64,000 bases of DNA from Streptantibioticus silvisoli. GTDB taxonomy: Bacteria > Actinomycetota > Actinomycetes > Streptomycetales > Streptomycetaceae. The stretch is from assembly GCF_027947535.2 (NCBI RefSeq), contig NZ_JAAGKO020000014.1:1-64000 (forward strand). The letters run 5' to 3'. A program made the translations under genes and the position numbers. Within the stretch, counting starts at the first letter, position 1. The number at the start of each line of letters is the position of its first letter. Shown piece by piece: positions 1 through 64,000 of this stretch. The notes below the pieces were generated by a model that was not told the DNA's origin, did no database searches, and saw nothing but the letters and a program-made list of their open reading frames with translations.

Positions 1-1
1 G

Positions 2-35
2 GTCCCGTGCCGCACCCCCCGGCGCGGCACGGGAC
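2..35. terminator. Hairpin terminator after the SapA-like gene
   Basis: Twelve-base-pair perfect stem (GTCCCGTGCCGC / GCGGCACGGGAC) with a 10-nt loop, about 80 bases beyond the stop of the leftward secreted-protein gene. No U-tract, which is usual in this type of genome. It would also stop rightward transcription entering from the left. Confidence 0.75.
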
Positions 36-117
36 ACCCGTCCGGCCTCCGCCGCGAACGCAGCCGACGCCGACCGGACGTCCCGGGCTTCAGCTGGACG
101 TCCCGGGTTCTACGGGA

Positions 118-651
118 TCAACCGCAGTGCACGTTGCCGGTGTTGAGCTTGGCCACCGAGGTGCCGCTGCCGACCGAGGCGGTGATCGCGACGCACTCGC
201 TCGGCGCGTAGACCGACACCGGGCCGGCGTACTCGGTGTAGTAGCCGTCGTCGGAGTGCTGCCCCGAGCTGGAGCTGCTCAGGTCGACGGTCGTCCAGGT
301 CGACGTGCCGTAACCCCCGGCCGTCGTCTTGACGTTGACGGCGCAGTTGTCCCGCGTCGCCGCGTCGTAGTACAGGTGCACCACACCCCAGACGGCGCCG
401 CTGGACAGCTTCACGTTGTAGGTGTCGATCTGACTGCCCGCACAGCCGTAGCTCGTCGCCGGGGCGACGACCTTCGGAGCGGTCGCCGCGAGGTGGTGGA
501 CCACCGGAGCGGCCGCGACCGCGGTGGCCGCCGCCGGGGCGGACGCGGGAGTGGCGGCACCGGCCGCCTGCGGCAACGCCAGTCCGGCACTCGCGAGCAC
601 CGCCGTCACGACGGCTCCTCCTCGCAGCACGGAGAACACAGATGTACGCAT
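118..651 (-). CDS. Secreted four-cysteine protein, spore-associated protein A-like
   Basis: A 177-aa exported protein. Residues 1-33 are a Sec signal peptide (Arg-Thr, hydrophobic stretch, AGA-type cleavage region), followed by an Ala/Pro/Val-rich linker and a compact mature domain. The mature part carries four cysteines (YGCAGS, RDNCAV, SECVA, VHCG at the C-terminus), consistent with two disulfides, and the block DNCAVNVKT...EYAGPVSVYA resembles the SapA family of small proteins found on Streptomyces spores. The start at 651 was chosen over an upstream ATG at 678 because a GGGAGGGG site lies just before it and the signal peptide begins there. Function is unknown for the family; surface location is inferred. 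A hairpin follows the stop. Confidence 0.85.
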   Translation of the reverse strand: MRTSVFSVLRGGAVVTAVLASAGLALPQAAGAATPASAPAAATAVAAAPVVHHLAATAPKVVAPATSYGCAGSQIDTYNVKLSSGAVWGVVHLYYDAATRDNCAVNVKTTAGGYGTSTWTTVDLSSSSSGQHSDDGYYTEYAGPVSVYAPSECVAITASVGSGTSVAKLNTGNVHCG

Positions 652-1783
652 GTACTTCCCCTCCCAGGAAACATCCACGGAATTCCACGACGAACATCGC
701 GGAATGTTGCTCTCGCCTCAATGGAGCGCGACGAGTCTAAAAAGCCCGAGGAACCGAAATCCGCACTTTCCTTCCACCGGTGGCAGGTTGGCCGCAAGCC
801 GCGAAACATTCCGTAACCGCGAACGTTCGCCGCTGAACGGCTCACTCCGGCGCACCCCCACGGCCACCGGTGGTTTCCCCCTCCCCGGTGGGCGGAACCC
901 GGTTGCGTACGCCCCCCATTGAGGCCCGCCGTCGGCCCGAACACACGTTGGTCTTTCGAACCCCTGTTGCGGTACCCCGGCGCCGGCGGAGCGGTTCCTC
1001 CGCCGACCGTTCTGTTCATGGTGGACCGGTGCAATTCCTCTTCGCTTGCAGGAACAACTCTCGCGGTTTCGCGGCAGCCCTCCAAGTCACGCGATCGCGT
1101 TCCCGAACGCCCGCGCCACTCCGCGCGGGCAGGTACCGAAACGCACCGCGGGCCGGTGCTGACGCTCGGGTGGTCCCGCGGACCGCTCGCCGCGTCGTGA
1201 ACACGGGTCGGCTATTACGCAGGGCGAGGCGTTCGGCGTGACGGCCCCCGCCGCCTTGCCGGCGCGACATCAGCCGTTGCCGGGGCGCGGCGCGGTGATT
1301 CCCGCTGTCGGGACGTCGACCAAGCCGCGGCGTGGGGTCCGGAGCAGGTGGTGAAACGGGACCGTGCAGCTGGTGCGCCTCATGCGGCCCGTGCCCTGGT
1401 CGCCGCACGTCACGTGACTCCGGGACCGGGCCTGCGGGACCGGAAACCGGTGACTGCCGCGGGGGCGTGGTCGGTCAGAGGATCGGTGACGTACAGCAGA
1501 GCACAGTCAGGGCTCCCAGGGCCCGGCCCGGTCCGCACCCGCCTCGTCCGCCGAGAACGCGGACGCCCGCACGGTGCGCCGTCCCGGCGACCGCCTCGGC
1601 GGTGCGGCAGCCGTGGTCGCACGCAGGAGAGGTGGGATCGCCGGGGCGGCGGCCTCAACGACGTGTCAGCTGACCGGTGAGCAGCAGCCTGTCGCGTGCC
1701 GGCGGCTGATCATCTGACGAACTTCCGCGCGAGGCCGACGTACGAGTCCGCTCTCGCGCACGCAACCACGAGAAGGGTGAAAC
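652..1783. other. Long intergenic stretch without a convincing gene
   Basis: About 1.1 kb. Open frames exist on both strands but none has a ribosome binding site together with actinomycete third-position bias, and their translations are Arg/Pro-rich low-complexity strings. It contains the leader of the gene ending at 118 and, at 1707-1717, a TGATCATCTGA element repeated at 3337. Nothing else was recognised. Confidence 0.5.
1707..1719. promoter_or_regulatory. Repeated AT-rich operator-like element, copy 1
   Basis: The 11-mer TGATCATCTGA occurs here, about 75 bases before the small membrane protein gene at 1784, and again at 3337 before the 20-codon ORF. The core is close to the inverted repeat ATCATC-T-GATGAT, which is perfect in the second copy and has one change here (GACGA). 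Such an AT-rich repeat stands out in this GC-rich DNA and suggests a common regulator; none is known. Confidence 0.4.
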
Positions 1784-2092
1784 GTGCATTCTCAGACCGC
1801 TCGGGAGTTCAGCGAGCACACGGTGCCGATCTCCGCCGGCCGGGAGTACGAGCGCGTACCCCGCCGCGGCTACGACACCTACCTGACCGGGACGTTGGTC
1901 CTGGTCCTGGTCCTGGTCCTCGTCCTGATCCTGGTCCGGGAGCCGCGGGCCCGCACCGTGCCCGGCGGACCCGGTGGGCACAGGACGACGACCGGCGGCG
2001 AAGTCAACCAGCCTTCCGGGCTTCACCGGCGCTCCTGCCGGACATGCGTCGCTGCGAGCCGTGCGGTGCCGCGCGGGGGAGAGGCCGCGTGA
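1784..2092 (+). CDS. Small single-pass membrane protein with Leu-Val repeat
   Basis: A 102-aa protein beginning at GTG 1784 with the Shine-Dalgarno-like AGAAGGG 6 bases upstream. Residues 1-36 are polar, residues 38-51 are an almost pure Leu-Val segment encoded by seven hexamer units, and the rest is a basic Arg/Gly/Pro-rich tail with one C-x-x-C-like pair. Third-position GC is high, supporting real coding. The TGA overlaps the GTG of the next gene (GTGA), so the two are probably translationally coupled and act together. The family was not recognised. The hydrophobic run is short for a membrane span (14-18 residues), so a peripheral anchor is also possible. Confidence 0.55.
   Translation: MHSQTAREFSEHTVPISAGREYERVPRRGYDTYLTGTLVLVLVLVLVLILVREPRARTVPGGPGGHRTTTGGEVNQPSGLHRRSCRTCVAASRAVPRGGEAA
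1895..1936 (+). repeat. In-frame hexanucleotide repeat (CTGGTC-type), seven units
   Basis: Seven tandem 6-base units, four of them (T/C)TGGTC and the others one-base variants (CTCGTC, CTGATC), encode the Leu-Val run of the small membrane protein. Because the unit is two codons, copy-number change would lengthen or shorten the hydrophobic segment without a frameshift. Confidence 0.9.
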
Positions 2093-3171
2093 CCCGGGCC
2101 TGCGTGGTCGGACTGGGACGCGCCGGCCGCGTGCACCGCCAGTTGCTCGTCGGGATGGGCGTCACGGTGATCACCGCCGACCCGGTGTCCAGCGATCTGG
2201 TCGCGGCCCATGTGCCGTACGTGGAGGACGTACCGGCGGTCTGCGCGATCGACCTGTGGTCGGTGTGCACGCCCACCAGGGATCACCTGTCCACCGTTCG
2301 GCGGATTCTTCGGCGCGACCCGGCCGCCCGCATCCTGGTCGAAACGCCGCTCTGCCTGCCCGGCGAGATCGAGGCGTTCGCCGCTGAGGAAGCGGCGCAT
2401 CCGGCCGCCCGGCTGATGTCGGCCGACCAGTACCGCTTCGCCCGGGTGGCCGCAGACGCGCGGACCACGGCGGAGGGTACCTGTGGCAGAAGCCCTGTCC
2501 GCAGCATCCGGATGGCCTTCACCGACCGCCGGCCCGATATCGCGGGTGACCGCTTCATGGGCGACGGCTACGGCGTGTTCGGGTACGAATGGGTCCACAT
2601 GCTCGCCCTGCTCCGCCATGTGCTCGCCCCGCAGACGCTCACCGCGTACCTGCGCGGGCCGGCGGCCGCCAGCCTGCTCCGCAGCCCGGACAGGGGTACG
2701 ACCACCGCGTGGGAGCGGACCGTTCTGGCCGACGATTGCGAACTGGAACTGTTCTCGACGGTGGACGCCCCCGCTGCGGACAGCCGCGGCGACACTCCCG
2801 GTTGGGTACGACGGTTCCCATCGGGGCCGGGCGGTCGGCGGCGCGTTCTCGACGTGTCCACCGACCACGGCTCCTGGACGGTCGAGTTCGCCCCCGTGAC
2901 CGACCCGGACGGCCACGGGCTCGGGCGCGACCGGCACCGCGTCACCATCCGTTCGTCCGTCGGAACCCGTTGGCGGATCGTGTCGGACTCCGCCCCGCAC
3001 ACCATGTTCGCGTGGGCGCTGTCGGCGGACGGCGATTCCCCGCCCGCGCTCGACACCCTCCCCACCAGGCGCCTGGCCGCGGTCGCCGGCCGCTACCGGT
3101 CCGCGCTCGAACTGTCCGGGGCGCCGCTGTCGCCCGGGACCGCCCTCACCCCGCAGTGGAGCCGATCCTGA
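2089..3171 (+). CDS. Gfo/Idh/MocA-like NAD-binding protein, degenerate active site
   Basis: A 360-aa protein starting at GTG 2089, preceded by GGGGGAGAGG and overlapping the upstream gene by four bases. Residues 3-30 form a Rossmann start with G-L-G-R-A-G; the rest fits the two-domain Gfo/Idh layout (sugar or inositol dehydrogenases and reductases). Two hallmarks are altered: the family's E-K-P motif reads E-T-P (in ILVETPLCLPGEIEAF), so the catalytic lysine is missing, and the D-x-G-x-H region reads YEWVH. It may therefore bind a nucleotide without acting as a normal dehydrogenase, or use other residues. Coupling to a small membrane protein suggests a membrane-linked role. Fold assignment is good; substrate is unknown. 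Confidence 0.8.
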   Translation: MTRACVVGLGRAGRVHRQLLVGMGVTVITADPVSSDLVAAHVPYVEDVPAVCAIDLWSVCTPTRDHLSTVRRILRRDPAARILVETPLCLPGEIEAFAAEEAAHPAARLMSADQYRFARVAADARTTAEGTCGRSPVRSIRMAFTDRRPDIAGDRFMGDGYGVFGYEWVHMLALLRHVLAPQTLTAYLRGPAAASLLRSPDRGTTTAWERTVLADDCELELFSTVDAPAADSRGDTPGWVRRFPSGPGGRRRVLDVSTDHGSWTVEFAPVTDPDGHGLGRDRHRVTIRSSVGTRWRIVSDSAPHTMFAWALSADGDSPPALDTLPTRRLAAVAGRYRSALELSGAPLSPGTALTPQWSRS

Positions 3172-3203
3172 GCCGCGTTCCCGGAGTCGGCGTACTCGTG
3201 CGT

Positions 3204-3242
3204 GCCGGGTGCCGGGTGCCGGGTGCCGGTGCCGGTACCGGT
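3204..3242. repeat. Short tandem repeat of GCCGGGT/GCCGGT units
   Basis: Three 7-base units (GCCGGGT) followed by three 6-base units (GCCGGT, GCCGGT, ACCGGT) just after the stop of the Gfo/Idh-like gene. A microsatellite-like tract in noncoding DNA with no evident function. Confidence 0.8.
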
Positions 3243-3336
3243 ACTGCGCGGGGTGCGGCTGGGGGCGGCGGCACCCGGGAGCTCGAACGGGTCCGGCCTT
3301 CCGACCGGGGGGCCGTCGCCGGTGGTTGCCATTGAG

Positions 3337-3351
3337 TGATCATCTGATGAT
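3337..3351. promoter_or_regulatory. Repeated AT-rich operator-like element, copy 2
   Basis: TGATCATCTGATGAT contains the perfect inverted repeat ATCATC-T-GATGAT. It lies about 145 bases before the 20-codon ORF at 3496 and shares 11 identical bases with the copy at 1707. Likely a binding site for the same unknown regulator; no regulator gene of an obvious partner family adjoins it. Confidence 0.4.
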
Positions 3352-3495
3352 GATTCAGAAGGGTGTGTGCAGAGTGGAATGCGGTGCACATGGTGCGGCA
3401 GGGGCGGGTCACATATCCAGAGCACCCCGATGATGGGTCGCTCCCAGTCCGTCAGGGACCGGGGCAGATAGCTGATTGTCACAGGAGAAGTCATC

Positions 3496-3558
3496 ATGAT
3501 CGCTGTCCACGTTTTCGCCCACCTCGGTCTCTTCCTCGGTCACTTCGGTCTGCTCTGA
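3496..3558 (+). CDS. Twenty-residue hydrophobic peptide ORF
   Basis: ATG 3496 is preceded at 7 bases by AGGAGAAG, one of the best ribosome binding sites in the region. The 20-residue product is hydrophobic with regularly spaced histidines and glycines (MIAVHVFAH...GHFGLL), long enough to span a membrane as one helix. A 15-bp hairpin begins 9 bases after the stop, so the ORF looks like an independent, well-terminated transcription unit. It could be a small membrane peptide, a leader peptide with attenuator, or an sRNA carrying a peptide. No family was recognised. Confidence 0.5.
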   Translation: MIAVHVFAHLGLFLGHFGLL

Positions 3559-3567
3559 TCCCGACCC

Positions 3568-3604
3568 TGCCTGTGGCCCACCGCGACCCGGTGGGCCACA
3601 GGCA
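3568..3604. terminator. Strong 15-bp hairpin after the 20-codon ORF
   Basis: Perfect stem TGCCTGTGGCCCACC / GGTGGGCCACAGGCA with a 7-nt loop, 9 bases after the TGA. Typical of terminators in Streptomyces, which often lack a U-tract; an attenuator role is possible if the peptide is a leader. Confidence 0.85.
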
Positions 3605-4148
3605 TGTCGGGCGGCCTCCCAGCCCCGCCGCTTCGACGCGGCCGGGCCCGCTGAGGCCCCGAGAGGCCGTGGACTCCGGGTTCCGACCTCGACCGCGCGC
3701 GTACGGCGTGCTGGCCAACGCCGGCCACGGCCTCACCGGCGCGGTCGATTGAACGCGTCGAGGAACGCACCGGCGAGTTGGTGGGGCACGACGCCCGGTC
3801 ATCTGCCGAACGCGCCGCGTACCGAGATGTTGCCACGGCATTGTTCACGGTGGCGCCGGGGGGCTGTCAATCAATGCGGCCCCGGATGGACTCGATATCC
3901 GGCCCACGAGCACGGCCGGATCAGCGAGGCGCGGGAGGGGAACAGACGTGGCGCCGACAGTCGGTTCAACGCCGCAGAGGGAGGCGCGGGCGCCGTGCCG
4001 CGGTGTAGGGGGAGCGACGCCGCGCCGAGTTCGGATCTGTGCGCATTCACCGGTATCGGCGCGATTGCCTCACTCCGAGCCCGCCTCCTGACCTGACAGC
4101 CCATCAGCTCTCGATGTCATGTACGGAAGGAAAGGGGGGAGCAGACCG
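3605..4148. other. Intergenic region upstream of the nSTAND gene
   Basis: About 540 bases. One short frame near 3700-3750 reads YGVLANAGHGLTGAVD, reminiscent of the NAG segment of short-chain dehydrogenases, but it is isolated and ends at a stop, so at most it is debris. The promoter of the nSTAND gene is probably here; no clear -35/-10 pair was found. Confidence 0.35.
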
Positions 4149-7100
4149 ATGCCGGGTCGTCCCGAGGGTCCGCTCGATCCCGCCGAGGGGCCGGTGCAGG
4201 CGTTGGCCCACGCGCTGCGCGTCCTGCGGGAGGAGGCCGGCCGACCCTCCTACCGGGCGATGGCCGCCCGCACGGCGTTCGCGGCGAGCACCCTGTCGCA
4301 GGCCGCCGCCGGGGAACGGCTGATGACCTTGCCGGTGCTGCTCGCCTACGTCCGGGCCTGCGGTGGGGACGAGCGGGAATGGCGACGGCGTTGGCAGGAC
4401 GCGTCCCGCGAGGACAGAGAGCGGCAGCGGCCGGACGACGGGGACGCGGTGCCCTACCGCGGTCTGGGACGGTTCGAGCCGGCGCACGCCGACCTGTTCT
4501 TCGGCCGCGACCGTCTCGTCGCCCACCTCGCGGCCCACGTGCGCGCACACCGGCTGGTCGCCCTCGTCGGGGCGTCCGGCAGCGGCAAGTCGTCCCTGCT
4601 GCGCGCCGGGCTCGTCCCGCTCCTGCGAACCGGTGGTGACGCCGGTGCCCCGCCGCGTCCGGCCGCCATCCGGATACTCACCCCCGGCCCGCATCCGTTC
4701 CCCGGCCCCGCGGCGGCGCTGACCCCGGACCGGGGCGACGGCGACACGGTGGTCCTGGTCGACCAGTTCGAGGAACTCTTCACGCTGTGCGGCGACCCCG
4801 GTCGGCGGTCCGCCTTCCTCGACCTGCTGATGACGGCCGTCGAGCCGGACAGCCGGCTGCGCGTGGTGATCGCCGTGCGGGCCGACTTCTTCGGCCGCTG
4901 CGCCGAGCACCCGCGGCTGGCCGAGGCGCTGCGGCACGCGACCCTGCTCGTCGGACCGATGGAACCGGCCGAGCTGAGGGACGTCGTCGTGCGACCGGCC
5001 GCCACGCTCGGCCTGACCGTGGAACGCGGACTGACCGCCCGGATCGTCGCCGACGCGGCGGACAAGCCCGGTGGCCTCCCCCTGATGTCCCACGCGCTGC
5101 TGGAGACCTGGCGGCGCCGCAAGGGCCGCACGTTGACCCTTGCGGCGTACGAGAGCGCGGGCGGCATGCAGGGAGCCATCGCGCGGACCGCCGAGAGCGT
5201 CTACCGGCGGCTGTCCGCCGAGCAGGCGGCGACCGCCCGGCGCGTCCTGCTGCGCCTCGTCACGCCGGGACAGGGCTCCGCCGACACCGGCCGGCCGGCC
5301 ACGCGCGAGGAACTGGTGATCGACTGCCGGGCGGGCGAGCGTACCCGTTGCCTCGAAGTCGTCGAACGGCTGGCCGGGGCACGGCTGATCACCTTGGACG
5401 GGGGGACCGTCACCCTCGCCCACGAGGCCCTGCTCACCGCCTGGCCCAGGTTGCGCGGCTGGATCGACGCCGCACGTGACCGGTTGCGCCTGCACCGCCG
5501 GCTGAGCGCCGACGCCGGTACCTGGGACGAACTGGACCACGATCCCGGGGCGCTCTACCGCGGCTCCCAGCTGTCGGCGGCGCGGGCCGCCTTCGCCGAC
5601 CCCGATCATCGCGACGAACTGACGCGTGGCGAACGCTCCTTCCTCGACGCCAGCTACGAGTCGGGTGAGTCGGATCAACGCCACGGGGCACGAACCGCCC
5701 GGCGCATACGCGTACTGATCACCTCAATGTGCGTCCTCGTCGCGACCGCCCTTCTCGGGGGACCGCTTCTCTGGCAGGACACCGTCATATCGGCCCGCAA
5801 CAGTCTGCGGTACGCCGCGGTGAGCCAGGCTCTGGGACGCGCCGGCGCGCTGCGCGACTCCGACCCGCGGCAGGCGATGCGGCTGGCCGTGGCCGCGTAC
5901 GACCTCGCCGGCACTTCGTCGACCTGGTCCGCACTCGCCGAGGCCGCGACGCAACCGCAGCAGGACGACTTCGCGGTCCCCCGGGACACGACCGCCGGGC
6001 CGCCGTTCCTCGTCCGGCAGGGCACCACCGTGCTCAGCGCCGGGGCGCAGGGCGTACGGACCTGGGACTTGACCGGCCCCGGCGGCCCGCAACCGCAGGG
6101 CGACACGATCGGCGGTCCGTCCGTCCCCTCCCCGGGTCTCCTCGCGGTCGGCGACAACGGCTCCGAACTCGTCGGCCAGACGCCCGGTGGCGCGCTGCAA
6201 CTGTGGAGGACCACGTCACGGCGGCGGCAGGGCAAGCCGTTCGGGTCGTCGACCGGCGTGCCGCAGTTCGACCCCTCCGGAGACGCCGTCGCCGTCATGG
6301 GCCGCGGCCCGTCGGGCACCCGGGCCGAACTGTGGAGCACCGCCGGCCCCCGCCTCCTCGCCGCTACCCCCGCCGCGTCCACCTACGACCGGCCGGTCGC
6401 GGTCAGCGCTGGCGCCCACTACATCGCCTGGTGCCGCGACGACGGCCGGCCGGCCCTGTGGAACGTGGCGGGCCACCGTGCGGTCACCCTCACCGGTGAC
6501 GGGGCCGGCACCGCCTGCCCCCGAGCGGTGTCCGCCGCCGACCCCGGCCCCGCCCCGGCCTTCGCCCCCGACGGTCGGTCCCTGGCCCTGCCGGACGGCC
6601 ACGGCGCCCTCCGCCGCTGGAGCACCGACGGCCGCGCACTGCCGACGATGAGGCCGTCCCCGGCGGACCCCGGCACGGGCCTCGCCACCACGGTCGTCTA
6701 CAGCGACGACGGGCGTTTCCTCCTCACCGCCGGCGCCGGCGCGGCGACACTGTGGCGGGTGAGCGATCCCGGCCGGCCGGTCCGGCACATCGAGCTGGAC
6801 GGCTCCCCGGTACGCCAGCCGGTCCTCGACACGTCGCAGCACACCCTCCGCTATCTGACGACCTCCGCGGACGACGGCACGCCGGGACAGTCGTGGCACG
6901 TGCGGACCATCGACCTGGGCACCGCGGTCTCCACCACCTGGGACCCCCGTGGGTACGCCGCCGTAGCCCTCAGCGCGGACGGGGCGCGCGCCGTGTTGCC
7001 GGCGGGGAGCACAACCGCGCGTCTGACGACCGCACCGCGGGGCGGCGGCCGGCCGAGGACCCGGTACGTGCCGGACGTGGTTCCGCCGAAAGCCGTCGGG

Positions 7101-8030
7101 ACCGCGCAGACGGCCGCCTCACCTCTGGTGTTCAGCGCGGACGGAAGCCGGCTCGCCTATACCACCTCTACGCGGGCGACCGGTCACGGCCCTCCCGACG
7201 CCGTGGCGATCCGGAACGTCTCCGACGGCCGCCTCGTCACGACCGTCGGCCTCCCGCCCGGCACCGTTTCCGGGTTCGCCCTCGACACCTCCGGGCAGCG
7301 TCTGGCGCTCCTGGTGACCAACGGGCCCCGCCACGACGTCGAGTTGTACGACCTGTCCGCTCGGAACACGCCGGCGGGAAAGGGGCCGTGGAGCATGCCC
7401 GTGCCGAGCGGGAAGCAGGACGTGGTGTTCGGTTCACAGGACAATCAGCTGATCGTCACAGGCGGACCGCCTGCTCCCGGTACCGGCGCGGAATTCACAC
7501 CGCTCAACGTCTCCTTCAGCCCGGACGTCGCCGGCGTCTACGCCGATACCGACAGCGGAGCGGTGACCGCCTTCAGCCCGGACGGCCGGTTCCTCGCCGT
7601 CGACGACGCGTCCGGTCGGCTCACCGTGTACGACGGGGAGCCCCAAGTAGCTCTCAGGCGGCTGCAACGCGGCGATTCCGCCTCCGGTGCGGATCAGGAC
7701 CGCGTCATGGCCTTCTCGGCCCAGGGGCGCCTGCTGGCGGTCACCGACCCCGACGGCACCGTGTCCGTCTGGGACACGACCGACTGGAAACTGCTGGGCA
7801 GCGCGTTCCCGACCACCGGTGACGCGATCCGGGCCCTGGCCTTCGCCCCGCAGGGCGACGTGCTGTACGCCCAGGGCCTGCACACCCCGTTGCAGACGAT
7901 CGACCTCAGCCCGTCGTCCATGGTCGCCCAGCTGTGCGCCCGCCTCGGCGGGGTGGGTCTCTCCTTCTCCCAGTGGCAGGAGGACATCACCACCGTCCCC
8001 TATCACCGGACATGCGGTTCCGGTTACTGA
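4149..8030 (+). CDS. nSTAND ATPase with N-terminal HTH and C-terminal WD40-like propellers
   Basis: A 1293-aa protein. Start at ATG 4149, after AAGGGGGGAG. Order of domains: XRE-like helix-turn-helix at about 15-80 (SYRAMAARTAFAASTLSQ), STAND NTPase module with P-loop GASGSGKSS at about 141-149, Walker B-like VVLVDQFEEL at about 199, and the region GGLPLMSHALLETWRRR; one predicted transmembrane helix at about 520-543; then roughly 700 residues of degenerate WD40/beta-propeller repeats (AFAPDGRSLALPD, AFSPDGRFLAVDD, VSVWDTTDWKLLG). STAND proteins of this layout are signalling or defence switches in which ligand or partner binding by the propeller controls NTP-dependent oligomerisation. The cytoplasmic ATPase with an outward propeller is an inference from the single helix. 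It stands alone, with no effector gene beside it. Confidence 0.9.
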   Translation: MPGRPEGPLDPAEGPVQALAHALRVLREEAGRPSYRAMAARTAFAASTLSQAAAGERLMTLPVLLAYVRACGGDEREWRRRWQDASREDRERQRPDDGDAVPYRGLGRFEPAHADLFFGRDRLVAHLAAHVRAHRLVALVGASGSGKSSLLRAGLVPLLRTGGDAGAPPRPAAIRILTPGPHPFPGPAAALTPDRGDGDTVVLVDQFEELFTLCGDPGRRSAFLDLLMTAVEPDSRLRVVIAVRADFFGRCAEHPRLAEALRHATLLVGPMEPAELRDVVVRPAATLGLTVERGLTARIVADAADKPGGLPLMSHALLETWRRRKGRTLTLAAYESAGGMQGAIARTAESVYRRLSAEQAATARRVLLRLVTPGQGSADTGRPATREELVIDCRAGERTRCLEVVERLAGARLITLDGGTVTLAHEALLTAWPRLRGWIDAARDRLRLHRRLSADAGTWDELDHDPGALYRGSQLSAARAAFADPDHRDELTRGERSFLDASYESGESDQRHGARTARRIRVLITSMCVLVATALLGGPLLWQDTVISARNSLRYAAVSQALGRAGALRDSDPRQAMRLAVAAYDLAGTSSTWSALAEAATQPQQDDFAVPRDTTAGPPFLVRQGTTVLSAGAQGVRTWDLTGPGGPQPQGDTIGGPSVPSPGLLAVGDNGSELVGQTPGGALQLWRTTSRRRQGKPFGSSTGVPQFDPSGDAVAVMGRGPSGTRAELWSTAGPRLLAATPAASTYDRPVAVSAGAHYIAWCRDDGRPALWNVAGHRAVTLTGDGAGTACPRAVSAADPGPAPAFAPDGRSLALPDGHGALRRWSTDGRALPTMRPSPADPGTGLATTVVYSDDGRFLLTAGAGAATLWRVSDPGRPVRHIELDGSPVRQPVLDTSQHTLRYLTTSADDGTPGQSWHVRTIDLGTAVSTTWDPRGYAAVALSADGARAVLPAGSTTARLTTAPRGGGRPRTRYVPDVVPPKAVGTAQTAASPLVFSADGSRLAYTTSTRATGHGPPDAVAIRNVSDGRLVTTVGLPPGTVSGFALDTSGQRLALLVTNGPRHDVELYDLSARNTPAGKGPWSMPVPSGKQDVVFGSQDNQLIVTGGPPAPGTGAEFTPLNVSFSPDVAGVYADTDSGAVTAFSPDGRFLAVDDASGRLTVYDGEPQVALRRLQRGDSASGADQDRVMAFSAQGRLLAVTDPDGTVSVWDTTDWKLLGSAFPTTGDAIRALAFAPQGDVLYAQGLHTPLQTIDLSPSSMVAQLCARLGGVGLSFSQWQEDITTVPYHRTCGSGY

Positions 8031-8199
8031 CCGGGGCCGGTGCGGGGGAGTTGGGCGGTAGGCCGTCGCCCGCTTGCTGCCTGTCCTCGTTGTGGCGGAC
8101 CCCGCCGCGCCGCCCGCGGGCCCGGCCGACCGGCTGCGGGCCACCGGGGTGGTCGACCCGCCGGGCGCGGAGCCGATCCGTCATCGTCGCCGGAGTGGA

Positions 8200-9489
8200 T
8201 CAGACCGCGACGCGCGTGACGGCGACCAACTCGCGTACGCCCGGGGTCCGGGGATGCCGGGAGTGCAGGTCGGTGACGATCTGTCGGATCGTCGGACGAT
8301 CCCGGACCTCGCTGGGGGAGACGCGCGCAGCAGCGAGCAGTTCGGCAGCAGTCTGCTCCGGCTTGCCACGCTGCCACCAGGCCCGACCGAGGTCGGTGTG
8401 CATTCGCCCTTTCCGTTCGGCCGTCCTGAACTGGTCCTCGTGGAGCCGGCGGCCGGTCTCAAGGGCAGTACCGGCATCGCCGAGCGCCCAGTGCACGCCG
8501 ACCGCGTAGAGGTCCACAGCGGCCGGAGTCAGGGGGAAGAGCCGACCTGTCGGCGCCTCATCGGGAAGGCCGCGGGCGGCCCGCGTCGCCTCATGGATCA
8601 TGGCCAGCGCCTGATCTCGATCGCCGGCCACCGCCGCTGTGTAGGAGGTGGTGCACAGCATCTGTGCGTAGGCCGACGCCTGTGCGTCCGTACGCAGTCC
8701 GGTGGCTTCCATCCGCGCGACAGCGTCCAGAATGTGCCGCTGAGCCGCAGCGGGCTGGTTCTGATGGCGCAGCACGATGCTCAGTTCGCGTGCGGCCGCT
8801 GCGGCCACGAGCGGCGAGCCGGACAGCTCCGCGTACACCGTGGCACGGTCGGCAGCCAGCCGGGATTGGTCGTATCGGCCGATCTTCGTCAAAATCTGGG
8901 AAGCGAGACTGTAGGTCGCCGACAGGCTGGCAAGGGCTGTTTCGTGTCGACTGCGGGCCGCGTATTGAGCGTCGGCCAGCAGGCCGGGCAGCAACTGGAG
9001 CAGCCGGGTGTTGTGGCCGGCGTCGAAATGCTGCCGTGCGGTGGCGAGCCGCACGTCGACGGGGAGGTGGGAGCCGGTGGGGTCGGGCATGCTGGCCAAA
9101 GCATCCTGCATGCTTGACAGGAGTGCGGCGGGCACGGTGAGCCCGGTGGCGGCGAGCAGTGTTCGGCGGCGCATCGGGTCCTCCTCGGCACGGCGCGATT
9201 CCTCCCGCGCAACTGTAGTGGCTGGAGGGACGCCCAACCCCAAGGACGCCGCTAGGACATTTGTCGGTACCCCCACCTCCCGGGCGGCATGCCGTAACAA
9301 GGCGAGGTCGGCCTGCCGGCCGTGCTGCTCCAGACGGGAGATCGTGGAAGCGGAACAGCCGATGCGCGCGCCCAGATCCGCCTGACGCCACCCGCGGACC
9401 TGACGCCCGATCCGGATGAGTCCACCGGGATCACGACAGTCGACGAACGTACGGACCTGACGCGTGCTCCACAGCAGATCAGTGCTCAT
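8200..9489 (-). CDS. XRE-family regulator with C-terminal TPR-like repeats
   Basis: A 429-aa protein. An N-terminal helix-turn-helix (IGRQVRGWRQADLGARIGCSASTISRLE, about residues 28-55) is followed by a linker and an all-alpha region of TPR-like repeats to the end, with no enzyme motifs. Start at ATG 9489, preceded by GGGGGAGG. This architecture is very common in Streptomyces, usually as a dedicated regulator of a divergently encoded small gene; here the partner is the gene at 9685 across a 195-base gap that should hold both promoters. A peptide or small-molecule sensing role for the TPR part is inferred. Confidence 0.9.
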   Translation of the reverse strand: MSTDLLWSTRQVRTFVDCRDPGGLIRIGRQVRGWRQADLGARIGCSASTISRLEQHGRQADLALLRHAAREVGVPTNVLAASLGLGVPPATTVAREESRRAEEDPMRRRTLLAATGLTVPAALLSSMQDALASMPDPTGSHLPVDVRLATARQHFDAGHNTRLLQLLPGLLADAQYAARSRHETALASLSATYSLASQILTKIGRYDQSRLAADRATVYAELSGSPLVAAAAARELSIVLRHQNQPAAAQRHILDAVARMEATGLRTDAQASAYAQMLCTTSYTAAVAGDRDQALAMIHEATRAARGLPDEAPTGRLFPLTPAAVDLYAVGVHWALGDAGTALETGRRLHEDQFRTAERKGRMHTDLGRAWWQRGKPEQTAAELLAAARVSPSEVRDRPTIRQIVTDLHSRHPRTPGVRELVAVTRVAV

Positions 9490-9684
9490 CAGGCCTCCCC
9501 CGCCTGGAGCCAGCAGACTGTCTATCCACAATACGTGCTGATCAACGAGTCGCCCACCCGATATGCGCGATGTGCACATGACGAGCGGAATACGGCAATC
9601 GATCACTGAACATGCCGGTCCGGGCGGTTTCCTGGATTCACGGCCCAGCCTCCCGGCAAGGGGCCCACACCACGGAGGACACTC

Positions 9685-10125
9685 ATGGCAACAGCGCTGG
9701 AAACGACGGTCCGTGACCCGCGGAACTACGTCAGGCCCGACGTGTGGGACCGCGAGATCCAACTCCTCATGCGCGACCACCCGTTCGACGAGGTGATGGC
9801 CGACCGGCTCTTCGCCGCCGCTGTCTCCTACCTGGTCACCGCCATCGACAAGTGGGGCCAGGGGCTGGAGATGTGCTGCGGGCGACTGGTCGACACCGCC
9901 GTGCACGTCTTCATCCTGGACACGAAGAACTACCGCGAGTGGTGTCAGGAGCACTTCGACGGCAAGTTCCTGGAGCACATCCCCGAGATCGCGTTCAAGT
10001 ACGACGGCTCCGTCGAACGGACCGCGCGGATCATCGCCGACAACGGCTTCCTCGTCGACTGGAAGCTGTGGGAACGGGACTACGGCAAGTGCGGTCCGTG
10101 TCGCCCCGGCGAGAACTGCCACTGA
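9685..10125 (+). CDS. Conserved-type hypothetical protein with Cys-rich tail
   Basis: A 146-aa soluble protein with no signal peptide, starting at ATG 9685 after an ACGGAGGAC ribosome binding site. The sequence is mixed alpha-helical, rich in Asp, Trp and aromatic residues, and ends in a cluster KCGPCRPGENCH that could bind a metal or iron-sulphur centre. Two further cysteines form EMCCGR near the middle. It is divergent from the XRE-TPR regulator, as is usual for targets of that regulator type, and is followed by two hairpins and a methyltransferase gene. I do not recognise the family and give no function. Confidence 0.85.
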   Translation: MATALETTVRDPRNYVRPDVWDREIQLLMRDHPFDEVMADRLFAAAVSYLVTAIDKWGQGLEMCCGRLVDTAVHVFILDTKNYREWCQEHFDGKFLEHIPEIAFKYDGSVERTARIIADNGFLVDWKLWERDYGKCGPCRPGENCH

Positions 10126-10136
10126 CTTCGCCCGTA

Positions 10137-10174
10137 CCGGCGAGCTTCGGGCCCACCGGCCCGAGCCTCGCCGG
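10137..10174. terminator. Imperfect hairpin after the Cys-tailed protein gene
   Basis: Begins 11 bases after the stop. Arms CCGGCGAG and CTCGCCGG enclose a second pairing CGGGCC/GGCCCG with a short loop, giving a long stem with internal mismatches. Probable rho-independent type terminator. Confidence 0.7.
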
Positions 10175-10208
10175 TGCCTCTGTGAAATGTCGCGATTCCT
10201 CTGTCGCA

Positions 10209-10239
10209 GGCGAGCTGGGTGGATACCATCCAGCTCGCC
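10209..10239. promoter_or_regulatory. Long inverted repeat just before the methyltransferase start
   Basis: Fourteen-base arms (GGCGAGCTGGGTGG and CCATCCAGCTCGCC, one G-T wobble) around a 3-base ATA loop, ending 10 bases before the ribosome binding site of the gene at 10259. Being between a terminator and a start codon it may be an operator or a second terminator-like RNA structure. Confidence 0.5.
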
Positions 10240-10258
10240 ACCCCTTCCGGAGGAACGC

Positions 10259-10927
10259 ATGCCCCGTGAGTCGACCAACCTGCCCGAATACTGGGACAGC
10301 TACAAGCCTCACCGCGGTGAAGGCGATCAACCGGCGCCCGAGGTCGACAGGTTCGCGTGGACCCAGTACGACGGGCACGGTCCGGGAGCCGAGTTCCTCG
10401 GCGCTCCCCGTACCGCGCTGGAACTCGGCTGTGCCGAAGGCGGCGAGGCCGTGTACCTGGCGCGCAGCGGTGTGGCGGTGACCGCACTGGACTTCTCCAC
10501 CGCTCAGATCGCCCGCGCCCGCAACTGGTGGGGCGGCACCCCCGGCCTGACTTTCGCCCATGCCGAAGCGTGCGACTACCTCACGTCCAGCCCGGCGACC
10601 TACGATGCGATCTTCTCCATCTGGGGCGCGGTCTGGTTCACCGACCCAGACGACTTGATCCCGCTCGTCGCGGAGCGCCTCGAACCCGGTGGCGTCCTCG
10701 CCTTCTCCCAGGCCGAGCCGATCGAGGACTACTACGGCCCCCAGCCGATGTACGGCAACGGCCTGGCGGGTCGAAAGCTCACCCTCCTGCGGTGGGCGTA
10801 CAGCCCCCAGTGGTGGGCCGACCTCCTCAAACGGACCGGCTTCACCGACATCGACGCCACGATCCTCCCCGCCCCCGACCCCGACGACGTCGGAACCCTC
10901 ATGGTGCGCGCCCGCCGCGCCGGGTAA
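10259..10927 (+). CDS. Class I SAM-dependent methyltransferase
   Basis: A 222-aa protein with the Rossmann-type methyltransferase core: motif I ALELGCAEGGEAVYLA (about residues 56-71), acidic residue at the end of strand 2 (VTALDFS), and the post-motif DAIFSIWGAVWF. ATG 10259 follows CCGGAGGAACGC. The acceptor substrate cannot be told; the late region rich in Trp/Tyr (YYGPQPMYG, WAYSPQWW) suggests a specific small-molecule pocket. It lies downstream of the Cys-tailed protein but is separated from it by two hairpins, so it is probably a separate transcript. Confidence 0.9.
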   Translation: MPRESTNLPEYWDSYKPHRGEGDQPAPEVDRFAWTQYDGHGPGAEFLGAPRTALELGCAEGGEAVYLARSGVAVTALDFSTAQIARARNWWGGTPGLTFAHAEACDYLTSSPATYDAIFSIWGAVWFTDPDDLIPLVAERLEPGGVLAFSQAEPIEDYYGPQPMYGNGLAGRKLTLLRWAYSPQWWADLLKRTGFTDIDATILPAPDPDDVGTLMVRARRAG

Positions 10928-11499
10928 CCGCACGTCACCGAAGCGGCTACCGCGATCCGCGGTGCGGCGGTGGCGGGTGATCGGTTGCGCGGTGATGACG
11001 TTCACGCCCGCAGGCCCGCCCACCGGCGCAACGCAGGCGTACACACGAAGTCACGCGCGCACGCGCACCCGCGCACGTAAGCACGCGCACCCGCGCACGT
11101 AAGCACGCGCACCCGCGCACGTAAGCACGCGCACCCGCGCACGTAAGCACGCGCACCCGCGCACGTAAGTACGCAAGCACGCGCGCGCACGCGCGCACGC
11201 CCACGCCCGTGCACCCCAGCCCGGGACACCAGGGCGAGCGCCTCGTGGGCTCCGCGTGCCGTCTCGACGGCGAGGATCTTGCCGGTGCCGGCCGGACCGT
11301 GGACGAGACCGGTGCCGGCGCGGGAGAGCGGGGCGCGGACGATCCGGGGGAGGGGGCGAGCCGGGGGAGTGGCCGGTCGGTGTCGCCCTGACGCGGTCGG
11401 CAGTCATGAGGCTGCCGACCGGGCGCCGGGCCGTACGGCTCACGGAAGTCGAAGCTGTCCGGCGTCCGGTATCCGGTATCCGGCGTCCGGCCGAAGGCC
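10928..11499. other. Intergenic region carrying a 22-bp tandem repeat
   Basis: No gene is supported. The central 110 bases are a tandem array, flanked by related CGCGCAC-rich sequence. At 11459-11490, close to the stop of the leftward gene, short CCGGTATCCGG/CCGGCGTCCGG direct repeats occur. Long open frames here on the minus strand are produced by the repeat (Arg/Val/Cys-rich) and are not genes. Confidence 0.6.
11059..11168. repeat. Five perfect copies of a 22-bp tandem repeat
   Basis: The unit begins GCACGCGCACC and ends GCGCACGTAA. Copies run 11059-11080, 11081-11102, 11103-11124, 11125-11146 and 11147-11168 without a mismatch, then decay into GTACGCAAGCACGCGCGC. The unit is two DNA turns long, so any protein bound to each copy would sit on the same face. 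The period is not a multiple of three, arguing against coding. Confidence 0.9.
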
Positions 11500-12192
11500 T
11501 CAGGCGTGGGCCGCCGCCGCGACGATCCAGTTCCTGAACTCGACGGCGTAGTGCCGCAGATGGTGCTCCAGGACGTCGTCCGGCGCCGCGGCGGGGAAGT
11601 AGACCGACAGACTCGCCGTGAAGCCGTCGGCGGTGTCACCGAACTGGATCAGCGCCCGCCCGACGACGGTGCCGTCGGCGAGGAAGAGGTTCGAGGACAT
11701 CCTGTGCGGAAACTCGGACTCCGGCAGGAGCTCGTCCGCGTCCACGGCCCATGCCATCGCGTCCGTTCCCCAGCCGCCCATGTAGAAGGAGCAGACGTGG
11801 GGGCCGATGTTCTCCACCACCCGCGCTCCGATGGCATCGGTGCCCATCACGTAGTGCTCGGGGTGCGCGGCGAGGAGGGCGTGCTCGTCGCCGGCGAACG
11901 CCTTGTCCATCCAGGCCAGGAACGCCGCCGAGGTCAGGCCCCGGGTCGAGAGCACCGTCGTGCCCGCCGTGAAGCGGCCGTCGGAGGCGCGGGCGCTGTC
12001 CCTCAGGAAGTTGTTCCCCTCCTCGATGTCCGCTGCCAGCAGGTCGAGCAGGCCCTGGCGGCCCAGTCGCGTCCGGAAGCGGTCCAGGGCGCGCCGGGCA
12101 TAGAACAGCTCGAAGTCGTCGATGCTCCCGGAGCCGCTGGGCCCGGACTCGAGGGTCACGGTCACGGGCGGGGAAGTCTGGGTGGTGGTCAT
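11500..12192 (-). CDS. Hypothetical protein, target of divergent TetR
   Basis: A 230-aa soluble protein with ATG 12192 preceded by GGAGG. It is alpha/beta, with conserved-looking segments FYARRALDRFRTRLGRQGL, AFLAWMDKAFAGDEHALLAAHPEHYVMG and VCSFYMGGWGTDAMAW. No signal peptide, membrane span or known catalytic motif is visible, and I do not recognise the family; length and the repeated small hydrophobic strands could fit a ligand-binding or SnoaL-like fold. It faces a TetR gene across a clear palindrome, so expression is probably derepressed by a ligand it or the TetR binds. Confidence 0.8.
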   Translation of the reverse strand: MTTTQTSPPVTVTLESGPSGSGSIDDFELFYARRALDRFRTRLGRQGLLDLLAADIEEGNNFLRDSARASDGRFTAGTTVLSTRGLTSAAFLAWMDKAFAGDEHALLAAHPEHYVMGTDAIGARVVENIGPHVCSFYMGGWGTDAMAWAVDADELLPESEFPHRMSSNLFLADGTVVGRALIQFGDTADGFTASLSVYFPAAAPDDVLEHHLRHYAVEFRNWIVAAAAHA

Positions 12193-12213
12193 GGGGTCGA
12201 ACCTCCGGGTAGT

Positions 12214-12239
12214 ATGTAAATGCGAATTCATATTTACAT
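12214..12239. promoter_or_regulatory. 26-bp palindromic TetR operator
   Basis: Arms ATGTAAAT and ATTTACAT flank a central GAATTC, giving a near-perfect 26-base palindrome (two internal mismatched pairs). It lies 21 bases upstream of the leftward start at 12192 and before the TetR gene, the classical position for a TetR repressor controlling both genes. Confidence 0.8.
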
Positions 12240-12303
12240 TTTGAGAGTACTCAGAGGAGCGCGGCACTTGTCAAAGGAACCCGCTGAGACCTCCGCTACT
12301 ACG

Positions 12304-12960
12304 ATGCGGGCCATGCCGGACGAGCAGGACCGCCCACCGCACTACCGGGAACCCCGGCAGGCACGCAGCGCCGCGACACTGGCCCGCGTACTGCGGGCGG
12401 CTGAGGAGATCGCCTCCTCGGCCGGCCTGGAGGAGATGACGATGACCGGCGTCGCGGAACGCGCGGGCGTCTCGGTCGGCACGATCTACCGCCGCTTCGA
12501 GGACAAGGAGCAGCTGATCACCGCCCTGGCCGAGCGGATGCTGGAGCGCCGTGAGGAGTACGTCGCCGAGCGACTGCGCGCGGCCGGGCCGTCGCTCTCC
12601 GGCGTCATGGACGCCTACGCGCACGCCCTGCTGGAGTCCTTCGCCGACAGCGGTCTGTTCCCCGAGCTGCTGCGCGTGCGGGGAACCAGGTCGCTGGACC
12701 GCGGCGCCCGCACCATCACCGAGATCCACCGCCTCCTGCTCGAAGCGGCGGCCCCCTACGCCGACCAGGTCCGGCGCTCCACCCCCCGGGCGGCGCTGGA
12801 CACCGTGGCCCGCGCCATCCTCGGCGCCTGCTTCCACAACTCCGTGCGCCCCGACCCCGTCACCGGCGAAACGGCCAGGCGCCGCTACGCGGACGAACTC
12901 AGCGACATGGCGATCGCCTACCTCTCCACACCCGACCGCCACCGCGACGCACACCGCTGA
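12304..12960 (+). CDS. TetR-family transcriptional regulator
   Basis: A 218-aa repressor with the N-terminal TetR helix-turn-helix (TMTGVAERAGVSVGTIYRRFEDKEQLI, about residues 42-68) and an all-helical ligand-binding domain ending in DHRR-like basic residues. Start is uncertain: ATG 12304 is used here, ATG 12313 and a TTG at 12268 (which has the better AGAGGAG ribosome binding site) are alternatives. The 26-bp palindrome upstream should be its operator, so it probably represses itself and the hypothetical gene at 11500-12192. Confidence 0.88.
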   Translation: MRAMPDEQDRPPHYREPRQARSAATLARVLRAAEEIASSAGLEEMTMTGVAERAGVSVGTIYRRFEDKEQLITALAERMLERREEYVAERLRAAGPSLSGVMDAYAHALLESFADSGLFPELLRVRGTRSLDRGARTITEIHRLLLEAAAPYADQVRRSTPRAALDTVARAILGACFHNSVRPDPVTGETARRRYADELSDMAIAYLSTPDRHRDAHR

Positions 12961-13036
12961 GCGGCCTTCACCGTTGGAGGGGGTGATGTGCCGTGCGGGC
13001 AGGTGGGGCGAGCAGATGGGCCGCGTCCATACCTGA

Positions 13037-14286
<1,250 letters not shown>

Positions 14287-14288
14287 TC

Positions 14289-15248
14289 ATGGTCGATTTC
14301 TACCCCCCGACAGTTCCCTACGACTCCGGGTTCCTCGACACCGGGGACGGCAACCGCGTCTACTACGAGCAGCTCGGCAACCCCGAGGGCAAGCCCGCCC
14401 TGGTCGTCCACGGCGGCCCGGGCGGCGGCGCGATGCGGCGGCCGACCCGGTCCTGGGACCCCGCGGCCTACCGGGTCATCCGCTACGACCAGCGCAACTG
14501 CGGGCGCAGCACCCCGCCCGCGAGCGACCCGGCCGCCGACATGAGCCTGAACACCACGCGGCACCTGATCGACGACATGGAGCGGCTGCGCGAACACCTC
14601 GGCATCGACAAGTGGCTGCTCAACGGCGCCTCCTGGGGCCCGACGCTCGTGCTGGCCTACGCCGAGCAGTACCCCGAGCGGGTCAGCGAGATCGTCATCC
14701 AGGCCGTGATGACGACCCGCCGCTCCGAGATCGACTGGCTCTACCGGGGCGCCGGACGGTTCCGCCCCGAGGCGTGGGACCGGTTCCGCGACGGCGTCCC
14801 CGTCGACGAGCGGGACGGCGACCTGCTCGCGGCCTACGCGCGGCTGATGGAGAACCCCGACCGCGCGGTCCGCGAGAAGGCCGCCGCCGACTGGCTCGCC
14901 TGGGAGGACGCGGTCATCACCGGCGAGCCCAACGGCGTGCCCGGCATGTACAGCGACCGCGAGGTCGACGCGCGGATCTCCTTCGTACGGATCTGCGCGC
15001 ACATCTTCAGCAACGGTGCCTGGCTGACGGAGGACCAGCTGATCCGCAACGCCCACCGGCTGGCCGGCATCCCGGGGGTGATCGTCCACGGCCGGCATGA
15101 CATGGGCTGCCCGGTCCGGACGGCGTGGGAGCTGGCGAAGGCATGGCCGGACGCGCGGCTGCACATCATCGAGGACGCCGGGCACGCCGGCAGCGACGCG
15201 GCCGGCCAGGTGGTCCGCGACGCCATCGAGGAGTTCAAGAACCGCTGA
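14289..15248 (+). CDS. pip: Proline iminopeptidase (alpha/beta hydrolase, peptidase S33)
   Basis: A 319-aa cytoplasmic peptidase that removes N-terminal proline. It has the family oxyanion-hole motif HGGPGGG at about 40-46, the nucleophile in GASWGP (Ser at about 115, family consensus GGSWGS), the acid in HGRHDMGCP and the His in EDAGHAGSD. Length and the RYDQRNCGRS segment match prolyl aminopeptidases. The Pro replacing Ser after SWG is a small departure. Start at ATG 14289, apparently leaderless. It is the only gene between two terminator or repeat regions. Confidence 0.92.
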   Translation: MVDFYPPTVPYDSGFLDTGDGNRVYYEQLGNPEGKPALVVHGGPGGGAMRRPTRSWDPAAYRVIRYDQRNCGRSTPPASDPAADMSLNTTRHLIDDMERLREHLGIDKWLLNGASWGPTLVLAYAEQYPERVSEIVIQAVMTTRRSEIDWLYRGAGRFRPEAWDRFRDGVPVDERDGDLLAAYARLMENPDRAVREKAAADWLAWEDAVITGEPNGVPGMYSDREVDARISFVRICAHIFSNGAWLTEDQLIRNAHRLAGIPGVIVHGRHDMGCPVRTAWELAKAWPDARLHIIEDAGHAGSDAAGQVVRDAIEEFKNR

Positions 15249-15270
15249 CTCCACGGGCCGGGGCGCAACC

Positions 15271-15300
15271 CGAACGCGAACCCGAACCCGAACCCGAACC
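15271..15300. repeat. CGAACC hexamer repeat, five units
   Basis: One CGAACG and four CGAACC units in tandem, beginning 22 bases after the stop of the proline iminopeptidase gene. Noncoding microsatellite. Confidence 0.85.
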
Positions 15301-15355
15301 CGGCCAACCCCTGTCGGAGTCCCCACAGGCGACCGACTCACGCGGAAGGTGCGAC

Positions 15356-15424
15356 ATGCGGACCTGCATCAGCGCCGACATGGAGGGCGTCAGCGGACTC
15401 GTCGACGCCAACGACGTCCGGTGA
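15356..15424 (+). pseudogene. N-terminal remnant of a DppA-type D-aminopeptidase (M55)
   Basis: A 22-codon ORF with a normal GGAAGG ribosome binding site reads MRTCISADMEGVSGLVDAND. This matches the start of M55 D-aminopeptidases, whose first strand carries the metal-binding SADMEG motif. It stops at codon 23 and nothing of the remaining 250 residues follows in any frame. It is therefore most likely the surviving 5' end of a deleted gene; the intact start signals suggest a recent deletion. Confidence 0.6.
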
Positions 15425-15541
15425 ACGGCCCTCCAGCTGAGTGGCCCACCGCAAGCTCAGGCCGGCGCCGTCGGATTCGCCACGGCCACGGAACGTCCGT
15501 CCGTGCAGCCCCTGAGCGCGGCATCTCGTCCCGTGCCCGCA

Positions 15542-16438
15542 TCAAACGCCTTGCAGAACGCGATCAAGTGCCGCCCGCCCAGCGGGTCCCCAGTGCGGCT
15601 TGCCGCCGGGAAGGCCCCGGTCCCCGTTCTGCCCCATGAGCATCAGAAAGAGGCTCTTCATGGCGGCCAGCCCGCGGGCACGCCGGATCGCCGCCTCGTC
15701 CGCCTGCGCGTACGTGGCGAAGAACCGTGCGGCGCTGCCCGCGGGCAGCAGGACCCAGGCGGCGGCGAGGTCCCACGCCGGATCGCCGGCGCACATGTCA
15801 CCGAAGTCGACGATGCCCGAGAGCGTTCCGTCCGCAACGACGACGTTGGCGGGATGGAGGTCGCCGTGCACCCACACCGGCGGGCCCTGCCACGCGTGGG
15901 CCGCAACGGCGTCGTCCCAGACGGCCCGGACGTCGGCGGCGATGTCGTCGCAGGCGACGGCCTGGAAGAAGTGCTCGAAGCCGTCCGTGCAGTTCCTGGG
16001 ATGAGCGCCGCGGTCCGTGGCGATCGGTGCCTCGGCGGGCGCCTCCACATGGAGTGCCCGGAGGAAGCCCGCCAGCGTGTCGGCCGCGTGGGCGCCGCGG
16101 CTGATCGCGCCGTGGTCCAGCGGCTCACCGGGAACCCACGTCATCACGGTCCAGTGCTTGGGGAAACGCTCGGACGGTTCGCCGAATCGCACCGGGACCG
16201 GCACCGGGAGCGGCAGCCGCGGCGCCAGCACGGGTAGCCACCGCCGCTCCTTGAGCTGGAGTTCCGGGGTGGTGTCCATGCGCTGCATGCGCACGGCCAA
16301 CTCGTCCCCGAGACGCCACATTTGATTGCCCCAGCCGCCCGGCACCTCGCGGACGGCCAGCCCTGCGAGGTCTGGATGTTGCTCCAGCAGCAGGTCGCGG
16401 ACCAGGTCTGCGGTGATCTCGATCGCGGCGTGGGTCAT
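15542..16438 (-). CDS. Aminoglycoside/macrolide phosphotransferase-family protein
   Basis: A 298-aa protein-kinase-fold phosphotransferase. The catalytic loop WVHGDLHPANVVV and the Mg-binding segment IVDFGDMCAGDPAWDLA are intact; the ATP-binding N-lobe contains GWGNQMWRLGDELAVRMQ with the Lys replaced by Arg. The family phosphorylates aminoglycosides, macrolides and many other hydroxylated compounds, so resistance is possible but not shown. Start at ATG 16438 (MTHAAIEITADLV) rather than upstream in-frame starts, because the kinase domain begins directly there. Confidence 0.88.
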   Translation of the reverse strand: MTHAAIEITADLVRDLLLEQHPDLAGLAVREVPGGWGNQMWRLGDELAVRMQRMDTTPELQLKERRWLPVLAPRLPLPVPVPVRFGEPSERFPKHWTVMTWVPGEPLDHGAISRGAHAADTLAGFLRALHVEAPAEAPIATDRGAHPRNCTDGFEHFFQAVACDDIAADVRAVWDDAVAAHAWQGPPVWVHGDLHPANVVVADGTLSGIVDFGDMCAGDPAWDLAAAWVLLPAGSAARFFATYAQADEAAIRRARGLAAMKSLFLMLMGQNGDRGLPGGKPHWGPAGRAALDRVLQGV

Positions 16439-16723
16439 GCGAAGCCACAGTACCGAAGCGGCAGGCGAAGCGGCTCCCGCCCTCTGGAACACCTGGCTGT
16501 TCCCTGCGATGCCCCTGGCCCGATTCGCCGCCAGCGTTGCACGGAGCGGACGCGACGCGTTCAAGCTCAGTACGGGACAACGCTCCCGGCAGGAGCGCCG
16601 CCCGGGCTCCGCGAGCCGCCGTGCGGTCAACAGGTGACACGGCGGGTGTGGCGCCACCCGATCACCCCGGTCATTCGATATGCCTATGTATGACCGTTGT
16701 TGTCCGAGAGTGAGGAAAGCTTC

Positions 16724-17182
16724 ATGGCTTTGTCATGGTCCGGTCGCGTGCTGCGGCGTGCCGGTGCGTCCGCTCTGCTCGTGCTTCCCCTGACCCTCCT
16801 GGCCCCGGCCGCCCCCGCGTCCGCTGCCGCGAGCCTGACCGTCGACAGCGCCACCGTGGTCAACGGCGTGGCGAAGATCAAGCTCACCGCCGTATGCCCG
16901 TCCGACCAAGGGCCGGTTCCGGCCCAGGTCCTGGTCAGCGTGCAACAGGGCCCCTACGACAGTGGCGTGTCGGGCAGCGGCGGGTTCTTCGTGAGCTGCA
17001 CATCGGACCGGAGCAACACCGCCACCGTCTTCATCCCCGGTCGCACCGGCTCCGGGCTGACCTCGCACGACGCCGATTTCGTCTCCGGCGCTGCCACGGT
17101 CAGCGCCGCGTTCGAGGGCACCGCTCTCTTTGATGAGACCGCCCCGACCTACGGGACGGCCGAAGCGACCCGGCTGTCGTAG
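16724..17182 (+). CDS. Secreted beta-rich protein of unknown function
   Basis: A 152-aa exported protein. Residues 1-41 are a Sec signal peptide (VLRRAG, hydrophobic ALLVLPLTLLAPAAP, cleavage near ASA-AA). The mature 110 residues are Val/Thr/Ser-rich with two cysteines (AVCPSD, VSCTSD) that could pair, and look like an Ig-like beta sandwich. ATG 16724 follows GAGGAAAG. No family recognised. A terminator follows. Confidence 0.8.
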   Translation: MALSWSGRVLRRAGASALLVLPLTLLAPAAPASAAASLTVDSATVVNGVAKIKLTAVCPSDQGPVPAQVLVSVQQGPYDSGVSGSGGFFVSCTSDRSNTATVFIPGRTGSGLTSHDADFVSGAATVSAAFEGTALFDETAPTYGTAEATRLS

Positions 17183-17247
17183 CCCCGGCCGGTGGTCCGG
17201 CTCACCGCGCACCGCTCCGCCGGCGTGGCGCACGGGTGCCGGCCTGA

Positions 17248-17278
17248 CCCCCGCACCGTCGCAAGCCCGGTGCGGGGG
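17248..17278. terminator. Hairpin terminator after the secreted protein gene
   Basis: Ten-base-pair stem CCCCCGCACC / GGTGCGGGGG, 11-nt loop, 65 bases after the stop. Confidence 0.75.
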
Positions 17279-17367
17279 CGGCGGACGCGGTCGGGCGCCG
17301 GCTTCCGTCGTCACCCGTGGGAACGTCAACGACTGCACCGGGTTCGCCGCTGTCGTGGCGGCGAAAT

Positions 17368-17416
17368 GCGTGCCCCGGTTCGGTCCCGGCCGGTCCAGGA
17401 GCGAACCGGGGCACGC
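17368..17416. promoter_or_regulatory. 15-bp inverted repeat directly before a GGAGG site
   Basis: Arms GCGTGCCCCGGTTCG and CGAACCGGGGCACGC are perfect, with a 19-nt spacer. Four bases later comes GGAGGACAAGG-ATG at 17430, a good ribosome binding site, but the frame that follows is poorly biased and runs into the opposite-strand gene. It may be an operator, an attenuator of a lost gene, or a terminator for the leftward gene ending at 17772. Confidence 0.5.
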
Positions 17417-17771
17417 CCTGGAGGACAAGGATGCAACTCCCAGGCGATCCGGACTTGGCAACGACGCCACAACATCCCACGCGATTCGCCGGCGTGCCGA
17501 CCGAAGCCGCAGCCGGTTCGCCCGCAGCAGCCGCAGCGGCCGGCCACCAGCGTTCGACGGGGACCTCCGCATCAGACCCTTACGAACCCGCTGACCAACC
17601 CGCCCCCGGCGCCCCGCCCCGCCCCCCGGCGCCGGGCCTCGACGCGGCCGCCAGGCAACCGAGGTGGGGGCGTGACGAGATCCTCCGGCTGCCAGTCGGC
17701 GGATTCCGTTCCGGCCTCCCGGCTCGCGTGCGTACGCCGCCCGCGTCCCGGCGCATGGGTGCGGTGCTGAC

Positions 17772-18437
17772 TCAGCGGGCCGTGCAACGCTCCCGTAGGG
17801 CCGCCACCCCGTCGCCCTGGAGTTCGTCGCAGTACGCCGTGCGTCCGGCCATCGCCATGGTCAGCGCCAGCGTGGTGCCGGACACGAGCGGTCCGGAGCC
17901 GGTGGTGAAGGGGCCGTCGGTCGCGGCGAGTCGCAGGCCGGTGCTGCGCTTCTTGGTGAGGACGGGCAGGTCGGAGCCCTGGTAGTACTGGGCCACCCGC
18001 GTGACCGTTTCGATCGGGTAGTCGCGGCGGATGCCCAGTGGCCGCCGGATGTCCTCGCCGTGGGCGATCGTTTCGCCGAGCATCGCCACGGTCGGGACGG
18101 GGGGTTTGGTCGTGCTCGTGGCGACTCGGTGGAACCTGTCGAGCGTCTCGGCCGGGGTCGCGCCCAACTGCTCGGCCAGCCGCATGGCCACCTGCTTGTC
18201 GAAGTCGAACCGGCAGCGGATCACGCCCGCCAGCCACCGCACGGGGTTCAGGCTCGCCCCGGCCGTGAGGTGGGCGAGCACCTCGCGCACGGTCAGTCCG
18301 GTGCACAGCGACGGCGTCGCCCAGCGCTCGTCGGTCAGGTCCGCGAGATCGGCGGTCAGGGCGGCTCGCTCGGCGTGGACGAGCGGCCAGACGTCGGTCG
18401 CGCGGGCGCGGTCTGGCTTCGGTGCTGGTCCGGTCAT
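17772..18437 (-). CDS. DinB-like/maleylpyruvate isomerase N-terminal domain protein
   Basis: A 221-aa protein starting at ATG 18437 after CAGGAGACC. The helical-bundle signature of the mycothiol-dependent DinB-like family is visible: VHAERAALTADLADLTDERWATPSLCTGLTVREVLAHL, with His residues (VLAHL and later AHGEDIRRPLG) that bind metal in family members. These proteins are thought to act in mycothiol-linked detoxification. It is divergent from an ECF sigma factor gene, a frequent arrangement in actinomycetes, and may be co-regulated. Confidence 0.85.
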   Translation of the reverse strand: MTGPAPKPDRARATDVWPLVHAERAALTADLADLTDERWATPSLCTGLTVREVLAHLTAGASLNPVRWLAGVIRCRFDFDKQVAMRLAEQLGATPAETLDRFHRVATSTTKPPVPTVAMLGETIAHGEDIRRPLGIRRDYPIETVTRVAQYYQGSDLPVLTKKRSTGLRLAATDGPFTTGSGPLVSGTTLALTMAMAGRTAYCDELQGDGVAALRERCTAR

Positions 18438-19011
18438 GTCGGTCGGTCTCCTGTTGTGGGGTGCGACCCGCTGCGGCCCGGGCAGCGGGGTGATGGGCTT
18501 CCGGGCGTCGCCGGCCGTCAGCGGCTGAGCCGTCCGATGAGGCTGCCGGCGGGGTCGGCGGAGGCGGCGACCCCGGTTGACGCGGATCTCAGCCGGCTCC
18601 ATGACACCCGTGCCGCCGAGTGCCTGCGCCCAAGCCTGGGCGGGCATGGGCAGGCGTACGGGGACGGTCCGCCGTTGACGTCGTCAACGGCGGTCGGTGC
18701 CGGGAAATCCCGGTGCGCAGGCCGGCGGAACCGGACCGGCCGATCCCGCCCGTCGGACCGTCCGCGTCGCCGGCGGGCGCGTAGGTCTCACGGAGAGCGT
18801 TGAGCACCGGCCGACATCTCGCGGTGGAAGCGTCGTGCTCGTGGGGCGCCCGGAGCGGGGATGCCGGACCAGGCGGGCGCAGGGTGCGGCGAGGTCCGAC
18901 CACGCGGGCGGGCGGTGGTGTCCGGTCGGCGTCATGAGGAGTCCTTCGTACCAGGGGAACGTCGAGTTCGGTCGAAGGTGGGACTCCGGCTGTGAGGCAC
19001 AATCGTCGCTC
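18438..19011. other. Divergent intergenic region before the sigma factor
   Basis: About 570 bases between the DinB-like gene and the sigma factor. A frame continuous with the sigma gene is open from 18697 but has Arg/Gly-rich, unbiased sequence, so it is not taken as coding. Promoters for both genes should lie here; none was identified with confidence. Confidence 0.4.
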
Positions 19012-20070
19012 GTGGAGGAAAATCTTTCCGGCCAGTTGGCGGACGCGGTGGCACAGGGCGCCGACGAGGCCGACCTGGCGCGGGCGCGCGCCGGGGACGA
19101 GGCGGCGTTCACCCGACTCGTGGAGCCGTTGCGCCGTGAGTTGCACGCCCACTGCTACCGCATGCTCGGCTCGGCCCACGACGCCGACGACGCCCTGCAG
19201 GACGCCTTGCTGCGGGCGTGGCGAGGGCTGGCGCGCTTCGAGGGACGAAGCGCGGTGCGCACCTGGCTGTACACGGTGGCCACCCGCACGTCCCTGGACA
19301 TCGTCGAAGCCCGGGGCAGGCGGGCACTGCCCGCCGACCTCGGCCCGTCCAGCGACCGTGCCGTGCTCGACGGCAACGCCCCGCTGACCGACGTCGCCTG
19401 GCTGGCCCCCTACCCCGATGCCGGCCTCGCCGGCGACCCGGCCGGCCCGGACGCGCGCTACGAGCAGCGTGAGGCGGTCGAACTCGCCTTCGTCGCCGCT
19501 CTGCAGCACCTGCCGGGCAACCAGCGGGCGGCGCTGCTGCTGTTCGAGGTCCTCGGTTTCTCGGCCGCCGAGATCGCCACCATGATGGCCACCTCGACCA
19601 CGTCGGTGAACTCCGCGCTGGCGCGAGCCCGCAAGATCGTCGCGCACCGGGTTCCCCCGCGCACCCAGCAGCGGACGCTGCGCCGGATCGGCGACGCCCG
19701 GGTGCGGGAGATCGCCACCCGGTTCGCCACCTCCCTGGAACGGGGTGACGCCGACGCCCTGGTCGCGCTGCTCACCGAGGACGTCACCTGGTCGATGCCG
19801 CCACTGCCGAACTGGTACCGCGGCATCGAGGCGGTCACCGACTTCGCCGTGCAGGTCCCCATGACCCGTTGCCCGAGCTGGCGCCACCGCGTGACCAGCG
19901 CGAACGGCCAGCCGACCGTGGCGTTCTACCTCGGCGACGACGCCGCCGGACCGCACGCCGCCTGGTCGATCACGGTGCTGACCCTGCGCGGCGAGCACAT
20001 CGCCGAGATCACCTCGTTCCTCGGCCCCGACGGCTTCGCGCCCTTCGGGCTGCCCGCCTCGCTCCCCTGA
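19012..20070 (+). CDS. ECF sigma factor with C-terminal SnoaL-like domain
   Basis: A 352-aa ECF sigma factor of the group (ECF41/SigJ-like and TIGR02960-like) that carries a C-terminal SnoaL/NTF2-type domain. Sigma region 2 spans about 20-95 (FTRLVEPLRRELHAHCYRMLGSAHDADDALQDALLRAW), region 4 about 158-210 (LPGNQRAALLLFEVLGFSAAEIATMM), and the SnoaL-like domain the last 120 residues (LVALLTEDVTWSMPPLPNWYRG). In this group the C-terminal domain usually replaces an anti-sigma factor. The GTG at 19012 has no strong ribosome binding site; ATG 18934 is an alternative. The neighbouring DinB-like gene is a plausible target. Confidence 0.88.
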   Translation: MEENLSGQLADAVAQGADEADLARARAGDEAAFTRLVEPLRRELHAHCYRMLGSAHDADDALQDALLRAWRGLARFEGRSAVRTWLYTVATRTSLDIVEARGRRALPADLGPSSDRAVLDGNAPLTDVAWLAPYPDAGLAGDPAGPDARYEQREAVELAFVAALQHLPGNQRAALLLFEVLGFSAAEIATMMATSTTSVNSALARARKIVAHRVPPRTQQRTLRRIGDARVREIATRFATSLERGDADALVALLTEDVTWSMPPLPNWYRGIEAVTDFAVQVPMTRCPSWRHRVTSANGQPTVAFYLGDDAAGPHAAWSITVLTLRGEHIAEITSFLGPDGFAPFGLPASLP

Positions 20071-20330
20071 CCGTCCCGCCCGAACCCTGCCGCGATCATC
20101 CGTCAGGCGCTGGCTGCGCGACGAATCTTCGGCGGATTGCGCAGTCCGTGACGAACAACCGAGGCCCCAACGCCGAGGTCGTCGTGACGCGTCCGAGCAA
20201 GCGCCGTCCTGCCAGCCCGCCGCCGGGCGCGTTTCCGCGGTCCCTCACCCGAAAGCGCACCCTCGCAGCGGCGCCGGGGGGTGGGGTACCGCCCGGCGCC
20301 GCCGCGGGGTGCGCCGCCCGCGCAGGGCTT

Positions 20331-21059
20331 CTACGGGTTGTACGGGGTGTACTCGATCGCGGAGACCTTGAGGTAGCGGGCCCCGTCGGCCGTGGCCCAC
20401 GTGGAGGCGTCCGGGGTTCCCGGCCAGTCCCCGCCGACGGCGGTGTCGACGATGAAGTGCATGCCCACTCCGGGAGCGGTCGTGTACCACTTGGTGCCCT
20501 CGTAGACCCCGTCCACGTCGAAGTCGATGTGGTCGGGCCACCAGGTGAACGAGTAGGTGTGGAAGTTGTTGGACCAGCCGCCCGGGTTGCTCGTGGCGAA
20601 CTGGGTCTGGCCGTTGCTGTCGTCGTGGAAGGTCTGGTAGACGGTGTCGGGGTTGGAGCCGACGATCTCCGCTCCGTCCATCTCGGGCAGCCACGGGTTC
20701 AGGGCCGCGGCCCACACCGCCGGCAGCAGTCCCTGCCCGCTGGGCATGTTCGCGGTGAAGCTGTAGGTGCCGTAGCCGTAGACGGCCTGCGACTCGACGC
20801 GGCCGGAGTAGTACACGCCGTTGCCCGCGTTGTAGGTCTTGATCACCAGCGTGCTGCCCTCGTACCAGACGCAGTTGGGCGTGTAGGTCTCCAGCTCGTT
20901 GTTGTCCGTCCACCTCTGGTTGATGATGTTCCAGGAGTTGACGGCCTGGGGCGTGCCCCAGGAACTGGCGTGCGCGGTCGACTGTGTCATGACGAGCGTC
21001 ATGAGGGCGGCCAGGAGAACACCTGCGAGCCGTCCTGGGCGCAGGAAGGTTGATGACAT
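20331..21059 (-). CDS. Secreted glycoside hydrolase family 16 protein
   Basis: A 242-aa exported beta-glucanase-like enzyme. Residues 1-32 are a signal peptide (RPGRLAGVLLAALMTLVMTQSTAHA). The GH16 active-site pattern E-x-D-x-x-E is present as EMDGAE, with the two glutamates as nucleophile and acid/base, and the flanking TYSFTANMPSGQGLLPAVWA and HTYSFTWWPDHIDFDVDG segments are typical of GH16. Unlike laminarinases it has no carbohydrate-binding module. It should cut beta-1,3 or mixed-linkage glucans or related polysaccharides outside the cell. ATG 21059 follows GGAG; a clear promoter lies upstream. Confidence 0.92.
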   Translation of the reverse strand: MSSTFLRPGRLAGVLLAALMTLVMTQSTAHASSWGTPQAVNSWNIINQRWTDNNELETYTPNCVWYEGSTLVIKTYNAGNGVYYSGRVESQAVYGYGTYSFTANMPSGQGLLPAVWAAALNPWLPEMDGAEIVGSNPDTVYQTFHDDSNGQTQFATSNPGGWSNNFHTYSFTWWPDHIDFDVDGVYEGTKWYTTAPGVGMHFIVDTAVGGDWPGTPDASTWATADGARYLKVSAIEYTPYNP

Positions 21060-21116
21060 CGGAGCTCCAGTGCTCGAAACGAGTGGGGGCGGGAGCGTTC
21101 CTATGGTCAATGCCGG

Positions 21117-21145
21117 ACTATAGAAGTGTGTTCAGGACATGACAA
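21117..21145 (-). promoter_or_regulatory. Sigma-70 type promoter of the GH16 gene
   Basis: On the minus strand TTGTCA and TATAGT are separated by exactly 17 bases, close to the consensus of the main vegetative sigma factor (HrdB type). It lies about 60 bases upstream of the ATG at 21059. Confidence 0.8.
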
Positions 21146-21571
21146 GATGTCGCGGCGAAGGTGACATCCTGGGTTTCGACAGTGAAGGCGGAGCGGTCGT
21201 AGGGCCCCGCATTTCGATCAGGCACTGACAGGACGCCGACCGGGTGCCGACGGGACGTCAGCACGAACGCCGCTCGCACGGGCGCGCCGTGGAGAACGGT
21301 CCGAACCCCATCCGAAGGGCGGCGCAGCCGATGCGCGGCCGCTACGGCGAGGTGCCCGGCGCGTGCCCCAGGTGCCCTGTTTCATGGCGGGCGTTGACGT
21401 TGGCGCGGTACCGGAAATGGGCGGTCACGGCATGCGGCCCATCGGCCGTGCCGGCGGTCGCTGGCTGCCGCGCCGAGCGATGCCGGCGGCGTCCCGGGCC
21501 CGGTGAGGTCGCCATCGGTGAGGATGCCCGGGCGCGGGCGGGCCGGTCGTTCGCGTTCCGCCGAACCCGGG
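21146..21571. other. Intergenic region, no gene seen
   Basis: About 425 bases between the GH16 promoter and the stop of the TetR gene. Frames are open but unbiased and lack ribosome binding sites. Nothing else recognised. Confidence 0.4.
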
Positions 21572-22177
21572 TCAGAGCCCGGGTCGGACCGACCGGCGGG
21601 GCGGGGAGTCGAGCTCGGCGGTGCGCGCCTGCAAGTCGCTCAGGGCCGCTGCGGCGTGCACCGGGAACGGTTCGTCCTGATCCGACCTCATCCAGCGCTC
21701 AACGGCGACGGAGAACGCGAGCATTCCCACCTCCGCCGTCAGCCGGGCCGTCAGCTCGTCCGTGCCGCGTTCGCGCAGGGCGGCGCTGATGGACCCGGCG
21801 ATGCGGGCGTGCTTGAGCAGTCCCCGCTCCTGCGCTTCGCTGTTCGCCGCGACGACCAGCACGCGCTTCGCCGCCTTGGTCCGCTGCTGGGAGGTCATCG
21901 CGACCTCGGCGGCCGCGAACGCCGCCCGAAGGCACTCGGTGGGGGTGGCGTCCGGTGCGGCGGTGCGGATGCCGTCGGCGAACAGTCCGGCCAGCTTGTC
22001 CTCGCCGCCGAACAGGACTTCCCGCTTGTCGGCGAAGTGCCGGAAGAACGTGGCGCGGTTCAGGCCGGCGCGATCCGCGATCTGCGCGACGGTCGTCTCC
22101 TCGTACCCGTTCTGCGCGAACAGGTCCAGCGCCGCGGTCTCCAGGCGCTCGCGCGCGTCCGGCGCCCATCTGCTCAT
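21572..22177 (-). CDS. TetR-family transcriptional regulator
   Basis: A 201-aa repressor. Helix-turn-helix at about 27-55 (TTVAQIADRAGLNRATFFRHFADKREVLF), then helices of a ligand domain. Start at ATG 22177 (MSRWAPDARERLETAALDLF), the canonical TetR beginning. It is divergent from the NAD-binding protein gene at 22345, and the 170-base gap has repeated ATGCGA...TCGCAT palindromes, so it probably represses both genes. Confidence 0.9.
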   Translation of the reverse strand: MSRWAPDARERLETAALDLFAQNGYEETTVAQIADRAGLNRATFFRHFADKREVLFGGEDKLAGLFADGIRTAAPDATPTECLRAAFAAAEVAMTSQQRTKAAKRVLVVAANSEAQERGLLKHARIAGSISAALRERGTDELTARLTAEVGMLAFSVAVERWMRSDQDEPFPVHAAAALSDLQARTAELDSPPRRSVRPGL

Positions 22178-22195
22178 CCCCACAGCATAGGCGAG

Positions 22196-22277
22196 GCGAC
22201 CGGATCGCATGCCGGGCGAAACAGTGATGCGACGGCGTCGCATGCCGGTGTTAGAGTTGATGCGACCGGATCGCATC
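22196..22277. promoter_or_regulatory. Cluster of GATGCGA/TCGCATC operators
   Basis: Two complete inverted repeats are present: ATGCGAC-ggc-GTCGCAT at 22227-22243 and GATGCGA-ccgga-TCGCATC at 22259-22277; a related half site CGGATCGCATG is at 22201-22211. The spacing between the full sites is about three helical turns. They sit between divergent TetR and oxidoreductase genes and are very probably the TetR binding sites. Confidence 0.8.
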
Positions 22278-22344
22278 AGTGCTCCGGCCGCAGCCTGGGT
22301 GCCGTGTGTCTTCGGCACCTCAGGCACGACCAAGGAGAATCTCC

Positions 22345-23226
22345 ATGCGCATCTTCGTCACCGGCGCTTCCGGCTGGATCGGCTCGGCCGTCGTCCCCGA
22401 ACTCATCGGCGCCGGCCACCAGGTCCTCGGACTGGCCCGCTCGGACGCCTCCGCCACAGCGGTCGCCGACCTGGGCGCCGAGGTGCTGCGCGGCGACCTG
22501 AACGACACCGGCGTGCTGCGCGCCGGGGCTCTCGACAGTGACGGCGTCATCCATCTGGCCTTCGTCGTGCCCAGCGTGACCGAGGCCGCGACGCGGACCG
22601 ATGCCGCGGCCATCGAGGCGTTCACCGCCGGCCTCGCCGGCTCCGGCAAGCCCCTGGTCGTCTCCGGTGCCACGCTGGTCACGCCCGGCCGGGTTGCCAC
22701 CGAACGCGACGAGCTCATCGCCGCCGGGCCCGTCGCGGCCCGCATCACCAACATGCGGGCAGCGCTCGCGGCCGCGGACAGGGGCGTACGCACCAGCCTC
22801 GTCATGCTGCCCCGCTCCGTGCACGGCCGGGGAGAACGCCACGGCTTCATCCCCCAACTCATCGCCGCGGCCCGGGCCAAGGGCGTGTGCGGCTACCTCG
22901 GCGACGGGGCCGGCCGCTGGCCCGCCGTCCACGTCAAGGACGCCGCGCGTCTCTACCGGCTGGCCGTCGAGCGGGCTCCTGCCGGCGCGGTGCTGAACGC
23001 TGTCGGCGACGAAGGCGTACCCGTCCGGGAGATCGCCGAGGCCATCGGCCGCCACCTGAACCTGCCCGCCCGCTCCCTGCCGGCCGAAGAATTCGGCGGA
23101 ATGCTCATACGCCTGCTCAGCACCGACATGCCCGCCTCCAGCACCATCACCCAGGATCTCCTGGCCTGGAAGCCCACCCACCCCGGCCTCATCGAGGACA
23201 TCGAACAGGGCCACTACTTCAGCTGA
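22345..23226 (+). CDS. NAD-dependent epimerase/dehydratase-family (SDR) protein
   Basis: A 293-aa extended-SDR protein. N-terminal Rossmann motif TGASGWIGS (residues 6-14), HLAFV after strand 4 and VHVKDAARLYRLAVE typical of the family C-terminal half. The YxxxK motif is not obvious, common in the NAD(P)-binding subgroup to which this belongs, so catalytic status is uncertain. ATG 22345 follows AAGGAGAA. Under probable control of the divergent TetR; such pairs often respond to reactive carbonyls or quinones, but that is inference. Confidence 0.88.
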   Translation: MRIFVTGASGWIGSAVVPELIGAGHQVLGLARSDASATAVADLGAEVLRGDLNDTGVLRAGALDSDGVIHLAFVVPSVTEAATRTDAAAIEAFTAGLAGSGKPLVVSGATLVTPGRVATERDELIAAGPVAARITNMRAALAAADRGVRTSLVMLPRSVHGRGERHGFIPQLIAAARAKGVCGYLGDGAGRWPAVHVKDAARLYRLAVERAPAGAVLNAVGDEGVPVREIAEAIGRHLNLPARSLPAEEFGGMLIRLLSTDMPASSTITQDLLAWKPTHPGLIEDIEQGHYFS

Positions 23227-23984
23227 CCACCGCCGGGCGGCAGGCGGGACGACCACCTGACCGCACGAGCATCGGGACGCTCAACGCCCACCGTGTCAGT
23301 GACTGCCCGGCGCCGGGAGAGGAGGAGGCGGATCTCGGCACGCGACCCGACAGCCGGCCCCCGCTGCCCCGCACGCGTTGAGCACGGGGCCCCGCCACCC
23401 CCGTGTCGGTGCTCGCCCTCGACTCCGTCAGGAATCGCGTTGCCACGCGGCGTACGCCGCTTCGGTCCGGTCAGGTCTTCACGGCCCATGCCGACCGTCT
23501 TGAAGACGGACCCCTTCGAAGGGGGCGACGGCACGCTGGTCTGCGCGGCCGGTGAGGCGGCCGGCGTCCAGGGCACCGGACGTGACGCCGGCCTCGCGCA
23601 GCGCCGTCGCCCGGTCCTTGGCCACGACGTGCGACGCGCGCCGCAACGTTGTTCAGCTCCCCAAAAGCAACGCAATCCCCGGCCGTGGACCCGAGAACGG
23701 AGGGGGCGTCAGGTGAATGCACGGGATGTTGCTCAGGGAAAGCACGTGCGCCGGCGTCGGAGATGTGATGCCCCTCGGGACGAAGCCGGACGGCCTCGCG
23801 ACATGATCACGCTCGTCGAAGAAGAGCCGTACTCTCGGATTCGGCAGCGGATTTCACCATATGGGGTGGAGTAAAATCTGATCACTTGGTCGGGGGCATT
23901 TCGGGTGCGACAGTCGATTTGCGAGCGGGATTCCGCCGCAGTCTCATGCATGCGCACGGAAATCTTGTCGAGAGGAGACCCGAA
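23227..23984. other. Intergenic region with gene debris
   Basis: About 760 bases without an intact gene. A decayed ornithine cyclodeaminase-like fragment lies on the minus strand near 23455-23640. The AT-richer part from 23850 to 23975 probably contains the promoter of the two-gene cassette at 23985. Confidence 0.5.
23455..23640 (-). pseudogene. Ornithine cyclodeaminase/mu-crystallin family remnant
   Basis: Reading leftward, one frame gives VVAKDRATALREAGVTSGAL and continues through DAGRLTGRADQRAVAPFEG; the adjacent frame then gives SVFKTVGMGREDLTGP. Together these match the C-terminal third of ornithine cyclodeaminase-family proteins, where the block V-F-K-S-x-G-x-x-x-E-D-L is characteristic. 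The frame change and the missing N-terminal two thirds mark it as a pseudogene fragment. Confidence 0.5.
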
Positions 23985-24308
23985 GTGACCACAGGAATCA
24001 GGGGATGCGACAACCAGTCCAATTCCTACGTGTCGTTCGTCAACCAGGAGCACGCGGGTGACAGCCGGTCCGTCAAACCCAGGTCCTATGACGGGGACGT
24101 CTACGCCTGGATCTCTCAGCACAAGGAACGGCCGCTGAGCGTTCAGACGGGCCGGGGCCGGTGCATCCTCTGGGACGACGACTGGAAGGTCAAGGCCGAG
24201 TGGGACGACGGCTCCGGCGAGTTCGTGCTGGCCCAGATCCACCACAGCCCGCAGGACTACAGCATGACCGTCAGTGACACGGGCGATATCACCATCAAAG
24301 AGCGCTGA
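23985..24308 (+). CDS. Small hypothetical protein, first gene of a two-gene cassette
   Basis: A 107-aa soluble protein starting at GTG 23985 with GAGGAGACC upstream. It is Asp/Ser/Trp-rich and predicted to be all-beta (SNSYVSFVNQEHAG, GDVYAWISQHK, CILWDDDWKVKAEWDDGSGEF, DYSMTVSDTGDITIKER), with two cysteines and no signal peptide. The pattern resembles small beta-sandwich proteins such as lectin-like or aegerolysin-like folds, but no family was recognised. It is followed after 14 bases by another small gene, so the two form an operon. Confidence 0.75.
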   Translation: MTTGIRGCDNQSNSYVSFVNQEHAGDSRSVKPRSYDGDVYAWISQHKERPLSVQTGRGRCILWDDDWKVKAEWDDGSGEFVLAQIHHSPQDYSMTVSDTGDITIKER

Positions 24309-24322
24309 CCTGGGGGCTGAAG

Positions 24323-24592
24323 ATGACCATGTCGGACTGGAAGATCACCGGAGCGATGGAGAACCTCACCGGCGACTGGGTCTACTACGTGTGCACCGGG
24401 GTCGCTGCTTTCGCGCAGCTGCACATGAGCCGCCATGTGGACAGCCCTGGTGACGACCACATGGCCACCAACGACCGCCGGTATTACTACTACGGGGTCA
24501 CAGGAACGTTCAACGCGGCAGCAAGGGCAGCACCGCAGGCCGTCCGGCAGTTGTTGGTCGATGCCTGGCGCAACTACTACAGCGTCCAGTGA
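24323..24592 (+). CDS. Small hypothetical protein, second gene of the cassette
   Basis: An 89-aa protein starting at ATG 24323 (or ATG 24329) after GGGGGCTGAAG. Tyr/Trp-rich with DWVYYVCTGVAAFAQLHMSRHVD, RRYYYYGVTG and WRNYYSVQ at the end. No signal peptide or strong membrane span. Unknown family. Tight spacing to the gene before it and a terminator after it define a two-gene unit whose products probably work together. Confidence 0.7.
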   Translation: MTMSDWKITGAMENLTGDWVYYVCTGVAAFAQLHMSRHVDSPGDDHMATNDRRYYYYGVTGTFNAAARAAPQAVRQLLVDAWRNYYSVQ

Positions 24593-24684
24593 GCTCACGG
24601 GAGACCTCAGGGCTCCAAAACCCCGGAGTTCACGCTGTTTCATCCGGTAGGCCGGGCGCACCTGTCGATGTCTGAAGTCGCGCA

Positions 24685-24715
24685 CACGAGTACGGCCAGG
24701 ACGGCCGTACTCGTG
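24685..24715. terminator. Hairpin terminator after the two-gene cassette
   Basis: Perfect 13-bp stem CACGAGTACGGCC / GGCCGTACTCGTG with a 5-nt loop, 92 bases after the stop at 24592. Confidence 0.85.
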
Positions 24716-24855
24716 GCCGGGAATGGATGCGGAGCCGCAGAAGACATCCGTGCCCGGTGCCGATCTGGTCGAGGAGCCACGACGTGGGATCGACACCCGA
24801 AGGGCTCCCAGCGCACTCCACCCCATGCCCAGCGGCCGGCGAGGGGTTGAGTGCC

Positions 24856-25050
24856 ATGCCGGCCGACGCGGAACGGCTGGCGAGACTCACCGCATGGCTG
24901 GGACGCTCGACCGTGTTCTACGTCATGGGCCGGGCCGATCACGACCGGACCCCGACCCCGCCCCGGTGTCGTTCCGGACCCGCCCTGGCAACGGGCGCGC
25001 AACGGCCGTGCCAATGCGTCCCGTTGCCGCTCTCCCGGCGCGACCCCTAA
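24856..25050 (+). pseudogene. Probable 5' fragment of an interrupted gene
   Basis: ATG 24856 with GAGGGG upstream opens a frame whose first 35 codons (PADAERLARLTAWLGRSTVF...) have strong third-position GC, then becomes Pro/Arg/Cys-rich and ends at 25050. The sudden loss of bias, just before a headless WD40 frame, suggests that a deletion joined two unrelated pieces. Family unknown. Confidence 0.35.
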
Positions 25051-25055
25051 CCTGA

Positions 25056-25985
25056 CGTACGAGCCCCTCCGCCGTCACGGGCGCCATACGCCTGTGGGAC
25101 ACCGGCAACGGGAGACTCCGCACGACGTTCGCGGCGGGCGCCGGATACGTGAGCTCCGTGGCGTTCGGCCAGGACGGCGGGACGCTGGCGACCACCACCG
25201 CCAACATCACCGATGGCGGAGTGGGCATCGGCGCCAGTGGCCGGGGAAGCGCCCGCTTGTGGGACGCGCGGTCGGGGGCACGGCGTTCCTCGCTCGCGGT
25301 GGGCGCCCACGACGTGAGCGCCATGACGTTCAGCCCGGACGGGAAAACCGTCGCCGCCGGTGCGAGCGATGGTCAGGTCCGTCTGTGGAAAACGGGGTCG
25401 GGGACGTCGCGTGCCGCGCTCAAGCTGGGCTCCGGGAGCGTGGACACACTGGCGTTCAGCCCGGACGGCGAAACCGTCGCCGCCGGTGACGGTGACGGTG
25501 ACGTCCGCCTGTGGAGTGTGGCGTCGGGGGCGACGCGTGTCTCGTTCACGGTGGGCGCCGGAAGCGTGAGCGCGATCGCGTTCAGCCCGGACGGCACGAC
25601 CCTCGCCACCGGCGACAGCCAGGGCGACGTCCTGCTGTGGGACACGGCTTCCGGAAGGCTGCGGAAGACCCTGGTGGCCGAGGGCGGATACATGAGCGCG
25701 ATGACGTTCAGTCCCGACGGGAGGACCCTCGCCGTGGCCGTCGCCGACGGAGCCGACGCGAGCGGTGTCCTGAGCGGCGACGTGCAGTTGCTGGACGTGG
25801 CGTCGGGAGAACTGCGCGACAGCCTCGCGGTGGACAGCGCGTACGTGAGCGCGGTGGCGTTCGGCCCTCACGGCACGACCCTTGCCGCGGGCACCGACGA
25901 CGGCCGCGCCGACGTGTGGAGCGTCGACCTGCCCGACGCGCAGGCGATCAGCTCGACCATCTGCGCGAGCCTGCGCTGCTCCTGA
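25056..25985 (+). pseudogene. WD40-repeat protein fragment lacking its N-terminus
   Basis: The frame is a run of about seven WD40 repeats (TGAIRLWDTGNG, VRLWKTGSGTSRAALKLGSG, VRLWSVASGATRVSF, VLLWDTASGRLRKTL, each followed by an AFSPDG segment). Homology starts immediately after an in-frame stop at 25053, with no usable start upstream; the first possible start (GTG 25149) is inside a blade. The tail DLPDAQAISSTICASLRCS resembles the last blade of nSTAND/WD40 proteins but is short. It is most likely the 3' part of a larger kinase- or STAND-WD40 gene; expression from GTG 25149 cannot be excluded. Confidence 0.6.
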
Positions 25986-26315
25986 CATGCTGCGACTGCC
26001 GTACGGGAGGTGCGGGGAGGCCGGGGAGGCGCGGGCGGTCAGGCCGGTCCGGACGCCGGGGCGGTAGGCCGAGGACGGGTTCCGCGTGCTCTCCCCGTTC
26101 CGCGGAGTGCGTCAACGACTGCGTGACGACGACGAGTTGCGGTCCGCCCGGCATCGGTCCCGAGCACGGGAAAGGCGTCTCGGAGGCGTTCGGCGAGGCT
26201 CCCCCGCCGCTCCACGCTTCGCCTCGGCACCGCGGAGGCGGAGCGGACCGTCAACGCCCCGAGACTCCCCGGACCATCGGCAGCCCCGGCAGATCCCGCT
26301 GGACAAAGAACGAGC
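25986..26315. other. Intergenic region, no gene seen
   Basis: About 330 bases between the WD40 fragment and the stop of the GNAT gene. No biased frame and no hairpin of note. Confidence 0.4.
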
Positions 26316-27035
26316 TCAGGAGCCGTCCATGTGGTGCCACCAGGTGATGCCTTCGCCGATCTGGGTGAAGCCGCAGGTGCTGTAGAGCAGCTTCCCCTGG
26401 GGTGTCGCGTTGAGGACGGCGTCGGTCGCGCCCCGCTGTCGGGCCGCGGTGCACACGGTGGTCAGAAGGGCGGTTCCCAGGCCGTGGCGCCGGAAGCGCG
26501 GCCAGACCGCCATGTCGAAGACGCCGGCGAGCTGTTCGTCGCGGAACGACCAGGCGCGGCCGGCGAAGCGGCCCGTTCTCCGGGTGTGCGCGGCGGCGTA
26601 CCAGCAGCGGTCCGGTTGAGCGCGGGCGAGGGCGAACTGGTCCCGGTAACACGGGTCGTACTGCTCGTAGTCCAGGCTGTCGTACTCAAGACGGACGCGG
26701 TCGTCACGAGGTGGTGGGACGTCGGCAAGCCGTGCGGTCATCCACCACGGCGACCAGCCTCTGGTGAATCCGGCCCGCGCGAGCGCACTCGCGTCCACGT
26801 CCACATCGAGCCATGCCCCGATGATGTCGCGGCCCAGATCACGGGCGTGGTCGACACCTCGACGGACTGCCGCCTCGGTGAGTTTCGAGGGAAACATCAG
26901 GTTCAGCCCGTCCGGGCCGTCCGTCCACAGCAGTCCGTCATCACGCCAGACCCTGCCGCCCAGCGTCTCCGCCCGGGTCCGGAACCAATTCGTCTGCACC
27001 CGTTCGCAGTCCGCGACAGTCACCATGAGTGCCAT
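26316..27035 (-). CDS. GNAT-family N-acetyltransferase
   Basis: A 239-aa protein with a C-terminal GNAT domain: the acetyl-CoA loop RFRRHGLGTALL (R/Q-x-x-G-x-G/A type) at about 160-172 followed by the typical ARQRGATDAVLNATPQGKLLYSTCGFTQIGE ending. The N-terminal 110 residues contain a second, degenerate GNAT-like half (NLMFPSKLTEAAVRRGVDHARDLG). Start ATG 27035 has GGGGAAAG at the better distance; ATG 27026 is possible. Substrate unknown. Monocistronic. Confidence 0.88.
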   Translation of the reverse strand: MALMVTVADCERVQTNWFRTRAETLGGRVWRDDGLLWTDGPDGLNLMFPSKLTEAAVRRGVDHARDLGRDIIGAWLDVDVDASALARAGFTRGWSPWWMTARLADVPPPRDDRVRLEYDSLDYEQYDPCYRDQFALARAQPDRCWYAAAHTRRTGRFAGRAWSFRDEQLAGVFDMAVWPRFRRHGLGTALLTTVCTAARQRGATDAVLNATPQGKLLYSTCGFTQIGEGITWWHHMDGS

Positions 27036-27117
27036 CTTTCCCCAGGCCCTCCGAGCGAGCACCACACGCCTGCGCGTGACGGGGGAGGGCGGGTTGCCGA
27101 AAGCCTGAGCTTGTCCC

Positions 27118-27240
27118 GTGAACTTCCTCCTGGGAGATGTCGCCCGCGCCGGTCGCGGGTTCGTCCAGCTGCCCGTATATCCGGAGGCGGTACGACTGCG
27201 GGTCTTCGCCGACGCGTACGGTCTCCGGGAGTCCGAACGC
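27118..27240 (+). pseudogene. Fragment resembling the C-terminus of a phosphotransferase (APH family)
   Basis: A short frame with good third-position bias reads GRGFVQLPVYPEAVRLRVFADAYGL. In APH-family proteins the region after the Mg-binding motif has RFVPL...RLRLFADAYGL, and the match is close. No catalytic loop remains upstream. Probably residual debris from a lost gene. Confidence 0.3.
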
Positions 27241-27727
27241 CCTCGGCCCGTCGCGCCGCCGGGGCGCCGTACGTCTTTCCCTGCGCGACCGCCCGCGTGA
27301 CCAGGCGGCCCAGGTGTCCGGCCCTGGGCGAGGCCCCGGGCTGACGCGCCGCCGACCCCGCCACCGCTGCCAGGCAGCGCCCATGCCGCTCCGTCCGGCC
27401 CGCCGACCGTCCCCGCCCCGACCGGCGGCAACGCGGCGGTGCCGCCCCGGGGCGTCTTCGCCCGGCGCCGGTCTGCCGCTGCGCGCGGGACGGGTCGGGA
27501 TCGGCGGCGGAAGCCGTTCCCGTTCCGGAACGCCGACTCGGCCAGGGGCAAGAGGCGTTGTTGACGAAACTCGACGCGTCCCAAGTCTTGACGGACATGT
27601 GACAACGGGCCACGATGACCATAAAAATTCTGACATCGTTGTCATCCACCTGGTGAACAGGGGCGCCTCCGGACGTCCTCGGCACCGCGTCGTGATGGTG
27701 ACGCCGGATCTGTCGAGGAGCCCATCG
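27241..27727. other. Upstream region of the GH92 gene
   Basis: About 490 bases with no supported gene. It carries an AT-rich segment (27590-27660) with the LacI-type operator at 27631 and a related half site TGACAACG at 27600, so the alpha-mannosidase promoter is probably here. Confidence 0.5.
27631..27644. promoter_or_regulatory. LacI-family type operator upstream of GH92 gene
   Basis: TGACATCGTTGTCA is a 14-base palindrome with one mismatched pair and a central CG, the layout of LacI/GalR-family operators in actinomycetes (ideal TGACAACGTTGTCA). It is 84 bases before the GH92 start. No LacI-type gene is in the window, so control would be from elsewhere. Confidence 0.6.
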
Positions 27728-30700
27728 GTGAAGCGGAGACAACGGCAGGGGATCGGCCGCTGGCCGGCCCTGACCGTGCTGACTGCGGCAAGTACCCTCA
27801 TGCTCACCGGATTCGCCCAGGCGAGCCCGGTGAGCCCGAGCGTCAGCGCATCCCCCAACCCCGGCGCCAGTGCGTCGCCGAGCCCGAGCGCCTCCGCCGG
27901 CGCTTCCCGCACCGCGGGGAAGGCACCGGCCGCCGGAAAGCCGGGCGGCACCTGCACGGTGACCGGCACCGGCCATCTCGCCGACTGCCAGAAGCCCGTC
28001 GCCAAGGCCGCGCTCCCGGCCGGCGCCAGGAACACCGGCACCCTGGACCGGCCCGTCACGGACCTGGCGTCCCTGGTGGACACCCGCACCTGGACCACCG
28101 GCGGCGGCAACACCTTCCCGGGCGCCGAAGTGCCCTACGGGATGGTGCAGTGGTCCCCCGACACACTGCCCGACCGCAACGCGGGCGGCGGTTACAGCTA
28201 CACCGACACCTCGCTCACCGGATACAGCCTCGACCACGTTTCCGGGCCGGGCTGCGGTGCCGCGGGCGACGTGCCGATCCTGCCCGTCACCTCGGCCCTC
28301 CCCTCCGGGAGCGACCCGAACAGCGTGACCACCGCCTTCAGCCACACCGGCGAGACGGCACAGGCGGGTTACTACTCCGCGCAGAGCAACGGGTCGGACC
28401 ACCCGGTCACTTCGGAGTTCACCGCGGCCGAGCACAGCTCGATGGGCCGGTTCACCTTCCCCAAGGGCAGTGACGCGGGCTTCGACATCAAGCTCCAGGA
28501 CAGCCAGACGACCGTCACCGCCGACACCGCGCAGGTCGTCGGGAACGACGAGGTCACCGGCTCGGTCACCACCGGCGACTTCTGCGGCGAGTCGGAGAAC
28601 GACGGACAGTCCCAGCTGTACACGGTCTACTTCGACATCAAGTTCGACCAGCCGTTCGCCTCGTCCCAGGTGATCACGGCCTCCGGCAAGACCAGCCCGT
28701 CCGCCGTCTACGTCGGCTTCGACATCACGTCGAACCCGGTCGTACAGGCCAAGGTCGGCATCTCCTACGTGAGCGCCGCCAACGCCCGGCTCAACTGGCA
28801 GACCGACAACGCCGGTTGGAACTTCGCGACGGTCGAGGCCGCGGCCCGCAGGACCTGGAACGGACTGCTCGGCAGGATCAAGGTCTCGGGCGACACCTAC
28901 GCCAAGACCCAGCAGTTCTACAGCATGCTGTACAAGGACTTCATCGACCCCAACGTCACCAGCGACGTCAACGGCCAGTTCATGGGCTCCGACGACAAGG
29001 TGCACTCGCTGGCCGCGGGGCAGAAGAACCAGTACGGCATGTACTCCGGGTGGGACATCTACCACACCACCGCCCAACTCCAGGCGATGCTCGACCCGTC
29101 GGCCGCCTCCGACCAGGCGCAGTCGCAGGTCAACTACTACGCGGAGGACAGCCTCTTCCAGCAGTGGGGCTACCTCCAGGACAACAACTACGTGATGGTC
29201 GGCGACCCCGAGGACGCGATCCTCTCCGACTACTACGCCTTCGGCGCCCACGGGTTCGACACCAAGCAGGCGCTGGCCGACATGGTCAAGGAAGCCACCA
29301 CCGTCAACGACGCGCGGCCCGGCGAGGCCCTTGAGCAGAAGTACGGCTACCTGCCCGAGGACGGGTCCTACGGCTGCTGCAACGCGCACGGTGTCATCGC
29401 CACCCAACTGGAGGACGACATCGCGGACTTCGCGCTGTCCGACTTCGCGAAGTCGCTCGGCGACAACAGCGACGCCGCCATGCTCAAGGCGCGCGCCAAC
29501 AACTGGGAGAACACCTTCGACCCGAACAACGGCCTGCTGAACGCGCGTTACGCGAACGGCCAGTTCGAGCCGGGCATCACCGAGACCACCCAGCAGGACA
29601 ACGAGCCGGACTACGTCGAGGGCGACGCCTACGAGTACCTGTGGGAGGTGCCCAACGACTACCCGACCCTGTTCAACCTGCTCGGCGGCCCCTCCAAGGT
29701 CGTGCCCGCGCTGGAGAAGTACCTCTCCCAGCCGAACGCGAGCGGCGTCTACGCCGAGATCGCCAACGAGTTCGACCTCGGTGAGCAGTACGCGCCCTAC
29801 TACGCCGGCGACCCGGCCGCGGCGCAGACGGCCATCCACACCATCGAGACCACCGTCTACCAGCCCGGTCCCAGCGGCCTGGCCAACAACGACGACCTCG
29901 GCGCGATGAGCGCCACCGACATCTGGCAGCAGCTCGGCCTCTACCCGGAGAACCCGGGCAGCGACACCCTGCTGCTGAGCACGCCCGGGTTCGCGCACGA
30001 GCAGGTCTCCCTGCCCAACGGCAGGACGATCACCATCAACGCGCCGGGCGCCAACACCGAGTACTACGCCAAGTCGCTGCGGATCAACGGCGTGCCGGAC
30101 CAGAAGCTGGCCACCAGCTACACCAAGCTGAGCAAGGGCGCGAACCTCGACTGGACGCTGAGCGCGAAGCCGACCAGCTGGGGCACCTCGCGGCACGACG
30201 CCCCGCCGTCCGACACCGCCGGCACCACGGCCACGGTGGGCTACCTGACCGACCAGACCGCGATGGTCGCGCCGGGCAAGTCCGGCACGATCACGGTCGG
30301 GGCCGACAACGCCACCGACAAGCCGCAGAAGGTCGCGATGAGCATCGCGGCGCCGGCCGGGGTCACGATCACGCCGGGTTCGGCCACGATCGAGGTCCCG
30401 CCGCACGCCACGGCCACCACGAAGCTGACGGTCTCGGCGGGCGCGGACACCACGCAGAACTTCTACAGCGCGCCCGTCACCTTGACCACGAAGAGCACCG
30501 GCGCCACGCAGAAGCTGAACCAGACCGTCCTGGTCGCCGCTCCCGGCAGCCTGTTGTCGACGTTCGACAGCGTGGGCATCTCGGACAGCAGCGACGAGGC
30601 CGCCGCGGACATCGACGGCGACGGCGACAGCTACTCCGCGGCCGCCCTGGCCGCGGACGGGTTCACCGCCGGGAAGGACGTCACGGTGGACGGGGTGACC

Positions 30701-32014
30701 TTCACCTGGCCGCTGCCGGCCGGCGGACTCCCGGACAACACCGTCCCCGACGGGCAGACGCTCACGCTGAACGCGCCGGCCGGAACGCAGAGGCTGGCGT
30801 TCCTCGGCTCCGCGACCGGCGGCCCGGTGTCCGGACCCGCCACGCTGCACTACTCCGACGGCAGCACCGCCACCTACTACCTGGGGCTCAGCGACTGGAC
30901 GCTGAACGCCGGCAGCAGCAAGCCGTCGTACGGCAACAAGGTCGCGGCCACGACGACCTACCGCAACTGCCCTTCGTGCACGGGCGGCCAGCAGTCGGTG
31001 GCCACCGACATCTTCTACACGGCGCTGCCGGTCGACTCCGCCAAGACGCTCACCGGCGTCACCCTGCCGAGCGGCACGGGCGGCGGACAGGAGCACATCT
31101 TCTCCGTCGGCACCTCCACCACCGCGGCGACCGGCCCGGTCGCCACCTCGCTCAGCACCGGCAGCGCCAAGGCCGGCGAGCAGGTGACGATCCACGGTTC
31201 CGGCTTCGGCTCCTCGCAGGGCAACGGCTACGTGGCCTTCAGCGACAACGGGACGAGCTGGGGCTCGCCGGGCAACACGGCGACGTTCACCGTCGACAGT
31301 TGGAGCGACACGGCCGTCACCTTCACCGTGCCGACCCCCAGCGGGACGGACAACAAGTTCCAGGTCTGGGCGGGTACCCCCGCCTCGGTCGGCGTGGTCG
31401 ACAACTCCGGTGACGTCTCCGACAGTCCCGAACTGCAGATCACGCCGACCGCCGACCCGGCCGACTACTACGACAACGTCGGCATCACCGACGACAGCGA
31501 CACGTCGTGCGCTGACTTCGACGGCCTCGGGTACAGCTACTCGGCGCAGGCCCTGTCGGCGGCCGGTCTGACACCCGGCGGCACGGTCACCAGCGACGGG
31601 CTCACGTACACCTGGCCCAAGGCCGCCTCGTGCAAGAACGACGACATCCTGGCCGCCGGACAGACGATCCTGGTCAACGGAACGGCCGGGGCGAGCAAGC
31701 TCGGCCTGCTGGAGTCGTCCTCGAACGGCTCGACGTCCGGACCGGTCACCGTCACCTACACCGACGGCACGTCGACGACCCGGACCGTGTCCTCCAGTGA
31801 CTGGGCCGGAAGCGCGGGGCCGGACGAGACGGCGGTCGCCACGATGAGCTACCGCAACGCGAGCGGCGCCGGGTCCCAGGCGATCACGATGTACGTGTAC
31901 GCCACCACCGTTCCGATCGACCCGACCAGGACGGTGGCCTCGGTCACCTTCCCGGACGTCAGCGCCACGGTCGCGAACAGCGCCATGCACGTCTTCGCCC
32001 TGACCACCGGCTGA
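27728..32014 (+). CDS. Secreted GH92 alpha-mannosidase-like enzyme with C-terminal accessory domains
   Basis: A 1428-aa exported protein. GTG 27728 follows GAGGAG at 7 bases. Order: signal peptide about 1-35 (KRRQRQGIGRWPALTVLTAAS), Ser/Pro-rich linker, GH92 N-domain and catalytic (alpha/alpha)6 domain from about 100 to 800 with family blocks TFPGAEVPYGMVQWSPDT, GMYSGWDIYH, LPEDGSYGCCNAHGV and ANNDDLGAMSATDIWQQLGLYP, an NPCBM-associated/NEW3 beta domain at about 835-935, then a duplicated beta domain (about 938-1130 and 1241-1428; SVGISDSSDE... and NVGITDDSDT...) separated by an IPT/TIG domain (about 1135-1237). GH92 enzymes are calcium-dependent exo-alpha-mannosidases acting on N-glycans or mannans. 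Codes for extracellular mannose scavenging; likely induced through the LacI-type operator upstream. Confidence 0.95.
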   Translation: MKRRQRQGIGRWPALTVLTAASTLMLTGFAQASPVSPSVSASPNPGASASPSPSASAGASRTAGKAPAAGKPGGTCTVTGTGHLADCQKPVAKAALPAGARNTGTLDRPVTDLASLVDTRTWTTGGGNTFPGAEVPYGMVQWSPDTLPDRNAGGGYSYTDTSLTGYSLDHVSGPGCGAAGDVPILPVTSALPSGSDPNSVTTAFSHTGETAQAGYYSAQSNGSDHPVTSEFTAAEHSSMGRFTFPKGSDAGFDIKLQDSQTTVTADTAQVVGNDEVTGSVTTGDFCGESENDGQSQLYTVYFDIKFDQPFASSQVITASGKTSPSAVYVGFDITSNPVVQAKVGISYVSAANARLNWQTDNAGWNFATVEAAARRTWNGLLGRIKVSGDTYAKTQQFYSMLYKDFIDPNVTSDVNGQFMGSDDKVHSLAAGQKNQYGMYSGWDIYHTTAQLQAMLDPSAASDQAQSQVNYYAEDSLFQQWGYLQDNNYVMVGDPEDAILSDYYAFGAHGFDTKQALADMVKEATTVNDARPGEALEQKYGYLPEDGSYGCCNAHGVIATQLEDDIADFALSDFAKSLGDNSDAAMLKARANNWENTFDPNNGLLNARYANGQFEPGITETTQQDNEPDYVEGDAYEYLWEVPNDYPTLFNLLGGPSKVVPALEKYLSQPNASGVYAEIANEFDLGEQYAPYYAGDPAAAQTAIHTIETTVYQPGPSGLANNDDLGAMSATDIWQQLGLYPENPGSDTLLLSTPGFAHEQVSLPNGRTITINAPGANTEYYAKSLRINGVPDQKLATSYTKLSKGANLDWTLSAKPTSWGTSRHDAPPSDTAGTTATVGYLTDQTAMVAPGKSGTITVGADNATDKPQKVAMSIAAPAGVTITPGSATIEVPPHATATTKLTVSAGADTTQNFYSAPVTLTTKSTGATQKLNQTVLVAAPGSLLSTFDSVGISDSSDEAAADIDGDGDSYSAAALAADGFTAGKDVTVDGVTFTWPLPAGGLPDNTVPDGQTLTLNAPAGTQRLAFLGSATGGPVSGPATLHYSDGSTATYYLGLSDWTLNAGSSKPSYGNKVAATTTYRNCPSCTGGQQSVATDIFYTALPVDSAKTLTGVTLPSGTGGGQEHIFSVGTSTTAATGPVATSLSTGSAKAGEQVTIHGSGFGSSQGNGYVAFSDNGTSWGSPGNTATFTVDSWSDTAVTFTVPTPSGTDNKFQVWAGTPASVGVVDNSGDVSDSPELQITPTADPADYYDNVGITDDSDTSCADFDGLGYSYSAQALSAAGLTPGGTVTSDGLTYTWPKAASCKNDDILAAGQTILVNGTAGASKLGLLESSSNGSTSGPVTVTYTDGTSTTRTVSSSDWAGSAGPDETAVATMSYRNASGAGSQAITMYVYATTVPIDPTRTVASVTFPDVSATVANSAMHVFALTTG

Positions 32015-32027
32015 CCCGTCAGCCACC

Positions 32028-32065
32028 GAGCCCGCCCGCCGGCGATCCTGTCGGCGGGCGGGCTC
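32028..32065. terminator. Hairpin terminator after GH92 gene
   Basis: Perfect 14-bp stem GAGCCCGCCCGCCG / CGGCGGGCGGGCTC with a 10-nt loop, 14 bases after the stop. Confidence 0.9.
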
Positions 32066-32588
32066 CTGTCGTGTCCGGCCGGCAGGACCGCACGCGGTGC
32101 CCGCGCTGCCCGGTGCCGATGCCGGGCGGACCAGCATCCGCCGCCGCGCCGGCGCCCTTCGCCGCGTCACCGGCGTTCGCCCGACGGGGTGGACGAGCCC
32201 GCGTGCCACCGGTTCGAGGCACCCGGCCGACCCGCTCGGCGAGGCCGACCACCGCCGAACCGCCGAACCGCCGACCACGGCCTCCCGCAGCTCTGTCCAC
32301 CGCTCACGGTCCTCCGGCCTCCCTCACGTCCAGCGACCGCTCCGGCGTCCACACCGCCGCGGCCGGGCCGTACGCCTGCCGCGACCTGCACCGTGAGCTA
32401 CCGCACCGGATGCTCGCGGCCCCGGCCCGGGTGTCCTGCGCCCGGCAGTTCATGCTCACCTCGGAGGTCGACCGCCCCTCGCGGCCCCGGCCGGCCGGAT
32501 TTTCGACCACACCGTGAGTCCGGCGACGTCCGGGCAGCCACCCGCACCCAGGTGGCCGAACACGTCTGACACACCAGGGGAGAACACC
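32066..32588. other. Intergenic region, no gene seen
   Basis: About 520 bases. Open frames on both strands are Arg/Pro-rich and unbiased. Contains the leader of the NmrA-like gene. Confidence 0.4.
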
Positions 32589-33515
32589 ATGACCCACGTC
32601 CTCGTCGTCGGCGGCACCGGAGCCATGGGCCGCCACGTGGTCCAGCACCTGCTGGCCACCACCGACGCCACCATCACCGTTCCCACCCGTCATCCGGAGT
32701 CCGCCCACGCCACCGAACTCGCCGCGACCGCACCCGGCCGCGTGCGACTGGTCCGCTCCGACCCGGCGGCCCTCGAGGCCCTGATGGGGCAGGCCGACCG
32801 CGTGTTCGCCAACACGGACTTCTTCGCCACGGGCAGCGCCGTGGGGGAGTACCGGGAAGGGCTGCGCCTGCTGGCCGCCGCGGAGCGGGCCGGCGTGGAG
32901 CGTTTCATCTGGTCCTCGCTGGACAGCGCGGTGACCCTGACCGGCCACCCCGTCCCGCACTTCGACAGCAAAGCCGCCGTCACCGCCCACATCCACCTGA
33001 TGCGGTCGGAGGAGATGCTCCGCAAGGACACCGACGGCTGGTACACGCACCACGTGTCGGTGCTGACCACGGCGCCGTACTTCGAGAACCTGCGGGACCG
33101 GCTCACCCCCCGCCCCGACGGCCGCGGCGGCCTGACCTTCAAGCTCCCCCTCGGCACCGCCCGCTACCCGCTCGTCGCCCTCGACGACATCGCCTGGTTC
33201 GCCGGCCACATGTTCGACAACTGGCAGTCCTGGGGCGCCCGCGACCTCGCGGTGATCGGCGACAGCCTCACCGGCGACGAGATCGCCGCTGCCTTCACCA
33301 AGGTCACGGGCACCCCCAGCACCTACGTCCCGATGTCGCACGACGAACTGAACGCCGCCGTCCCCGACTTCGGCCACGACTACGCGGCGATGTTCCAGTT
33401 CTTCGCCGACCGTGACCTCTACACCCGCGACCGCGACATCAACCTCCTACGCCGCCTGCACCCCGGCGTGATGACCTTCCAGGACTGGCTGCGCCGTACC
33501 GGATGGACGCGATGA
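32589..33515 (+). CDS. NmrA-like NAD(P)-binding protein
   Basis: A 308-aa protein of the atypical SDR/NmrA group. N-terminal G-G-T-G-A-M-G dinucleotide motif at residues 8-14, RFIWSSLDSAV at the end of strand 5, and ALDDIAWFAGHMFDN in the later part. The SDR catalytic Tyr-Lys pair is not evident, as in NmrA proteins, which sense redox state or act as reductases. ATG 32589 follows GGGGAGAAC. Monocistronic by context. Confidence 0.88.
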   Translation: MTHVLVVGGTGAMGRHVVQHLLATTDATITVPTRHPESAHATELAATAPGRVRLVRSDPAALEALMGQADRVFANTDFFATGSAVGEYREGLRLLAAAERAGVERFIWSSLDSAVTLTGHPVPHFDSKAAVTAHIHLMRSEEMLRKDTDGWYTHHVSVLTTAPYFENLRDRLTPRPDGRGGLTFKLPLGTARYPLVALDDIAWFAGHMFDNWQSWGARDLAVIGDSLTGDEIAAAFTKVTGTPSTYVPMSHDELNAAVPDFGHDYAAMFQFFADRDLYTRDRDINLLRRLHPGVMTFQDWLRRTGWTR

Positions 33516-33859
33516 CCACCCCCTGAGGAATCGCGGCACAGGCACTGCTTCGGGAGCCGCTCCGGGCAGCGGGGACAGTGCGGATCGCTGGATTGCTCGT
33601 GCCGCACTGCCCCGGAAGGTCTGCCGGCGACAGCCCGGGACCGGGCAGACCAGGCGTCGCACCCGGACGGTGACCACGACCCGCGCCCGTCTCCGTGCCG
33701 CCGCGGGCCGAAGACCGCACCGGAACAGCAACCGGAACAGCGATGGGCACTCCGGCGGCAGTTGACCTTGGACCCCTGGCCGCCGGAACGCCCGCGCCGC
33801 AAGACTGGTCGGCGACGGAGGCCGACCAGCGCCTCCCGCACGACCAGGGAGTCAAGACC
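33516..33859. other. Intergenic region, no gene seen
   Basis: About 340 bases without a biased frame; leader of the secreted protein gene that follows. Confidence 0.4.
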
Positions 33860-34234
33860 ATGAGACGCTCACGCCGCGCCGCCGCTGCCGCCATCGCCCT
33901 GGGCCTCGCCGCAGGCGTCACCGTGCTCGCCGCACCCGCCGCGAGCGCCGCGACGGCCGTCAGCTGCTCGTCCGCCCAGGAGGCCGCCGTCGGCTCGGCC
34001 GACAACCGCTCCACCGCGATGACCACCTCCACCACGGCGTGTCCCGGGTGGGTGGACAACGGTGGTCCCTACACCTTCAGCATCAGCCAGGTCACCATCG
34101 TGGTCACGATCCTGCGCCCCGGCCAGCCCCCGCAGTACCTGCCGCTCACCCTCGACAACGAGGTCGCCACCTGCCAGACCGTCGCCGTCTCCGGCACCAA
34201 AATCAACGCCGGCGGCTGCACCTACAGCCCCTGA
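33860..34234 (+). CDS. Small secreted protein of unknown function
   Basis: A 124-aa protein with an Arg-rich signal peptide (MRRSRRAAAAAIALGLAAG..., cleavage after ASA at about 34). The mature 90 residues have four cysteines (AVSCSS, TTACPG, VATCQT, GGCTYSP) that could form two disulfides around a beta core (YTFSISQVTIVVTIL). ATG 33860 follows CCAGGGAG. No family recognised; likely surface or extracellular. Confidence 0.8.
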   Translation: MRRSRRAAAAAIALGLAAGVTVLAAPAASAATAVSCSSAQEAAVGSADNRSTAMTTSTTACPGWVDNGGPYTFSISQVTIVVTILRPGQPPQYLPLTLDNEVATCQTVAVSGTKINAGGCTYSP

Positions 34235-34692
34235 TCGTCCGGCGCCCTTGCCGCCGTGCCGGTCACACCGCGTCCGTCGCCGCACCTGTCGCGCCCCTGT
34301 CGCACCGCGGCGGCACCGGCCCGTCGGACCGTCGGGCCGACAGGGCGCGGTCCGGGCTCGGCCGGGGCTGTTGGGGGTCAGACAGGGACCCTTGATGGCG
34401 ACGGCGTGCGGTGCTTGGCCGTGCTGTCCCGTGCCCCTGCCCCTGCCCCGCCTTGACGTTCAGTGGCTCGCCCAGATCCGCCGGACGCGACCCGGTGGTG
34501 CCGCGTCGGTAGACCAGTGGACGGACATCGGCCGAGCGGGCTGCGGCGTACCGTCCACGGAACGGGCCCGGCCGGAGCCGGCTGCCCGGTGCGTCAGTCC
34601 CGGCCGCCGCTCTACCGGCGCCGCGTCAGCAACCCCCGCGCGCCGCGTGGTTCACGCTCGCGGTCCCGCCCCGCGTACGTGCCGAGCGCCGC
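34235..34692. other. Intergenic region, no gene seen
   Basis: About 460 bases between two convergent genes. Frames are unbiased; no clear hairpin terminator was found. Confidence 0.4.
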
Positions 34693-35286
34693 TCATGCCT
34701 CGGCGGACGCGCCCGTCGCCGCCGCGATCAGGGCGGCCGCCGCGGCGTGGGAGGCCGCGGCCGCCGTGGAGTCGTGGTCCATCAGGGCGGAGATGCCGGC
34801 GCCGTCGTAGAGGAGCTGGAGCTGGTGGCCCAGGGTGCCGGGGTCGGCGGCGCCGGCCTCGGCGGCGAGGCGGGTGAAGAGTTCGCGCATCCAGCCGCGG
34901 AAGGCGTCCGCCGCTTCCTGGACCAGCCCGCCGGGGTTGGCCTCGGCGCCGGTGCGGATGAAGGCGCAGCCGTGGAAGTCGGGCCGGTCGAACTGCCGCC
35001 CCTGGGACTCGAAGACCGCCAGCATCTGCTCGCGGGGCGTGTCGCGCTCTGCGACGGCCCGGGTGATCCGGTCGGCGGTGCCCGCCTGCCGGATGTCGAG
35101 GTACGCCCGGACGAGCTGCTCCTTGCCGCCGAAGGTGTTGTACAGCGACGCCTTGGCCACGCCCGCGTGCTCGATGACGCGGTCGATCCCGACGCTCTGC
35201 ACGCCCTCGGCGTAGAACAGCTCGTTCGCGGCGGCGAGCAGGCGCTCACGCGCCGACGGCTTCGCTGCGCTCCGGACACTCGCCAT
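34693..35286 (-). CDS. TetR-family regulator of the adjacent MFS exporter
   Basis: A 197-aa TetR repressor (SARERLLAAANELFYAEGVQSVGIDRVIEHAGVAKASLYNTFGGKEQLV) with a ligand domain containing HGCAFIRTGAEANPGG, typical of the group next to efflux pumps. ATG 35286 follows AAAGGAG; a GTG at 35295 is possible. GACAGATCTGTC lies 16 bases upstream of the start, and the same TAGAC/GTCTA motif sits before the MFS gene, so it likely represses both. It is transcribed in the same direction as the MFS gene, 79 bases downstream of it. Confidence 0.92.
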   Translation of the reverse strand: MASVRSAAKPSARERLLAAANELFYAEGVQSVGIDRVIEHAGVAKASLYNTFGGKEQLVRAYLDIRQAGTADRITRAVAERDTPREQMLAVFESQGRQFDRPDFHGCAFIRTGAEANPGGLVQEAADAFRGWMRELFTRLAAEAGAADPGTLGHQLQLLYDGAGISALMDHDSTAAAASHAAAAALIAAATGASAEA

Positions 35287-35300
35287 GACGGCCACTCCTT

Positions 35301-35317
35301 TGGACAGATCTGTCTAC
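35301..35317. promoter_or_regulatory. TetR operator in front of the tetR gene
   Basis: TGGACAGATCTGTCTA has a perfect 12-base palindrome GACAGATCTGTC and matches the half sites TAGACAGA/TCTGTCTA present before the MFS gene. Confidence 0.75.
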
Positions 35318-35365
35318 ATTATGCCCCGGTCGCGCTCCTCCGGCCGAGTCCCCGCCGGAGCGCCC

Positions 35366-36688
35366 TCAGACGTTGCCGTCGACCTGCTCGCCCGGCAGGA
35401 CCGCCGCCCGGTCCCGGCCGCCGCGCAGCAGCCCGAGCAGCGCGAACGCCGCGAGAACGATCAAGGCGACGCCGTACTCCTGCGCGGTGGTGGTCAGTCC
35501 GCCCGCGTGGACGACGAGGAACCCGGCGATCACGGTGGGTACTCCCATGCCCAGGTAGGAGACGACGAAGAGCAGCGACAGCACCCCGGAACTCTCGTGC
35601 GGCCGGGCCAGCGGCATCACCGTGCGGATGCCGCCCTGGAACCCGCTGCCGAAGCCGACGCCCGCGATGGCGGTGCCGACGAAGAAGCCGGTGGGGGAGG
35701 AGTCGCGGATCGAGACGAGGGTGAGGGTCACCCCGGCGATCAGCGCGAGGATGCCGGTGAGCATCACCGTCCGGGTCGCCGCCTTCCGCAGGATCAGCAC
35801 CGAGACGGCGGCCACCCCGGCGAGTACGAACAGGATCAGCCCGCCGATGACTTCGGAACTCGAACCGGTCAACTGCCGTGCGAGGGACGGGCCGAGCGAC
35901 CCGTACAGCCCGGCCAGCGCCCAGACGGCGAACAGCACCGGCGCGGCCACCAGCATCGGTCGGCGTACGGCGCGCGGCAGCTTGATCTCCGGCGCCAGGC
36001 TGGCCAGCGCCCCCGGCTTGCGTGTCACCGTCTCCGCCAGCAGCGCGACGGCGACGGCCTGGAGGACGAAGACCGCCAGCAGCCCGAGGTAGACCAGACG
36101 CGTGGGGGCGGGCAGGAACTGGACGACGAGGCCGGAGACCAGCGCGCCGCTCGCCGTGCCGATGCCCGGGACGACCGCGTTGGTGATGGTGCCGCGCGGC
36201 CGGTCGATGTCCATCATCCCCGCCCCGATCGCGCCGAGCGCGGCGCCGGTCGCCAGTCCCTGGACGATTCGGCCGACCATCAGCCCCGGCACGCCGTCGG
36301 CGGTGGCGAACACGATCATCGAGGTGGCCTGCACCGCCAGCGCGGCCAGCAGCACCGGCCGCCTGCCGACGTGGTCGGAGAGCTTGCCCAAGGTGAGCAG
36401 CCCGAACAGCACGGCCACCGCGTAGACCCCGAAGACCACGGTGGTGGTGATCGGGTCGAAGCCCCATTCGGCCTGGTAGACCGCGTAGAGCGGGGTCGGC
36501 GCGCTGGAGGACGCCAGGAACGAGATGGTGATCGAGGCGAGTACGTACAGCGCCACGTTCGGCGGCAGCCGTCGGCCACGCACGGGTGCCGCGGCGACGT
36601 CGGACCCGGAAGTGGATGCGGCGTCGGAGGGCGCCGCATCAGGGGTGCGCGCCGGTGTGGACCCCGGGACGACCGAGAGATTCGTCAT
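35366..36688 (-). CDS. MFS transporter (drug-efflux type)
   Basis: A 440-aa membrane protein with about 12 transmembrane helices after a 45-residue cytoplasmic N-terminus. The MFS loop 2-3 motif A is present as GKLSDHVGRRPVLL, and helix 5 has the PGIGTASGALVSGLVV region with the glycine-rich motif of drug exporters. ATG 36688 has GGGA at 7 bases; ATG 36694 is the alternative. Neighbouring TetR and the operators before its start suggest inducible efflux of a toxic compound. Substrate unknown. Confidence 0.92.
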   Translation of the reverse strand: MTNLSVVPGSTPARTPDAAPSDAASTSGSDVAAAPVRGRRLPPNVALYVLASITISFLASSSAPTPLYAVYQAEWGFDPITTTVVFGVYAVAVLFGLLTLGKLSDHVGRRPVLLAALAVQATSMIVFATADGVPGLMVGRIVQGLATGAALGAIGAGMMDIDRPRGTITNAVVPGIGTASGALVSGLVVQFLPAPTRLVYLGLLAVFVLQAVAVALLAETVTRKPGALASLAPEIKLPRAVRRPMLVAAPVLFAVWALAGLYGSLGPSLARQLTGSSSEVIGGLILFVLAGVAAVSVLILRKAATRTVMLTGILALIAGVTLTLVSIRDSSPTGFFVGTAIAGVGFGSGFQGGIRTVMPLARPHESSGVLSLLFVVSYLGMGVPTVIAGFLVVHAGGLTTTAQEYGVALIVLAAFALLGLLRGGRDRAAVLPGEQVDGNV

Positions 36689-36712
36689 GACCATTCCCGT
36701 TCGAAGGATGAG

Positions 36713-36759
36713 TAGACCGGTCTGTCTAATCGGGAAATCAGAATAGACAGACAGGTCTA
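36713..36759. promoter_or_regulatory. Pair of TetR operators in front of the MFS gene
   Basis: Two 16-base sites, TAGACCGGTCTGTCTA at 36713-36728 and TAGACAGACAGGTCTA at 36744-36759, are in opposite orientation with centres 31 bases apart, about three turns. They share half sites with the operator at 35301, so one TetR controls all three. Confidence 0.85.
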
Positions 36760-37188
36760 CTCAGGTCAAGCGGGATGGGGTGAGCGCCGCTCGGGGCGGG
36801 CTCGCGGGCTCACGGCGGGCTTCGGACCCTTGAGGCCGGCGCATCCTCGCGCCGACCACCGCGCTCCGGCACGACGACTCCACAGGACAGCCCGTCCTGC
36901 GCTCACTGACCGCCTGTGGCCTGACCCTGGGGAGTCGATGATCAGGCTCGTGCGGACGATTGCGACCGGTGCGGGCCGCCATGGCTGAGCTGCCGCGTAC
37001 CGGCGCGACGAATGCGGAAGGGCGCCCCTGGGCGGCCGGGGGCGTCTTCGCTCCTTCCTCGGTCGTATCCGCGAGCGTCGTACGTCCGCCGCGGCCGGGA
37101 GCGGGCAGGCGGTGCGGAGCCGGGCGCGAGACCCGCTGATACCGCGGCGGTGCTCACCGAACCGTTCCGGGCCGGGGAGGCGCCTGCG
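36760..37188. other. Intergenic region, no gene seen
   Basis: About 430 bases. The only frames are unbiased and Arg-rich. Confidence 0.4.
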
Positions 37189-37614
37189 CTACTTGTCGCG
37201 ATCCGTGGAGTCGGGGGGAGGTTGATCCGCGCGGTCGTAGGCGTCCTGTGAGGCTGACACGTCGCCGAGGTGCGCGATGGACCATTCCTCCAGCGCGCGC
37301 AGCGGCTCGCGCAGGGTGCGGCCCGCCTCGGTGAGCGTGTACTCGACGCGGACCGGGACTTCGGGGTGGACGGTGCGGTGCACGAGCCCGTCGCGTTCGA
37401 GCCCGCGGAGAGTCTGGGTGAGCATCTTCTGCGAGATGCCCTCGACGCGTCGGCGCAACTCCGAGAAGCGGGCGGTGCCGTCCCAGAGGACGCCCACGAT
37501 GAGCACCGTCCAACGGTCCCCGATGCGATCCAGGATGCGGCGTGTCGGGCAGTCCGCGCGGTAGGGGCTGCCGCGGAGCACCGCCCCGCTCGACTCGGCC
37601 TGAGTGGTTACCAC
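37189..37614 (-). CDS. HxlR-family transcriptional regulator
   Basis: A 141-aa winged-helix regulator with the HxlR signature: an early Cys (ADCPTRRILDRIGDRWTVLIVGVLWDGTARFSELRRRVEGISQKMLTQTLRGLERDGLVHRTVHPEVPVRVEYTLTEAG). GTG 37614 follows GGGAAGAAGG. Divergent from the NAD-binding protein at 37703, the usual target arrangement; a palindrome GTGGTTACCAC covers its own start codon. HxlR proteins often sense aldehydes or electrophiles through the conserved Cys. Confidence 0.92.
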   Translation of the reverse strand: MVTTQAESSGAVLRGSPYRADCPTRRILDRIGDRWTVLIVGVLWDGTARFSELRRRVEGISQKMLTQTLRGLERDGLVHRTVHPEVPVRVEYTLTEAGRTLREPLRALEEWSIAHLGDVSASQDAYDRADQPPPDSTDRDK

Positions 37615-37702
37615 AAAGTGCCTTCTTCCCGTTGGAGAGCAGCGCTCATACGGTAATCGCATCGCGCCGTTCGGCGCCATCCGTCCCGTGGAAAGGCACC
37701 CC

Positions 37703-38350
37703 ATGTCCCGCATCACCGTCATCGGCGGCACCGGTTACGCCGGCTCGGCCATCGCCCTGGAGGCCGCTGCCCGGGGCCACCGGGTCACCGCCCTGAGCCG
37801 CTCGCTCCCCGAGGCGCCCATCCCGAACGTGGCCCATGTCCAAGGCGACGCCACGGACGAAGCCACGCTGTCGGCAGCCATCGGGGGCGCGGACGTCGTC
37901 GTGGGCGCGCTCGCCCCGCGCGGCCCGCTGGCCGACACCTTCCGCGACGTCTATCGGACCATCGCACGGCTGGCCGATGCCGCAGGCGTCCCGCTGTACG
38001 TCGTCGGCGGCTACTCGTCGCTGCGTCCCGCCCCCGGGGCGGATCGTTTCGTCACCGACCTCAGCCACATCCCCGCGGAGCTCCACGACGAGATCCGGGC
38101 CGGCGCGGCGCTCATCATCGAGGACCTCCCGGCCACGCCCGCGACGCTCGACTGGGTCTTCGTGAGCCCGGCGCTCCGGTTCGGCGCACGTATGCCCGGC
38201 GAACGACTCGGCCGCTACCGACTCGGCGACGACGTCGCGGTCCAGCCCGAGGACGGCGGGGCGATCTCCGCCGCGGACTACGCCCTCGGGTTCGTCGACC
38301 TGGTCGAGAAGGGCGACCACCACAGGGCACAGGTCAACCTCGGCCACTGA
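37703..38350 (+). CDS. NAD(P)-binding SDR-like protein divergent from HxlR
   Basis: A 215-aa atypical SDR (NmrA/epimerase-like). N-terminal VIGGTGYAGSAIALEA (residues 6-21) binds the dinucleotide; GGADVVVGALAPRG and VVGGYSSLRP follow the family pattern. ATG 37703 after GAAAGG. Commonly regulated by the divergent HxlR. Reaction unknown. Confidence 0.9.
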   Translation: MSRITVIGGTGYAGSAIALEAAARGHRVTALSRSLPEAPIPNVAHVQGDATDEATLSAAIGGADVVVGALAPRGPLADTFRDVYRTIARLADAAGVPLYVVGGYSSLRPAPGADRFVTDLSHIPAELHDEIRAGAALIIEDLPATPATLDWVFVSPALRFGARMPGERLGRYRLGDDVAVQPEDGGAISAADYALGFVDLVEKGDHHRAQVNLGH

Positions 38351-38876
38351 GGTGGTCCCAGCGGGATTCCCTTCGCTGTCCGGCGCTCCAAGCGTGTGAT
38401 GACGCGGGCGGCCCGGGCGATCGGGAGGGGCCTGCTGGACTGATCGTGACGTGTTCGAGTGGTTCCCGGCGCCCGGCGAGCAGGGCGAAACCGCGCTCAC
38501 CGGGGCACCGCAGGCCGCGCGGGACGAAGCGCCCCGGAACCCGTCCACCGCTGCGGGTACCCCGGAGCTGACGCGCGGTGCAGGAACGTCCGCATCCGCA
38601 TCCCCGCCCCGTCCTCGCCTGAGTCCGAGCCCTCGCCGAACGGGCCTCCCCGACCCGTCGCGCGCCTGCTCGTCGACGCCGGCCAGGGCATTCGACGCGG
38701 CGGCGACCGCGCCGGCGGCGACCGCACCGGCGGGGCCCCCGCACCGGCGGCGGCGACCGCACCCGCCTGATCGGACGGCCGACAACCCCGGTCGCCGCCG
38801 CCCTCACCACAGCCGTCGCTGCCCGCGCCAGGGCCCGACCGACTGGCGCACCAATGCAAGGAAGGCACGTTCCGTC
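38351..38876. other. Intergenic region, no gene seen
   Basis: About 525 bases. Frames are open through it but with unbiased Pro/Arg/Ala-rich translation. Nothing recognised. Confidence 0.4.
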
Positions 38877-40133
38877 ATGGATGCTGAAGATGAAACGACG
38901 CACTACCGGGGGTTCGGACCCGTCCTCGGGCTGCCGATCCAGGACGCCCGGGTGGATCTCGCGGCCCTGCCCCCACATCTCCGGGAGGTGGTGCGGGAGG
39001 CGTTCCCGCCCGTACTGGCGAGGGCGAAGGAGCCGCTGGTCGGCATCACGACGGACGGGCACGTCGTACCCGACCTGTTCGCCATCGAGGACACCGGCTG
39101 GAATCCCGGACCCGCGAGCAGGGCGGCGACCGCCTTCCTCGACTGCCTCACTCCCACGCAGCGCGAAGACGTCCTGTTCGCCGTGGACGCGGACGAATGG
39201 CGTATGTGGATCAACGCCTTCCCGAACTGGGATCCGCACGGCCTGTCCCTGGAGGACCTCGAACCCGCGCAGCGCGAGCGCGCGCTCGCGATCCTCGAGG
39301 CGTCCTTGTCCGCCACCGGCTTCTGCGACGCTCGGACGGCGATGAAACTCAACGCCGCGCTCGGCGAGCTGATCGGCCAGTACCGCGACACCCTCACCGA
39401 ATACCGTTACTCCATCGCCCTGTTCGGCACCCCCTCGACAACGCAGCCGTGGGGATGGCAACTGTGGGGCCACCACCTCGACGTGCACTGCTTCGTGGTC
39501 GGCCGCCAGATGGTCCTCACCCCGACCTTCATCGGCGCCGAGCCCACCGTGGCCGACCGCGGTACCCACAAGGGCCTGCGCCTGTTCGACGAGCAGCGGA
39601 CGGCCGGACTCGACCTGCGGCGCGGCCTGCGCCCCGAACAGGCACGTCGAGCCGTTCTCCACACGTCGATCCGGACACCGGACCTGCCCGCCGAACTCGC
39701 CGACCCGGTCAACGGCAGGCACCTGGGCGGCGCCGCCCAGGACAACCGCGTCATCCCCTACGCGGGACTGCCGGCCGGCGAACTCTCCCACCGGCAATGG
39801 GAGTCGCTGCTCCGCTTGGTGAACACCTACGCGCGGCGACTCCCGGACGGTCCCGCCGCCGCGTTCATGGAACGCGTCGAGCGGCACCTCGGCGACACGC
39901 ACATCGCCTGGATCGGCGGGAGCGGCGACGACGACGCCTTCTACTACCGCATCCACAGCCCCGTCGTCCTGATCGAATACGACTGCCACCAAGGCGTCTT
40001 CCTCGACAACGACCAGCCCGAACCGTTCCACGTCCACACCATCGTGCGCACCCCCAACGGCGGCGACTACGGACGCGACCTGCTGCGCCGGCACCTGACC
40101 CGCCACCATCCACAGCAACGTACCGGACGCTGA
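38877..40133 (+). CDS. DUF3500 domain-containing protein
   Basis: A 418-aa soluble protein. The DUF3500 pattern is recognisable: FLDCLTPTQREDVLFAVDADEWRMWINA, GTPSTTQPWGWQLWGHHLDVHCFVVGRQMVLTPTFIGAEP, and near the end YYRIHSPVVLIEYDCHQGVFLDN with HIVRTPNGGDYG. Several conserved His/Asp (HHLDVH, HSPVVLIEYDCH) suggest a metal site, but no reaction is established. ATG 38877 with AAGGAAGG 12 bases upstream. The family is widespread in actinomycetes and fungi. Confidence 0.85.
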   Translation: MDAEDETTHYRGFGPVLGLPIQDARVDLAALPPHLREVVREAFPPVLARAKEPLVGITTDGHVVPDLFAIEDTGWNPGPASRAATAFLDCLTPTQREDVLFAVDADEWRMWINAFPNWDPHGLSLEDLEPAQRERALAILEASLSATGFCDARTAMKLNAALGELIGQYRDTLTEYRYSIALFGTPSTTQPWGWQLWGHHLDVHCFVVGRQMVLTPTFIGAEPTVADRGTHKGLRLFDEQRTAGLDLRRGLRPEQARRAVLHTSIRTPDLPAELADPVNGRHLGGAAQDNRVIPYAGLPAGELSHRQWESLLRLVNTYARRLPDGPAAAFMERVERHLGDTHIAWIGGSGDDDAFYYRIHSPVVLIEYDCHQGVFLDNDQPEPFHVHTIVRTPNGGDYGRDLLRRHLTRHHPQQRTGR

Positions 40134-40496
40134 CCACCACGTGCCCGCCCCGGACCGTGCCGAGCGGCGCTGCCGGTCAGGGCGGCAGTTCGATCTGCCT
40201 GGCCACCGATTTCGCCGGTACTCCCTCCGCGTCGACGGCGCCCCGCAGGCAGAGCGGGGCAGGGCCCAGGACGTTGCGTCGCAGGCCCAGCATCCGTGTC
40301 ATCGATCCCTTGGCTGCGGATTCCGGCCGTCGGGCCACTGGAACAGCAACCCTCGGCCTTCCGCTCACCGCATCCATCCCGCGCGGCTTCTTCGACCAGG
40401 CCCACGGTTTGACCGGCCACGGCCGGTTCGGGTCGTTGGGGCCGGGTATTTCGCGGTGGGCGGCAGGGTGCCGTCGCGAGGCACGGGGGGTAGCTG
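40134..40496. other. Intergenic region before the WXG100-like pair
   Basis: About 360 bases without a biased frame; probably the promoter region of the two-gene unit that follows. Confidence 0.4.
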
Positions 40497-40808
40497 GTGG
40501 ACGACGTGTATGTGGAGCCGGTGGCGATACGCGGCGCGGCGGTGAAGTTCGGCGAGGACAAGGCCGGCACTGCGCACCGCGAGCAGATGACGAACGCCGC
40601 AGCGGCCGGGCGGGCGCATCCGGGGTTCGCCTCCGGGGCAGCGAGCGACGCGTGTGTGCAGGCGTGGCAGTCGTGCCTGCACACCCTCGGCGAGCAGACC
40701 GATACGGCGGCTGCGGAACTGACGCGGGCCATGGACGACTTCGTCAGCACCGACGGGGATGTCGTCGACGGGATGCGCCGGCAGGCGACGTGGCTGGAGG
40801 GCGCCTGA
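40497..40808 (+). CDS. WXG100-like (ESAT-6 type) small protein
   Basis: A 103-aa all-helical protein with a helix-turn-helix hairpin layout: two long helices around a turn near QAWQSCLHTLGEQT, where the W-Q-S takes the place of W-x-G. A downstream F-V-S-T-D (FxxxD, in place of the YxxxD/E export signal) precedes the C-terminus. GTG 40497 follows CACGGGGGG. Its TGA overlaps the ATG of the next gene by one base. It probably forms a heterodimer with the N-terminal domain of the next protein and travels through a type VII system; no ESX core genes are in the window. Confidence 0.75.
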   Translation: MDDVYVEPVAIRGAAVKFGEDKAGTAHREQMTNAAAAGRAHPGFASGAASDACVQAWQSCLHTLGEQTDTAAAELTRAMDDFVSTDGDVVDGMRRQATWLEGA

Positions 40809-42160
40809 TGCTCAGCGTCGAGGATCTGCGGGACGCGAAGCCGCAGGCGTGGCGGGACGCGGCCGACGATGCCATCGCGGCGGCGAAGCACTGCCGGGCG
40901 GTGGCCTCCTACGCGCGCGACGATGTCGCCGCCACGCTGAAGATGTGCTGGGTCAGCGACGCCGGCCGCGCCGCCCGCGCCCGGTTCGTTCAGCACGCCG
41001 GTGACTACGAGGCGGCCGGCGACGCCTTGCACGGCCTGGCCAAGACCTACGACACCCTCGCCGACGCCGTCAGCGACGCCCAGCGAACGCTGCACGCGGC
41101 GCTGGACCACGCCGCCGCCCACGGCCTGACCGTGGCCGGCGACGGCGAGGTCACCGGCCACGCCAGTGGCCACGATCAAGACGCGGTCCACGACCAGGTC
41201 ACCCATGCCGCCGGCCTGATCGCCGACGCGTTGGCCGCGGCGACCCGCGCGGACAGCACGGCCGCCGACGAGATGCGCACCATCACCGCCCTGACGACCA
41301 TCACCTCCCCGGACCTGGTCGCCCAGGCCCTGGCCCACGAGGCGGACAGCCCGCTGGGCATCGCCCTGCGCCTGAACCAGGGACCGGACGGTCTGCACCC
41401 GTTGAACATCTCCGCCACCCAGCTCGACGCGGTCCGCCAGGCCTCGCAGGAGACCGGCATCAGCCAGCAACTGCTGATGTCGATCGTCTGGCAGGAACAG
41501 CAGTGGTACCAGAACAGCGACCCCGGCCTCGGTGGACCCCAAGCCCTCGCCGGCCACCTCTTCGACTGGGCCCTGGAACAGACCGTCAAACCGGACAAGT
41601 CCCTGGGCATCACCCACATGAAGATCCCCACCGCCCGGCAGGTCATCGCCCGCGACCGGGCCGCGTTCACCGTCGACGGCACCTACCTCGACGACCTCGA
41701 CGACGCCCGACTGACGAAGTACATCGAGCAGAATCCCGGCGAGGACATCCGGCTCAGCGCCCACTACCTGCGGCAGATGAAGTCCGACCAGCACGGCGCC
41801 GTCACCGACAAGCAGCTGTTCCTGCTCTACGCGGCCGATGACCCGCAGATGCGTGACGCCAACGCCCGGTACGGCGACGACACCGCCGTCCGCGGTGGCG
41901 CCATCCGCCCCCGCGCCGAACACTGGGAGACCCTCCAGCCCCGCCTGCACGACGCCGGCGCGTGGGCCGCCCTCACCAACTCGCAGCGTCAGCAGGCGCT
42001 CAACGAGATCGCCGCCCAAACGCCCGCGGGCACCAGCTTCGACCTCTCCCCGCTCTACACCCCGCCCGGCGTCACCACCACCGGCACCGGAACCGGTCCC
42101 GCCGTCCCCGGAATCCCCTCGCCCGCCCCCGGACCGGCACCGACCCCACCGGTCGGCTGA
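40808..42160 (+). CDS. WXG100-like N-domain fused to lysozyme-like domain
   Basis: A 450-aa protein. Residues 1-110 form a helical WXG100/DUF-like domain (KMCWVSDAGRAARARFVQHAGDYEAAGDAL). Residues 190-380 have a lysozyme/transglycosylase look: SQQLLMSIVWQEQQWYQ with a candidate catalytic Glu230, and KSLGITHMKIPTARQVI similar to the SLT-family block with G-I/L-x-Q/H-x-x-P-x-T-A. A Pro/Thr/Gly-rich tail of 50 residues ends the protein. There is no Sec signal, consistent with type VII export guided by the partner at 40497. Likely a cell-wall hydrolase or secreted toxin. Confidence 0.75.
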   Translation: MLSVEDLRDAKPQAWRDAADDAIAAAKHCRAVASYARDDVAATLKMCWVSDAGRAARARFVQHAGDYEAAGDALHGLAKTYDTLADAVSDAQRTLHAALDHAAAHGLTVAGDGEVTGHASGHDQDAVHDQVTHAAGLIADALAAATRADSTAADEMRTITALTTITSPDLVAQALAHEADSPLGIALRLNQGPDGLHPLNISATQLDAVRQASQETGISQQLLMSIVWQEQQWYQNSDPGLGGPQALAGHLFDWALEQTVKPDKSLGITHMKIPTARQVIARDRAAFTVDGTYLDDLDDARLTKYIEQNPGEDIRLSAHYLRQMKSDQHGAVTDKQLFLLYAADDPQMRDANARYGDDTAVRGGAIRPRAEHWETLQPRLHDAGAWAALTNSQRQQALNEIAAQTPAGTSFDLSPLYTPPGVTTTGTGTGPAVPGIPSPAPGPAPTPPVG

Positions 42161-42172
42161 CCGTCGACGGGC

Positions 42173-42586
42173 TCAGCCGCAGCGCAGATCCAGGCTGCCA
42201 CCATCGATGAGCGTGGCAGCCTGGACCCGCAACGCCCCACCACCCACCGCCGCGACGTCCTCATGCACGTACTCATCCGGATGCGCCGCCAGTACCTTCC
42301 GCAACCGCGCCGTGAAGGCCTGCTCGGACAGGCCGGTGCGTATCTCCAGCGTCGCGATCAGCGAACACTCCCCACCCTCGCCCCACTGGTTGTCGCTCAC
42401 CTGATGGCCGGAGTGGACGACCGTCACCCCGCCCAGCGACACCACCCGCTGCCGGAACTGCTGCTCGTAGGAAGCTGCCTCCCGGTCGTGCCGCCCGTAC
42501 GGCGACACGTAATACCCCCCGTACCCCGCCGCCGCGATCACCAGCACTGCAACCCCCAAGACCACCGGCCGCCTCAGCTTCAGCAT
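42173..42586 (-). CDS. Membrane-anchored small protein
   Basis: A 137-aa protein with one N-terminal transmembrane helix (PVVLGVAVLVIAAAGYGGYYV, about 7-27) and a 105-residue extracytoplasmic domain with two cysteines (GECSLI, DLRCG at the C-terminus). ATG 42586, alternative GTG 42595. It is convergent with and 12 bases from the lysozyme-like gene; a role as its inhibitor or immunity protein would be attractive but the sequence does not show it. No family recognised. Confidence 0.7.
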   Translation of the reverse strand: MLKLRRPVVLGVAVLVIAAAGYGGYYVSPYGRHDREAASYEQQFRQRVVSLGGVTVVHSGHQVSDNQWGEGGECSLIATLEIRTGLSEQAFTARLRKVLAAHPDEYVHEDVAAVGGGALRVQAATLIDGGSLDLRCG

Positions 42587-42839
42587 GCCCGTCACCCTAG
42601 AGCCTGCTGCTCCCCGAACCCCACCGAGTCGAGGGCGCACGCCGGTCGCCGGGCCGACGCAGCACGCAGGAGACGTCAACGGGCGCCTGGCCAAGGGCGC
42701 CTGACGCTACTTCGGGCGTTGGGAGCACCGCATGAGACGACTCGCCTCGGTCGAGAACCACGTGCCTCGCCGGCGCGGCCTCGTGGGTGCCGGTGAGTCG
42801 ATGAGTCCTCGGTTGAGTGCGCGGGCCCGGTGGGCTCTT

Positions 42840-43110
42840 AGCGGGCGGCGTCATCCCCCGTGCGGGTACCGGGGCCGGGCGGGTGTCGGGGACGGGCCGT
42901 GCGGGTGTCGGGGTCAGGGTCGGTGGCGGGGTGCTGGGCCGGGGTGGTGGGGGTTTACGCCTGGTGGTTTTTGTTGGGGGCGGCGCCGGGGTTGTGGTTT
43001 GTTTTGTGGGTGGGGGTTCCGTTTGTCTCCAGTGGTTTTCGAGGTGTTCTCTAGGTGGTGCCGGGAGTCTCGGGTGTGCCGGTTTATAGGGATCGGTGAT
43101 TGGTTAATTT
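42840..43110. other. Strand-asymmetric G/T-rich leader of the type II PKS genes
   Basis: Between about 42840 and 43110 the plus strand is nearly free of C in long runs and rich in G and T (GGGTGGTGGGGGTTTACG, TTTTGTTGGGGGCGG). It ends in an AT-richer piece with TATAGG at 43085 and TTAATTT at 43106, which may contain the promoter of the PKS operon. Runs of G on one strand could form quadruplexes. No gene. Confidence 0.5.
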
Positions 43111-43119
43111 CGGTGTCGG

Positions 43120-44403
43120 ATGATTGGGGGTGGGGTGGTGCGGAGGGTTGTGATAACGGGTATAGGGGTGGTGGCTCCGGGAGGGAGTGATGCGAAAGCG
43201 TTTTGGGAGCTTGTTTCTTCGGGTCGGCCGGCGGTGCGGGAGATAACGCTTTTCGATGCGAGTGGGTATCGTTCGCGTGTTGCGGCAGAGGCTGATTTCG
43301 ATCCGGTTGATCACGGGCTGTCGCTGCGTGAGGTACGGCGCATGGATCGGGCGGCACAGATGGCGGTCGTCGCGGCGCGGGAAGCGGTGGGCGATTGCGG
43401 GTTGGTGGATGCCGGGATCGCCGAGGATCGGGTGGGGGTGGTGATCGGGAGTGCGGTGGGGTGCTCGATGAGTCTGGAGCGCGAGTACGCGGTCGTGAGT
43501 GACCGGGGCCGGGAGTGGCTGGTCGATCACGCGTACACCTCGCCTCATCTGTACGGGCAGTTCGTGCCGAGTTCGCTGGCGGCGGAGGTTGCCTGGGCGG
43601 TGGGGGCGCAGGGCCCGGTCACGGTGGTCTCCGATGGCTGTACCTCGGGCCTGGACGCGCTCGGGTATGCGGCGGAGTTGGTTCGTGAGGGCCGGGTGGA
43701 TGCGGTGGTGGCCGGGGGGACGGAGGCGCCGATCTCGCCGATCACGGTGGCGTGCTTCGACGCGATCAAGGCGACGACGCCGCGTAATGACGATCCCGAG
43801 CATGCTTCCCGGCCGTTCGACCGGACCCGTAACGGGTTCGTGCTGGGCGAGGGTGCGGCGGTTCTGGTGCTGGAGGAGTACACGGCGGCACGGCGGCGCG
43901 GGGCGTTCGTGTACGCGGAGATCGCCGGGTACGCCAACCGCGGCAACGCGTACCACATGACGGGGTTGCGGGCCGATGGCGCGGAGATGGCCGAGGCGAT
44001 CGGGGCGGCGATGGCGCAGGCCGGGACCGTGCCGGCCGATATCGGGTACGTCAACGCGCACGGCTCGGGCACGAAGCAGAACGACCGGCACGAGACGGCG
44101 GCGGTCAAGCGGGCGCTGGGCGAGCACGCGTACGCGGTGCCGATGAGTTCGATCAAGTCGATGATCGGCCACTCGCTGGGGGCGATCGGGGCGCTGGAGA
44201 TCGCCTGCTGCGCGCTGGCGATCCAGCACGGCGTGCTGCCGCCGACCGCCAACCTCAACGAACCCGATCCCGACTGCGACCTCGACTACATCCCCCTGGT
44301 CGCCCGCCACAAGCAGGTGGACGCGGTACTCAGCGTGGGCAGCGGGTTCGGCGGCTTCCAGAGCGCGATGGTGCTCACCCGGCCCGGGGGGAGGACGGCA
44401 TGA
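43120..44403 (+). CDS. Type II PKS ketosynthase alpha subunit (KS-alpha)
   Basis: A 427-aa beta-ketoacyl synthase of aromatic polyketide systems. The active-site Cys174 is in [11 protein letters not shown], His314 in [12 protein letters not shown], and Lys346/His351 in [13 protein letters not shown]. It condenses malonyl-ACP units with the chain length factor encoded next. The ATG at 43120 is used; GTG 43135 or 43138 would give the more typical N-terminus ([16 protein letters not shown]). The TGA overlaps the ATG of the next gene (ATGA). Similar in overall pattern to spore-pigment and aromatic antibiotic KS proteins; I cannot assign the product. Confidence 0.95.
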
Positions 44404-45647
44404 GGACTCCTGAGGTGGTGGTGACGGGGCTGGGGGTGGTGGCGCCGAACGGGGTTGGTACGGAGGAGTTCTGGGCGGCCGCGTTGGGTGGGGTCAGTGG
44501 TATCCGGCGGGTGACGCGGTTCGATCCGGGGGGTTATCCGGCGGTGCTGGCCGGTGAGGTGCGGGATGAGGAGTTCGATCCGGCGGGTTGTCTGCCGGGG
44601 CGGTTGCTGCCGCAGACGGACCGGGTGACGCGGATGGCGCTGGTGGCGGCGGACTGGGCGCTGGCCGAGGCGGGGCTGGTGCGGGCGGACGATGGTTATG
44701 ACGTGGGGGTGGTCACCTCCAGTGCGGCCGGGGGTTACGAGTTCGGGCAGCGCGAGTTGCAGAACTTGTGGGCGAAGGGCCCGCAGCACGTCAGCGCGTA
44801 TCAGTCGTTCGCCTGGTTCTACGCCGTCAATACCGGGCAGATCTCGATCCGCAACGGTATGCGTGGTCCGTGCGGGGTGCTGGTCTCCGACGGGGCCGGC
44901 GGGCTGGACGCGCTGGGCCAGGCGCGGCGGATGATCCGAAACGGCACTGCGGCGATGGTCAGCGGTGCGGTGGAGAGCACGTTGTGTCCGTGGGGCTGGG
45001 TTGCTCACCTGGCGACCGGTCAGGTCAGTACCGCGGCGGATCCTGGCGCCGGGTACCTGCCGTTCGCGGCCGGTGCGCGCGGTCATCTGCCGGGTGAGGG
45101 CGGTGCGATCGTGGTGATGGAGGACGCGGACCGTGCCGCGGCCCGGGGCGTTACCGGGTACGGGACGGTCGCCGGGCACGCCGCCACGTTCGATCCGCCG
45201 CCGGGCAGCGGCCGCCCGCCGGCGTTGCGCCGGGCCGCCGAACTCGCCCTGGACGACGCCGGGATCACCCCCGGGCAGGTGGACGCGGTTTTCGCCGATG
45301 CGGCCGGTTCGCCGGTGGCGGACGCGCAGGAGGCCGAGGTGATCCGCGGGCTGTTCGGGGACGGCGGTGTGCCGGTCTGCGCGCCCAAGGCGATGACCGG
45401 GCGGCTGGGGGCGGGCAGTGGGCCGCTGGACGTGGTCACCGCGCTGCTGGCCATGCGCGACGGGCTGCTGCCGCCGGCCGGACCGGTCGCGGCTGCCGCG
45501 GCCGGTCACCGTATCGACCTGGTCACCGGGCGGGCCCGGCCGCACCAGGTACGTACCGCACTCGTTCTGGCCCGGGGCCAGGGCGGGTTCAACAGCGCCG
45601 TGGTGCTCCGCGGCGCGGGAGCCATCCAGGAGGGGACCACACCGTGA
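44400..45647 (+). CDS. Type II PKS chain length factor (KS-beta)
   Basis: A 415-aa homologue of the KS-alpha that lacks the catalytic Cys and pairs with it to set chain length. In KS-beta the Cys position is usually Gln (xQAGGLDA); here the block is [15 protein letters not shown], with Gly165 at that place. The two His are also missing. Start overlaps the KS-alpha stop by four bases and its own stop overlaps the ACP start (GTGA), so three subunits are coupled. The loss of Gln may reduce the decarboxylase activity attributed to it. Confidence 0.94.
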
Positions 45648-45901
45648 AGCAACTGACCATGGAGGAGTTCGTGGAGATCCTGCGCGCCAGCGCCGGGGAG
45701 GACGAGGCCGTCGACCTCGGCGGTGAGATCGGCGATACGCCCTTCGCCGATCTGGGCTACGACTCGCTGGCCCTGCTGGAGACCGCGGGCCGCGTCCAGC
45801 GCACCTACGGCATCGACCTCGGCGACGAGACGCTGGCCGAGGCCGACACCCCCCGCAGGTTCCTGGAAGCGGTCAACACGTCATTGGCGGCCGGGGTCTG
45901 A
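45644..45901 (+). CDS. Type II PKS acyl carrier protein
   Basis: An 85-aa carrier protein with the phosphopantetheine site Ser41 in LGYDSLALLE. Acidic, four-helix layout and expected length. GTG 45644 overlaps the KS-beta stop. With the two genes before it this completes a minimal type II PKS. A terminator-like hairpin follows. Confidence 0.95.
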   Translation: MKQLTMEEFVEILRASAGEDEAVDLGGEIGDTPFADLGYDSLALLETAGRVQRTYGIDLGDETLAEADTPRRFLEAVNTSLAAGV

Positions 45902-45911
45902 ACGGACCCCT

Positions 45912-45957
45912 GCGGGGCCGGGACCGGCGGCGGAACCGCTGGCGGAACCGGCCCCGC
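45912..45957. terminator. Probable terminator after the minimal PKS
   Basis: GCGGGGCCGG (45912-45921) pairs with CCGGCCCCGC (45948-45957), 11 bases after the ACP stop; the 26-base loop has CGG repeats. Longer loop than usual, so moderate confidence. Confidence 0.45.
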
Positions 45958-46505
45958 GCGGTCGGGTGCGGTCCCGCGGTCCGTAGGCAGGCGGTCTGCA
46001 GTCGCTCCGCACGCGAGCGCGTGTGATCCGCAGGCGGTTCGTGGGTGGGGCCGCAGCCGGACCGCCTGCGTACCGGTGATCGCCCGGCGCCCCCACCACC
46101 GGCGCCCCGGTGGTTGCCCGTTACCGGGCTGTCGTCGGGTCGCCGGTGTGCCCGGGAGAGGCCGGCCGGCTTGTCGTCGGGTGGTCGGTGTGCGGGTGCT
46201 GGGGTGTCGTAGGGGTGTTGTTCGCGGCCGGGAATTGACTACCGTGTGTGATATCGCGTGACGAGTGCTCAGGGGGTCTTGAAATCAAAAAAACGTGCTA
46301 TCTTCGGGTTCGGCCCGGTGCTTCCGGGGTATGAAATGGCGTGAACACGGAACGCCGAAAACAAATTCCCCCCGAATATGTGTGCGGGGTAAATATATTC
46401 GTGAGTTGGTGTCCCGTTCTCGGGCGTGCTGAATCATTTCGCGATCGTGCTCAACTTGGGAATTCGGCGACTGTGGCCGACGGATTATCCGATTCAGGGG
46501 GCGTA
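45958..46505. other. Leader region of the SARP gene
   Basis: About 550 bases. From 46250 to 46500 the DNA is markedly AT-richer (CTTGAAATCAAAAAAACG, GGTAAATATATTCG), likely the SARP promoter. An open frame continuous with SARP runs from GTG 46341 but has non-actinomycete codon use and a TTA codon at 46485; it is treated as untranslated. Confidence 0.5.
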
Positions 46506-47327
46506 GTGATAGCCAGGGTTCTTGGGACGCTCGATGTGAAAGTCAACGGCCGCTCGACCGTTCCCACGGCTCCCAAGCCGCGGAAGGTGCTGGCCCTGTT
46601 GGTGCTCCACGCCAACCACGTGGTCTCCACCCCGGCGCTGATGAGGGAGCTGTGGGGCGAACAGCCGCCGCCGAGCGCGGCCACGACCCTGCAGACGTAC
46701 ATCCTGCTGCTGCGGAAGCTCCTGGCGAAGGTCCTGCCCGGCGGGATGGTGGAGGCCAAGCGGGTGCTGTCGACCTGGCCCGGCGGATACCGCCTCCACC
46801 TGTCCGGCGACGCGATGGACCTGCGCCGCTTCGACCAGCTGTGCGTCCAGGGCCGGCAGGCCCTGGCCCGCGGGGAGAACGAGAAGGCCGCCGACACCCT
46901 CAGCGAGGCACTCGCCCTGTGGCGCGACGACGTCCTGGTCGACATCGCCCCCGGCCCACTGCTGGAGGCCGAAACGGTACGGCTGCGCGAGAGCCGCCTG
47001 GTGGCCCTGGAACAACGCATCGAAGCCGACCTGCGCCTGGGCCGCCACCACCAGGCCATCGGCGAACTGTCCTCACTCGTCGTGGAGTTTCCCCTCAACG
47101 AAAACCTCCACGCCCACCTGATGCTCGCCCTGCACCGCTCGGGCCGCACAGCACAAGCCCTCGGCGTCTACCAGCGCCTTCGCGCCGCACTCATCAACGA
47201 ACTCGGCCTGGACCCCTCCTCACGCCTGCGCGACCTGCACCTCGCGCTACTCGTCTGCGACCCCGCCCTCGACAGCGAACCCACCGGCACAGCAGCCACC
47301 CCCGGCAGACTGATCGCCGTCTCCTGA
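46506..47327 (+). CDS. SARP-family pathway activator (AfsR/DnrI type)
   Basis: A 273-aa regulator: winged helix (trans_reg_C) domain about 1-95 (ARVLGTLDVKVNGR...TLQTYILLLRKLL), then a bacterial transcriptional activation domain (BTAD) about 100-245 with DLRRFDQLCVQGRQALARG and HLMLALHRSGRTAQALGVYQRLR. SARPs bind direct heptamer repeats and switch on antibiotic genes; this one follows the minimal PKS and is its likely activator. GTG 46506 chosen for AGGGGG upstream and for the family-typical N-terminus. A longer form from 46341 would carry a TTA codon and so depend on bldA. Confidence 0.93.
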   Translation: MIARVLGTLDVKVNGRSTVPTAPKPRKVLALLVLHANHVVSTPALMRELWGEQPPPSAATTLQTYILLLRKLLAKVLPGGMVEAKRVLSTWPGGYRLHLSGDAMDLRRFDQLCVQGRQALARGENEKAADTLSEALALWRDDVLVDIAPGPLLEAETVRLRESRLVALEQRIEADLRLGRHHQAIGELSSLVVEFPLNENLHAHLMLALHRSGRTAQALGVYQRLRAALINELGLDPSSRLRDLHLALLVCDPALDSEPTGTAATPGRLIAVS

Positions 47328-47367
47328 CCACCGGTGCGGGTATTGCGCCGGTCTGCGGTCACCGAAA

Positions 47368-47389
47368 GGGGTGCCACGACGGGCACCCC
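47368..47389. terminator. Hairpin after the SARP gene
   Basis: Eight-base-pair stem GGGGTGCC / GGCACCCC with a 6-nt loop, 40 bases after the stop at 47327. Also in position to terminate the leftward MFS remnant. Confidence 0.6.
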
Positions 47390-47495
47390 CGTGCGGGTGT
47401 TACGCCGGAGGTTCTCGTGCGGGTGTCGCATGCCCGCACCGGCTCCGTCCGCGAGAACGGAGTCTGGCTCAATGGGGCGGAACGCGGCGCCGACG

Positions 47496-47777
47496 TCAGT
47501 CCCGTGCCGCCGCCTCGGGCCCGGGAGTGACGGCCGCCGGCTCCGCGGTCATCATCACCGGACGCTTGTGGCGGTACCCGACCCGCACACCGAGCGGCAG
47601 CGCGATCGCCGCACTGGCGACCGCCGACAGCCCCGCCAGGAGCGACACCCGGAACGTCGAGGCGTGCAGGGTCGGCAGCGCGATCAACGGCAGCGCCCCC
47701 GAGCCGACCGCGCTGCCCGCGGCACTGACCGCGTAACCGGCCCACAGCTTGCGCAAATCCTCACCCAGTCCGTTCTG
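47496..47777 (-). pseudogene. MFS transporter remnant (first two helices only)
   Basis: The frame reads LGEDLRKLWAGYAVSAAGSAVGSGALPLIAL then RVSLLAGLSAVASAAIALPLG and RHKRPVMM, which is the beginning of an actinomycete MFS permease through helix 2 and motif A. It then ends within 20 codons (EPAAVTPGPEAAARD). No start codon with a ribosome binding site is apparent and the other ten helices are missing, so it is a pseudogene. Confidence 0.6.
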
Positions 47778-48526
47778 ACGGCGCAACGGCCCTTCTACCG
47801 CAGGGAAGCAGTGATCCCAACGAGGCAGCAACGCGTCCGGCGGACACCGCGCCACGCGTCAGCCCCGGACGCCGGGCCGATCAGGTCCTGCGGTCGCGAC
47901 CGCGACGCGGCGACGCAGTCCTCGAACAGCCTGCTGGGGCCCGCGCAAGCCCGCGGCGCTACGCGCGGCGGGGCTGATCACGACGACCCGCGCCGGCCGC
48001 GCGGGCGTGCACCGGCGCATGCGACCGGGGGTGGACCTGCGCCGGCGCCGGGTCCTGGCGGACGCGGTCCGCGGGCTCAGGGAGGACTCCGCCACGGTCA
48101 AGCGGACCGGGGTGGCCGGTGCGAGTGACGCCGCTGCGGAGGGCATTGCTCGCGGGCCGCCGTTCACCCCCCCTGACACGACGGGTCCCCCGGCATCGCC
48201 GAACCGGCGGCCGGCGGCCTGCACGACCGCGGCCGCACGGCCGGCGTCCCGACGCCGACGGCACGCCGTCCGCTTCCGGGGCACGCGCCGTGGCACCCGC
48301 CGTGGCGGACGAGCCCGGATGGGCGACCGACGCCACCGCGACGCCCATGCGCCTGGCTGCGGGCCAGGGGGATGGCCGATACCAGCGGTTGCCGAGCGGG
48401 GCACCTTTGACACTCCCGCAGCAGCGGAAGCAGGATGCTGCGCCGAGGGCCGTTGGATCGATCCAAGAGCCCCTGGGAACGGTCCACAGGCTGGTCAGTC
48501 GTCCCTGCCGAAGGAGAATCCGCGCC

Positions 48527-49078
48527 ATGCAGCGTTCGCTCCGCCGTAGGATCATCAGTTCCGCCGCCGTGCTCGGCGCCGCCGCCATGCTCTTGGCGGG
48601 CACCGCCGGGGTCTCCGAGGCGGCTCCCCGGCAGGCGGCTCCCCAGCACGTGACACCGGCCGACGACCCGCCGGGCACGGCCGTCACGACGTTCACCGAC
48701 AACACCACCGGCCACGTGTACACCTGCCGGGTCTACACGCCCACCGGCATCGGCGCCCCCAACCCCCCGCTGCACGGCGCGTCCTGGACCGGCGTGGCCA
48801 GCTGTGACCTCTCCCTGCGCATGCAGGGCGCCAGCGCGGTGTACGTCTGGGGCCAGAGCATCGCCTACTACCCGGGCAGCTCGTACGACGACACGGCCTA
48901 CACCAACTCGACCACCGGCACGGTCGTGCTGTACACCGGGCCGGCCTGGGGCATCAACAACAACGTGCTGTTCTTCGCCCCGCCGAACACGACCGCCACC
49001 CCCGGCGCCGGCTGCTACACCCAGGCCGCCGGCCAGATCCACTGCACGGCCACCACGGGTCCCTTCTCGGTCTCCTGA
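48527..49078 (+). CDS. Secreted protein of unknown function
   Basis: A 183-aa protein. Signal peptide about 1-33 (MQRSLRRRIISSAAVLGAAAMLLAGTAGVSEAA). The mature part is Gly/Thr/Tyr-rich, beta, with four cysteines (VYTCRV, ASCDLS, AGCYTQ, IHCTAT). ATG 48527 follows GAAGGAGAA. It resembles, in size and cysteine spacing, other small exported Streptomyces proteins in this window, but no named family. Confidence 0.82.
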   Translation: MQRSLRRRIISSAAVLGAAAMLLAGTAGVSEAAPRQAAPQHVTPADDPPGTAVTTFTDNTTGHVYTCRVYTPTGIGAPNPPLHGASWTGVASCDLSLRMQGASAVYVWGQSIAYYPGSSYDDTAYTNSTTGTVVLYTGPAWGINNNVLFFAPPNTTATPGAGCYTQAAGQIHCTATTGPFSVS

Positions 49079-49092
49079 CCCGCCGGGGGCGC

Positions 49093-49482
49093 CTACGGGC
49101 CCGTCGCCGGACCGGGGATCATCTTGCGCAGCCGTTCCGCCACGTCGTAGACCGTCAGGCTCAGCGTGCGGATGTCGGTGATCAGCCCTCGCCAGGGTTC
49201 GAAGTCACCGTCGATCTCCTGTCCGCAGGCCCGGATGTAGGCGACCGCCACGCCGTACGCGTAGTACGCGTTCCGCGCCGGCAGGGGGCGCAGCAGGACC
49301 AGCTGCTCCAGGAGGGCTGCGGCGCGCCAGTACGCGTCGGGCTCGTCGCCGAGCTTCGGGGTGTTCACCCGGTGCCGCGCCACGGCGGCGACCAGCCCGC
49401 TGTAGTCCCGGACGCCGAGCTGGTTGCCGAGGAGGTCCTCCTGGCGGTCGAGCAGCCAGCGGACGTCGACGTGCAGTTCCAC
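49093..49482 (-). CDS. Doc/Fic-like toxin with degenerate catalytic motif
   Basis: A 129-aa protein in the position and with the size of a death-on-curing toxin. It begins LHVDVRWLLDRQEDLLGN and has the helical core KLGDEPDAYWRAAALLEQLVLLRPLP. In active Doc proteins the next segment is H-x-F-x-D/N-G/A-N-K-R; here it is RPLPARNAYYAYG, with the His and Lys lost. GTG 49482 lies two bases after the antitoxin stop. Ordinary Doc kills by phosphorylating EF-Tu; this form is probably inactive or has a changed activity. Confidence 0.7.
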   Translation of the reverse strand: MELHVDVRWLLDRQEDLLGNQLGVRDYSGLVAAVARHRVNTPKLGDEPDAYWRAAALLEQLVLLRPLPARNAYYAYGVAVAYIRACGQEIDGDFEPWRGLITDIRTLSLTVYDVAERLRKMIPGPATGP

Positions 49483-49484
49483 GG

Positions 49485-49730
49485 TCAGGCCGCCGTCCGC
49501 CCGGTACCGGCCGGCGCGTCGTCGGGGAACGCCTCGGCGAACGCGTCGGCCAGGCCCGGCCGGCCGACCGCGTCACGGAAGTACGTGGTGGCGTGCCGGA
49601 GCCGCAGCTGGTTCTGCTCCTCCATGGCAAGGGTGGCCAGGTAGGCGCGCAGGCTCTGCCCGTTCGCCTCGGCCAGGGCGGCCAGTCGGTCACGCGTCTC
49701 GGAGTCAACCTTCACGGTGGTGTCAGCCAT
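49485..49730 (-). CDS. Antitoxin-like small DNA-binding protein
   Basis: An 81-aa protein starting at ATG 49730 after GGGGGG. Its first 45 residues (DTTVKVDSETRDRLAALAEANGQSLRAYLATL) are a ribbon-helix-helix type domain, as in antitoxins that pair with Doc or VapC. The C-terminal half is acidic, suited to binding the toxin. It precedes the Doc-like gene by two bases in the same operon and should autoregulate it. Confidence 0.8.
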   Translation of the reverse strand: MADTTVKVDSETRDRLAALAEANGQSLRAYLATLAMEEQNQLRLRHATTYFRDAVGRPGLADAFAEAFPDDAPAGTGRTAA

Positions 49731-49933
49731 GCCCCCCAGTATGCACGAACGGGTACCTTCGTGAATACCTGGAGGGCGGTCCGCCGGTGGGCGGAGCCCC
49801 CCGTTCGTCTGCGCGCAGGCAACAACGTCCCATATCGCACGTGTTAAGGTCCGCGCAGTCACGCGTGAGCGGCTGGGGAGCCGCGGGCGGTCCGGGGGAG
49901 ACGGGCGCCACGCGTCCGCATCCAGGGGGACCC

Positions 49934-52156
49934 ATGGCCATCCGCCGGGCCGCGCTCGCGAGCGCGGTCACACTCGTCGCCGGCATCGTCACAGCCGGCC
50001 TGCCGACCGCGCAGGCCAGTGCCGCCGACAGCACGGCACTGCCCGGAACGTCCGTCACACAGGCCCTGGTGGACGACGCCGCCGGCCACCTCTTCCTGCG
50101 GCAGGACGGCGACCTGCTGGTCACCGACCTGACCGGCGCCGAACTGGCCACGCTCCCCGAACCCGGCACCGGCGGCATCGCACTGTCCGCAGACGGCTCG
50201 ACCGTCTACGTGGCGCGCGGCGACGACGGCCGGATCGCCGCGGTCGACACCGCCACGCTGACCCGGACCGCGCTGTACGCCACCGGCACCGGCACGGCGC
50301 CCACCGCGGTCGCGGTGTCGGGCGGCCGGGTGTGGTTCACCTACACGGGGGCGGACGGCGGCGGCATCGGTTCGCTCGACCCCGCCCCCGGTGGCACCGC
50401 GTCACCGGCCGTCCTGACCCCGGTGGCCGGCGCGCAGGATCCGCAGACCTCGCCCGCCGCCCCCGGCACCCTCGTGACCTCCGCCGCGCCCGACGGCTCC
50501 CCGGAGGCGGCCGTCTACGACATCAGCACGGGCGTTCCCCGGCTCACCGCCTCGGCGCCCGGCGACCCGGGCCCGCTGGAGATCGCCCCGGACGGTAAGC
50601 ACGTGTTCTCCGCCGGCGACGGCGTGCTCGACCTGAGCGACCTGAGCAGGGACGGCAGGTACTACCCCACCTTTCCCGCCGGGGACGACAGCAGGTTCGC
50701 CCTCGCCGCCGACGGGACGCTCGCCTACACCGCCGACGACACCGCCGTCCACACCGCGGGCCCGGTCACCCCGGAAGAACTGCGCCGCTACCCGGGCCAG
50801 GGGACGACGGCCCTGGCCTGGGCACCGGACGACAGCGCGGTCTACCGCTTCTACGACGACGGCGGGCCGCACCTGGAGACCCTCGACGGTCCCGAACTCG
50901 GCGACACCTACGTGTCGTTCGGTGCTCCCGCCACCGCCCCGGCCACCGACCGGGCCATCACGCTCCCCGTCTCCGTCTGCGGTGTCAACGCCTTCGGCGT
51001 CGGCGAGAGCGTCCACGTCGTCCGGACGGGCCCCGGTGACCCGGGCACCACCCTGCCCGCCCTCACCGCGACCGGCTCCGAGGACGACAACGGCTTTCAC
51101 TGCCTGGCGTTCACCCTCAGCGACGACGTCCCGCTGCCCGGCGCCTGGCAGTACGCCGTCACCTACGACGGCGACCCGGCGCACACCGGCTCCACCGGGC
51201 AGGACACCGTCACGGTCGGCCCGTCCACGCCCCGCGTCACGCTCACCGCACCCCGGACCGCCGCACGCGGCGCCGCGGTCCACCTCACCGGCACCCTCGA
51301 CCACCCGCCCTACGCGGCCGGCAGCGTCGTGCACGTCATCAAGACCAACCTCGCCCACCCCGACGGCTACCCCCTGCCCGACGCGAAGGTCGGCGTGGAC
51401 GGCACGTTCAGCGTGACCGACACCGTGCCGACCGGCGGACCGACCACCTACACCGCCTCCTTCGCCGGCGACGCCGGCCGGAACCCGGCCGCCGGAACGG
51501 CGACCGTCCAGGTCTCCCGCCTCACGCCGCAGCTGTCGATCACCACCGACCGCTCCAGCTACGCCAACGGCTCCACGGCCACGGTCACCGCACACCTGGG
51601 CACCACGTACAACGGCCGCTCCGTCGAGATCTACGCCCACCCCTACGGCGGCGCCACCACCTTGATCCACTCCGGCACCGTCGACGCGCACGGCGACCTC
51701 ACCGTCCGCTACCACCTGCCGCACAGCTCCACCTTCAGCGCCCGGTTCCCCGGCGACTACCGCTACGCACCGGCCACCGCCGACCGCAACGCCCCCGTGT
51801 ACGTCGGCATCACCGAGACCCTGACCGGCTCCTACGGCGCGACCACGATCAACGGCCACACCTACCGTCTCTACCATGTCGGCTCCCCCATCGGCCTCAC
51901 GGCCGCGGTCACCCCCGCCAAGCCCGGCGAGCAGGTGTCCTGCACCGTGCAGGAGTGGGAGCAGGGCGCCTGGCTCATGGTGTCCGGCACCTCCGCCGCG
52001 GAGCTGTCCGCGTCCAGCACCCACCGGTTCACCCTGGGCACCGGAAGCTGGAGCGGCCCGACGAGCTTGCGCATACGGGTCTCCTACGCCAGAACGACCG
52101 ACGACGACACCAACCTCGACACCGACGGCGGCTGGGTCTACCTCCAGCTGCGCTGA
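49934..52156 (+). CDS. Secreted beta-propeller/Ig-like repeat protein
   Basis: A 740-aa exported protein. Signal peptide about 1-35; residues 40-315 resemble a beta-propeller (GGIALSADGSTVYVARGDDGRIAAVDTATLTR, ALAADGTLAYTADD); the remainder is at least four Ig-like (bacterial Ig, Big3-type) domains of 95 residues, each with V-T-Y-D-G-D-P or F-A-G-D-A/F-P-G-D-Y at the end (TYDGDPAHTGSTGQ, SFAGDAGRNPAAGT, RFPGDYRYAPATA). ATG 49934 follows CCAGGGGG. Probably a cell-surface adhesion or matrix protein. Confidence 0.88.
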   Translation: MAIRRAALASAVTLVAGIVTAGLPTAQASAADSTALPGTSVTQALVDDAAGHLFLRQDGDLLVTDLTGAELATLPEPGTGGIALSADGSTVYVARGDDGRIAAVDTATLTRTALYATGTGTAPTAVAVSGGRVWFTYTGADGGGIGSLDPAPGGTASPAVLTPVAGAQDPQTSPAAPGTLVTSAAPDGSPEAAVYDISTGVPRLTASAPGDPGPLEIAPDGKHVFSAGDGVLDLSDLSRDGRYYPTFPAGDDSRFALAADGTLAYTADDTAVHTAGPVTPEELRRYPGQGTTALAWAPDDSAVYRFYDDGGPHLETLDGPELGDTYVSFGAPATAPATDRAITLPVSVCGVNAFGVGESVHVVRTGPGDPGTTLPALTATGSEDDNGFHCLAFTLSDDVPLPGAWQYAVTYDGDPAHTGSTGQDTVTVGPSTPRVTLTAPRTAARGAAVHLTGTLDHPPYAAGSVVHVIKTNLAHPDGYPLPDAKVGVDGTFSVTDTVPTGGPTTYTASFAGDAGRNPAAGTATVQVSRLTPQLSITTDRSSYANGSTATVTAHLGTTYNGRSVEIYAHPYGGATTLIHSGTVDAHGDLTVRYHLPHSSTFSARFPGDYRYAPATADRNAPVYVGITETLTGSYGATTINGHTYRLYHVGSPIGLTAAVTPAKPGEQVSCTVQEWEQGAWLMVSGTSAAELSASSTHRFTLGTGSWSGPTSLRIRVSYARTTDDDTNLDTDGGWVYLQLR

Positions 52157-52483
52157 CCCCTGCGGCACCGGCCGCGCCGCCGGGCGGCGTGCTCCCCGAC
52201 AACCCGTCCCGGTCCGCGGCCGTGAGCGCCGGCGAACGCCGCGGCCCAGTCGCGGCGCAGCACGTTGGCGGGGCGGCGGGTCCGGCTCTCTCCCCGCTCG
52301 TTGACGGTCACCGGGTCCCCGTGCAGCCGGACTTCGGGCAGCAGCGCCGGCACGTCCCGTTCCCGGCCGGACCTGTAGCCGACCGACGTCCTCGGGCCGC
52401 CCGCGCCGCGCGGCGCACTGTGACCCCGCCGTGCCGAGCACGGATCAGCTGATGCGACAGCGACGTGACGGGTGTGAAGACGC
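52157..52483 (-). other. Intergenic region with a coding-like remnant on the minus strand
   Basis: Between about 52400 and 52190 the minus strand reads VGYRSGRERDVPALLPEVRL and on through RRPANVLRRDWAAAFAG with roughly 90 percent G or C in third positions, far above background, yet has no start or recognisable family. It looks like the 3' end of a gene whose beginning has been lost or lies outside a good frame. Confidence 0.4.
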
Positions 52484-52954
52484 TCAAGGGGCCGGAGGAG
52501 AGGTGGGCGCGGCTGTCGGGCCGGGAGAATCGCTGTGGCGGGTGCGGCCCGCGCCCGGCGAGTGCGTGGATCCGGACCCGTTCGCGGTCCACACGGAGGC
52601 GTCGAGGTAGGTGCTGTCGGCGGTGACGAGGTCGTCGGTGATGGTCCAGATCGAGCACCAATAGGTGCGGCGGATCGAGCCGGATTCGGTGTCGGTGAAG
52701 GTACAGGTGCCTTCGACGGTGACGGTGTCGTCGCCGGTGTGCAGCAGCCGGGTGATCGCGGCCCGGCGGTCGGGCGCGATGCCGAGGACCTCGGATTCCA
52801 CTGTGTGGAACTTGTCGCGGTCGGTGATGGCGAGGACACCGTTGACCTTGATCCGGAGGTCGTCCGGGTAGCACTGGTCGATCATGGCGTGCACGTCGGT
52901 GTTGTACAGGTCGATGAGGCGTTCGGCCATCGCTTCGTTGGCCTGCTGGGACAT
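52484..52954 (-). CDS. SnoaL-like (NTF2-fold) protein
   Basis: A 156-aa soluble protein. The first 115 residues fit the NTF2/SnoaL cone fold (MAERLIDLYNTDVHAMIDQCYPDDLRIKVNG...RRAAITRLLHTGDDTVTVEGTCTFTDTESGSIRRTYWCSIWTI). The last 30 are Ser/Pro/Thr-rich and probably disordered. Such proteins bind small hydrophobic ligands or act as cyclases or isomerases. ATG 52954 follows ACGGAGA. Confidence 0.85.
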   Translation of the reverse strand: MSQQANEAMAERLIDLYNTDVHAMIDQCYPDDLRIKVNGVLAITDRDKFHTVESEVLGIAPDRRAAITRLLHTGDDTVTVEGTCTFTDTESGSIRRTYWCSIWTITDDLVTADSTYLDASVWTANGSGSTHSPGAGRTRHSDSPGPTAAPTSPPAP

Positions 52955-53699
52955 GGATGTCTCCGTAAGTTGTCAGGTGGCTACCGGGGTGGGACCGGGA
53001 CCGGCGCCAGGGACGCCTGCGCCATCGGCTAGACGTCCCGTGCCCGCAAGGACTTCGCGGTCACCGACGCGCCTGCGCGATCGGCCGCCGGCCTGGCGTT
53101 GCCGACGTCCCACCACGCCGCTCCGGCCGCCGGCCCGGTCCGGTTGATCAACCGGCCGCGTGACGTGCTTGCCGGGTGGACAGGACCTTGCGGCCGACCG
53201 GGTCCATCCGGCGCGCGTCGCCGGTCACGGCCAGCACGCGTTGGTCCGGCTTCGCGCACCGGACGTGCACAGGGCGCCGACGACCCCCCGAGTCGGACAC
53301 CGCCGGCGCCGCGACCTTGGCGACGAGGTGCGCTCGGTGATGGCCGGGTGACAACCGGTTGTCACTAAACCAGTGGCTTGTCGACCACGCAAGGGGCCGT
53401 TCACGCATCCGGCCGTGTGCCGAGGGGAATCCGGATCCGTTGGCCGGACGGGCCGATCGCCCTCCGCGGCAGGTTGGGTCCGACGGCCGCGCCCCGGTGC
53501 TGGTCCCGGAGCCGGGCAACGGCGGCTTTCCGTCCTGCGCCGGGCCGGGTGGCCGTGGCGGCGATCACCCGACCGCTCCCGGTCAGTGGTGACAGAGCCG
53601 GAACTACCATACCGAAGGATGCCCTGCCGCCACTGTCGCGGCCTAGTCTCGCGGTGCGGCGAAACAACACAACACGCCGTATCGAAGGGGCAATTCGAC
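52955..53699. other. Intergenic region before the biosynthetic cluster
   Basis: About 745 bases. A minus-strand frame from 53340 to 53148 (VSDSGGRRRPVHVRCAKPDQ...) shows third-position bias but no start or family. The rest is unassigned, and the thioesterase promoter is probably at 53600-53690, where the DNA is AT-richer (GAAACAACACAACACG). Confidence 0.4.
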
Positions 53700-54473
53700 G
53701 TGACGGGTTCGGCTGCGTATTTCCAGAACTGGGTGTCGACGTTCAACCCGGCCCCGAGCGCGGCGGTGCGCCTGGTCTGCCTGCCGCACGCCGGTGGCTC
53801 GGCGAGCTTCTTCTTCCCGCTGGCCAAGGCGTTCGGTCCCGGCGTCGAGGTGATGGCCGTGCAGTATCCAGGCCGCCAAGCCCGGCGGAACGAACCGGGC
53901 ATCGACAACGTGCCCGAGTACGCGGACCGCGTTTTCGCGGCGCTGCGGCAGCTCGCCGACCGGCCGCTGGCGTTGTTCGGCCACAGCATGGGCGCGGTGC
54001 TCGCCTACGAGGTGGCGCTGCGGATGCGGGAAGCGGGGCTGCCCGCGCCTGTGCGGTTGTTCGCCTCGGGCCGGCGCGCGCCCTCCCGGTACCGCGACGA
54101 GCAGGTGCACCGGGGCACCGACGCGCAGATCGTGGCGGAACTGCAGGGCCTCGGCGGGCCCAACCAGTCCATGCTGACCGATCCGGAAGTGCTCGCCCTG
54201 ATCCTCCCGGCCGTGCGCGGCGACTATCGCGCCATCGAACGCTATCGGCACGATCCCGATACGCGCCTCGACTGCCCGGTGACGGTGCTCGTCGGCGACG
54301 AGGACCCTCGCGTCACCCTGGACGAGGCGCGGGCCTGGGCGGAGCACACCACCGGGCCGACGGAGCTGGAGGTGTTCGGCGGCGGTCACTTCTACCTTGT
54401 CGACCACAGCAGAGAAGTGATCGACCTCCTGGCGCGCCGACTGGGCGGGCAGGGAGCCGAACCCATCCGCTGA
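53700..54473 (+). CDS. Type II thioesterase
   Basis: A 257-aa alpha/beta hydrolase of the TEII type that removes wrong acyl groups from PKS or NRPS carriers. The N-terminal LVCLPHAGGSASFFFPLAK is diagnostic, Ser96 is in GHSMG, Asp is in LVGDEDPRVT and His in GGGHFYLVDH. GTG 53700 follows AAGGGG. It marks the left edge of the cluster in the window. Confidence 0.95.
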   Translation: MTGSAAYFQNWVSTFNPAPSAAVRLVCLPHAGGSASFFFPLAKAFGPGVEVMAVQYPGRQARRNEPGIDNVPEYADRVFAALRQLADRPLALFGHSMGAVLAYEVALRMREAGLPAPVRLFASGRRAPSRYRDEQVHRGTDAQIVAELQGLGGPNQSMLTDPEVLALILPAVRGDYRAIERYRHDPDTRLDCPVTVLVGDEDPRVTLDEARAWAEHTTGPTELEVFGGGHFYLVDHSREVIDLLARRLGGQGAEPIR

Positions 54474-54534
54474 GCACGCTCGCAGCCGGCGTGCGACCGC
54501 GGCCGGCCGCCGTGCAGATCCCGGGAGTTGATCC

Positions 54535-55359
54535 ATGACGGACGCGCGAACCAGCGCGCTGCTGGCCGTGCTGGCCAAGGGCGTGCGCACGATCGAGCTG
54601 GGACAGCCGCTGTTCACCGGCATGCCCTGCTCCCCGAACCACCCGGGTTTCCGGATGGCGCTGGCGCGCCGGCACGGGGACCTGCGCCGGCCGGACGGCG
54701 GCTCGGCCAGCAGCGAGGTGATCGTCACCGGCGGGCACGTGGGCACGCACATCGACGCGCTGTCGCACGTCAGCCAGGACGGCAGGCTGCACGGCGGCGT
54801 GGACGCGGAGAAGGCCCAGCGCGGCGGTGCGTTCACCGAACTCGGCGCCGAGCAGATCCCGCCGCTCGTCACGCGGGCGGTGCTGCTGGACGTCGCCGCC
54901 GTGCTCGGGGTGGACGTGCTCGAGCCCGGCTACGGCGTCACGCGGGAGGACCTGCTGGAGGCCGCCGAGCACGCCGGCGCCCTGCCCCGCCCCGGCGACG
55001 TCGCGCTGGTGCGGACCGGATGGGCAGCCCACTTCGCGAGCCCGCAGACCTACCTGGGTCACGCCACCGGCGTTCCCGGCGTGACCGAGGACGCGGCCGA
55101 ATGGCTGGCCGCGCAGGGCATCGTGGCCACCGGCGCCGACACGACGGCCTACGAGCGGATCCCGCCGGGCGAAGGCCACCGGACGCTGCCGGTGCACCGC
55201 CTGCTGCTGGTCGAGCACGGCATCTACCTGATGGAACACCTCAACCTGGAAGAGATCGCCGCGTCCGGTCTCACGGAGTTTCCCCTCGTGGTCTCACCGT
55301 TGCGCATCGTCGGTGGCACCGGTTCCCCGATCCGGCCGATCGCCGTGGTGGGCGCGTGA
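54535..55359 (+). CDS. Metal-dependent cyclase/hydrolase (kynurenine formamidase-like)
   Basis: A 274-aa protein of the Cyclase family (PF04199). Its metal motif H-x-G-T-H-x-D is at 68-74 (GGHVGTHID), followed by His78. Family members hydrolyse amides or esters, or cyclise polyketide or maleic-type acids. ATG 54535 follows CGGGAG. Its TGA overlaps the GTG of the next gene (GTGA). In a dialkylmaleic-anhydride pathway it could close or open the anhydride. Confidence 0.9.
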   Translation: MTDARTSALLAVLAKGVRTIELGQPLFTGMPCSPNHPGFRMALARRHGDLRRPDGGSASSEVIVTGGHVGTHIDALSHVSQDGRLHGGVDAEKAQRGGAFTELGAEQIPPLVTRAVLLDVAAVLGVDVLEPGYGVTREDLLEAAEHAGALPRPGDVALVRTGWAAHFASPQTYLGHATGVPGVTEDAAEWLAAQGIVATGADTTAYERIPPGEGHRTLPVHRLLLVEHGIYLMEHLNLEEIAASGLTEFPLVVSPLRIVGGTGSPIRPIAVVGA

Positions 55360-56759
55360 CCCCGGCCGAACGGCTGGGCGCGCTGGCCGGACGCGTCGCG
55401 AAGGACGGACTGCCCGCCGCCCGGCGAAGCGACGTCGCCGGCCGGGTCCTGGACCTGCTCGGCAACTGCCTCGCCGCGCTTTCGCAGCGGCCGGCCGAGG
55501 TCGTCGCGGCCACCGTGGGGGAGTGGGGCGGTTCGCCGCAGGCCACCGCGATCGGCTCGGCCGCCCGCATGCCCGCGCCGTCGGCCGCACTGGTCAACGG
55601 CACGCTCGCGCACTGCCTGGACTTCGACGACACACACCTGCCCTCGGTGCTGCACCCGTCGGCCGCGGTCGTGCCGGCGGCGCTGGCCGTCGCGGAGCAG
55701 ACCGACGCGTCCGGGCCCGCCTTCTGCGACGCCGTGGCCGTCGGGGTCGAGGTGACCTGCCGGCTGGGCATGGCCGGCTACGACAAGGAGAACGCGAACT
55801 CGGTGTTCTTCGACCGCGGCCAGCACGCCACCGCGATCTGCGGCACGGTCGGCGCCGCCGTCGCGGCCGGGATGTTGCGCGGACTGAGCGCCGCTCGGCT
55901 GACCTCGGCCATCGGCATCGCGTGCAGTATGGGGTCCGGGGTCATCGAGGCCAACCGGACCGGCGGCACGGTCAAACGGATCCACTGCGGCTGGGCGGCG
56001 CACGCCGGGGTGGTGGCCGCGGCGCTCGCCGCGAACGGGATCACCGGGCCGCCGACCGTGCTGGAGGGCCGGTTCGGCCTGCTGCGCGCGTTCTGCGGCG
56101 ACCGGTTCGACCTCGAAGCGGTGACCCGGGACCTCGGCGAGCGATGGGAGAGCGACCGGATCTTCGTCAAGCCCTATCCCTGCAACCACTTCACCCACGC
56201 CGGGGTGGAGGCCGCGTTGCGGATCCGGCGGCGCGGGGTCAACCCCGCCACCATCACCGAACTCACCCTCGGCGTGCCCGAACCGGTGCTGCGCACCATC
56301 GCCGAGCCGCTCGAGAACAAACGCCGGCCGCTGTCCGGCTACCACGGCGCGTTCAGCGGGCCGTACACGGTGGCCGCCGCGTTGCTCGGCGGTGGCGGCC
56401 TCGGCCTGTCCCACACCGACTTCACCGACACCGCGGTGGCCGATCCGGTACGCCTCGCGCTGGCCGCGCGGGTGACCCCGGTGGCCGACCCGGAGTGCAC
56501 ACGGATCTTCCCGCACCAGTTCCCGGCCGTGCTCACCGTGCGGCTCACCGACGGCGCCGTGCTCGAGGAACGGGTCCGGCACAACCTGGGCGGCCCGGAG
56601 AATCCGTTGTCCGCCGCGGACCTGACGGCCAAGTTCCGTATGAACGCGCGGCGCGCGGTGGACGACGCGGTGGCCGGTGAACTCGCCGCCCTGGTGACCG
56701 GGCTGGCTTCGGACACCGGGCCGGCGACGATCACCGGGCTGCTGCGTTCGGCGCTTTGA
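55356..56759 (+). CDS. MmgE/PrpD-family protein
   Basis: A 467-aa protein of the family of 2-methylcitrate dehydratase and cis-aconitate decarboxylase. LLGNCLAALSQ, HCLDFDDTHLPSVLHPSAAVVPAALA and KRIHCGWAAHAGVVAA are family blocks. It probably eliminates water or CO2 from a branched tricarboxylate-like intermediate. GTG 55356 overlaps the upstream stop. Convergent with the StrR-type gene. Confidence 0.94.
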   Translation: MTPAERLGALAGRVAKDGLPAARRSDVAGRVLDLLGNCLAALSQRPAEVVAATVGEWGGSPQATAIGSAARMPAPSAALVNGTLAHCLDFDDTHLPSVLHPSAAVVPAALAVAEQTDASGPAFCDAVAVGVEVTCRLGMAGYDKENANSVFFDRGQHATAICGTVGAAVAAGMLRGLSAARLTSAIGIACSMGSGVIEANRTGGTVKRIHCGWAAHAGVVAAALAANGITGPPTVLEGRFGLLRAFCGDRFDLEAVTRDLGERWESDRIFVKPYPCNHFTHAGVEAALRIRRRGVNPATITELTLGVPEPVLRTIAEPLENKRRPLSGYHGAFSGPYTVAAALLGGGGLGLSHTDFTDTAVADPVRLALAARVTPVADPECTRIFPHQFPAVLTVRLTDGAVLEERVRHNLGGPENPLSAADLTAKFRMNARRAVDDAVAGELAALVTGLASDTGPATITGLLRSAL

Positions 56760-56772
56760 TCCCGCCGGACAA

Positions 56773-57852
56773 CTACGGCAGGCCGGGTGGTCCGAGGACC
56801 GGGTCCGCGCTCCGGACGGGCGGTTTTGCCGACCGGTGTTCCAGTTCCCGGGCCAGCTCCTGCCAGAACAGCGAATACGCCCGGGCCAGTTTGGCCACCG
56901 GGACCAACCAGTGGTCGGGGATCGCGCAGGCGACGTCGGACCGGGTGCTGAGCGCCTCCCGGTTGGCCCGCATCCAGCGGATCAGGAACCGCCCGCGGTC
57001 GTTGAGCCGGATCGAGGGATCCGCCATCAGACCGGCCAGCACGGCCGTGGTGACCTTCTCCAGGTCGCCGGGCCCGGTCGGGCGAGGGGCCGCCGGCGCA
57101 CCGGCCTCGCCGCCTCGGGCCTGGACCGGCACCGGTTCCCGGCCCTCGGCGAGCCGGCGCCGCACGTCGAGCACGGTGTTCGGCGAGACTCCTGCCTGGC
57201 GCGCGATCTCCCGCGCCGACGCGGTCGGGCGCTCGGCGAGCAGCCGGCCGGCCCGCAGTCGCCCCTCGGCGGCGTTCACCGGCCGGACGCGGCCGTCGCG
57301 GCCGACCCGGGAGCAGGAGCGGGGCCCGGGTCCGGGTTCGGCTTCGGGAAGGTCGCGGCGCCGCACCCGGACGGTCGACTCCGCCAGCCCGGTGACCCCG
57401 GCGATCATGCGGTTGGACCACCGCGGGTGGGTACGCAGGATCCGCTGCGCGGCGGCGATTCGCTCCGCGCGCGAGAGCGGCAGCCCGTGTGCCGTGTTGA
57501 GCCGGACGGCCACGGCGAAAGCGTCCTCGTCCGAACCGCTGTACACGATGGCGGAAATATGGCTCCGCCCCTGCGCCAAGGCCGCGTGGACGCGGTGAAT
57601 TCCGTCCAGGACCCGGCCCGATGGATCGTGCACGACGATCGGTGGCAGTTCTTCGGTGATCCCGGCGAGGATCTGCACGTGTTCGATGTTCACCCGGTCC
57701 TGCCGTAAGGTGAAATCGAGGTTGAGTGAGCTGACGCGGATGCGGCGGACGGTACTCGCGGCCAGCTGTCCCGACAGCCAGGCAGTCGGTTCGCAGCCCG
57801 CGAAGGCCGGCGGTTCTTCGCTCGGCCAGCCGGGCGCCTCGTGCTGGGACAT
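56773..57852 (-). CDS. StrR-type ParB-like pathway regulator
   Basis: A 359-aa regulator. N-terminal ParB/sulfiredoxin-like domain (VSSLNLDFTLRQDRVNIEHVQILAGITEELPPIVVHDPSGRVLDGIHRVHAALAQG, about 40-105), a helix-turn-helix (RMIAGVTGLAESTVRVRR) and a second one (SAREIARQAGVSPNTVLDVRRR). This matches StrR/NovG-like activators of antibiotic clusters. ATG 57852 follows CAGGAG. It is embedded between biosynthetic genes and is divergent from the CoA-transferase operon, which it probably switches on. Confidence 0.92.
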   Translation of the reverse strand: MSQHEAPGWPSEEPPAFAGCEPTAWLSGQLAASTVRRIRVSSLNLDFTLRQDRVNIEHVQILAGITEELPPIVVHDPSGRVLDGIHRVHAALAQGRSHISAIVYSGSDEDAFAVAVRLNTAHGLPLSRAERIAAAQRILRTHPRWSNRMIAGVTGLAESTVRVRRRDLPEAEPGPGPRSCSRVGRDGRVRPVNAAEGRLRAGRLLAERPTASAREIARQAGVSPNTVLDVRRRLAEGREPVPVQARGGEAGAPAAPRPTGPGDLEKVTTAVLAGLMADPSIRLNDRGRFLIRWMRANREALSTRSDVACAIPDHWLVPVAKLARAYSLFWQELARELEHRSAKPPVRSADPVLGPPGLP

Positions 57853-58205
57853 GGGACTCCTGGTCGTGTCGGAGGGCCGGCGTTTCGCGCGTGATCTGCG
57901 GGGACGTGGCGGTGTTGCCAGCTTATTTGCGCCACCGCGACCCGCCAACGCCTGCGAGGGCCAGCGACTCGAAACAGTCAGAATTGGTGATGCCGCTGCC
58001 ACTACCCGATCTGGTGGAATCGAACTCCCGGGGGACAACCGGCTCCGTGTGCCCGGATGTTCCGTTATGCCGAAGCCGGTGTTCAACCGCGCGGAAAACG
58101 CAGTCGAAAACGCGCCCGAGAATGATGCGGCCTGCACGACCTTGACCTTTCCCGGCGAACTTACGTAATTTCGCCCTGATCCACCGACGGGAGGGGAGGG
58201 TCTGC
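57853..58205. other. Divergent promoter region
   Basis: About 350 bases between the StrR-type regulator and the CoA-transferase operon. It should hold both promoters. StrR-type proteins bind inverted repeats of the form GTTCGACT-N11-AGTCGAAC; no exact copy was noticed, but TTCGACT-like half sites were not exhaustively excluded. Confidence 0.4.
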
Positions 58206-59429
58206 ATGACGAGTCCGCGCGGCAGAACCGAATTCGGCAGGCCGGCCGGGCCCGCTCCCGCGGCGCCACTGGCCGGGCTCACCGTGATCGACGCCTCCAC
58301 GCTGTTCGCGGGACCGTTCGCCGCGAGACTGCTCGGTGACTTCGGCGCCGAGATCATCAAGGTGGAACAGCCCTCGGGCGACCCGCTGCGCCGCTTCGGC
58401 CACACGCACCACGACGTCCCGCTGCTGTGGAAGGTGCTGAGCCGCAACAAGAAGAGCGTGGTACTGGACCTGCACGAGCCTGAGGACGCGCGGCGGTTCC
58501 GCCGGCTCGCCGCCGGGGCCGACGCCCTCATCGAGAACTTCCGGCCGGGCACCCTGGAACGCTGGGGCCTGGGGCCGCAGGTGCTCGCCGAGGTCAACCC
58601 CCGGCTGGTGCTGGCCAGGGTCACCGCCTTCGGACAGGACGGTCCGTACGCCCACCGTCCCGGCTTCGGCACGCTGGCGGAAGCCATGAGCGGGCTGGCG
58701 GCGATGTCGGGTGAACCCGGCGGGCCGCCCGCGCTCCCGGCGTTCCCGCTCGGCGACGCCATCGCCGGCCTGCACGCGGCCCTCGCGGTGCTGATCGCAC
58801 TGCGCGCCCGCGACGTGATCGGCACCGGCCAGGTCGCGGACATCGCCATCACCGAGACACTCATCGGCTCACTGGGAGCCCAACTCACCGTGTACGAACA
58901 CCTCGGCCTCAAGCCCGAACGGATCGGCAACCGGTCCAGCAACAGCGCGCCCCGGGGTGTCTACCGTTGCGCGGACGACCGCTGGGTCGCGGTCTCCGCC
59001 CCGGCGCACTCGGTCGCCGAACGCCTCGTGCGGCTGGTGGGCCGCCCCGATCTGGGCGATGAGCCGTGGTTCGCCACCGGGGTCGGCCGGGCCGAGCACC
59101 GTGCGGTGATCGACGACGCGATCCGGCCGTGGATCGCCGCCCGGGGCCGGGACGAGGTCGTGGACGCCTTCGAGGCGGCCGAAGCGGCCGTCGCCCCCGT
59201 CTACGAGGTCGACGACGTGCTGGCCGATCCGCAGTTCCGGGCCCGCGGTCTCACCGTGGACGTGCCCGACGCCGAGCTCGGCTCGGTGCGCATGCCCGGG
59301 GTCCCGTTCCGTCTGTCGGCCACTCCGGGCCGGATCGACTGGGCCGGCCCGCCGATCGGCGCTCACACCGAGGACGTGTGCGGCTCCGTCACGCCCGCCC
59401 GCCCGACGGCCGGGGAGGCCGGAGCATGA
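58206..59429 (+). CDS. Class III CoA-transferase (CaiB/BaiF family)
   Basis: A 407-aa enzyme that transfers CoA between acids. LTVIDASTLFAGPFAARLLGDFGAEIIKVE is the family N-terminus and Asp184 in FPLGDAIAG is the conserved catalytic carboxylate. NKKSVVLDL and GFGTLAEAMSG are also canonical. ATG 58206 follows GGGAGGGGAGGG. Overlaps the next gene by four bases (ATGA). Likely activates a dicarboxylate for the CitE-type lyase. Confidence 0.95.
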   Translation: MTSPRGRTEFGRPAGPAPAAPLAGLTVIDASTLFAGPFAARLLGDFGAEIIKVEQPSGDPLRRFGHTHHDVPLLWKVLSRNKKSVVLDLHEPEDARRFRRLAAGADALIENFRPGTLERWGLGPQVLAEVNPRLVLARVTAFGQDGPYAHRPGFGTLAEAMSGLAAMSGEPGGPPALPAFPLGDAIAGLHAALAVLIALRARDVIGTGQVADIAITETLIGSLGAQLTVYEHLGLKPERIGNRSSNSAPRGVYRCADDRWVAVSAPAHSVAERLVRLVGRPDLGDEPWFATGVGRAEHRAVIDDAIRPWIAARGRDEVVDAFEAAEAAVAPVYEVDDVLADPQFRARGLTVDVPDAELGSVRMPGVPFRLSATPGRIDWAGPPIGAHTEDVCGSVTPARPTAGEAGA

Positions 59430-60370
59430 CCGACGACCACGCAAGGCACCGGGTGTTCCGCAGCTGCCTGTACGTGCCCGGTCACCACCCGGACCGGATC
59501 GTGCGCGCCTACGACACCGAGGCCGACGCGGTGATCCTCGACCTGGAGGACGCCGTCCCGGGCCCGCGCAAGCTCGAGGCCCGCGAGATCGTCGCCGAGG
59601 CCATGGCCACGCCCGCCGCGAAGCCCACCTACGTGCGGGTCAACCCGATGTCGTCGGGCCTGTGTGAGGACGACGTCCGCGCGGTCGCGGGTCCCGCGCT
59701 CGCCGGGGTACGGGTGGCCAAAGTGGACTCGCCCGCCGACGTCCGGCGCGTCGCCGCGGTGCTGCGGGAGCTGGGACACCCGGCGAGGATCCACGTGCTC
59801 ATCGAATCGGCGGTCGCGCTGGAACACGCGTTCGCGCTGGCCACCGCGTCGCCCGAGGTGACGATGCTCGGCCTCGGCGAGTCCGATCTGCGGGCCGACC
59901 TCAGCACCACCGCCGAGGGACCGACCATGGACACCAGCCGGGCCCGGGTGATCGTCGCCGCGCGGGCGGCCGGACTGCCCAATCCGTGCCAGAGCGTGTA
60001 CGCCGAGCCCCGCGATCTGCGCGGGCTGCTGGTCACCAGCAAGCACGGCCGCCGGCTCGGGTTCCTCGGCCGCATGGCGATCCACCCGGCGCAGATCCCC
60101 GTCATCCATGACGTCTACACCCCGACCACGAACGAGATCGACGACGCGCTGGAGATCTGCGCCGCCGTGGACCTCGCAGCGCTGGAGAGCAGGTCGATCA
60201 GCATCACGTCGCAGGGGAAGATGATCGGCCCGCCCATGCTCGCCCGGGCGAAGCAGGTCCTGGAGCTGGCCACCGCGCTCAACCTGGTCACGGACGTCGC
60301 GTGGCCGGCGGAGCGGGCCCGGACCTGGGAATCGGTGGGTCACATCCGGAACAACGGAGGTTCTACATGA
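59426..60370 (+). CDS. HpcH/HpaI/CitE-type CoA ester lyase
   Basis: A 314-aa member of the citrate lyase beta / malyl-CoA family. FRSCLYVPGHHPDRIVRAYDTEADAVILDLEDAVPGPRK, the metal-binding Glu in HVLIESA, and RMAIHPAQIPVI near the end are characteristic. It makes or breaks a C-C bond between acetyl-CoA or propionyl-CoA and an alpha-keto acid such as oxaloacetate or glyoxylate. Its start and stop overlap the neighbouring genes (ATGA twice), so it is the middle of a tightly coupled trio. Confidence 0.95.
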   Translation: MTDDHARHRVFRSCLYVPGHHPDRIVRAYDTEADAVILDLEDAVPGPRKLEAREIVAEAMATPAAKPTYVRVNPMSSGLCEDDVRAVAGPALAGVRVAKVDSPADVRRVAAVLRELGHPARIHVLIESAVALEHAFALATASPEVTMLGLGESDLRADLSTTAEGPTMDTSRARVIVAARAAGLPNPCQSVYAEPRDLRGLLVTSKHGRRLGFLGRMAIHPAQIPVIHDVYTPTTNEIDDALEICAAVDLAALESRSISITSQGKMIGPPMLARAKQVLELATALNLVTDVAWPAERARTWESVGHIRNNGGST

Positions 60371-61473
60371 CCGGCGTCCTGGCCGACAAGCGGTGGGCGG
60401 TGCTGGACCCGGCGGTCCGACCGACCGACCCCGAGGGGTACCTCAGGACCGCACTCGAATGGCACTTCGGCACCGAGACCGGCTCGCGGTTCTGGCTCGA
60501 GCGCGCCAAGACCCTCGACTTCGACCCGATCCGTGACGTGCGCGGTTACGAGGACCTGACGTTGTTCCCCAACGTCGTCGACGAGCTGCGGGGGATTCCC
60601 GTCGAGGACCTCATCCCGCGCGGTTACGGCCCCCACCCGCCGGCGCCCAAGGTGTTCGAGACCGGCGGGACCACCGGCGCGCCCAAACGCGTGATCCTCA
60701 TGCCCGACTGGTTCGAGAGCTCGATCAACCGGATGCTCGCCGGTCCCGTGTTCGCCGGGCGGGAACCCGGCAACATCCTCATCGCGACGCCGACCGGGCC
60801 GCACAAGATCGGCGGCCAGTACGACGACGTGGTGAAGAAGCAGAACACCATCAAGTTCTCCATCGACGTGGACCCTCGCTGGGTCAAGAAGCTGATCAGC
60901 CGCGGTGAGCAGGACCAGGTGAAGTCCTATGTGGACCACGTGCTGGACCAGATCGAGCACGTGCTCGAAACCCAGCACGTCGGCCTGGTGGTGATCACCC
61001 CGCCGATCCTGCGCGCGTGCGCCGGCCGTCCCCGCCTCGTCGAACTCATCAACGCCAAGGTGGCCGTGGTGTTCTGGGGCGGCGCGCACATGACCGCCGA
61101 CGAGCGGTTCGAACTGTCGCAGGTGTACTTCCCGCAGGTGCGCATGGTGAGCCGGTACAACAGCGCCATGATCCTGGAAGGGGCGGCCGAACGCGCCGGG
61201 ACCGGCGCCGGCGACCAGGTGATCTACGACCCGTACACCCCGGTCGTGATGTTCCGGGTCGTCGATCCCGGGACGGGGGAGACCGTGGACCACGGCCGGC
61301 GCGGCCAGGTCGTGATGAGCCACGTCAGCAAGGGCGTGTTCCTGCCCAACAACCTCGAGCGGGACTCGGCGATCCGGGTTCGCGGCCCGGAAGGGCAGTT
61401 CGGCGATTCGGTGGCCGATCCCCGGCCGGTCGAGAAGTTCGGCGGCGAGCGGGTGATCGAGGGCATCTACTGA
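60367..61473 (+). CDS. Short ANL-type adenylating enzyme (EhpF-like)
   Basis: A 368-aa protein with the ANL phosphate loop ETGGTTGAPKR at 98-108 and motifs later in the N-domain (VVFWGGAHMTADERFEL, MVSRYNSAMILEG, GRRGQVVMSHVSKGVFLPNNLERD). The usual mobile C-terminal domain of about 110 residues with the catalytic Lys is missing; the protein ends after RVRGPEGQFGDSV...GIY. EhpF from phenazine clusters is similarly short. It may bind or adenylate a carboxylate without making the CoA ester itself. ATG 60367 follows ACGGAGG. Confidence 0.85.
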   Translation: MTGVLADKRWAVLDPAVRPTDPEGYLRTALEWHFGTETGSRFWLERAKTLDFDPIRDVRGYEDLTLFPNVVDELRGIPVEDLIPRGYGPHPPAPKVFETGGTTGAPKRVILMPDWFESSINRMLAGPVFAGREPGNILIATPTGPHKIGGQYDDVVKKQNTIKFSIDVDPRWVKKLISRGEQDQVKSYVDHVLDQIEHVLETQHVGLVVITPPILRACAGRPRLVELINAKVAVVFWGGAHMTADERFELSQVYFPQVRMVSRYNSAMILEGAAERAGTGAGDQVIYDPYTPVVMFRVVDPGTGETVDHGRRGQVVMSHVSKGVFLPNNLERDSAIRVRGPEGQFGDSVADPRPVEKFGGERVIEGIY

Positions 61474-61507
61474 GCCGGCCGACGTCTACCGAAAGGACGA
61501 AAGAGGG

Positions 61508-62569
61508 ATGTCGATTCTGCCGAACGCGGACCCCGGAGCGTCGCGTGGGCCGGACCAGGAACCGTGGCTGCACGAACTGACCGTGTCGGAGGCGGCCGAG
61601 ATCGACGAGGCGTTCGCCACGCTGCTCGCGAGCGGCAAGTCCGACTTCGCCGCCGGCGCGGCCGAATTCCCGTTGCCGAGGGTGGGGCCGAAGCTGCGGC
61701 GCATCCTGCGGTCGATGGAGGACGAGCCGGGTTTCGCGCTGGTGCGCGGGATCCCGGTCGCCGGCAAGAGCGAGGAGGAGGTCCGCCGCCTCTACTGGGG
61801 ACTGGGGATACACCTCGGGGTGCCGCTCATCCAGAACAACTCCGACGCGCACATGGTCGACATCCGCGACGAGGGCCGCGCGGGCCGGCTGCGGGTGCAC
61901 AGCTCGAACCAGCACATCGGGTTCCACATCGACTCGACGGACATCGTCGGGTTGCTGTGCCGGCGAGCCGCCGCCCGCGGCGGTACCAGCCTCGTCGTGA
62001 GCGCCGAAGCGGTGCGGCGGGAGATGTCGTGGGTGTGCCCCGATCTGCTGCCCGCGCTGTACGAACCGCTGCCGTTCGCCGACGTCGCCTCGCCCGACGA
62101 GCACCACCCCGATTTCTTCCTGTGCCCGGTGTTCGGCCGCCACGAGGGGCGGACCACGGCGCGGTTCTACCTCCGCCGGATCCTGCGCAGCCAGGACAAC
62201 CCCGCCGCGCCGCGGCTGACCGACCGGCAGCGGCGTGCCGTGGAGGCGGTCGAGGAGATCGCGGCCCGGCCGGACCTGGTCACCGCCATGGAGTTCCAGC
62301 CGGGTGATCTTCAGCTGATCAACAACCACATGGTGCTGCACGGCCGGACGAGGTTCGACAGCGAAGAGGCGGACACCGGGCGGCACCTGCTGCGCATGTG
62401 GTGGTCGGTGCCGTCGAGCAGGCTGCTGCCGCCGGAGTTCGAGGCGGCCTGGGGCACCAGGCAACCCGGCACGCTGCGCGGCGCGGCTCGGCGCTGGCAA
62501 CTGCACGGGGAGTTCGGCGAGTTCCAGCGGCGGCAGGCCGACGCGTTCGGGGTCGTCATCTCCGCCTGA
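61508..62569 (+). CDS. TauD/TfdA-family Fe(II)/2-oxoglutarate dioxygenase
   Basis: A 353-aa oxygenase. The iron facial triad is His140-x-Asp142 (GFHIDSTD) and the distal His278 (NHMVLHGRTRF), followed by Arg that binds 2-oxoglutarate (HLLRMWWS). It hydroxylates or desaturates a small substrate. ATG 61508 follows AAAGGACGAAAGAGGG. It is 34 bases after the ANL gene and in the same operon. Confidence 0.93.
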   Translation: MSILPNADPGASRGPDQEPWLHELTVSEAAEIDEAFATLLASGKSDFAAGAAEFPLPRVGPKLRRILRSMEDEPGFALVRGIPVAGKSEEEVRRLYWGLGIHLGVPLIQNNSDAHMVDIRDEGRAGRLRVHSSNQHIGFHIDSTDIVGLLCRRAAARGGTSLVVSAEAVRREMSWVCPDLLPALYEPLPFADVASPDEHHPDFFLCPVFGRHEGRTTARFYLRRILRSQDNPAAPRLTDRQRRAVEAVEEIAARPDLVTAMEFQPGDLQLINNHMVLHGRTRFDSEEADTGRHLLRMWWSVPSSRLLPPEFEAAWGTRQPGTLRGAARRWQLHGEFGEFQRRQADAFGVVISA

Positions 62570-62616
62570 CGTCTGCAGGAGCATCCGTCCGCGACGGAAG
62601 GCCGACACCACGAAGC

Positions 62617-62650
62617 GGCGGCCGGCCCGGACGACTCCGGTCCGGCCGCC
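62617..62650. terminator. Hairpin between convergent dioxygenase and O-methyltransferase genes
   Basis: Fifteen-base arms GGCGGCCGGCCCGGA and TCCGGTCCGGCCGCC with one mismatch and a 4-nt loop; serves both converging transcripts. Confidence 0.75.
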
Positions 62651-62824
62651 GCCCTGCCCGGACTCGGCGCCCGGGTCGCGTTCGCGGCGGGGTCGGCGGC
62701 ACTCGCCCTCAGCGGTCCTGCCGATGGGTGGCCGCGCGGTCGTTCGGGAGGGAGGAGCGGCGACGAATTCGCCGGGTCGGCGCCCCCGCCATGGCCACCT
62801 TCCGCAACCGCGCCATCGGCCTGC

Positions 62825-63481
62825 TCACTTCTTTCTGACGAGCGTGATGCCGTCCGCCATCGGCAGCAAGCAGATTTCGACCCGCTCGTCGGTGTGCAGC
62901 CGGGTGTTCAATGCGCGCACCGCAACGGTGTCGATGTCCGTCACGGCCGGATCGGCGACCCGGCCGAAGAACAACGTGTTGTCCACCACGATCAGCCCGC
63001 CCGGGCGCAGCAGGGACAGCGATTCCTCGTAATAGTGGAGATACCCCGACTTGTCGGCGTCGATGAACACGAAATCGAACTCGGCGCCCTCCTCGCGCAG
63101 CGCCGCGAGCGTGGCACGGGCGTCACCGGCCCGCACCTCGATCCGGTCCGCCACCCCCGCCTCCTGCCAGAAGGGCCTGCCCATGTCGGGCCACTTCGCC
63201 GCGAGGTCACAGGTCACCAGCCGTCCGTCGGCCGGCAGGGCGCGTGCCATGCACAGCGTGCTGTAGCCGGTGAAAGTGCCGATCTCCAGCACGGCGCGGG
63301 CGCCGGTGAGGCCGACGAGCAGCGCGAGCAGCTGGCCCTCCTCGGGCATCACCTGCATCACCCGCGCCGCCGGCACCGTCGCTGTCTCGGCCCGGAGCCC
63401 GGCGAGCACCTCGTCGTCACGCAGGGAGGTGGCCCGCACGTAGTCGAGTAATTCCTGGTTCGCATTGATCTGCTGAGCCAT
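62825..63481 (-). CDS. O-methyltransferase, family 3 (FkbG-like)
   Basis: A 218-aa SAM-dependent O-methyltransferase of the caffeoyl-CoA type. The SAM site is [19 protein letters not shown] (residues 64-82), metal ligands Asp141/Asp143 in [13 protein letters not shown] with catalytic Lys144. FkbG and Asm17 of methoxymalonyl-ACP pathways have this length and pattern. ATG 63481 faces the dehydrogenase gene at 63708. It would methylate hydroxymalonyl-ACP. Confidence 0.92.
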
Positions 63482-63707
63482 GAGGATACTTTCGTGAAAT
63501 GTCGCAGCGGGGGATTGCGGCCCAGTCTACGAATGGTCCCGGTGGTGTCAACGGTGGATTCCCGAACTCGCACAGGTGTCACTTTCCCGGGAGAAATAGG
63601 GGGGTATTCAGGGGGGTGGGCGCCGCGCTCGCGGATCATGCTGAGAGTGGGGGAAGAGAACAGGGCGGGACGGTCCGTCGGCCGAGCGTTCCCAGGGGAG
63701 GAAACAT

Positions 63708-64000
63708 ATGTTGCGCGAAGAGGCCGAAGACTTCTCGCTCGCCGTTCTCGGTGCGGGCACAATGGGTCTGGGGATCAGCGCGCTCGCGGTGGGGCACGGC
63801 GTACCGGTCACGCTGGTGGAGGCCGACGCGGCGAGAGCCCGGCAGGCGCCGGCCGCGGTCACCGCGCAGTTGCGCATGGCCCAGCTGATGAACGCGCTGC
63901 CGGCGGACCGTGAGTACGGCGAGCTGACCGTCACCGGGTCGCTCGCCGGGGCGGCCGGTGCCACGGTGGTGATCGAAGCCGTCACCGAGGACCTGACGCT
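63708..64000 (+). CDS. 3-hydroxyacyl-CoA dehydrogenase (FkbK-like), runs off the window
   Basis: The first 97 codons of a gene that continues beyond base 64000. The N-terminal Rossmann motif VLGAGTMGLGISALAV (residues 13-28), acidic ribose binder VEAD and VVIEAVTEDLTL are diagnostic of 3-hydroxybutyryl-CoA dehydrogenases. ATG 63708 follows CAGGGGAGG. In methoxymalonyl-ACP clusters this gene (FkbK, Asm13) oxidises glyceryl-ACP. Divergent from the FkbG-like gene. Confidence 0.9.
   Translation, partial: MLREEAEDFSLAVLGAGTMGLGISALAVGHGVPVTLVEADAARARQAPAAVTAQLRMAQLMNALPADREYGELTVTGSLAGAAGATVVIEAVTEDLT

Follow-up and report, generated by a model that had tools for sequence, protein, structure and literature searches.

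A short candidate gene lies near the left end of the window (the whole analysed stretch of DNA, 64,000 nucleotides), and a second, diverged copy of it is present elsewhere in the same genome (the C1 copy). The unit has the following elements.

3331..3616, plus strand: whole duplicated unit (the mini-gene), 79% identical to the second copy over 3331-3615
3333..3357, no strand assigned: AT-rich 25-bp palindrome, operator- or promoter-like, 24/25 positions identical between the copies
3366..3390, no strand assigned: second dyad, TGTGCA...TGCACA, with the same arms in both copies and a variable spacer, 20/25 identical overall
3420..3443, plus strand: small leader hairpin, formable in both copies with differing bases
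3483..3490, plus strand: Shine-Dalgarno sequence AGGAGAAG (AGGAGAGA in the C1 copy), with 8 nt between AGGAG and the ATG
3496..3558, plus strand: 20-codon ORF encoding MIAVHVFAHLGLFLGHFGLL, from the ATG at 3496 to a TGA ending at 3558; the C1 copy encodes MVAIAVFAHISVVLGHFGWL
3568..3604, plus strand: terminator-like hairpin of 16 bp without a U tract, arms 3568-3583 and 3589-3604, 16/16 pairs in both copies

The original prediction had placed a Shine-Dalgarno sequence, an ATG, 20 codons, a stop codon and a hairpin in series, and direct reading of 3483-3604 bears this out. The AT-rich inverted repeat described on the 5' side is present at 3333-3357, with 12-nt arms that are 83% complementary. 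The hairpin, first given as 15 bp, is one pair longer: its 16-bp arms are 100% complementary around a loop of 5, and together with the outer pairs it has a predicted energy of -43.2 kcal/mol (z -8.4). The leader hairpin at 3420-3443 has a predicted energy of -10.8 kcal/mol (z -2.1) in the window and -15.9 kcal/mol (z -3.4) in the C1 copy. The two strands of the window contain 6 Shine-Dalgarno-preceded ORFs of 12-30 codons, and only the one at 3496-3558 has a stem of 12 or more pairs after it. The 64 kb contain 5 perfect stems of 10 bp or longer (loop 3-8), among which the hairpin at 3568-3604 is the longest; three Markov shuffles of the window gave 2, 2 and 0. The GC content is 57-60% over most of the unit and 67% over the end of the ORF and the hairpin, with immediate flanks of 73-81%. 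The region 3750-3900 is also lower in GC (64-66%).

The second copy occupies C1:318703-318987 (L004:7704-7988) in the 8.70-Mb genome of 130 contigs. The search of this genome with the window unit as the query gave a match at C1:318712-318987; with the C1 copy as the query, the match in the window was 3331-3615 at 79% identity, the whole unit being about 286 nt. The alignment begins at the AT-rich palindrome and stops a few bases past the hairpin; the 100 nt next to the unit on each side have an ungapped identity of 33% and are unrelated. Frames of 60 codons or more from window positions 1-30000 were translated and compared with those from three C1 stretches within 303000-338000. Five pairs were found at E<=1e-6: three are frames running across the unit itself, and in the other two, window frames at about 12.2 and 22 kb are weakly similar to a TetR frame on C1. 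As the flanks are unrelated and the boundaries fall at the palindrome and the hairpin, the unit alone, and no larger segment, was duplicated or twice acquired. The original prediction had offered a complete miniature gene as one of two readings, and this one gains from the comparison, since the whole layout is repeated at an unlinked site with conservative peptide changes and all 16 hairpin pairs.

Conservation is uneven along the unit. The 5' block (3331-3421) is conserved best, with 80/91 positions identical, compared with 42/61 in the middle of the leader, 11/13 in the Shine-Dalgarno sequence and spacer, 48/63 in the ORF and 28/38 in the hairpin. Thus at the DNA level the ORF is no better conserved than the rest of the unit.

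The two peptides have the same start, stop and length with no insertion or deletion, and 12/20 residues are identical and 16/20 positive. The base changes in the ORF, 15 in all, fall on first, second and third codon positions in 8, 2 and 5 cases. The BLOSUM62 score of the peptide pair is 69, against 46 +/- 9 when the same base changes are placed at random in the ORF (P 0.005, or 0.006 starting from the other copy). The values of pS (0.38) and pN (0.22) correspond to dN/dS of about 0.5, a difference taken here without a formal test. Peptide identity alone is within the null expectation (P 0.25 and 0.11), and retention of hydropathy is significant in only one of the two directions (P 0.002, against 0.30). 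Four open frames are shared by the copies, and P is 0.004 for the 20-codon ORF and 0.52, 0.05 and 0.28 for the others. The first of these others is a 28-codon frame in the leader; the second and third are on the minus strand and have no shared stop, and the one with P 0.28 extends beyond the unit as aligned. Corrected for the four frames, P for the 20-codon ORF is about 0.02, which is moderate support for selection, drawn from 15 substitutions in a single pair of copies. Taken together, these comparisons indicate that the 20-codon ORF is probably coding.

The leader frame MMIQKGVCRVECGAHGAAGAGHISRAPR (3347-3433) is open in the C1 copy too and has the same stop. It was considered as a second peptide and rejected, as it has no protein-level constraint (P 0.52) and no evident Shine-Dalgarno sequence.

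The hairpin retains all 16 pairs in both copies; three pairs are changed on both sides and one on one side. When its 3' arm is slid by 1-3 columns, 34-47% of cells are paired. In a shuffle control, which is weak with two sequences, 58 of 500 shuffles were as good. The original prediction had proposed setting peptide conservation against hairpin conservation in related strains. The copy in the same genome provides such a comparison, with conservative changes in the peptide and 16/16 pairs in the hairpin; the sets of other genomes searched gave no relatives.

The unit might instead be a small regulatory RNA whose working parts are the palindromes, the leader hairpin and the final hairpin, the ORF having an incidental or secondary role. 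The greater conservation of the 5' block and the maintenance of the hairpin by changes on both sides are in keeping with such an RNA. However, the strong Shine-Dalgarno sequence, the equal length of the ORFs and the conservative changes in the 20-codon frame, not clearly seen in the three other frames, argue for a translated product. Moreover, the predicted global folds of the two copies are unlike, and no Rfam family was found at gathering scores anywhere in the window. We regard this reading as rather unlikely. Given the differing global folds of the mRNA, a conserved structure sequestering the Shine-Dalgarno sequence was also rejected.

As for the hairpin as a terminator, the strong stem of the original prediction stands, but the U tract that would complete a classical terminator is absent: the hairpin is G+C-rich, the next 8 nt contain 2 T, and a simple terminator scan of the window gave no sites. 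Structured RNA 3' ends without U tracts are a mapped class in S. clavuligerus, where they account for 353 of the 535 structured ends reported in PMC8269248.

The palindromes are nearly confined to the two units. Allowing up to 3 mismatches, the 25-nt palindrome pattern occurs in the 8.7-Mb genome only in the two copies, and so does the second dyad as a 26-nt pattern with 6 free positions. At up to 2 mismatches, a 16-nt palindrome core has 7 sites in the genome, the 5 extra sites all carrying 2 mismatches, and the reversed control has none; therefore a regulator binding the palindrome may have a few more targets. The exact 21-nt palindrome has no occurrence in a set of 84,980 species, which may omit this genome and its near relatives. 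In viral contigs the palindrome has one match, in AT-rich DNA and taken as chance, and the second dyad block has none. This two-copy pattern would be expected of an operator used chiefly by these two genes, a core promoter being the alternative. A sigma-70-like site (TTGCCA, spacer of 17, GATGAT; 9/12 positions, 0.0 expected in shuffles) is present in the window at 3326-3354, its second hexamer inside the palindrome and its first hexamer mostly to the left of the shared unit. No promoter-like pair common to both copies scored above 7/12 in a scan of both.

The neighbours of the two copies differ. A Gfo/Idh-like frame, which scores 22.8 bits in Pfam against a cut-off of 24, ends at 3171 on the 5' side of the window copy. 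On the 3' side, the next co-directional gene with Pfam support starts at 4119, about 515 nt past the hairpin, and this gap is outside the shared unit. It encodes an nSTAND1 NTPase (4119-8030, 1303 codons) with WD40-like repeats in the C-terminal part and a start that by eye resembles a helix-turn-helix. STAND proteins often act as switches in defence or signalling. At C1, a divergent frame for a GH64 glucanase lies upstream on the opposite strand. The downstream gene, a GNAT acetyltransferase (L004:8091-8705), is also on the opposite strand and is read towards the hairpin. Farther out, NRPS-like frames precede the copy, and genes for a FAD-binding protein and a TetR regulator follow it. The NRPS-like frames (L004 75-5734) include condensation, AMP-binding and carrier domains and a luciferase-like part.

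This context bears on the second reading of the original prediction, a leader peptide with an attenuator controlling the downstream gene. The order of Shine-Dalgarno sequence, ORF and hairpin is that of an attenuator. However, His, Gly and Leu are scattered in the window peptide, with no run of any one regulatory amino acid, and the co-directional gene in the window is distant. The convergent gene after the C1 hairpin leaves nothing to attenuate, and for this reason the reading was dropped as extremely improbable.

Both peptides are 20 residues long and lack D, E, K, R, N and Q, with GRAVY values of 1.75 (window) and 1.87. The hydrophobic, His/Gly-containing 20-codon sequence originally described is thus confirmed for the window. 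The window contains, on its two strands, 100,276 overlapping 20-codon frames free of stops, and 123 of these reach the hydropathy of the window peptide. On an ideal helix the conserved residues H9 and H16 share a face (80 and 60 degrees), the residues A8, G/S11, G15 and G18 lying on another (260-340 degrees). Twenty residues just span the membrane core. Searches of Pfam, NCBIfam and PHROGs at E<=10 gave no family for either peptide, and PADLOC at E<=0.001 gave none for the window peptide, all of these searches having little power at 20 residues. No relative of the window peptide was found in PDB, and topic searches of the literature, made without the sequence letters and covering main texts only, found no description of the peptide.

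Further copies were sought in several collections. None of these collections yielded a third copy; they contain no other genome of the same genus, so a genus-wide family is possible. The unit DNA matched 4 of 100 genomes including its own, the other three by matches of 25-35 nt in the hairpin region only. The window peptide matched 1 of 394 genomes of the family, its own. The DNA of the C1 copy matched 149 of the 394 family genomes including its own; among the matches listed, all those outside its own genome are short (21-53 nt), fall mostly on the ORF stretch, and are taken for ordinary high-GC coding words. Fourteen such matches were fetched as loci, and when a profile built from the two copies was applied to the fetched loci, it recovered both copies, the best other match among those listed scoring 14.5 bits. 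A peptide profile at E<=10 matched 222 of the 394 family genomes including its own, with the best match outside it at E 0.0136 inside a 326-codon frame; none of the 13 loci inspected by eye is a mini-gene. The C1 peptide matched 9 of 394 genomes of the class including its own, at E>=0.145 outside it and in frames of 185-616 codons. A weak match on contig C98 of the same genome was rejected as a third copy (E 3.2 and 0.05, inside a 234-codon frame).

The motif FAH-x4-(L/F)GHFG occurs in 92 stretches in the 84,980-species set and in one in viral contigs. Inspection of these 93 by eye found the residues outside the motif to be unlike the peptide; 11 of the 93 were flagged for a nearby stop, in 3 of these inside the motif. 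In viral contigs, 61 stretches fit a peptide pattern and none passes tblastn at 1e-3, which is demanding for a query of 20 residues. Plasmids and phages gave no match at E<=1, in sets that may omit this genome and its near relatives.

The nearest kind of known gene, by analogy, is that of the type I toxins. Like IbsC, ShoB and TisB of E. coli, the present gene would encode a tiny hydrophobic peptide of less than 60 residues. Unlike them, the peptide has a conserved pair of His residues, its host is a high-GC actinomycete, and no antisense partner was detected nearby. IbsC has 19 residues and ShoB 26, and IbsC, like ShoB and DinQ, is described as an exception to the rule of a C-terminal positive charge (PMC8309996). 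The tisB gene is described as having a LexA operator, a standby site in the leader and an AGGAGA Shine-Dalgarno sequence (PMC11264685). A 2025 paper states that, until the Microcystis case, only Proteobacteria, Firmicutes and Tenericutes had been known to have type I systems (PMC12390103). A word search of PMC8309996 and PMC12390103 found no mention of Actinobacteria.

One alternative is a type I toxin proper: a membrane-damaging peptide similar to Ibs or TisB, with a small RNA, either antisense or trans-acting, silencing its mRNA. Length and composition fit (IbsC is a 19-residue helix), there is more than one copy in the genome, and the series of palindromic operator, long leader, AGGAGA Shine-Dalgarno sequence and small ORF parallels tisB as described in PMC11264685. 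However, there is no convincing conserved promoter on the minus strand; two 7/12 sites are shared, both in the 5' block and none over the ORF. The shared unit ends right past the hairpin and thus leaves no shared room for an antisense gene entering from the right. The longest exact words with the surrounding DNA (about 3.3-4.4 kb on each side) are 12 nt in the window and 11 nt at C1, within the range of 200 random controls. An RNA antitoxin, if there is one, may be encoded farther away. We consider a type I toxin unlikely, though less so than the RNA reading above.

Another alternative is a peptide pheromone of the SHP/RRNPP type, exported and then read by an intracellular receptor. A short hydrophobic peptide with a strong Shine-Dalgarno sequence would suit it, the window encodes an XRE-type helix-turn-helix protein 4.6 kb downstream of the unit (8203-9450), and about 6 kb from the C1 copy there is a frame that matches TPR below the threshold. 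However, RRNPP systems are defined by adjacent genes, as surveyed in Firmicutes (PMC10075063), and neither the XRE gene nor the TPR frame adjoins a unit. We find this very improbable. The XRE protein and the TPR frame were also considered as a shared receptor and rejected, being unrelated to each other. The XRE-type protein (minus strand) has 416 residues with a long C-terminal part and only weak PADLOC matches to HTH families.

The explanation we favour, with somewhat better than even confidence, is that the unit is a real, self-contained, monocistronic and regulated mini-gene, present in two copies and encoding an uncharged, His/Gly-containing, predicted membrane peptide. Transcription would start in or near the conserved 5' block (3331-3421) and would be controlled by a putative regulator acting at the palindromic site or sites. 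The mRNA, with its leader, would have a length of about 200-250 nt and end at the U-less hairpin. Ribosomes would start at the strong Shine-Dalgarno sequence and produce the 20-residue peptide, which may insert in the cell membrane as a single short helix. There it might pack against a membrane partner or, when abundant, make the membrane leaky. The sequence does not discriminate between a toxin like those of tisB and ibsC, a helper subunit and a signal. More speculatively, the two units may form a regulon of two or nearly so, in which a predicted repressor bound to the 25-bp palindrome holds off both His-bearing peptides and these dissipate the membrane potential once released. This extension of the mini-gene reading has a low probability; if true, it would be the first actinobacterial counterpart of the tisB and ibs toxins, controlled at an operator and not by an adjacent antisense RNA.

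The predicted architecture, with one short membrane helix making up the whole protein, resembles that of small membrane proteins linked to stress, such as YohP (27 residues), as described in PMC7549839 and PMC12719787. The putative short peptide-coding transcript is also similar to the sRNA-encoded peptides of Streptomyces and other bacteria (PMC10654065, PMC5521070). As presented in these two papers, such peptides start from peptide or RNA data, whereas the present candidate starts from sequence. Annotation normally misses genes of 20 codons; the present one could be recognised because two diverged copies allow the control region, the ORF and the hairpin to be compared. If the peptide is made, it would represent an undescribed family in a high-GC actinomycete. 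The approach is simple to repeat, by seeking duplicates of whole Shine-Dalgarno-ORF-hairpin units within one genome.

Some other features of the window were observed. The minus-strand frames at about 11000-11250 contain a repeated motif similar to YVRGCACLRARVRVLTCAGARA, which points to a tandem DNA repeat. At about 1890-1940 there is a short-period repeat, which reads LVLVLVLV or DQDQDQ in opposite frames. From about 43160 a ketosynthase-like coding start was seen by eye, which may belong to a polyketide cluster.
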